A stretch of DNA of 33,703 nt from an uncultured Geobacteraceae bacterium (lineage in GTDB: Bacteria; Desulfobacterota; Desulfuromonadia; Geobacterales; CAIOGM01). The position numbers and the translations under genes are program-made. This document shows, one piece after another, positions 1-33,703 of this stretch (the first letter of the stretch is position 1; each line of letters begins with the position of its first letter). The DNA lies in contig CAIUUR010000012.1 of assembly GCA_903902345.1 (NCBI GenBank), forward strand, positions 1-33,703, written 5' to 3'. Below the pieces are notes generated by a model. It did not search any database. It saw only the letters and a list, made by a program, of their open reading frames with translations, and was not told the DNA's origin.

Positions 1-896
1 AGTTTGGGATGGATGATATCAAGAACCACCGTACCCTCATTCTGGCGCAGAGACCAGGTTGCCGCCCGCTTAAGCTTCACCAGCAGTTTCGTTTCCGGTA
101 CCCCCTTCACCGACAGTTCAGTGGGGATTATCGATCGGACCGCGCTGGGAAAAGCGCCGCTCTCCAAGGTGCGTCGCAGTGAACGCGGCAGAGAGCAATT
201 CTTGATATGGAATGAAACCCCTTCCGAACTCTTGAGCGGTTGCGTCGCGACACAGGCTCCACCGACTCTCAGCGTGAGCCGGGACCCCGTATCGACAATC
301 CCGAAATCGAGAGACTCGACCTTTGACAGGGAGTTGTCAGGCTCCGTCAAAGTTGCAACCGGAACCGCCGCCTTCCGATTTTCATCCCGGGTATCCGGTT
401 GCAGTTGCAATCCCCGGTCGGTCCTGACAACCTTTACCCGTACCCCCTCCCCTCCTCCTTCAAAAATGATGCGACACCTCCCCTCCAATTGAACCAGGCG
501 GGCGTCGACCATGCCGAAGGCGTTGAGGGAAACCTTGTCTCTGCCGACTCCCAGCCGCACTCCCGGCAAATCGACCACGTATCGGTCCGGTTTTGCCATG
601 GAGTAGGCAGTGTACTCCGCCACCGAGCCATTAACGATGAGGTCGATCCCCTCCGTTGTTACTGCCAGCGCCACAAGTGTCGATCCCGTCGAGGCGGAAG
701 AAACCGGCTTCACAAGGGGGGCGCCAAGTATCTCATCTGCCGCCGGACTCACCATCCCCACCGTCAGCTCCCTTCGAGGTGAAAGGGGAGAGAGCTCTTG
801 ACTCGAAGCAGGCGGGGGGCGCAGGATGAGTGGCATAAGTAAGAGTATCAAGCTTGCGACGCAGACCTTGCCGACATTTCTGTCCCGTTTTTGCAT
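1..896 (-). CDS. pilQ: Type IV pilus secretin PilQ, N-terminal part (cut by window edge)
   Basis: PilQ forms the outer-membrane secretin ring through which the type IV pilus passes. Only the first 298 residues lie in the window, and the frame is open to base 1. The protein begins with a basic stretch (MQKRDRNVGK), a hydrophobic segment to about residue 26 and a likely signal-peptide cleavage near PASSQ. Residues about 55-150 and 180-298 read as two beta-rich AMIN-type repeats (for example YVVDLPGVRL in the first, and TVVLDIIHPKL closing the second), as expected for the peptidoglycan-binding N-terminus of PilQ. The C-terminal secretin domain is outside the window. The start ATG at 896 has GGAGAG just upstream. 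The gene follows pilP with a 10-base gap and ends the pilM-Q series, which supports the call as much as the domains do. Confidence 0.88.
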   Translation of the reverse strand, partial: MQKRDRNVGKVCVASLILLLMPLILRPPPASSQELSPLSPRRELTVGMVSPAADEILGAPLVKPVSSASTGSTLVALAVTTEGIDLIVNGSVAEYTAYSMAKPDRYVVDLPGVRLGVGRDKVSLNAFGMVDARLVQLEGRCRIIFEGGGEGVRVKVVRTDRGLQLQPDTRDENRKAAVPVATLTEPDNSLSKVESLDFGIVDTGSRLTLRVGGACVATQPLKSSEGVSFHIKNCSLPRSLRRTLESGAFPSAVRSIIPTELSVKGVPETKLLVKLKRAATWSLRQNEGTVVLDIIHPK

Positions 897-906
897 AATA
901 CTCTCC

Positions 907-1437
907 TTACTCTTTCCTGGGAAGGGTTAGTTTTACGACCCTTTTCCTTATCCTGCCGCTCTCTTCACGATACTGTTCGGCAACCTCAATGGAGCGTTCC
1001 CTGATTTTTACGACGACACCATTGCCGGGGCCGATCATCGCACCCTCCTTGATAACATAGGACTTGCCGACAGGGTCCTGCACCATGGCCTGGTTCATCG
1101 GCAGGCCGGCGATAATACCGAGCACCTTGAACTGGTTCACTTCATATTTCTGGATGGGGAGCTGATGCTCCGAGGCCGACGGCAAGGGGAGCTTCGCCTT
1201 GCCGGCGACGAGATACGACCGGAACGGATCTTTCCTGTCGGTAAAATCCGTCCGCTCCCGTGGCGGAGCCGCCGTTGTCGAACTGATCTTCCTCTGGACA
1301 AATGATCCGGTCCCAACTGGCGACTTGACCACCCGGGGTGGTGCGTTACCTTCCTTTGCACTGCACCCGAAATGTGTCATCACCAGGAGAACCAGAGATA
1401 CGACCGCACTGAATCGGTTATTTGTTTTTAGGTTCAT
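907..1437 (-). CDS. pilP: Type IV pilus assembly lipoprotein PilP
   Basis: This 176-residue protein fits PilP, the inner-membrane lipoprotein that links the PilN/PilO complex to the PilQ secretin. The N-terminus has a short basic region, a hydrophobic segment and a lipobox-like MTHFGC, so Cys25 is the likely lipidated residue. After a low-complexity linker, residues about 75-175 form the compact beta domain, with a KDPFRSYL motif at its entry and a phrase ending NQAMVQDP followed by a glycine-rich turn (GPGNGVVV). Family members are usually about 170-180 residues, so the length is normal. Its start overlaps the end of pilO by 20 bases, consistent with coupled translation. Order between pilO and pilQ confirms the assignment. 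Confidence 0.92.
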   Translation of the reverse strand: MNLKTNNRFSAVVSLVLLVMTHFGCSAKEGNAPPRVVKSPVGTGSFVQRKISSTTAAPPRERTDFTDRKDPFRSYLVAGKAKLPLPSASEHQLPIQKYEVNQFKVLGIIAGLPMNQAMVQDPVGKSYVIKEGAMIGPGNGVVVKIRERSIEVAEQYREESGRIRKRVVKLTLPRKE

Positions 1438-2017
1438 TTGGAATCTCTTTTTTCTCCAGGAAGCGGAATGTCGTGGCCAGACAATTCACCCGGACAAGGT
1501 TGCGGCCCCCGGCTTCCCGAATGTCGGCAAAAGAGACATTGCCGATGTTGACGATACGAGGGAGATTACCCACGGAGTTGAAAAATTCAGCGACTTCATG
1601 ATAGGTGCCGGCAACGGAGATATCCACCGGCACCGAAGCATAAAAATCCTTCGGATCTTCGGACTTTGGCCTGAAGATCAGGAAATCGAGACCAGCCGCC
1701 TTGCCGGCGGAGGTAATACCGGTGAGCAGAGTCGGAATCTCCTTCTGATTGGGTAGTTCAGTAAGAGCATGGCGCAGATCCAGGTTCAACAGGTCGAACT
1801 GGTGCTTCAACTGGGGAAGGTTGTCGGCAATTCTCTGTTTCTCAGCCACTTCACCCCGCAGAGCGGTCAACCGACGGCTAAGCTGGACATACTCATCCTT
1901 CCTGGGGGCAAAGAAACTGAAGTAGAAGAGCAGACCTTCCAGAATGACTATAAGGACGATGATCAGCAGCTTCTGCTTTATCGGCAACCTGATGAGCGTT
2001 TCCATTCGTGAATCCAT
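1418..2017 (-). CDS. pilO: Type IV pilus inner-membrane alignment protein PilO
   Basis: PilO pairs with PilN in the inner membrane and helps align the pilus motor with the secretin. The 199-residue protein has a short cytoplasmic tail, one membrane segment at about residues 17-36 (LLIIVLIVILEGLLFYF), a coiled-coil stretch rich in Leu/Arg/Glu at about 40-90, and a periplasmic ferredoxin-like domain containing FYASVPVDISVAGTYHEV, which is typical of PilO. The start at 2017 has GGGAG four bases upstream; an in-frame ATG four codons later is also possible. It lies 15 bases after pilN and overlaps pilP. Confidence 0.92.
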   Translation of the reverse strand: MDSRMETLIRLPIKQKLLIIVLIVILEGLLFYFSFFAPRKDEYVQLSRRLTALRGEVAEKQRIADNLPQLKHQFDLLNLDLRHALTELPNQKEIPTLLTGITSAGKAAGLDFLIFRPKSEDPKDFYASVPVDISVAGTYHEVAEFFNSVGNLPRIVNIGNVSFADIREAGGRNLVRVNCLATTFRFLEKKEIPNEPKNK

Positions 2018-2032
2018 GATTCTCCCGGTTCC

Positions 2033-2611
2033 TTATGTGGACGGCAGCTGAGGTTTGGGCGATTCCTTGCGAGGTGCGCCAAGCTTGCAGGTGAGATCAA
2101 AACGTTTTGCCTTTACTCCGGAGATATCCAGCTGCTCGGAGAGCAGAAGCTCAACCTGATTGAATTGGCCCGAACGCTCAAGGTTTTTCATGAAATCGGC
2201 AATGAGTTCTTCAGTATAGGCGATACCCGCGATACTAAGCCCCTCACCACTTTCCGTGTATTTGGTCAGCCAGACCTTGTCGGGAGTCGAGTCACTCAAC
2301 GCCGCCAGTCTTTTTGCCGGACCATACCTCTCCGCCCGCAACTGTTTGAGGACATTCAACTTTTTTTGGACTTCCCCCTGAAGTTTCTTGATGTTTTCGA
2401 TCTGTCCGATCTTTGTCTTCAATTGGTTAAGCTCTCCTTCGGCCAGGGTAATCGCATGCTGGGTGGTATGTATCTTTTGTAGCAGATACCACTGGATACC
2501 ACCCATGATGGCAACCGTAACCGATAGAAACAGCAGGGCATGAATGACCTGTTGCCGGGCAGTTTCCTTATGCCGGGCTTCACGGACGAGGAGTAGATTG
2601 ATCTTGATCAT
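2033..2611 (-). CDS. pilN: Type IV pilus inner-membrane protein PilN
   Basis: PilN binds cytoplasmic PilM through its conserved N-terminus and dimerises with PilO in the periplasm. The protein opens with MIKINLLLVRE, a close match to the PilM-binding INLLP motif, although the usual proline is leucine here. A membrane segment follows at about residues 25-45, then a long heptad-like coiled coil (about 50-95) and a small alpha/beta periplasmic domain. The length of 192 residues is normal. Its ATG overlaps the pilM stop by four bases (ATGA), a sign of translational coupling and of fixed PilM:PilN stoichiometry. Confidence 0.93.
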   Translation of the reverse strand: MIKINLLLVREARHKETARQQVIHALLFLSVTVAIMGGIQWYLLQKIHTTQHAITLAEGELNQLKTKIGQIENIKKLQGEVQKKLNVLKQLRAERYGPAKRLAALSDSTPDKVWLTKYTESGEGLSIAGIAYTEELIADFMKNLERSGQFNQVELLLSEQLDISGVKAKRFDLTCKLGAPRKESPKPQLPST

Positions 2612-3660
2612 TTGTCCCCGTACCTCCTCATGGCCAAACCCATTGCCACGGTGACATGAGGGGCTATCTCCTGAAGATAAGCCGGTGTGAACCGCTTTTC
2701 CCGGCAGATGATTTTTCTGAAGGGGTCTATGATCTCCACGGGGATGTCCAATCGGTCCCGGATCGCATCCAGGAGCAGCGGAGTACTGCTACAGCCGCCA
2801 CTGATATACAGTTTCGTGGCCTTCTCCTCAGTGGCATTCACCCCGTAAAAATCCATGGAGCGATAGAGTTCCATGGCCAGGGTATCATTGCACTGCTCTA
2901 TCCCCATCCGCAGAAACTCATCGTCGAGAAGCCCCTCGGACAGCTTTAGTTTTTCTGCTTCGTCCCGGGTGACGGAGTGCTTCTTCTGTATTTCCCGAGT
3001 ATACAGTCCTCCACCCAGTTGAATGTCTCGGGTAAAAAGGGAACTTCCGTTTTTGATGATGTTGAAATTCATGGTTGCATCGCCGATATTGGCCAAGGCA
3101 ATTACTTCATCCGCCGATGGTTCGTAATTCAGCTCGAAGGCGTTCTGAAGCGCAAAGGCGTCCACATCAAGAACGGTTAAGCTCACCCCCGCATCTTTGA
3201 AAAGAGAAACATATTCTTTTATGAGTTCTTTTTTGCTTGCCACCAGGATAACTTTCATCTTTTTCGGGTCGATCTCGTCGGGGCCGAGAATATGGAAATC
3301 GATGTTGACGTCGTTGATATCGAAGGGTATGTACTGCTCAGCCTCCCAGTTGATCTGTTCTTCAAGCTCATCGGCGGTCAGGTAAGGAAAGCGAATATTG
3401 CGAATGATCACCGAGTTACCCGAAATTGAGCAGGCGGCCTGGTTGACCCGTATGTTCAGGCTTTTGGTCAGAGTGCGAAGTGCTTCCACTATGGCTGAGG
3501 TATCCATCAAGGTGTTGTCCACGATGGCCTCAACGGGAAGCGGCGCCATACCGATGTTAACCAGTTCATAGCCGATTCTTGTTTCCTTGAGTTGCACCAG
3601 CTTCATCGAACTCGAACCGATGTCGATCCCTACCAGATCCTTCTTCTTGAACAATGTCAT
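2608..3660 (-). CDS. pilM: Type IV pilus assembly ATPase-fold protein PilM
   Basis: PilM is a cytoplasmic actin-like protein that binds the PilN tail. The phosphate-binding loop GIDIGSSSMKLVQL is near residue 10. Other family features include IRFPYLTADELEEQINWEAEQY (residues about 95-115, shown here only as a landmark), an IANIGDAT-like second phosphate motif near the middle and an adenosine-type ISGGCSSTP motif about 290. I chose the ATG at 3660, giving 350 residues, because AAGGGG sits nine bases upstream and homologues start just before the KKK-DLVGID stretch. An upstream in-frame ATG at 3714 would add 18 residues that do not look like the family. The 97-base gap to pilX contains an AT-rich stretch but no convincing terminator. 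Confidence 0.93.
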   Translation of the reverse strand: MTLFKKKDLVGIDIGSSSMKLVQLKETRIGYELVNIGMAPLPVEAIVDNTLMDTSAIVEALRTLTKSLNIRVNQAACSISGNSVIIRNIRFPYLTADELEEQINWEAEQYIPFDINDVNIDFHILGPDEIDPKKMKVILVASKKELIKEYVSLFKDAGVSLTVLDVDAFALQNAFELNYEPSADEVIALANIGDATMNFNIIKNGSSLFTRDIQLGGGLYTREIQKKHSVTRDEAEKLKLSEGLLDDEFLRMGIEQCNDTLAMELYRSMDFYGVNATEEKATKLYISGGCSSTPLLLDAIRDRLDIPVEIIDPFRKIICREKRFTPAYLQEIAPHVTVAMGLAMRRYGDK

Positions 3661-3757
3661 GGCACAAAACCCCTTCATCTCCTGACGGTACTCGACAGAC
3701 GCTACAGCGTGCATGAATGCTAATATTCTTTTTTCTTATACACTACCTGAATAAAAA

Positions 3758-4378
3758 TTAATAGGAATATAATACGGACAAGTCGGCTTTTTCCTGGGGA
3801 TTGCTGCCCTGGGCGCCTTCGACTTCGATGGTGATCAGAGAGGGGAGGTGTTTTGGTGAAATTCCCGGTGGAGAACCGGCCACCGCCATGCCGGGGTCCA
3901 GCTCCACCCCGCTGGGATCGGAGTTTCCTGGTACGGTGTCGATTATCTTGACCTTCATGTTGAACGCAGAAGCTGCATTCATCCCCTTTAAGGAGAATAT
4001 GAAGTCGGGGGCTAGCGACGCAATGGGAACCGTTGCGTCTGATGCGCAAGCTGTCCACTTGTCACTGGTGAGGTTGAGTTTCTGGCGAAGACAGACGTTT
4101 GACGCCGCCACCGAAAATATGTTGAGGGGGGCGAATGATCCGGCAAGCATGCTACTGGAATATCCCTGAAAGATCTTCGGGATAATGTCCATGGTTGTTA
4201 TCTCGACCCCACCGTACGCAGCGGACAGGGAACTGCGGTATCTTTTCTGGCTGGCAGTCATCCTGGTTTCCGAAATGACGAACGAGAGGAGCGCCATGCT
4301 GATTGCCAGGGAGATCAGGGTCAGCACCAGCGCGGTAACCAGCGCGACCCCCTCTGCCTTTTTCAGGTTCTTTATCAT
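3758..4378 (-). CDS. pilX: PilX-like minor pilin (PilX N-terminal domain)
   Basis: This 206-residue protein has the layout of PilX-type minor pilins: a short basic leader ending KKAEG, then a hydrophobic helix beginning VALVTALVLTLISLAISM, followed by a longer soluble domain. Gly at -1 supports processing by prepilin peptidase, but +1 is Val rather than Phe and +5 is Thr rather than the usual Glu. Loss of Glu5 is a known trait of the GspK pseudopilin at the fibre tip, so a capping role is plausible. The soluble part has few recognisable motifs, and the name rests on the N-terminus plus position between pilW and pilM. The start has AAGGG seven bases upstream. Confidence 0.8.
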   Translation of the reverse strand: MIKNLKKAEGVALVTALVLTLISLAISMALLSFVISETRMTASQKRYRSSLSAAYGGVEITTMDIIPKIFQGYSSSMLAGSFAPLNIFSVAASNVCLRQKLNLTSDKWTACASDATVPIASLAPDFIFSLKGMNAASAFNMKVKIIDTVPGNSDPSGVELDPGMAVAGSPPGISPKHLPSLITIEVEGAQGSNPQEKADLSVLYSY

Positions 4379-4394
4379 GCCGTTACCCTTTATC

Positions 4395-5621
4395 TCAATT
4401 CAGATTTCCCGGTTTGGCGACAATCGTGTAAACCTTCCAGCGATAATGATTCCAATCAGCACCGATTTTACCCTTCAGATCAAATTTCTCCGTTCCGTAA
4501 AATATACCGTTCAGCTCCTCACCAACCGGTACAGTATCCGACGGAAAGTTGAAGAACCGATCTTTTTTCCCCTCCTGGGCCAGGATATAGAGCCGAACTT
4601 CCTTTACCTCCGCGCGTATGAGGCTGGCGGTATCCTCCGTTACCGGCCCGAGAACAGCTAAATCGGCGTTATCATGCAGGTCGACAAGACCATCTCCATT
4701 CGTGTCCAGAGAATAGACCAGCTGCATATCCGCGACACAATCAAGAATCGGCTGTCTGTTCAGTCTCCCCCCTTTCTGGTTAACGGTTGCCCTATAGAGA
4801 GTTCCTGTGTTCGTGGCGCAGATGACATTCGCCCTGTCCGGTATATCTATGAAATAGTCCGCCCGGTTGAAGGGCATGGTAAGATCGAAGGGTGTGTCCG
4901 GCTTGTCATCAACACCGTACATGAGAAAGGTTTCGGTGGCGCTTTGCGGACGAAACCCCTGGGGAACAGTCAGAGTTCCGCCATTAACGGCTGCTATGGT
5001 GAAAAATGCCCCGCCGCTTAGTACTAACTCCTTCCGGATGCTGTTATCGCTGGATACGCTCGTCCTGACGACGATGACCCGATCCCCATTTGCCAGGTTG
5101 AGTTCGCTGTTGCTCGGATTGCCATTCCATAGAGTTCCCTTACTGTAAGCGGATGAAGCCGAGTATTTGAGAAATGTCTGATAACTCCATTTTTTTGCCG
5201 TTGAATTCATCCCGACGACGGTGGCTTTTACGGTAAAATAATCGGAACCGTTCAGACCTCGGCTCGCAGAACCATTTATACCGAAAAGAGCACGGGGGGG
5301 GCGTCCCGCAGGACCGTCGTTGAGAGGAGTGATATCTTCGAAGGTGGAAACATTCGGTGTCGTACATTCGGTGTATTTTATTCCGGACTGGTACGACCAG
5401 GGTAGTCCGAAGCCGGCCTGCTGCAGATCGGAACGGATCAGTTCCAGCCCAACTATGCCTTCAATCTGGGTCTCCACGGATTTCGCCTGCTGGCCCGACT
5501 TGGTCATGATGACGGTAAAGGCATTGGCTGTAACCATCATGACTACCAGAAAGATCCCCATCACCACAATCAGCTCCGTCAGTGAAAACCCCTTCGTCTT
5601 TTTCAGAAATTCGGGATGCAT
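4395..5621 (-). CDS. pilW: PilW-like minor pilin with prepilin leader
   Basis: The protein has a class III signal: an 11-residue leader MHPEFLKKTKG, then FSLTELIVVMGIFLVVMM, with Gly-1, Phe1 and Glu5 all present. The large soluble domain and the N-terminal stretch RSDLQQAGFGLP are characteristic of PilW. Near residues 306-317 is an acidic loop DTNGDGLVDLHD that matches a calcium-binding DxNxDGxxD pattern. I prefer the ATG at 5621 (408 residues), since AGGG is eight bases upstream and the leader then has a normal length; a GTG three codons earlier is also open. It follows pilV by 10 bases. It probably joins FimT, PilV and PilX in the minor-pilin tip complex with PilY1. Confidence 0.87.
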   Translation of the reverse strand: MHPEFLKKTKGFSLTELIVVMGIFLVVMMVTANAFTVIMTKSGQQAKSVETQIEGIVGLELIRSDLQQAGFGLPWSYQSGIKYTECTTPNVSTFEDITPLNDGPAGRPPRALFGINGSASRGLNGSDYFTVKATVVGMNSTAKKWSYQTFLKYSASSAYSKGTLWNGNPSNSELNLANGDRVIVVRTSVSSDNSIRKELVLSGGAFFTIAAVNGGTLTVPQGFRPQSATETFLMYGVDDKPDTPFDLTMPFNRADYFIDIPDRANVICATNTGTLYRATVNQKGGRLNRQPILDCVADMQLVYSLDTNGDGLVDLHDNADLAVLGPVTEDTASLIRAEVKEVRLYILAQEGKKDRFFNFPSDTVPVGEELNGIFYGTEKFDLKGKIGADWNHYRWKVYTIVAKPGNLN

Positions 5622-5631
5622 AAGCCTCACC

Positions 5632-6012
5632 CTACTTCTGCAACGTAATCAGCGATTTGACCATATGCTGTGACGATATGTTTTTGTACTTCCATGCAAC
5701 TATCACTTCCAATTCCCGAGAGACATCGGAAGCCGCCCTGCTGGTCCTCCGGACATCAAAATACCTGTTGATACCTCTAATCGGAACGGCGCTTCGCGTA
5801 ACGTCGGTAATTGAGATGGAAGTCTGATTTCGGAACCAGTTCATCTGACGTTCCCCCAGAGCAACAGCCTGCTCACGGAGTTGACTCCTGAGGTTATGTT
5901 CCACCGCCACATCTATGGCCTGCAGCAACCCCAGTAGCCCCACCATCATGACAACCATGGCCACCATGACTTCGATGAGAGTGAATCCTCCCTTACCTGA
6001 TATCGATATCAT
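5632..6012 (-). CDS. pilV: PilV-like minor pilin
   Basis: A short type IV prepilin of 126 residues. The leader MISISGKGG is followed by FTLIEVMVAMVVMMVGLLGL, with Gly-1, Phe1 and Glu5 intact. The early soluble segment (LRSQLREQAVALGERQMNWFR) resembles the PilV family, where A-x-x-L-A-x-x-x-M patterns follow the helix. The ATG at 6012 is preferred because it gives a standard leader and has AAGGAG upstream; a TTG at 6021 would add three residues. The gene overlaps the fimT 3' end by 20 bases. The V/W assignment between neighbouring minor pilins is based on length and order. Confidence 0.85.
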   Translation of the reverse strand: MISISGKGGFTLIEVMVAMVVMMVGLLGLLQAIDVAVEHNLRSQLREQAVALGERQMNWFRNQTSISITDVTRSAVPIRGINRYFDVRRTSRAASDVSRELEVIVAWKYKNISSQHMVKSLITLQK

Positions 6013-6487
6013 CCTTGACAATCTCCTTTTTGCATACGCTGCCGCTCTTCAGCTTCCCCATGTTGATCCGGGTCATAGAGACGATGATACTGTCCAGTGC
6101 TGCAGGATTATCCGATGGTTCCGTACAGATACTGCCAAGGTTCGAGGTGAGACCATGGGTATCGAAACGTATGGTGGTTACCATTGCATTTGGAGCGATT
6201 ACCCAGTTGAGCCTCTTGGACGAAATCAACCCGACAGGTTTGTTATCTTTATCCAGTGATGAATAACTGTTGAAGAGCGTGGGGGTCAACGTCGCGGCGC
6301 GTACCTTTTTTTTGTACAGTGCACTGAGTCTAAGATCCATGAGCTCAGCATACAGCGCCCGAGTCTGACCTTCGATGGCATACTTACGGGAAATCCGATC
6401 GAAATTGAGTGTCCCCATGGCAACAAGAGAGCTCATGATCGCCATGACGGCAATCAGTTCCACAAGTGACAGTCCGTTATGTTTCAT
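5993..6487 (-). CDS. FimT/FimU (GspH-type) minor pilin
   Basis: The 164-residue protein starts MKHNG followed by LSLVELIAVMAIMSSLVAMG. Gly-1 and Glu5 are present, while +1 is Leu rather than Phe. The soluble region begins with a helical stretch around QTRALYAELMDLRLSAL, typical of GspH/FimT pseudopilins, where this segment leads into a beta domain. One cysteine pair in the C-terminal part (CTEP and VCKKE) could form a disulfide. The start ATG has AGGA eight bases upstream and lies one base after the pilY1 stop. In related clusters this position holds fimU/fimT, so it is the first minor pilin after PilY1. FimT and FimU cannot be told apart from sequence alone. Confidence 0.83.
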   Translation of the reverse strand: MKHNGLSLVELIAVMAIMSSLVAMGTLNFDRISRKYAIEGQTRALYAELMDLRLSALYKKKVRAATLTPTLFNSYSSLDKDNKPVGLISSKRLNWVIAPNAMVTTIRFDTHGLTSNLGSICTEPSDNPAALDSIIVSMTRINMGKLKSGSVCKKEIVKDDIDIR

Positions 6488-6488
6488 C

Positions 6489-9400
6489 TCATTTTTCCTG
6501 GGTATGAAGTATCTTCTTCACCGGCCGGTTCTGGCTCCGATTGACAATGATGGGAGGATCGGCCGGCGGCTTTCCGGACATATGGTTAACGCTGCGCCGA
6601 TCTAGTTTCTCCGTAAATAGGGGGTTTTCATTATCGGTAAAGTTCTGTTCGGCAAAGGTTCCCGTTGACATCTGGACGATCCCCTTGCCAAAAAGAGCGG
6701 ATGCCGAAGGTTTAGAGCCGGAATCGAAGTTGATCGCCCAGAGATAGGAACTGCCGCCGAAACTGCAGATATCGGCAGTGGGGGCAAACGAGGTATAAAA
6801 GACGACCCCCGTTGTGGATGCAACCGGATTCGTCACGATCCGCTCCGCGCAGTAATTCGGGCAATCATCAGTCAAGGTGCAGGTTGTACCCGTTATGCTG
6901 CATTTGTTACTACTGCAGATATTGTTCGTTCGCTCCTCAAGATTTATCTTCCACCCCTTGTCGACGGCGTGCAGTGCTGTTGTCTGGTCCGCAATTCCTG
7001 TATCCGCAATGGTCGCGCTGCAACTGCTGTCAATTGCGTTGGAGGCAGTATAGCAGGGCTCCTTGACGGCAAAAATGGATCGCCGGGAATCGCAATCGTC
7101 CAGGTCAGCGGTCCTGTCGCTATTGAAATAGAACCGTCCCGTACCCCAGTAGAGCCATAGGTTCTGCTTCTTCCGATCCTGGAGTCGAGATATCGCCACG
7201 GTGACCGGACCGATACCGTCCACTACCGGACTCCACGTCCACTCTTTGGGTTCACTGTTCTCCCTGGTCAGGAGCCGGATTACTCCCCCATCGTTCCATT
7301 TGCCATTCTTCTCCTTGACATACCCCAGATAGAGAGCGTCATCCTGGTAGAAACCGGTTGACGCCTTATTCCACCGGTCCGTATCGATGGCCGCTCCCTG
7401 AAGTGACCCGCCAAAGGCGTTTGGAATTTTCGTGTCCATGACCCGCGCAAGTTTGCCGCTTGCCAGATCGACAATGAATAATTTCAGGCTCTTGTCCGAT
7501 TTACCCATGAACTGGTGCGTCACGGTATCGATTGGTCCGGTGGGACCCGAGGCGAATACGGCAAACCAGCGTCCATTCAGATCCTTCCCCCCGCAGTTGG
7601 GTCTGTTTACGCTCGTACAATCGGCATTTGGCTGACTAACCCTGACAATCGCCGGTCCGCTGGTGGCGAATCCCAGATCCGGATGGCTAAATTCCCAGAG
7701 AAGAGTAGGATTCTCCGGGTTGGTAACATCAAGCGCAAAATAGGATGAATATCCGAGGTCGGTAATTTCGTCGCTGGGGACACTTTTCGGTTGCGGGTCA
7801 CCGCGAGGCGCCGTAACACAGTTCACGTTCGTGCAATCCAGCTCCTTAGGTCGAGTAGCCCCCCCCAGCCCCATTCCCCCGATGATGATCGAGCGCCATG
7901 GATTCCTGGCGGCGTCCAAGTTGTTGTTCTTGTCCACAACGACGGGGTATTTAGGACAATCCCAGTAGGAACCGTCGCTGCCGCAGCCTTTGACCGCGCC
8001 GATACTGGCGTCAAATACGGTGGGGGTAGTATCCACATAATAGAGGTGGCTGTAGTTGGGATCGGCCAGATACTTTAGATAGGGAAGTGCATGTTTCGGG
8101 ATAAAGGCCCACTTTTCCTTCCCCATATCAGTCCCGCTGAGTTTCCCTCTCTGGTCCCCCACGGCAGCCACCGTCAGCTTCCCCAGATTAAAAGCATGAA
8201 GCATTCCGTCGTTGGCTCCAACGTACACCATCCCCCGGTTGGTGTATTCACGAGACGAGACGAAAGATTCATAGGAAATATCGTTGTAACCCAATGGCGG
8301 AGGCAGGTTGTATTTATTAGAGGGGAAAGTCGACATGATTCGAGGAGTAGATGAAACGATATCACCCAACTTCCATACTCCGCTGGTCCCTGCGATGGTC
8401 ACCGTCCGCGACCGTTGCGAACTGTCAAGATCGGTTCCCAGCAGATACGTGATAATTTTATTAGAGGCAGTGATGTCATCGGCAGTTGGTCTTTCAGCCG
8501 AAGCCAGATCCAGATAACTGGTCAAAGCGCCGCCGGCGTCAGTCGGGTCCAGGAGGGTCAATGATGTATTGTCGATCTGGGTATACACTTTCCGGTCGGA
8601 GCCATTACGACTCCAGAGGAGTTTGCCCGCTTTCCAGATACTCTTGAGCGCATCGGTTGTCACCGTGCCGCCGTTGCTAAGATTCACCATGGTCTGATTG
8701 GTGTTGGTATCGAAGAAGAAGTCGGCAATCTTGTCCCTTTTGAGGTTAAGGGTATGGTCCGCGGCGCCGGAACTGTCGGTGTAGTCCGAGTCTTCGCGGA
8801 TGGAACTGGACGAGATGAAAGGGTCCAGGTAATACCAAAGGTTATGCAATTCACCGCTCCAGTTTACCGATGTATCATTGTCGAAGAGTTTTTTAGGGTA
8901 GAAAAGCGCCTGGAGGATAAGGGCGCTGGTTCCCTCACTGTTTGATAGAATAGAGGCCGCACTCCCCGAGGCCGAACCGATGGCGACCTGGGCGAAGGCT
9001 TTGTTCAGTTCTGCTCTGAGCTCATCCGGTGAAGCCGCTGAAAAGAGAGTGGTCCCGCCGTTGGCGGCCGTATTCGCCATGAGGCTCATGGGATCGCAGA
9101 GTCCCGGCTGATTGCTGATTTGGGGACCGGAGTAGACTACATAGGTGGAAATCCTCTCACTGGCGTTTTGCGGCATGGTGCTGCTGGGCGGCGCGGTAGT
9201 GGTCAAGGTTTTTATGTTTCTATTTTTGGCAACCCATGCAAGATCACTGACGCTCCTGCTTCCCGCATATGGCGGACAACTGTTAACGGTGTCGAATCCA
9301 TGGACATTGCCGGAGTTATAGCCGGCGGAACCAGGAGAGTACGTCGTGCCACCGACCGTGTAAGGGATTTTAGCTGAATAGAGCGTCGCCAATGCCTCCG

Positions 9401-11564
9401 ATGCCGAATTTTGGTCGGTGGTGGACATGCCGTCGGTAATAAGGAGGACGTTGTTGGGTTGACATCTCATCTGTGAAGGATTCTTGTTGGCGTCATAACT
9501 GACGGTGCTGTTAGACGGGAGGAGCTGGTTAAAGTTGGCATTGGTTCTGCTGGGCGCCGGTACTGCCACGTAATTGGGATCATTCCACCGGGCATAATAC
9601 CCCATGGCGTTGTAAAACGCCTCGGCGTAGGGAGTCCAGGTTGTTGCCTGGATATCATCGATACTCTTGATAAGACCGGAGCTGTGATCCCCCACGGAGG
9701 GGACGCAGATTTCCCCGCTGGTACAGTTGCTGCTGTTATCACAGTGCTGGTTTGTGGCGCCCGAGCAGTTACCGGCGCCAATGTAGGAGATAATTTTACC
9801 CCCGTCCGCCCTGGCCAGCGGTTCGCACGTTTCTCCCGCCGGGCAATCCGTTGCGGCATAGCAGATCCGCGTCGTCGTTGCCGAACAGCTCTTGACGCAG
9901 GGGATCAAGCTGCTCCCGCCGCATTCGGAGCCGGAGCCATTGTTCTGGAACGTCATGACACCCATAGCTATCTTGTCCGCATAGTCGTTGATCACCCCGG
10001 TGGGGCTAGTGGCGCTAATTTGTACTTTCAAGGTTCCCATGAGGGTAGTATTCATAAGTCCCAGCTCCATGATGAAGCCGGGGGCGCTCTGGCCACTGGT
10101 GGCAAGGGCGGTAAAGGAAGGGTCCATGACCGGATTGCTGGTGACGTTTACCTGACAATAATCCTGCATCCTAGTCACGGCGCAAGAGTCGTTGAAGGTT
10201 TGCGACACGCTGTTGTAACAAGCTCCCAGATAACCGGTTTTAGCTGCTCCGCTGCTGTCCTGGTAGGTCAGGACACTGGAGCAGATTCCCGCCGCCGCAT
10301 TCGGGTCGATAATGGCGGATGGCAGGAGGCTCGCATAGATCGCCTTGCATTCGATCTCCAGCGAATTCAGGTTGGTGCTGTACCCCTGGGCGCCCCCCGT
10401 CATCCCCTGATAACAATCATGGAGAATATGGTTCCAGACGGAGGTCGCATTGAGCGTTCCGTTCCCCGCTCCGACACAAGCCTTGGTGGCGTTCTGGAAG
10501 GGCCCCAACGCCACGGAATTTATGTTAAGCCAGTAGTTCATGGCGGTGAGACAGTCGCCGCTGTCATAGGTTCCGGCATAGATCCCGATATAGCTCTGGC
10601 CATATTCGGTGGCTTGGCTCTGGGTCGAGCCGATACTCCCCGGAGTCCCTCCCCAGATGGCGAAGGTCAGAGCTGCTCCCGGCGCCTCCTTGATGAACTT
10701 TCTGCCGGAGCACCCCCGTGATTCCCCCACCAGAGCATTGTTGGCGGGGTCAAACTTGCCGCCGGTGAGGATCTTTTTCTCGAGATCAAACTTGGAGGTG
10801 GTGAGCCAATTCAGGAAATTACCGCTGGCCACGAAGGTTGCCACCGCTGCCGGACTCCCCGAGCTTGTTACGCAGAGGTACCGGGGAGAGCCTGCCGAAT
10901 AGGTGCAAGATGCGGGCATGGTCGCGTTGCCGGTGAACTTATCTCCCGAGAAATCATAACTGTAGCTTTCACCGGCAATGAAGTACCCGGCATAGGTTGT
11001 CCCACTGGCGTAGCTGCTGTCATAACATACGTGGGGGACGTTGCATTTGTTGTTGCAGCCATCTCCGGCAACTCCGTGGGATTGGGGCGGTTGACAATCA
11101 GCATCCTTGCTGCAGAACGTCGGCGTGAAATCGGATGTGACGGTTTTCGAGTATTTGCAGGTAAATGAAGAGTTTTTTTTGCCGTTATCACAGGTGTCAT
11201 TCGGGGTGATCGTCCTGCAGTCGGCATCAGTGAGGCACGCCGCCGCTGAGGTTGTCGTTGTCGTCACGCCGCTGGCGTTACAGGTGGCGGCGCCGGAGCA
11301 GGTCGTACCGGCGCGACAGGCCACCGTCGTGTTATTACCGCAGTAGAGGTTGGTGGTATCGGTCCAAGCCAGATCATACATACTTCCCGAGTTGTCGATC
11401 ATGAGGAGGAGATTGGGTAGTGGAGGGGTCCTGATAAAAGCTGGGGTAATGCAGTAATCATTCATCGACGCACCCCACACCGGGATGCTGAAAAGCAGCG
11501 AGGCAACTATAATCATGAGAAATGGCGATACGTATATGCGCCTGAGACAGGGTGTTGTCGACAT
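6489..11564 (-). CDS. pilY1: Very large PilY1-type pilus tip adhesin with split VWA domain and cysteine-rich inserts
   Basis: PilY1 caps the pilus, promotes its assembly and acts in adhesion and surface sensing. The 1691-residue protein has a signal peptide (hydrophobic to about residue 28, likely cleavage near VWGAS). A von Willebrand A fold begins at NLLLMIDNSGSM (MIDAS motif DxSxS, residues 57-61), and its later strand NVLLITDGMS appears only near residue 705, so some 640 residues are inserted between them. The C-terminal half is the PilC/PilY1 beta-propeller: GDIVSSTPRI, then YVGANDGMLHAF and IIIGGMGLGG. Cysteine-rich inserts with a repeated C-x5-C pattern occur near residues 75-180, 550-625 and 1545-1570. 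The start has AGGAGG seven bases upstream. It is the first gene of the pilus cluster. Calcium binding at DKNNNLD is possible but not shown. Confidence 0.93.
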   Translation of the reverse strand: MSTTPCLRRIYVSPFLMIIVASLLFSIPVWGASMNDYCITPAFIRTPPLPNLLLMIDNSGSMYDLAWTDTTNLYCGNNTTVACRAGTTCSGAATCNASGVTTTTTSAAACLTDADCRTITPNDTCDNGKKNSSFTCKYSKTVTSDFTPTFCSKDADCQPPQSHGVAGDGCNNKCNVPHVCYDSSYASGTTYAGYFIAGESYSYDFSGDKFTGNATMPASCTYSAGSPRYLCVTSSGSPAAVATFVASGNFLNWLTTSKFDLEKKILTGGKFDPANNALVGESRGCSGRKFIKEAPGAALTFAIWGGTPGSIGSTQSQATEYGQSYIGIYAGTYDSGDCLTAMNYWLNINSVALGPFQNATKACVGAGNGTLNATSVWNHILHDCYQGMTGGAQGYSTNLNSLEIECKAIYASLLPSAIIDPNAAAGICSSVLTYQDSSGAAKTGYLGACYNSVSQTFNDSCAVTRMQDYCQVNVTSNPVMDPSFTALATSGQSAPGFIMELGLMNTTLMGTLKVQISATSPTGVINDYADKIAMGVMTFQNNGSGSECGGSSLIPCVKSCSATTTRICYAATDCPAGETCEPLARADGGKIISYIGAGNCSGATNQHCDNSSNCTSGEICVPSVGDHSSGLIKSIDDIQATTWTPYAEAFYNAMGYYARWNDPNYVAVPAPSRTNANFNQLLPSNSTVSYDANKNPSQMRCQPNNVLLITDGMSTTDQNSASEALATLYSAKIPYTVGGTTYSPGSAGYNSGNVHGFDTVNSCPPYAGSRSVSDLAWVAKNRNIKTLTTTAPPSSTMPQNASERISTYVVYSGPQISNQPGLCDPMSLMANTAANGGTTLFSAASPDELRAELNKAFAQVAIGSASGSAASILSNSEGTSALILQALFYPKKLFDNDTSVNWSGELHNLWYYLDPFISSSSIREDSDYTDSSGAADHTLNLKRDKIADFFFDTNTNQTMVNLSNGGTVTTDALKSIWKAGKLLWSRNGSDRKVYTQIDNTSLTLLDPTDAGGALTSYLDLASAERPTADDITASNKIITYLLGTDLDSSQRSRTVTIAGTSGVWKLGDIVSSTPRIMSTFPSNKYNLPPPLGYNDISYESFVSSREYTNRGMVYVGANDGMLHAFNLGKLTVAAVGDQRGKLSGTDMGKEKWAFIPKHALPYLKYLADPNYSHLYYVDTTPTVFDASIGAVKGCGSDGSYWDCPKYPVVVDKNNNLDAARNPWRSIIIGGMGLGGATRPKELDCTNVNCVTAPRGDPQPKSVPSDEITDLGYSSYFALDVTNPENPTLLWEFSHPDLGFATSGPAIVRVSQPNADCTSVNRPNCGGKDLNGRWFAVFASGPTGPIDTVTHQFMGKSDKSLKLFIVDLASGKLARVMDTKIPNAFGGSLQGAAIDTDRWNKASTGFYQDDALYLGYVKEKNGKWNDGGVIRLLTRENSEPKEWTWSPVVDGIGPVTVAISRLQDRKKQNLWLYWGTGRFYFNSDRTADLDDCDSRRSIFAVKEPCYTASNAIDSSCSATIADTGIADQTTALHAVDKGWKINLEERTNNICSSNKCSITGTTCTLTDDCPNYCAERIVTNPVASTTGVVFYTSFAPTADICSFGGSSYLWAINFDSGSKPSASALFGKGIVQMSTGTFAEQNFTDNENPLFTEKLDRRSVNHMSGKPPADPPIIVNRSQNRPVKKILHTQEK

Positions 11565-11660
11565 TGCTATGCCTCCTGCCGGATAGATCCGAGATCGGTT
11601 GAATGCCGCTACGAAGGTGCAAGAACAGAGTGTAGAAATTACGATATAATATTTTAATAC

Positions 11661-11689
11661 ATACTATACCCGTTAGCATTGTTTATCAA
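11661..11689 (-). promoter_or_regulatory. Candidate sigma-70 promoter for the pilY1-pilQ cluster
   Basis: On the minus strand TTGATA (-35, 11684-11689) and TAGTAT (-10, 11661-11666) are separated by 17 bases. Matches to consensus are five and four of six. An alternative -10, TATAGT, would leave a 15-base spacer. The following stretch toward pilY1 is AT-rich, and the leader would be about 90 bases. This is the only plausible housekeeping-type promoter found in the gap; no -24/-12 sigma-54 pattern was seen. Confidence 0.35.
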
Positions 11690-11702
11690 TGCACGGCAAG
11701 CA

Positions 11703-11744
11703 TCTTTTGATCAGAACCACCATTCATGTGGCGAAATCAAAAGA
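11703..11744. repeat. Two-part inverted repeat upstream of the pilY1 promoter
   Basis: The arms TCTTTTGAT (11703-11711) and ATCAAAAGA (11736-11744) are exact reverse complements. Inside them CCAC (11717-11720) pairs with GTGG (11728-11731) around a seven-base loop. There is no T-run after the structure on either strand, so it is unlikely to be an intrinsic terminator. It begins 13 bases upstream of the proposed -35 element, a position that would suit a regulator site. Confidence 0.45.
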
Positions 11745-11880
11745 ACTCTGCGACGGAACTGGCTGATTCCACGGGGAGTAACGGAAGACGAGCGGTGACT
11801 GAAAACCAGAAGATATGAAGCAGGGGATGGATAAAACGGAGAGCTACGGGTACGGAGGTGCGGGATGAACCACTAACGAT

Positions 11881-12516
11881 CTACCGCTCCCACTCCACCA
11901 GCAACGCGGCGGGGATCAGTGTGTCCAACTGGGCAGTGGCTTTACCGGTGAGGAGTTCCGTGAATTCGGCAATGAGGAGTGTCTCTTTGAGAAACTGTTC
12001 CTGAAAGGCGCCACGCAGGCCGACAAGGTTGTGCGGTTTCTGGTCGGGAAAATTGAGGGAACAGAAGGAATCATCCATGACCTCGCCGGTGAGATCAACC
12101 AGCGGCAGGCCGTGCAGGCGACAGGTCATCGGACGGAAATCGTAGAGGGTGCAGCGGCCGTTGTCGTCCAGGAGAACACAGGGGGTCTCGTCCTCCTCGG
12201 GCATGATCTGGTCCCACTCCTCCGGGGGGCGGACATTGAGCAGGTAGGGTGGGACAAATTCCGGCCAGAACGTCCGGATTCCCTCTATTCGTGCCTTGCC
12301 CTTCCGGAGGATTTCCGTTCGAAGGGTCTCCGGGAGAAGGTGGAAGCCGCTCCTGAGTGAAGCGGCATCCAGCAGTGTGATATCGAAGAGGCCGCGGCAA
12401 CAGGAGGAGCAACCACCGGCGCAGGCGATCTGGTCCGGATAACGGGCAGCAGAGTCGGCAAACCAGCGATCCACCTCACCCAGGAGCTCACGGTACCGTT
12501 GGAGAACCTCCTCCAT
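11881..12516 (-). CDS. YkgJ-family cysteine-cluster protein
   Basis: The 211-residue protein has the YkgJ-type zinc/iron-chelating signature. An N-terminal cluster C-AGG-C-SS-CC (Cys32, 36, 39, 40) is followed by CVLLDDNGRCTLYDFRP, then MTCRLHG, and a later Cys in DSFCSLNF. The pattern C-x-x-Y-x-x-RP-x-x-CR is diagnostic of the family, which is thought to bind a metal or Fe-S cluster; its biochemical role is generally unsettled. It is the last gene of the purine cluster, 17 bases after pyrE, so it is probably cotranscribed. The ribosome binding site is weak (GAGGA about 15 bases upstream), suggesting translation depends on the upstream gene. I give no specific function. Confidence 0.85.
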   Translation of the reverse strand: MEEVLQRYRELLGEVDRWFADSAARYPDQIACAGGCSSCCRGLFDITLLDAASLRSGFHLLPETLRTEILRKGKARIEGIRTFWPEFVPPYLLNVRPPEEWDQIMPEEDETPCVLLDDNGRCTLYDFRPMTCRLHGLPLVDLTGEVMDDSFCSLNFPDQKPHNLVGLRGAFQEQFLKETLLIAEFTELLTGKATAQLDTLIPAALLVEWER

Positions 12517-12533
12517 GGTGGGGATCGAATTCC

Positions 12534-13085
12534 TCAGGAGACCAGTTCACTCTTCGTAAAGAGAGACCGGAGCCAGTATCCTTCTTTTTCGATATTCTCT
12601 CTTCCCCCTTCTTCGCGATCCACCAGGGTTACGATCCCCAAAACCACCAGTCCCTCTTCTTCGGCCCGACGAACCGCCTTCATGGAAGAACCGCCGGTGG
12701 TAACCACGTCCTCCACGATGACAACCTTCGTGCCGGGGGGAAGATTCTTTCTCCCTTCCAGCCACTGGCCGGTACCATGCCCTTTGGGTTCTTTCCGAAT
12801 GATGAAGGCGTGGAGATGGGCGCCGTCCAGGTGCGCCGCGATGGAGGTTGCCGTGGCGATGGGATCGGCTCCCAGCGTAATCCCCCCCACTGCTTCGACT
12901 CCAGCCACGTCCTTGATAGCATCATAAAAGAGTTTCCCCACCAGGAAACCTCCCCGGGCATGAAGCGTGGTCTGTTTTCCGTCGAAGTAGAAATCGCTCT
13001 CCCTGCCGGAAGCCAGGGTGACCTTTCGTTTTTCATAAGATAGCGCAGTAATGATCTCTTTGAGTTGCTCTCTCTCTGTCATCAT
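12534..13085 (-). CDS. pyrE: Orotate phosphoribosyltransferase
   Basis: PyrE joins orotate to PRPP to make OMP in pyrimidine synthesis. The 13-residue PRPP loop [14 protein letters not shown] lies at residues 121-134, with the acidic pair and TTGGS intact. The [12 protein letters not shown] stretch (residues 26-37) and the catalytic-loop segment [10 protein letters not shown] (98-106) are also family landmarks. At 183 residues the length is normal. The first ATG at 13085 overlaps the purF stop (ATGA); a second ATG directly follows, and AAGGAGG is better spaced for it (seven bases), so the true start may be 13082. Its place inside a purine cluster links both PRPP-consuming pathways. Confidence 0.95.
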
Positions 13086-14500
13086 AATTCCTCCTTGAAT
13101 AACCCCAGTTGCGGTTTGGGATCGGTCCCCATATTGGGAAATTTGACGGGGTATCCCCCGGAAAAACAGGCACGACAGTACTCGGTGTTGTTCTGCCCCA
13201 CCGAGCTGAGCAGCCCTTCCTGGGAAAGGTAGCCGAGGGAATCCGCCGTGATGTAACGTCTGATCTCTTCGATGGTGTGGGACGACGAAATCAGTTCCTT
13301 CCGGGTGGGTGTGTCGATGCCATAGTAACAGGGGTAACTTGTGGGGGGAGACGAGATCCTCATGTGGACCTCACTGGCCCCGGCGTTGCGCACCATTTTG
13401 ACGATCTTGCGCGAGGTGGTACCCCGGACGATGGAATCGTCTATGACCACCACCCGTTTCCCCTTGAGGAGCTCCCGCACGGGATTGAGCTTGATCTTGA
13501 CTCCGAAGTGCCGGATGGACTGCTGCGGTTCGATGAAGGTTCTCCCCACGTAGTGGTTTCGAATGAGTCCCATCTCGAAGTTGATACCCGATTCCTCGGC
13601 AAAGCCCATGGCCGCGGGAACCCCCGAGTCCGGCACGGGGATGACCACGTCGGCATCGATACCATGTTCTCGTGCAAGTTGCCGACCCAACTCCTTGCGC
13701 ACAAGGTAAACGTTTTTACCGAAGATGAACGAATCAGGGCGGGCAAAATAGATATATTCAAAGATGCAGGGGGTCGGGACAATTTTTTTAAAGGGAAAGT
13801 AGGACTTCATCCCTTGCTTGTCGATGACCACCATCTCCCCCGGCTCGATCTCCCGGATGAACTCCGCCTCAATGAGATCCAGGGCGCAGGTCTCCGAGGC
13901 GACCACATAGGACGACCCCAACCGCCCAAGGCAGAGCGGACGGAAACCGTTGGGATCGCGCACCGCAATCATCCGGCTTTCAGTAAGAAAAAGGAGGCTG
14001 TAGGCCCCCTGAATCCTTTTGAGGGATTCGACGATCCGATCCTCCAGCGCGCCGGCCTTGCTGGTGGCAAGGAGATGAACGATGATTTCGGTATCCATGG
14101 TGGTCTGGAAGATGGAGCCCCAGGCCTCCAGTTCGTCCTTGATGATCCGGGCGTTGGTGATATTACCGTTGTGCGCCACGGCAATGGAACCGCGGGAGTA
14201 ATCCACCATGATCGGCTGGATGTTCTTGCTTACCGAAGCGCCGGCAGTGGAGTACCGGACATGGCCAATGGCGGAACTGCCGGGAAGGGACTTGAAAACC
14301 TCCTGGTTACCGAAGACATCGGCCACCAGCCCCATGCTCTTGTGGGCGTACAGTGTCTGGCCGTCGGAGGAGACGATACCGCAGCTCTCCTGACCACGGT
14401 GCTGCAGGGCATACAGCCCCAGGTAGGTGAGGTTGGACGCCTCGGGGTGATTGTGAACGCCGAAGATGCCGCACTCTTCGTGGGGGCGATACAGATCCAT
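13082..14500 (-). CDS. purF: Amidophosphoribosyltransferase
   Basis: PurF catalyses the first committed step of purine synthesis, transferring glutamine amide nitrogen to PRPP. The N-terminal Ntn glutaminase domain has Cys10 in the phrase HEECGIFGV, implying removal of a nine-residue propeptide to free the nucleophile. The PRPP motif [13 protein letters not shown] is at residues about 350-362. Four cysteines at 245, 391, 442 and 445 (the last two as CRAC) match the 4Fe-4S ligands of the Bacillus-type enzyme, so an oxygen-sensitive cluster is expected. Length 472 is normal. AGGAG sits five bases before the ATG; pyrE overlaps its stop. The gene lies 22 bases after purQ. Confidence 0.96.
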
Positions 14501-14522
14501 GGTTTCTCCTAGAAAAAACAGT

Positions 14523-15356
14523 TCAACGAAGATTCTTCCTCACATACTCCGCCGCGTTCCGGAACAGGATAAGCCCGTCCCCCTCTTCCGGCAGTGACTC
14601 GCGGGTCCAGCGGGGGTGCTGGGTGTAATGGACAAATGCCTCGGGATGCGGCATCAGCCCCATAAGACGGCCGGTGGGATCACAGATCCCGGCGATGGCA
14701 TTCTGGGAACCGTTGGGGTTCAGGGGAAACTCCATGGAGGATTCACGGTAATCTGGAGTGGAGTAGGTAAGCACCGCCAACCGTCCGTCCAGTATCCGCT
14801 CCAGCGTTTCCGGGGAATCGGTGACAAACTTCCCCTCTCCATGGCGCACCGGAAGGTAGAGCCCCGCAACCCCCTTCGTATAAACGGAGGGAGAAGCCGG
14901 ATCGACCTTAAGCCAGGTCCAGCGGTCCTGAAAACGCCCGGAATCGTTATGGGTCAGGGTTACGGTCTGGTTCAGTTCCCCTCCCTCCATTCCCGGGAGC
15001 ATTCCCATCTTGACCATGAGCTGGAAACCGTTACAGACGCCCAGGATCAACTTCCCGTCCCGAATGAACCGGGTAAACTGTTCCACCAGCTTTTCGCCGT
15101 TTCCCGCGACGACGGCATTCTTCAAACGGTTTGCCTGGGCTTTGGCGCTCCCCAGATCATCGCCGTCCAGAAAACCACCGGTCAGGTTGAGAAAGTGAAA
15201 ATCGTCCAGCCGAATCTCGCCGGAGAGAATTTCGGCAAGATGGGCGATGACCACCTCGTCGAATCCTCCCAACCGGCAGGCATGGGCCGCTTCCGTCTCA
15301 CAGTTGGTGCCGTTGCCGGTTATTACGATTGCGCGTGTTTTTGCCATCTTTTTCAT
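14523..15356 (-). CDS. purQ: FGAM synthase glutaminase subunit PurQ (large-PurL-like form)
   Basis: PurQ supplies ammonia from glutamine to PurL for FGAM formation. The class I glutaminase triad is visible: Cys108 in GVCNGFQL and His238/Glu240 in LMPHPEAF. At 277 residues it is longer than Bacillus-type PurQ (about 227), and phrases such as [12 protein letters not shown] and VRHGEGKFV recall the C-terminal glutaminase domain of single-chain PurL more than the small subunit. The start at 15356 is six bases after the purL stop; an ATG three codons later, beginning [11 protein letters not shown], is an equally good start with GGGAG ten bases upstream. The close spacing to purL fits equal production of the two subunits. 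Confidence 0.93.
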
Positions 15357-15362
15357 GCTCCC

Positions 15363-18300
15363 TCACAACTCCCGCAGCGTTGCTTGCCAGGCTTCCTTCA
15401 GATCCGCCAAACCGGCGGCAACGACAACGTTACCGTTTAGTCCGTTGACGACCAGTTCCGGAGCCTCCGTCACCGTCCCGATGGCTGAGAAGCCGGTATC
15501 GGCCATATATGTCTGGAATTCGGCGCTTCTCTCCGGACGGACCGTGACCAGAAGTCGGGATGCCGATTCACTGAAAAGAAGCGTGGCATCATTCTTTTCT
15601 GCGGTATCCCCACACCAGAGCAGCTCCGACAGAAGAAGGTTCATGCCGTAACCTCCGGCAAAGGCGGACTCGGCCGCGGCCACGGCCAGCCCCCCATCGG
15701 AGAGGTCGTGGCACGACGCCACGGTCCCGGCCTGGAGTGCCCTGCCGTAGGCACGATAGCGGAGATACGCGGCTGACGTATCCACCACGGGAACCCCGTT
15801 ACCCACTCCGCCGTGAAGGGCGAAGTATTCCGATCCTCCCAGTTCCGCACCGGTGGCGCCCAGAAGATAGACGATGTCTCCCGGACGTTTCACATCCATG
15901 GTGACGGCCCTCCGGGCATCTTCAATCTTGCCGATGACCGAGAAAAGGAGCGTGGGGGGGATGGAGATCTTGACTCCCCCATCGTAGAAGTCGTTCTTCA
16001 TGGAGTCTTTGCCCGAGACCAGCGGCAGGTTGTAGGCAAGACAGACGTCGTACAGTGCCTGGTTGGAACGGACAAGCTGGGCCATCTTGTAGGGGCCGTC
16101 CGGTGTTTTTTCAGAGAGAACCGGATCGCACCAGCAGAAGTTGTCCAGCCCGGCCACCAGTTCCAGAGAGCCCCCCACGGCAACGTAGTTGCGCAGGGCT
16201 TCATCAATGGCGTTGGCAGTCATATGGTAGGTATCGATATCAGAATAACGGGGACAGATACCGTGGGCTACCGCCACCCCCTCGAAGGAGTCCAGGAGCG
16301 GACGGACGACTGCCGCATCGGATGGACCGTCGTTGGCCACGCCGGTGAACGGTTTCACCACCGAGCCACCCTGCACCTCATGATCGTAGCGACGTACAAC
16401 CGACTCCTTGGAGCAGATATTCAGCGCGCCCAGGAGTTTCAGCAGATCCTCCGTATAACTACCCTTTACCTCAACCTCAACCTCGGAGTTTACGGGCGGC
16501 GTCCACTTGGCCGGGAGTTGCAGTGGGGGGAGCCCCTCATGCATGAACGAGACGGGGAGCCATGCCACGGTCTCCTCCCCATGGAGGATATGGAAGACCC
16601 CCGAATCGGTAAATTCCCCCAGCACCGTGGCCTCCACACCGAACCGTTTCGCCATGGCAAGGAATTCGTTTATCTGCTCCGGTGGCACCGCCAGGGACAT
16701 CCGCTCCTGAGCTTCGGAAATGAGGATTTCCCATGGTTTGAGGCCGGGGTATTTCAGGGGCGCCAGAGCAAGGTCCATGCGACAGCCACCCACCTCGCCG
16801 CACATCTCACCTATGGAGGAGGAGAGCCCGCCGGCGCCGTTGTCGGTGATGAACCGGTAGAGCCCCTTGTCCCGGGCGCGAATAAGAAAGTCGAACATTC
16901 TCTTCTGGGTGATGGGGTCACCGATCTGCACCGCCGTCACCGGAGAGTTTTCGTTAAGCTCCTCGGAGGAGAAGGTGGCGCCGTGGATGCCGTCCTTGCC
17001 GATACGTCCCCCGGTCATGACGATAAGGTCACCCGGCAGGATGGATTTTTCATGACTGGGCTGCTCGTTGATCCGGGCGGGCATGAACCCTGCTGTACCG
17101 CAAAAGACCAGCGGCTTACCGCTGAAGCGGTCGTCGAAGACGAGAGAGCCGTTCACCGTAGGGATGCCGCTCTTGTTGCCGCCATGCTCAACCCCTTCCA
17201 CCACCCCTTCGTAAATCCGGCGGGGATGCAGAAGCCGTGAAGGGAGTGGTTTTGCGTAAAACGGATCGGCGAAACAGAAAACGTCGGTATTGAAGATCAG
17301 CCTCGCCCCCATGCCGGTGCCGAAGGGGTCACGGTTAACCCCCACAATGCCGGTAAGCGCTCCGCCGTAGGGGTCCAGGGCCGAGGGGGAATTGTGCGTC
17401 TCCACCTTGAAGACCAGGGACCAGTCGTCGTTGAACCTGATTACCCCCGCATTGTCCTTGAAGACCGAGAGACAGAAATCACGTTCTCCCAGCTTCTCCC
17501 GGACATCCTTCGTCGTCTGTTGGATGAACGATTTAAAGAGAGATTTGATCTCCTGGCGGTTTCCCTCTGCGTCCTCGTACTGCACGGTTCCGGAAAATAT
17601 TTTATGTTTACAATGCTCCGACCAGGTCTGGGCCAGGCACTCCAGCTCCACATCCGTGGGGGCATGACCAAGACCCACTCCTGCCCGCTGGGTCCGGACC
17701 AGAGAAGAACGGTAATGGGCCTGGATGATCAGCATCTCCTCCAGGGTCAGGGCCAGCACCCCTTCCCTGCTGATCCGAAGCAACTCCTCGTCGGAAACCT
17801 CCAGATCAATTTCCTGTACGGGCGAACGGCCGTTCGCCCCTACGGTCTCGGCGACCCTGGGAACGACCGCCGGGAAACCACCCTGCCGGTGGAACTCATC
17901 GCCGGAGAGGATGGTGAAACGCTGGATAAGGGGATTGCAGAGCAGACCGGTGGCGATCCGCTCCACGTCGGTACGGGCGAGTTCTCCCGAGATCAGGTAC
18001 TGCACCGCGGTATAGACCGCCTCTCCCGGCTGAAAACTCCTCCCGGTGAGGTATTCTATCGCCTCGCGAGCCGTCCGTCCCACATTGTCCGTAACCCCCG
18101 GACGAAACCCCACCTCCACCCCCCAATCAAAAGCAGCAGCAATGGGTTTGTCGATGCTCCGCTCCTGAATGACCGGATCAGAGAGCGGGCCGGCGGCGGC
18201 AGAATCCAGCTCCTCCCCGGTGAGAGCCGCATCCACGGTATAGACATCGATGGTTCGAACCTCCGCCACCGGTAGTCGGAGAAACTCCTCAATCTCACGC

Positions 18301-18365
18301 TTTACGCGCAGGCCGCGGGCATCCCGGACGTTACGCTTCAGGGCTATTTCCACACGATTCGTCAT
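15363..18365 (-). CDS. purL: FGAM synthase PurL with tandem PurS-like N-terminal region
   Basis: PurL converts FGAR, ATP and ammonia to FGAM. The first 175 residues contain two PurS-like units (about 4-80 and 95-175); each has a regulatory-looking alpha/beta pattern ending in NP/DP-x-I-Q-x (SDPVIQE and CNPLIQR). A linker and the substrate-binding stretch LAQTWSEHCKHK (about 255-270) follow, then two AIRS-type ATP-binding halves with GGRIGKDGIHGA (mid-protein) and GDIVYLLGATG-like glycine-rich segments later. There is no glutaminase domain. At 1000 residues it is longer than small PurL (about 720-740) and shorter than single-chain PurL (about 1290), matching the latter minus its C-terminal domain. 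AAGGA is eight bases before the ATG. No separate purS is visible. Confidence 0.95.
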   Translation of the reverse strand: MTNRVEIALKRNVRDARGLRVKREIEEFLRLPVAEVRTIDVYTVDAALTGEELDSAAAGPLSDPVIQERSIDKPIAAAFDWGVEVGFRPGVTDNVGRTAREAIEYLTGRSFQPGEAVYTAVQYLISGELARTDVERIATGLLCNPLIQRFTILSGDEFHRQGGFPAVVPRVAETVGANGRSPVQEIDLEVSDEELLRISREGVLALTLEEMLIIQAHYRSSLVRTQRAGVGLGHAPTDVELECLAQTWSEHCKHKIFSGTVQYEDAEGNRQEIKSLFKSFIQQTTKDVREKLGERDFCLSVFKDNAGVIRFNDDWSLVFKVETHNSPSALDPYGGALTGIVGVNRDPFGTGMGARLIFNTDVFCFADPFYAKPLPSRLLHPRRIYEGVVEGVEHGGNKSGIPTVNGSLVFDDRFSGKPLVFCGTAGFMPARINEQPSHEKSILPGDLIVMTGGRIGKDGIHGATFSSEELNENSPVTAVQIGDPITQKRMFDFLIRARDKGLYRFITDNGAGGLSSSIGEMCGEVGGCRMDLALAPLKYPGLKPWEILISEAQERMSLAVPPEQINEFLAMAKRFGVEATVLGEFTDSGVFHILHGEETVAWLPVSFMHEGLPPLQLPAKWTPPVNSEVEVEVKGSYTEDLLKLLGALNICSKESVVRRYDHEVQGGSVVKPFTGVANDGPSDAAVVRPLLDSFEGVAVAHGICPRYSDIDTYHMTANAIDEALRNYVAVGGSLELVAGLDNFCWCDPVLSEKTPDGPYKMAQLVRSNQALYDVCLAYNLPLVSGKDSMKNDFYDGGVKISIPPTLLFSVIGKIEDARRAVTMDVKRPGDIVYLLGATGAELGGSEYFALHGGVGNGVPVVDTSAAYLRYRAYGRALQAGTVASCHDLSDGGLAVAAAESAFAGGYGMNLLLSELLWCGDTAEKNDATLLFSESASRLLVTVRPERSAEFQTYMADTGFSAIGTVTEAPELVVNGLNGNVVVAAGLADLKEAWQATLREL

Positions 18366-18369
18366 CGTC

Positions 18370-19449
18370 TCAATCCTTTTCCATGATCACCGTCCGGATG
18401 GGGAACGGAATTTCGACTCCCCGCTCCCGGAACCGCTTGATGATGAGTGAGTTGACCTGGTCGGTCACACTGAAAAGCTCCGCATACTCGGCCACCCAGA
18501 AAAAGAGGGTCATACTGAGGGAACTCTCCCCGAAGGAGGCAAAATAAGAGTCAGGAGGGGGATCGTCCAGTACTTCTTCCACCTCGCGGGCCGCCTCCAC
18601 GAGGAGCTGCTTCACCTGTTCCACGTCGCTGCCGTAGCCAACCCCCACGTTGATCCTCCCCCTGATCCGGAAATCGGGAAAGGCCTGGTTGACCACCATG
18701 GTGTTGCAGAGGTCCGAGTTGGGTATAACCAGAAGCATATTGTCCAGGGTCTTGATCCTGGTGCTCCGGAGTCCGATATCCGCCACGTCTCCGATCTGAC
18801 CTCCCGCCAGCTGAATCCGGTCACCGATCCGGAAGGGGCGGTCCAGTATGAGGGTAAATCCGGAAATCACCTGGGCCAGGGTATCCTTCGCCGCCATGCC
18901 GATGGCCAGGGAGCCGATTCCCAGAGCAGTGACGAAGGAGAGGATATCATAGTTGAAGTGCTTCAGCGTGATCATCAGGGCGGTGATGATCAGAAACAGG
19001 GTCCCCAGCTTCTCCGCCAGAGGGGCCAACTGCCGATCCACCCCTTCATGACCTACCTCCGCCATCCTGCCGGCATACCACTCCAGCAATTCGTGAAGAG
19101 AGCGGTACGCTATATTGGTGCAGATGACAATATTGACGATGAAGAGGAACCCGACGGCCACCGGAGTGACCTTGTCCGGAAGCGGCAGTACCCGAACCGC
19201 CAGGAACAACCCCGCGGTGAGCACCAGCAGTGAAACGGGTGGAGTGATCCTGCTCAGCACCCGGTCATCCAGATCGGTTTTGGTAACGGCCGTGAACCGG
19301 GGTCCCCAGACCGTAAGTATATATTTAACCACCTGGGAGAGTACCCAGAACAGGGCTATGATGAGGAGCGCCAGCAGCCCCTCCTTGAGCCAGAGGAGGA
19401 GTGTGCTCTCCCCTTCCTGCACCAGGAACAGGTTGAAAAATCTAGACAC
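18370..19449 (-). CDS. MscS-family mechanosensitive ion channel
   Basis: The protein has three to four predicted membrane segments in its first 200 residues, followed by the MscS beta and alpha/beta domains. Landmarks are the glycine/alanine-rich pore helix around ALGIGSLAIGMAAKDTLAQ, then the upper-beta domain (DRPFRIGDRIQL) and the stretch ending VIPNSDL. Such channels open under membrane tension to release solutes. I chose GTG at 19449 (359 residues) because AGGG lies six bases upstream and it overlaps the purB stop by only eight bases; an ATG at 19479 would add ten residues but lacks a ribosome binding site. The gene sits between purB and purL with a four-base gap to purL, so it is almost certainly part of that transcript. 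Confidence 0.9.
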   Translation of the reverse strand: MSRFFNLFLVQEGESTLLLWLKEGLLALLIIALFWVLSQVVKYILTVWGPRFTAVTKTDLDDRVLSRITPPVSLLVLTAGLFLAVRVLPLPDKVTPVAVGFLFIVNIVICTNIAYRSLHELLEWYAGRMAEVGHEGVDRQLAPLAEKLGTLFLIITALMITLKHFNYDILSFVTALGIGSLAIGMAAKDTLAQVISGFTLILDRPFRIGDRIQLAGGQIGDVADIGLRSTRIKTLDNMLLVIPNSDLCNTMVVNQAFPDFRIRGRINVGVGYGSDVEQVKQLLVEAAREVEEVLDDPPPDSYFASFGESSLSMTLFFWVAEYAELFSVTDQVNSLIIKRFRERGVEIPFPIRTVIMEKD

Positions 19450-20737
19450 CGAAGACCCTGCCAAAGATGGTCCCCACATGCTTGAGATGATAGTTAAGAT
19501 CGAAGGACTCGCGAATCTTCACCTCCCCCAGCGCTCCCACCACCTCCTGGTCGGCCAGGAGCTCCGTCTGGAAATCCTTTCCTTGGTCCCAGACCTTCAT
19601 GGCGTTCTTCTGGACCAACCGGTAGGCGTCTTCCCGGGAGACCCCCGATTGGGTCAGATCCAGGAGAATCTTCTGGGAGAATACCAGTCCCTTCATCTGA
19701 TTAAGGTTGCGCAGCATATTCTCTGGGTAGACGACCAGATTCCTGATCAGGCCGTTCAGGCGGCGGAGGGAGAAGTCCAGGGCCACCGTGGCATCCGGTG
19801 CGATGTATCGCTCCACTGAAGAGTGGGAGATGTCGCGCTCATGCCAGAGTGCGACGTTCTCCAGAGCAGGGATGCAGAAGGAACGGATATAGCGGGCCTG
19901 ACCGGTAAGATTCTCCGAGAGGATCGGGTTGCGCTTGTGGGGCATGGCCGACGATCCTTTTTGCCCTTTGCTGAAGAACTCTTCGACTTCCAGCACCTCG
20001 GTCCGCTGCAGGTGCCGGATCTCCACAACGATCCGCTCCATGGAGGAGGCGATGATGGCAAGAGTACAGAAATATTCGGCGTGGCGGTCCCGGGGGATGA
20101 CCTGGGTGGAGACCGGTTCGGGCACCAGTCCCATCTTCCGGCAGACATACTCTTCCACATAGGGATCGATATTGGCGAAGGTCCCCACCGCCCCGGAGAT
20201 GGCGCCGGTGGCGATAGTTACTCGGGCCGCGGCCAGCCTCCTCCGGTTGCGTTCCATCTCGGCATACCAGGACGCGAGTTTGAGACCGAAGGTTACCGGT
20301 TCGGCATGAATGCCGTGAGAACGACCGATGCAGACCGTATCCTTATGCTCCAGAGCCCTGACCTTGAGGGATTCCAGGAGCATATCCAGGTCTGCCAGCA
20401 GTTCGTCGGCTGCCTGGGTCAACTGCACGGAGAGGCAGGTATCCAGTACATCGGATGAGGTCATCCCCTGGTGGATGAAACGGGCCTCGGGACCCACATA
20501 CTCGGCCACGGAGGTGAGAAAGGCAATGACATCATGCTTCACCTCGGCCTCAATGACGTCAATACGGGCGATGTCGAAATTTCCCTTCTCCCGGATGATC
20601 GGCACAACCTCTTTGGGGATAACCCCCAACTCGGCCTGTGCTTCGCAGGCCAGGGTTTCGATCTCCAACCAGATACGGAAGCGGTTTTCCGGCTCCCAGA
20701 TGTTCGCCATCTCCTGGCGGGTATAGCGTGGAATCAT
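19442..20737 (-). CDS. purB: Adenylosuccinate lyase
   Basis: PurB cleaves SAICAR to AICAR and adenylosuccinate to AMP. The fumarase-superfamily signature GSSAMPHKRNP is at residues 261-271 and includes the flexible catalytic-serine loop. The other conserved blocks are QGMTSSDVLDT (90-100) and RSHGIHAEPVTFG (139-151), which contains the general-acid histidine. Length 431 is normal for the Bacillus-type enzyme. The start has GGAG seven bases upstream, and a heptamer repeat array begins right behind that site. It is the first gene of the compact purine cluster and overlaps the following MscS gene. Confidence 0.96.
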   Translation of the reverse strand: MIPRYTRQEMANIWEPENRFRIWLEIETLACEAQAELGVIPKEVVPIIREKGNFDIARIDVIEAEVKHDVIAFLTSVAEYVGPEARFIHQGMTSSDVLDTCLSVQLTQAADELLADLDMLLESLKVRALEHKDTVCIGRSHGIHAEPVTFGLKLASWYAEMERNRRRLAAARVTIATGAISGAVGTFANIDPYVEEYVCRKMGLVPEPVSTQVIPRDRHAEYFCTLAIIASSMERIVVEIRHLQRTEVLEVEEFFSKGQKGSSAMPHKRNPILSENLTGQARYIRSFCIPALENVALWHERDISHSSVERYIAPDATVALDFSLRRLNGLIRNLVVYPENMLRNLNQMKGLVFSQKILLDLTQSGVSREDAYRLVQKNAMKVWDQGKDFQTELLADQEVVGALGEVKIRESFDLNYHLKHVGTIFGRVFGV

Positions 20738-20748
20738 AAAAAATCTCC

Positions 20749-20852
20749 GGTCTAGGTTCTAGGTTCAAGGTTCGGGGTTCAAGGTTCTAAGTTCTAGGTT
20801 CTGGGTTCGGGGTTCTACTTTCAAGGTTCGGTGCTCAGGGGTCACGGTTTGA
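20749..20852. repeat. Degenerate heptanucleotide tandem array, consensus GGTTCNN
   Basis: Reading the plus strand from 20749, about 15 units follow in strict seven-base phase. Most are GGTTCTA, GGTTCAA or GGTTCGG; the first is six bases long (GGTCTA). Units after about 20832 (TGCTCAG, GGGTCAC, GGTTTGA) are decayed. The array fills most of the 138 bases between the WalJ-like gene and purB and ends about four bases from the purB Shine-Dalgarno, so it would lie in the purB leader or promoter (as NNGAACC on the transcribed strand). Confidence 0.85.
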
Positions 20853-20875
20853 ACATTGAAGCTGGAACCCGGATT

Positions 20876-21640
20876 TTAAAACAACGCCGTTGTCGTATGC
20901 TGGCTCCCCACGGCCACGCGAGGTGAACAACTGGTGACACCGTCCAGGAGGTTACGCGCCTCCCCCAGAGCAAGATCAGGGTGGTTGTTCACCTCCGATA
21001 GATGGGCCAAAAAGAGAGACTCCAGCCCTTCGTGGAGCAATTCAGACAAAAGCATGCGGGATTCGACATTGGAAAGATGACCATGACGGGATTTGATCCG
21101 CTGTTTGAGATGCCAGGGATAGGGCCCGTTCAACAACATCTCCTCGTCATGGTTGAATTCCAGCACCAGAGAACGGCAACGCTTCAGTTTATCCTGAACA
21201 AGACGGGTCGCCACCCCGAGATCGGTGGCACAGCCCGCAATCCCCTCGCGACTTTCCAGGGTAAAACCGACGGGGTCAACAGTATCATGGGTTATGGGGA
21301 ACGGGTCTATGAGAAGGTCACGAAAGGTAAAGGAGTGTCCCGCCTCGAACTCCATGATCTCGCACTTTTTCAGCAGGGGCTCAATCTGCCGTGCCGTGGG
21401 ATAACTAACCACCACCGGAATCTTCAGCCGCCGAGCCAGGGTTCCCACACTCCGGATATGGTCAGTATGCTCGTGGGTCACCAGGATGGCGTTGAGAGTT
21501 TCCGGATCCACCCCCACCGCGGCAAGACGTGTCGTTAGTTCCTTGGCGGAAAGTCCGGCATCGATGAGGAGACGGGTATCACCCGACTCCAGATAGACCG
21601 AATTCCCCTTACTCCCGCTTGCCAAAAGGCAGACCCGCAC
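20876..21640 (-). CDS. WalJ/YycJ-like metallo-beta-lactamase-fold hydrolase
   Basis: The protein has the MBL-fold metal site: HEHTDH (His56, His58, Asp60, His61), a later ITHDTVDPVGF, then NHDEEML and an AHLSEVNN histidine near the C-terminus. The opening MRVCLLASGSKGNSVYLE-type strand is typical of the YycJ/WalJ/VicX group, thought to be phosphodiesterases or nucleases acting in the cytoplasm. I chose GTG at 21640 (254 residues), since homologues begin at this strand and GGAGG lies five bases upstream; ATG at 21652 adds four residues, and a still longer frame reaches 21733. It stands 99 bases after galE, behind a possible promoter. The substrate is unknown. Confidence 0.85.
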   Translation of the reverse strand: MRVCLLASGSKGNSVYLESGDTRLLIDAGLSAKELTTRLAAVGVDPETLNAILVTHEHTDHIRSVGTLARRLKIPVVVSYPTARQIEPLLKKCEIMEFEAGHSFTFRDLLIDPFPITHDTVDPVGFTLESREGIAGCATDLGVATRLVQDKLKRCRSLVLEFNHDEEMLLNGPYPWHLKQRIKSRHGHLSNVESRMLLSELLHEGLESLFLAHLSEVNNHPDLALGEARNLLDGVTSCSPRVAVGSQHTTTALF

Positions 21641-21703
21641 CAACCCCTCCATTATGTGAGGTAGAATCCGTAGTGGCGTTATTGCCGGTGAAACAATCCT
21701 CCC

Positions 21704-21733
21704 TTTATAACAGGAATAGCGAGGTGGGTTCAA
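21704..21733 (-). promoter_or_regulatory. Candidate promoter between galE and the WalJ-like gene
   Basis: On the minus strand TTGAAC (21728-21733) and TATAAA (21704-21709) are 18 bases apart, with four and five of six consensus matches. Transcription would start near 21697, leaving a leader of about 57 bases. It could drive the WalJ-like gene and possibly the purine cluster separately from prsKR-galE. Confidence 0.35.
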
Positions 21734-21739
21734 GGATAA

Positions 21740-24119
<2,380 letters not shown>

Positions 24120-24151
24120 TATCCCTCCTGTTCCTGCGCGGTGTGGGTTCA

Positions 24152-26197
24152 TCAAGGTAGCGGCAACCAGACGGTAAAGGCTGTCCCTTTTCCCTGATTG
24201 CTGGTTACCTCAATCCGTCCCTGATGACTCTCCACGATCTGTTTGCACTGGTAGAGTCCAATGCCGAGGCCGCTTTTTTTAGTTGTTTGAAAGGGGGTGA
24301 AGAGTTTCCTCCGGAGGAATTCGTCGTCGATGCCGCATCCTCCGTCGATAACGGTGACGTAGGGGAATTCCGTCAACCCGACCTCCACCGAGACGGGACC
24401 CTTCCCGTCGGTGGCTTCCACGGCGTTGAGAATCAGATTCAGGAATACCTTCTGGATTTCCTGGCGGTCCACAATAACGGAAACCGACATCCCGAAGATC
24501 GTGACTTCGCATCGTTTTACCAATGCCACGGTCTCCTTGACCAGGTGCATCAGATCGGTTTTTACCCGGGGAAGCCCTTTCTTGTCGGGTATCGTGTTCA
24601 AACGGGAAATAAGTGTGTTCATCTTGCTGACCGTGTTCCCCAGGGTCTCCAGCATATCCTGCTGGAATTCGGCGTCGGAAATATAGGTACGTGCATTATC
24701 CAGGGTCAGACTGATGGTATAGACAAGGTTTTTGAGATCGTGAATGATGAACGCTGCAATCCTTCCCAGGGCTTCCATCTCCTTGGCCAGCGCCAGTTCG
24801 TCGGTGAGCCGCATATTGAGAAGGGCGGAGGAGGCCTGTTGCGCCAGGGTCTGCATCAGGTCGTAATCTTCGTAGGTATATACTTCGCTGGAGTTTATCT
24901 GCGTCCCCAGCATGATGAAACCATCCAGGTGATTATTACTCACCAGGGGAATCAGAAAACGGAGTCCCTTTGAGCGAAACCACCCCTCCAGCTGTGGAGT
25001 CGCCACACCTTCACCTTCCAGCAGGCAGACAACTTTTCGCTCGTCAGACAGTTTCATTACCAAAGAATCACCGGCGGCAAAGGAAACCGTGGCGACGTCC
25101 AGCTCAATGGAGGCGGCATGGAAGTAGTTTTTCTTTTCCACATCGCAGAGGAAGAGAGCCGCACTTCCCATGCCGAAGGTGTCACCGTAGACGGAAAGAA
25201 TGGCCATCAACACTTCCTGGTTACTATGCGCCGAAGAGATCCGTTCAGTGAATTCCAGCCATTGGCTTCGGTAATCATGTTTGTTCTTGTAGAAGTTACG
25301 GGTGAGGAACAGGATCAGCTTCCGCTTGGCCTTGTCGGAGAGGATAAAAAGAAATAGTCCGACGGCGGCAAGGAAGGAAACCATGACCAGCGCCGATCGC
25401 TGGAATGACTCTCCGAAATACTGTAGACCTTCACCCATGAGACCGATAAATATGAGGTAAATGCCAATGGCCAGAAGGACGAAGGAGTGATAAGCCATCT
25501 GTCGCGAGAGGACGACCTTGACACCGGTGCCGCCCCGCATATGAGAGTAGGCGATAAGCACCACCGCCACGATGGTGGCCAGAGACCTGACCGGAACCAG
25601 ATGCATATCCAGGGTCCGATAAAGCAATCCCTGGCTGTAGTAAAAAATAAGAATGGCCAGCAGTCCGCCGGTACCCACGACTTCCAATCGGATCTTCCAG
25701 CGAGAAACCGAGGACGCGCCAGTGAGGGTTGCTTCGAGATTAATCAGCGCGATGACCAGGGTTATCATGATCCCCAGATAAAAATAGAAGCCGGTGGTCG
25801 TGAGGAACAGCATCTGCTCGGTATGGAAATCGGGGGAATAGAAAAAACGGCTTACGGGAAGATAGAGAGCAACACCCATAAGGGAAAACGTCAGGGGAAA
25901 GATGATCTTCTGTACAAGGGGAACTGCGGAAAGCTGTCGTTCACGGGAAAAGACCAGACTGTAAAAAAGCCAGGCAGGAGCCAAACAGGACTCGGCAAAG
26001 AGGGCGAGCTGCTTCCAGAGATACAGGTTTTTCGGGAAATAGTGCGCGCAGAAATCAGCCCCTTCCAGGGTAGCGGTAATGAGCAGGGCCACGAACAACA
26101 CGTTGCTGGCAAGGGAGCGGTCCTTGCGCAGCAGCGCACCCAGGGGCCAGGCCAGAGCGAGAGAAATAGCAGTTATGGTAAGAAAGGATGCAAGCAT
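24152..26197 (-). CDS. prsK: PrsK-type membrane sensor histidine kinase
   Basis: The N-terminal 280 residues carry about eight hydrophobic segments, followed by a GAF-like domain (about 305-465) and a kinase core. The phosphoacceptor is His486 in FIIHDLKNL, the N-box reads LNLILNAVEA, the G1-box VIDGGCGID and the G2-box KSGLGIGL. This order of many-pass sensor, GAF and HATPase, together with the downstream PrsR, fits the PrsK family of PEP-CTERM/exopolysaccharide kinases (681 residues; family about 690). The ribosome binding site is weak. The gene begins 39 bases after rnr and ends 32 bases before prsR. The signal sensed is unknown. Confidence 0.88.
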   Translation of the reverse strand: MLASFLTITAISLALAWPLGALLRKDRSLASNVLFVALLITATLEGADFCAHYFPKNLYLWKQLALFAESCLAPAWLFYSLVFSRERQLSAVPLVQKIIFPLTFSLMGVALYLPVSRFFYSPDFHTEQMLFLTTTGFYFYLGIMITLVIALINLEATLTGASSVSRWKIRLEVVGTGGLLAILIFYYSQGLLYRTLDMHLVPVRSLATIVAVVLIAYSHMRGGTGVKVVLSRQMAYHSFVLLAIGIYLIFIGLMGEGLQYFGESFQRSALVMVSFLAAVGLFLFILSDKAKRKLILFLTRNFYKNKHDYRSQWLEFTERISSAHSNQEVLMAILSVYGDTFGMGSAALFLCDVEKKNYFHAASIELDVATVSFAAGDSLVMKLSDERKVVCLLEGEGVATPQLEGWFRSKGLRFLIPLVSNNHLDGFIMLGTQINSSEVYTYEDYDLMQTLAQQASSALLNMRLTDELALAKEMEALGRIAAFIIHDLKNLVYTISLTLDNARTYISDAEFQQDMLETLGNTVSKMNTLISRLNTIPDKKGLPRVKTDLMHLVKETVALVKRCEVTIFGMSVSVIVDRQEIQKVFLNLILNAVEATDGKGPVSVEVGLTEFPYVTVIDGGCGIDDEFLRRKLFTPFQTTKKSGLGIGLYQCKQIVESHQGRIEVTSNQGKGTAFTVWLPLP

Positions 26198-26236
26198 GTG
26201 GAAAACACTCGGTATCAGCTATGGTTGGCCGCTAAT

Positions 26237-28504
26237 TTACCGGCGGCGACGGCCACCGTGTGGATTCTTCCCGCTGTTGTGCTCCCCGGGTTTATCCCTG
26301 CCAAGGGGGCGAGGATGAATTCCGGACAACGGACGATACCGCCCCTCCCCCTTTCCTGCCGACTCCTGGTGAGACCATTCTCCGGCGGCACCTTCAGGAG
26401 CAAATTCGATTCGACGGAGTTCCAGGTTTACGGAACTTACCCGTACTCGTACCGGATCACCAATCCGGAAGCGGAGGCCGGTACGACTTCCCACCAGAAG
26501 ATGCTCTTTCTCAAGGTAGTGGTAATAGTCGTTTCTCATGAGCGCAACAGGAACCATCCCCTCGACAAAATATTCCACCAATTCCACAAAGAAACCGAAC
26601 TGGGCCACGCCGGTGATGATGCCGTCATACTCTTCACCCAACCGTGACTGCATGAACTGCGCCTTCCTGAGGCTTACGACCTCCCGCTCCGCCTCCATGG
26701 CCACCCGCTCGCGACGGCTGGTGTGGTCGGCACTTTCGGGGAGCTCCCGCACCAGCTGCTGAAGCTGCTCAGGGGAGGGGTCTCCCGACAGAGCGAGCCG
26801 GAGATTCCGATGAACCACAAGATCGGGATAACGCCGAATGGGAGAGGTGAAATGGGTGTAACAGGGGGAGGCCAGTCCGAAATGCCCGATCTGTTCAGTG
26901 CTGTAACGGGCCTGTTTCATGCAGCGGAGCAGCACTTCATTGATCATCCGCTCCTCCGGCTTCCCGGAAACACCGTCCAGAAGTTGCTGGAGGTCAGCTG
27001 CCGACAGAGTTCCTGCAACCCCTCCCGGAAGCCGATAGCCCAGGTTATGGACAAACTCTCGGAATTCCTGAATCTTTCCTTGATCAGGGGGTTCATGAAT
27101 CCGGAAGAGAGAGGGGATATTCCGGTGAAGAATGGCCGCAGCCACCGCTTCATTGGCGGCAAGCATAAACTCTTCGATGATCCAGTGAGCGAGAAGACGC
27201 TTTGAACGAACGATATCTTCAATCTCTCCCTGGAGGTTCATGATGATCTCCGGTTCCGGAAGGTCAAAATCGAGGCTCCCCCGGCGGCGACGAAGGGCCG
27301 TCAGACGAAGCGCCAACTCTTTCATGAGCATCAGATCCGGAACCAGAGTGTGGTGTTCACGGAACAGCTCCGGGTCGCCCGTCACGACGATTTTTTCCAC
27401 GACGTTATAGGTGAGTCGGGCGGCGCTCCGGATGACGGAGGGGTAGAAGCTGCTGTCCAGCAGCTCCCCCCCCGGGCCAAAGAGGAGCTCCGCCGTCAGA
27501 GTCAGACGCTCCTGTCCGGGGACAAGGGAACAAATTCCGTTGGAAAGCTCCTCGGGGAGCATGGGGAGGCAACGATCGGGAAAATAGACCGAGGTTCCCC
27601 GGAGGTACGCCTCACGGTCCAGGGGAGAACCCGGCTCGACATAGTGGGCAACGTCGGCAATGGAGACCCAGAGCCGTATCCGGTCGCCGGAAAGACGCTC
27701 CGCACCGACGGCATCGTCGAAATCACGTGCGGTCTCGCCGTCGATGGTAACTATGGTGCGGCCCCGAAGGTCGGTGCGGTCCTGGAGCTCGGCAGCAGTT
27801 ACTCCCGCCGCGATACCGCGTGCCTCGGCCAAAACATCGGGGGGGAAGGTGTCGGGGAGAGTATGCTTCCGTATGATCGCCAGAACCTCGACCTGGGGAT
27901 CATCAGGGCGACCCAGGACCTCCGTTATTCTTCCCACTGCCCCCTGACCTTCCGCAGGATAGGTCGTGATCTCGGCCACCACCAGCTCACCATTGCGGGC
28001 AGAACCCCGTGCAATGGCGGGAATAGCGACGACTCCGCCGGAACGCTCCGACGCGGCGACCGTCCCCCCCCCCTGACGAAGTTCATGGTACGTCCCCACC
28101 ACGGTTTTTACCCCACGCTCCAGGGTACGGACGATGCGCCCTTCACGCTTGCCGTCATGACGAGGAGGAAGCTCAGCAACCTCCACCCGGTCCCCTTGCA
28201 TACTCCCCGTCAGGTAGCGGGGGGGGATATAGAGGTCATCACCCCCTCCATCGGGAGCAACGAAGCCGAAGCCGTTGGGGTGAAGAGATAACCGCCCACT
28301 GACCATTGCCATCCGCGTCACAAGGGTATACCGGTTTCCCTTCACCTTAACCAGATCACCCCGCTCCACCAATTCGTCCACCAGGGCGCTCAGGTGACGG
28401 CGTTCACCCTTGGAGACGCCAAAGGCGCCCATGATCTCCCGGAAGGGGGTAGGTTCTTTCGCCAAGGCGACGACATCCAGAATCTTTTTCAAGGGTATTT
28501 TCAT
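26237..28504 (-). CDS. rnr: Ribonuclease R
   Basis: RNase R is a processive 3'-5' exoribonuclease that degrades structured RNA. The protein has an N-terminal winged-helix-like region (about 1-60), cold-shock domains (LHPNGFGFVAPDG, and a second later), the RNB catalytic domain with TIDGETARDFDDAV (the four metal-binding aspartates at about 255-264) and a C-terminal S1 domain (YDGIITGVAQFGFFV). A basic tail of about 45 residues follows. I chose ATG at 28504 (755 residues); a GTG at 28513 would add three. GGAGG is close to this ATG (two to three bases), an unusual spacing. It heads the minus-strand run into prsK. Confidence 0.95.
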   Translation of the reverse strand: MKIPLKKILDVVALAKEPTPFREIMGAFGVSKGERRHLSALVDELVERGDLVKVKGNRYTLVTRMAMVSGRLSLHPNGFGFVAPDGGGDDLYIPPRYLTGSMQGDRVEVAELPPRHDGKREGRIVRTLERGVKTVVGTYHELRQGGGTVAASERSGGVVAIPAIARGSARNGELVVAEITTYPAEGQGAVGRITEVLGRPDDPQVEVLAIIRKHTLPDTFPPDVLAEARGIAAGVTAAELQDRTDLRGRTIVTIDGETARDFDDAVGAERLSGDRIRLWVSIADVAHYVEPGSPLDREAYLRGTSVYFPDRCLPMLPEELSNGICSLVPGQERLTLTAELLFGPGGELLDSSFYPSVIRSAARLTYNVVEKIVVTGDPELFREHHTLVPDLMLMKELALRLTALRRRRGSLDFDLPEPEIIMNLQGEIEDIVRSKRLLAHWIIEEFMLAANEAVAAAILHRNIPSLFRIHEPPDQGKIQEFREFVHNLGYRLPGGVAGTLSAADLQQLLDGVSGKPEERMINEVLLRCMKQARYSTEQIGHFGLASPCYTHFTSPIRRYPDLVVHRNLRLALSGDPSPEQLQQLVRELPESADHTSRRERVAMEAEREVVSLRKAQFMQSRLGEEYDGIITGVAQFGFFVELVEYFVEGMVPVALMRNDYYHYLEKEHLLVGSRTGLRFRIGDPVRVRVSSVNLELRRIEFAPEGAAGEWSHQESAGKGEGRYRPLSGIHPRPLGRDKPGEHNSGKNPHGGRRRR

Positions 28505-28511
28505 CGCCTCC

Positions 28512-28541
28512 ACTATGCCGGGTAGAACCTGCCGTTGTCAA
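28512..28541 (-). promoter_or_regulatory. Candidate rnr promoter implying a nearly leaderless start
   Basis: On the minus strand a perfect TTGACA (28536-28541) is followed after 18 bases by CATAGT (28512-28517), four of six to consensus. Transcription would begin about 28505, almost at the rnr ATG at 28504. The -35 is strong but the -10 is weak. Confidence 0.3.
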
Positions 28542-28637
28542 ACAGAAAAGGGTGCGACGACGCCACCATCGTTACACTTTTCGACATTCGCACCTACCCT
28601 TTCTCGATGGCAGTCATACCTCGGGCGGTAATTATCC

Positions 28638-28667
28638 TTTACATTTTCCGGAGGCGCCGCGTATTAT
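28638..28667 (+). promoter_or_regulatory. Candidate promoter for the lytic transglycosylase gene
   Basis: TTTACA (28638-28643) and TATTAT (28662-28667) are 18 bases apart, each five of six to the sigma-70 consensus. Transcription would begin near 28674, about 70 bases before the ATG at 28743. It lies in the divergent rnr/slt gap of 238 bases; the rest of that gap shows no further distinct element. Confidence 0.5.
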
Positions 28668-28742
28668 GGTTAATAAAGAGCAGCAACGAGCCATGAAGTT
28701 CACGGCTTTTCAACACTATCCGCATCTCGGAGTTTATTCAGC

Positions 28743-30911
28743 ATGCGTTCCCGCTTACCAGCGTCAATTGTCCTGTTTCTTTTTCTTTCCGTTCCCGCCT
28801 CTGGTCTCCTCATTCCACCACTTTCCGATGAATCGCTGGTAACTGCAGCCCAGAGATTGAGGGATCGTGATTTTCGCGCCGCCCACAGGGAGGCGCTGAA
28901 ATCACGTGAGGGGGGAATGCGGGATTTGGTAGCCGGATATGCCGCGTACCGAAGCGGCTCCTACAATGAGGCGGCAGATCATCTGGAGCGGGCCGCGACG
29001 GGCTACCCGCTTCTGGGCGATTATGCGTTGTTCTATCGTGCCGACGCCCTTCATCGAGCAGGGCAGTATGATGAGGCTCTGGTCGCAACCCGGAGAGTTC
29101 TCAGAGAGTACCCGGTGTGTATTCTGGGACGTCAGATTCTGTTGCTGGAAGCGGATATTCTCTTTGCCCGAAAAGAGTGGCAGCCGGCCCTCACCGCTTA
29201 CCTGGCATTCATCGAGCGGTACGCCTCGGGCGCCGACGCCGTCACCGCACTTTCCCGGGCGGCGGCCTGCAAGGAAAACCTGGGAGCGGTAGAAGGCGCC
29301 GCCACCCTCTACCGCTCCATCTGGCTGAGCAATCCCGCCTCCCCGCTGGCCACCGAGGCCGGAGTGCAACTGCGTCGCCTTGCTGCTGCGGGTGTGCGTG
29401 TCGCTCCCTACAGTCGGGAAGAGCTGTTTCATCGGGCCTCCACTCTGTTCGACCTCCGGCAGTACGAACCTGCGCTCTCCGCACTGGAAGGAGTTCCCGC
29501 CGGAGTAGGTGATGAGGAACTCACCTCCAGGATCGCACTGAAAAAGGGGCAGTTGCTCATCAAGCTCCGGCGCTATCAGGATGCAGCGGAGGTACTGAAC
29601 CGGCTGGGGAAGAGCGGTTCCTCCTCGGTACATACCGAGGCTCTCTACTGGCACTCCCGCTCCCTGGAGAAAAACGGCAAGGAAGAGGAGGCTGTCAGGG
29701 AGTTTCTGAATCTTGCGGAGAGCTTCCCCCGTTCACCGCTGGCCGACGATGCCATCATGCAGGCAGCTCTTATCCGAAAGGATCAGGGAAACAGAGCGCA
29801 GTTTCTCCTCCTCCTGGAACGGATGCTGACCACCTACCCCCGATCGGAACTGAGACAGCGTGCCCTTTGGGAAAGCGGTTGGTCCCGCTATCTATCCGGA
29901 GCATACCCGGCTGCCGCCGAACGGTTCAGATCCCTGACGGAAGCCCCCGAATCGCGGGAAAAGGCGCTCTACTGGCTGGGACGAAGCTATGAAGCCGCCG
30001 GTAACGGGGAAAACGCCAAAGCGGTATTTGCCATGATTCAGAAGGAATATCCGGCGGGATTCTACACCGTCAAGTACCTCGGAGGGGGGGAGTCCCGTGA
30101 CCGGATGACCAGCCCCGCCGATTTCACCCAGGCCGTACCAGTTCCCTCGGGACATGAACGGATCAAGGCACTCATCTTCCTGGGTATGGTTGACGATGCC
30201 CGTACGGAACTGGCAGCGGAACGAAAGAAACAGGGAAAGCAAAATTCCTCCCTTTCCCTGGCTCGCCTTTATCTTGAGCTGGGTGACTACAAAACGCCCA
30301 TGGGATTCGTGAAACAGGAGAGTCTGACAGCCGTCACGGCAGAAAATCTTCGCCTCTGGAACCTCTCCTACCCCATCCCCTATCGGGAACCGGTGACGGA
30401 GCAGGCCCAGCGTAACGGCATATCCCAGAGTCTTGTCTACGCAGTCATACGGGCGGAAAGCAGCTTTTCTCCCAGTGTCCTCTCTCCTGTGGGCGCCGTG
30501 GGTCTCATGCAACTCATGCCGGCAACGGCCAGACAACTGTCGGGAAAAGGTTCGTTCAATCCAGCCGATCTGACCCTGCCCGGGTTCAACATCTCCTGCG
30601 GAACCCGGCATCTGAAGGATCTCCTGAAGCAGCACAACAACAACCTGGTCCTGGCCGTTGCCGCGTATAATGCGGGATCAACCCCCGTCAACAAGTGGTG
30701 GAAGAGATTTGGCGCGCTGCGTGAGGACGAATTCATCGAAAACATCCCCTACGGCGAGACCCGGGAATATGTTAAAAGAGTCTTGGCAGGGGACAAGTTG
30801 TACGGTCGGCTCTACAACCTGGGACCGGTCGGTGCCGCACGTACGGGTGCCTCCACTCCGGATAACCCTGTCACTTCGGTGGCAACCGCTCCATCCGTTA
30901 GTCAGGAATAA
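28743..30911 (+). CDS. Slt-type soluble lytic murein transglycosylase
   Basis: The enzyme cleaves peptidoglycan glycan strands in the periplasm, forming 1,6-anhydro ends. A signal peptide (MRSRLPASIVLFLFLSVPASG) is followed by about 500 residues of helical tetratricopeptide-like repeats (for example YNEAADHLERAA, ALYWLGRSYEAAGN), as in the doughnut of Slt70. The catalytic SLT domain spans about 555-690: Glu572 in VIRAESSFSP, then GAVGLMQLMPATA and AVAAYNAGS. The 722-residue length is close to Slt70-like proteins of this lineage. A GGAG lies ten bases before the ATG, somewhat far. It begins the plus-strand section and is 51 bases upstream of the RluA-family gene. Confidence 0.93.
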   Translation: MRSRLPASIVLFLFLSVPASGLLIPPLSDESLVTAAQRLRDRDFRAAHREALKSREGGMRDLVAGYAAYRSGSYNEAADHLERAATGYPLLGDYALFYRADALHRAGQYDEALVATRRVLREYPVCILGRQILLLEADILFARKEWQPALTAYLAFIERYASGADAVTALSRAAACKENLGAVEGAATLYRSIWLSNPASPLATEAGVQLRRLAAAGVRVAPYSREELFHRASTLFDLRQYEPALSALEGVPAGVGDEELTSRIALKKGQLLIKLRRYQDAAEVLNRLGKSGSSSVHTEALYWHSRSLEKNGKEEEAVREFLNLAESFPRSPLADDAIMQAALIRKDQGNRAQFLLLLERMLTTYPRSELRQRALWESGWSRYLSGAYPAAAERFRSLTEAPESREKALYWLGRSYEAAGNGENAKAVFAMIQKEYPAGFYTVKYLGGGESRDRMTSPADFTQAVPVPSGHERIKALIFLGMVDDARTELAAERKKQGKQNSSLSLARLYLELGDYKTPMGFVKQESLTAVTAENLRLWNLSYPIPYREPVTEQAQRNGISQSLVYAVIRAESSFSPSVLSPVGAVGLMQLMPATARQLSGKGSFNPADLTLPGFNISCGTRHLKDLLKQHNNNLVLAVAAYNAGSTPVNKWWKRFGALREDEFIENIPYGETREYVKRVLAGDKLYGRLYNLGPVGAARTGASTPDNPVTSVATAPSVSQE

Positions 30912-30962
30912 CATTCCTCCGCCCAACATCCCACCATGAAGATATGACACAAACGAGGAACC

Positions 30963-31859
30963 ATGCTTACAACTCTGATCGATGAGCAAGACCACTGCCG
31001 ACGGGTCGACAGTCTCCTGCGAAAACTCCTTCCCGAAGCCCCGCTTTCCTACCTTCGGAAACTCCTGACGTCGGGGCATCTCCATGTAAACGGAACCTTG
31101 CCCCTGGGGGGCGATCTCCTTCGCACGGGAGATCAGGTGACGTTCAAGGAGAGCAGTCGTCTGACGGCATTCATGGCAGGTCGCCGCTGCGGACTGGATA
31201 TCCTCTTTGAAGACCAATGGATCATCCTCTTCAATAAACCGGGAGGGATGCCCATGCACCGTGCCGCGGAGGTGGATGCACGGAACCTGGTGGATGTGGG
31301 GACCGCACTCATGCGGGGACGGGGTGAAGAAGGAAAACTGCGGCCGGTTAACCGGTTGGACCGGGGGACCTCCGGAGCGGTGATTCTGGCCAAATCTCCC
31401 AGTGCCGCCGGGATGTTCGGTCGTTTCGTCAAGGAAGAGGGGTTGGATAAGCTCTATCTCACCGTGGTCGCGGGAGAGATGGCCGGAGAGGGGACTATCG
31501 ACAAACCGCTGGATGGCAAAGAGTCGGTCACCCGCTACCGGGTACTCTGTTGCGGCAACGGCATGTCGGTGGTGGCGGCGACCCCCCTATCCGGACGGAT
31601 GCACCAGATCCGGCAGCACCTCACCCTTATCGGACATCCGGTTATGGGTGATGTCCGCTACAAGGGATACCCCCTTCCCGCAGGATTTCCCGGCTTCGCC
31701 CTCCACTCCTTCCGGACCTCCTTCACCCATCCGGCCACGGGGTTTTTTGAGACCGTCTGCGCCCCCCTCCCCTCATCATTCCAAGAGCTCTGTTCCGGTT
31801 GCAACCGCCTGGCGTGGGATGACATTCTCCCTTCATTACCCGACAACTCCGACCGTTGA
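30963..31859 (+). CDS. RluA-family pseudouridine synthase
   Basis: The protein converts uridine to pseudouridine in RNA. An S4-like RNA-binding region (about 14-60; SYLRKLLTSGHLHVNG) precedes the RluA catalytic domain with NKPGGMPMH, the motif PVNRLDRGTSG holding catalytic Asp133, and later GRMHQIRQHL and GHPVMGDVRY. Length 298 is normal for RluC/RluD-type enzymes; which RNA site it modifies cannot be read from the sequence. GAGG lies four bases before the ATG. It follows slt by 51 bases and is probably cotranscribed. Confidence 0.93.
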   Translation: MLTTLIDEQDHCRRVDSLLRKLLPEAPLSYLRKLLTSGHLHVNGTLPLGGDLLRTGDQVTFKESSRLTAFMAGRRCGLDILFEDQWIILFNKPGGMPMHRAAEVDARNLVDVGTALMRGRGEEGKLRPVNRLDRGTSGAVILAKSPSAAGMFGRFVKEEGLDKLYLTVVAGEMAGEGTIDKPLDGKESVTRYRVLCCGNGMSVVAATPLSGRMHQIRQHLTLIGHPVMGDVRYKGYPLPAGFPGFALHSFRTSFTHPATGFFETVCAPLPSSFQELCSGCNRLAWDDILPSLPDNSDR

Positions 31860-31991
31860 TACCTCTGCCGCGCGTACAACCTGCGAGTATCCCGGTCAAC
31901 ACCCTCGGCAACCCACGGCGAGATCGGCGGCAGGGCCGTTGTTTTCTATCAACCGTGATGTTTTTTCGCCGGTTATGGGTGTTTCCCGTTA

Positions 31992-32000
31992 TGGTATGCT
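31992..32000 (+). promoter_or_regulatory. Weak extended -10 element before the hybrid regulator
   Basis: TGG-TATGCT has the TGn extension and four of six matches to TATAAT; no good -35 is present at the right distance. It would give a leader of about 100 bases. The 248-base gap between the RluA-family gene and the hybrid regulator otherwise shows only the Shine-Dalgarno GGAG, seven bases before the ATG. Confidence 0.22.
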
Positions 32001-32107
32001 GAGTTAAAATCCGAAAACCACCCAGCGGCATTGTCAGGAATCCCTGCGAATGACGTTATGAATGGAGTAGTAGTTAGTAACTCAGGAATAACAACAGGAG
32101 AATTAAC

Positions 32108-33298
32108 ATGACGGCCGATGCGCAACAAAAAGCTCCCAGCATTCTCATCGTAGATGACATGCAGTCCACCGGTCTTCTCCTGGAGATAATGCTTTCATCG
32201 CACGGCTATCACGCATGGGCGGTTCAAAGCGCCATGGCGGCGCTGCAAGGTGCACGCGAGGAACCGCCTGACCTGATACTGTTGGACATCAACATGCCGG
32301 AAATGAACGGTTACGAACTCTGCCAACAACTGAAAGCCGACCCGCTGCTAAAAGATATTCCCGTCATATTCATCAGTGCGCTCAATGAAACCATAGACAA
32401 GGTAGAAGCGTTTCGGATGGGGGGGGTGGACTACCTGACAAAACCTTTCCAGTTGGAGGAGGTTCAGGCTCGGGTGGAGACTCACCTTAAAATTCGGGCA
32501 TTACAGCGCCGGCTTGGTGATCAGAACAAAAATCTGGAACGATTGGTGGAGGAGCGGACCAGCGAACTGGCACACGCATACCGGCGCTGCCGGGAACTTG
32601 GAACCCTCAAGGACGATTTTCTCCGGATGATTTCCCATGAGATGCGCACTCCAGCCAACGGCGTTCTGGGAATTGGCATGTTGCTGCTGGATCTCTGCCC
32701 CGATTCTCAGGATCGGACTCTCTACGCGTCTCTCTTTCAGCAAAGCTCGTTGCGCCTGCGCAACCTCATCGAAGACGCAACCATGATTGCCCAGTTGGAG
32801 AAACAGAGCTGGAGCAACGAAACGGCGCCGTCCTTGGGAGAACTTCTCAGGGGGGTCCGCGGATTACTCCCGGAGATACTGATCAGGTTTGAACAAGCGG
32901 CGGAGCTGGAAAACTTCGTTCCCAAGGGAGATGGTCAACTCCTCAGGAGAGCTTTGCAATCCATGATCCTTCTGGCTACCTCTTTTTCCTGCGACAAACT
33001 GAGCGCCCGTATTACCGCAACCGTCCAGGAACGGGATCTCCGGTTAATGATAAACGTCGACGCACTATCACTTTCGAAGGAACAGCTGACCGGTTTTTTT
33101 GAAGTCGAGTCCTCGGTGAGATCCGGATCTTCCGCTGAATCGCTAGGACTGGCTCCCGTTGTCGCTCACCAGATCATTTCCGCGTTCGGCGGCCAATTCC
33201 GACTGATAAAAGAGGAAGGTAATAACGGATATCTGGAGGTCACACTTCTCCCGGAATATCAAGTGCAGAGCTCAGCCAGCGCCCAGGCAACATACTGA
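32108..33298 (+). CDS. Receiver-histidine kinase hybrid with degenerate ATP-binding domain
   Basis: The protein is soluble, with an N-terminal receiver domain (phosphoacceptor Asp60 in LILLDINMP, Lys112 in YLTKPF), a coiled-coil linker (about 128-160, ending LVEERTSELAHAY) and a HisKA dimerisation helix with His177 in MISHEMRTPANG. The C-terminal 130 residues occupy the HATPase position, but the N-box is replaced by QSMILLATSF, without its asparagines, and the expected DxGxG is NVDALSL. A partial G2-like LGLAPVVAHQI remains. It may be a phosphotransfer or scaffold protein, or a pseudokinase. Kinase activity seems doubtful from the sequence. No partner gene is adjacent, and the start has GGAG seven bases upstream. 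Confidence 0.85.
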   Translation: MTADAQQKAPSILIVDDMQSTGLLLEIMLSSHGYHAWAVQSAMAALQGAREEPPDLILLDINMPEMNGYELCQQLKADPLLKDIPVIFISALNETIDKVEAFRMGGVDYLTKPFQLEEVQARVETHLKIRALQRRLGDQNKNLERLVEERTSELAHAYRRCRELGTLKDDFLRMISHEMRTPANGVLGIGMLLLDLCPDSQDRTLYASLFQQSSLRLRNLIEDATMIAQLEKQSWSNETAPSLGELLRGVRGLLPEILIRFEQAAELENFVPKGDGQLLRRALQSMILLATSFSCDKLSARITATVQERDLRLMINVDALSLSKEQLTGFFEVESSVRSGSSAESLGLAPVVAHQIISAFGGQFRLIKEEGNNGYLEVTLLPEYQVQSSASAQATY

Positions 33299-33703
33299 GG
33301 GCATGCCCTGACTACAGACAAACTGTTTTTCCCCCTGGTGACGGCATAACTTTATTTAGACTATCACCGCCCCTGCTTCCGCAAAAAGTCCACACTAACC
33401 CCGGCAATCTCCGCCGCTTCTATCTCACTTATTCCCTTCTCAACTTGAATTTATCCTTGATCTCTTAGTTCCTGAGAAAATAGATCCATTCATCCAGAGG
33501 TGTTGTGGCAATATCATTGAAGTTGTCAATTCTGCCCACATTATAATGTTACATATGTTACCAGCGTCCGTACGCAGTAATAGTTGAATATCTAGCAGTT
33601 GGCCTCGTCGCTGTTTTGAGTGGGTAACTCTCTTGTCACCCATGAGCATTTGACCGGATCATCGAGGCTGTCCATAGAGGGGTGAGCCTTGCCGGGGTGA
33701 GTG
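33299..33703. other. 405-base region to the right edge; no intact gene
   Basis: It begins with the palindrome GGGCATGCCC (33299-33308) right after the hybrid-regulator stop and a weak four-base-pair hairpin ACAG/CTGT followed by five Ts (33314-33330), too short to call a terminator with confidence. The rest is the decayed minus-strand Rpn-like fragment described separately, plus 54 bases at the edge in which I see nothing definite. The base composition is more AT-rich than its neighbours. Confidence 0.5.
33364..33649 (-). pseudogene. Decayed Rpn / PD-(D/E)XK family nuclease-transposase fragment
   Basis: Three minus-strand frames together recall one protein family. Frame A (from 33649) gives QLLDIQLLLRTDAGNICNI, like the family's LDI-x-x-x-TDxG-x-x-NIEMQ nuclease core. 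Frame B then gives TTPLDEWIYFLRN, a stop, and EIKDKF, very close to the conserved TPLDEWIYFLKN-x-EIKD segment. Frame C gives VEKGISEIEAAEIAGVS-VDFLRKQ and a stop at 33364, like the usual C-terminal helix (KG-x-S-x-x-x-IAEITG-x-S). Most of the middle domain is missing and the frames are shifted, so the copy cannot encode a working protein. Family recall is from memory of consensus phrases; no alignment was run. It may continue past 33649. Confidence 0.6.

Follow-up and report, generated by a model that had tools for sequence, protein, structure and literature searches.

A heptamer array beside purB in an uncultured Geobacteraceae genome is probably one arm of a paired spacer element found throughout the genus

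The window considered here is a 33,703-nt stretch of the draft genome of an uncultured Geobacteraceae bacterium (G000). The spacer upstream of its adenylosuccinate lyase gene, purB, is largely taken up by a repeat element with two arms in inverted orientation. The features of the locus are as follows.

19442 to 20737, minus strand: purB, adenylosuccinate lyase (TIGR00928 at 521.8 bits, cut-off 326.2)
20738 to 20875, minus strand: 138-nt spacer between purB and the MBL-fold gene upstream of it, most of it occupied by the element
20744 to 20748, minus strand: purB Shine-Dalgarno, GGAGA in the sense direction, followed by TTTTTT and ATG (read from the sequence)
20755 to 20831, plus strand: long arm of GGTTCNR heptamers, with nine exact GGTTC, one AGTTC and one CTTTC (TRF and slot scan)
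20832 to 20849, no strand: centre running from arm to arm, degenerate at purB and lacking the GGTTNNAACC centre common at other loci
20850 to 20869, minus strand: short degenerate partner arm, sense GGTTCCAGCTTCAATGTTCA (read from the sequence), with homologous short arms in three of three congeners
20876 to 20878, minus strand: TAA stop of the MBL-fold gene (read from the sequence)
20876 to 21733, minus strand: MBL-fold metallohydrolase-like gene, upstream of purB and co-directional with it (MBL-fold matches below cut-off only)

Elsewhere in the window, positions 22734 to 26197 hold a response regulator (TIGR02915) and the histidine kinase PrsK (TIGR02916), an XrtA/PEP-CTERM two-component pair that lies upstream of galE and shares its strand.

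With purB on the minus strand, the repeat reads as GAACC units in its mRNA. The long arm is the 3' arm in this message and forms a (YNGAACC)n run immediately 5' of the Shine-Dalgarno, while the short arm is the 5' arm, a degenerate (GGTTCNR) run that begins 6 nt past the stop of the MBL-fold gene. The first-pass annotation overlooked both the strand of purB and the inverted partner arm. It described about 15 heptamers ending about four bases from the Shine-Dalgarno; the array does exist and keeps its phase, but only nine of the fifteen 7-bp slots from 20748 to 20852 have an exact GGTTC core (at 20755, 20762, 20769, 20776, 20783, 20797, 20804, 20811 and 20825), and the first exact unit stands 6 nt away. 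The remaining slots hold one AGTTC and five degenerate cores (CGGTC, CTTTC, TGCTC, GGGTC and GGTTT). A 12-slot scan found 10 in-phase near-units in the window versus at most 5 in 20 first-order Markov simulations that used the window's dinucleotide transitions, and TRF called a period-7 array at 20751 to 20829. An Rfam scan of the window gave no match. Promoter and terminator scans found no sigma-70-like promoter or terminator-like site around the purB spacer; the intrinsic-terminator scan covered this spacer alone, where no GC-rich stem leads into a run of T.

The array at purB belongs to a dispersed family and is not a device specific to purB. A search of the genome and its relatives for in-phase runs returned 232 matches to a three-unit pattern in G000 and none to a reversed-pattern control, with 374, 93 and 141 matches in three congeners. 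Across a sample of the phylum, 66 of 297 genomes had at least one three-unit match, mostly few. In a contiguous 0.8-Mb sample of the congener G001, which is only roughly unselected as its contigs were picked for size among those holding arrays, TRF found 32 arrays of period 7, the majority belonging to the GTTC/GAAC family. Arrays were mapped from a boundary pattern and fetched stretches, and genes were called by a codon-usage caller without curation. The G000 assembly is a draft in 568 contigs (contamination 4.28%), and array lengths may be collapsed in draft assemblies. Two G000 arrays lie at contig ends (C356, 2 to 55; C391, 13 to 94) with the identical flank TAAAGCA, which makes it probable that arrays interrupt the assembly. 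Many GGTTC arrays of one distant genome (G050, e.g., locus L332) share the prefix AAAATAC, which suggests that they derive from a copied element rather than from independent arrays. Other heptamers, including TTTCACC/CACCATT, CCCCTCA, GAATTAC and GGTGAAA, occur in co-directional spacers of G000, G001 and G003 (e.g., L242, L233 and L238), sometimes adjoining GGTTC arms; they number about 19 runs against 130 GTTC/GAAC runs. A literature search on the exact sequences found no paper that names the GGTTCNR unit as a dispersed bacterial family.

The arms follow strict rules of strand and position. By the codon-usage gene calls, 207 of 242 arms are intergenic (under 10% coding), and array-bearing spacers are more often co-directional (120 of 137) than are gaps longer than 40 bp in general (70%; p ~1.5e-6). 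Neighboring arrays within 400 bp of each other are convergent in 37 cases and divergent in none. GGTTC-sense arms lie nearer the upstream stop in 72 of 74 cases, at a median of 6 nt past it, versus 23 of 94 for GAACC-sense arms, whose median distance to the downstream start is 21 nt. Among the 120 array-bearing co-directional spacers, 66 are one-armed and 54 two-armed, and all 54 of the latter have the GGTTC arm before the GAACC arm. The general form in mRNA sense is stop, about 6 nt, (GGTTCNR)n, a short centre that is often GGTTNNAACC, (YNGAACC)m, Shine-Dalgarno and start. Part of the position rule may arise because insertions are tolerated between genes and Shine-Dalgarno sites but not within them, an effect inseparable here from selection. 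Arms contain 3 to 20 units with no obvious optimum; the commonest count is four (66 of 242 arms), in a set of arms that had been selected at three units or more.

Sites are largely shared between species, and their contents change. The purB spacer is array-bearing in all four species of the genus, with a long GAACC-sense arm adjoining purB each time and with differing unit sequences. Unit number does change between species, in line with the first-pass annotation, with about 9 to 17 long-arm units at purB. Absence of the array upstream of purB in close relatives had been named as part of an argument against a regulatory role; it was not seen in any of the four congeners but was seen in the closest purB loci outside the genus (88% to 90% identical protein), where about 11 kb held no GGTTC or GAACC pair. 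In the purB-upstream spacer of another Desulfuromonadales genome (L032, 4700 to 5000), there is a different inverted repeat, made up of CACGAAG-like units. G000 and G003 supplied 17 mappable sites, of which 13 are array-bearing in the G001 0.8-Mb sample by our reading of the table, and the remaining four are empty or nearly so. Since about three quarters of sampled sites are common between species, the conservation at purB does not mark it as special. At several loci the long and short arms are swapped between species, e.g., (3,4) versus (12,0) units.

Much of this architecture has a precedent. Rehm et al. 2015 (PMC4692102) described GGGAATC and GGGGA(C/T)T heptamer arrays in Xanthomonas and Nostoc, stressing quadruplexes. 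Those arrays are intergenic, occur preferentially between aligned ORFs and seldom where ORFs diverge, and show a preference for four units. Close to stops the repeat is on the sense strand and close to starts on the antisense strand; there are 70 convergent inverted pairs in Xcc and 75 in Xac, and most sites are common to related species with changed lengths. The arrays described here are likewise dispersed intergenic tandem heptamers at many loci; they obey that strand rule, again prefer aligned ORFs, form convergent inverted pairs and occupy shared sites with changed lengths. The strand rule, pairing and co-directional bias are therefore already known from the Xanthomonas GGGAATC arrays, whereas the unit here is GGTTCNR, in another bacterial lineage, and mostly does not form quadruplexes. 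Four G3 tracts occur in only 25 of 242 arms, and on this ground we rejected quadruplexes as the explanation; we therefore class the family by its paired-heptamer architecture, and the geometry shared with the Xanthomonas arrays cannot rest on quadruplexes alone. We also weighed a likeness of GGTTCAA and GGTTCGA units to the tRNA T-arm but abandoned it, since a final TA is as frequent among units as a final AA. Geobacter metallireducens, probably within the same broad lineage, carries paired tandem hepta- and octanucleotide sites (PMC2700814) that have been proposed, with regard to regulation, as binding sites of global regulators. These too are short tandem units (MTYCTGA, GTTGCTYN and others, in three to five copies) at several dozen loci, with opposite-strand pairs at variable distance, but the units differ, and GGTTC does not appear in the main text of that paper. 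The TAACTGA heptamers of Beggiatoaceae and cyanobacteria (MacGregor, PMC4679880) similarly stand directly upstream of start codons, in sense orientation, and vary between strains by indels in 7-nt steps; in contrast to GGTTCNR arrays, they have an invariant unit and nearly no inverted partners (one indirect repeat).

Our preferred reading, at a probability of roughly 0.6, is that the purB array is one arm of a genus-wide paired heptamer element that evolves by slippage and inverted copying and is tolerated in spacers. Its geometry, genus-wide spread, occupation of the purB site in four species, rapid turnover of units and interarm covariation at position 6 (below) are all observed. Replication slippage within an arm would change the number of units, and occasional copying from arm to arm, by template switching in a hairpin, may keep the two arms alike. 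Such elements would survive mainly where a co-directional spacer tolerates them, which would place them between stop and Shine-Dalgarno. Two-armed copies can very probably form an intercistronic mRNA hairpin, which could mildly insulate or stabilize the neighboring messages; at purB in the window's species the predictions point to neither a strong hairpin nor purB-specific control. A unit is identical to its neighbor in 36% of cases versus 13% expected from pooled frequencies, as slippage predicts, and in line with the slippage that the first-pass annotation had allowed for. Slippage alone does not account for the composition of the units. Among 963 interior units, variation is 1% to 3% at positions 2 to 5 and 57% at position 6, and 99% carry a purine at position 7, so the array is no simple homogenized microsatellite, in agreement with the first-pass annotation, and some sequence-specific constraint acts on the core; this is the chief feature that the slippage model fails to explain. 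The contrast between core and position 6 is overstated because arrays were found by their core, and anchoring on GTTC understates core variation; a looser, less anchor-dependent analysis ranked the variability of positions in the same way. Nor would a neutral palindrome process alone predict that the inverted order is never reversed.

The most serious competitor, which we still consider unlikely, is an intercistronic RNA hairpin under selection that acts like a ribosome termination structure, limiting re-initiation or stabilizing segments of operon mRNA. Two-armed spacers have a median folding z of −5.4 against dinucleotide shuffles (array-free spacers, −0.4). The bases at position 6 are complementary between arms in 0.64 of cases versus 0.42 in locus-level shuffles, and this complementarity drops when the arms are shifted by one unit; positions 7 and 1 have no such excess. 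A selected hairpin would also suit the median start of GGTTC arms 6 nt past the stop, as a stable structure centered about 5 nt past stops lowered re-initiation in a synthetic operon of E. coli (PMC7518266). However, the 66 one-armed spacers do not fold beyond their shuffles, and the 40 nt past the stop reach −6 kcal/mol or lower in 76% of array spacers, hardly above the 70% of array-free ones. The excess at position 6 consists, in small numbers, of Watson-Crick pairs without enrichment of G-U, a pattern that would fit interarm copying as well as, or better than, selection on RNA, and the covariation is not significant in G000 alone (p 0.13). The purB spacer folds strongly in three congeners (predicted z −3.5 to −6.4), but in the window's own species its fold does not surpass that of shuffled sequence (z −0.89 and −0.45). 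The published termination structures, moreover, are not repeat-based and are depleted within operons, whereas GGTTCNR elements are enriched between co-directional genes.

The constraint on the core could also come from something that reads it. We regard as improbable, though worth stating, a candidate protein or RNA factor that would recognize the GTTC core in 7-bp phase at both ends of the spacer, making the arms a genome-wide layer of intercistronic control or insulation; on that view the GGGAATC arrays of Xanthomonas would offer a parallel, resting on something other than the quadruplex. Somewhat less probable still is a multi-site DNA- or RNA-binding array for a putative protein reading the same core and phase. 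Such a protein would explain the strong conservation of the core and the purine rule, which keep their ranking in the less anchor-dependent analysis, and in G. metallireducens paired opposite-strand tandem sites have been ascribed to unknown global regulators (PMC2700814). Against this, there is no candidate protein, the arrays occur at unrelated genes, their unit number shows no optimum over its range, and the core statistic is partly circular.

A regulatory array specific to purB, in which unit number would tune leader length or the spacing to a promoter as the first-pass annotation proposed, is very improbable: the occupied site and the long adjoining arm in all four species would favor it, but like arrays stand in well over 100 other spacers of these genomes, no promoter-like site was found around the purB spacer, and the nearest relatives outside the genus lack the array. 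Equally disfavored are REP-like palindromes moved by a Y1 (RAYT) transposase, since, although the elements are palindromic, dispersed and intergenic and each genome has one to five Y1_Tnp genes, no arrays flank ten Y1 genes in stretches of 2.4 to 4 kb, there is no fixed-length unit, and array content differs at shared sites.

The significance lies in finding the known architecture with a mostly non-quadruplex unit, which argues for a more general cause of such arrays, whether a hairpin, inverted copying or spacer tolerance. The sites shared by four congeners, with their differing contents, make the origin and turnover of heptamer arrays testable.
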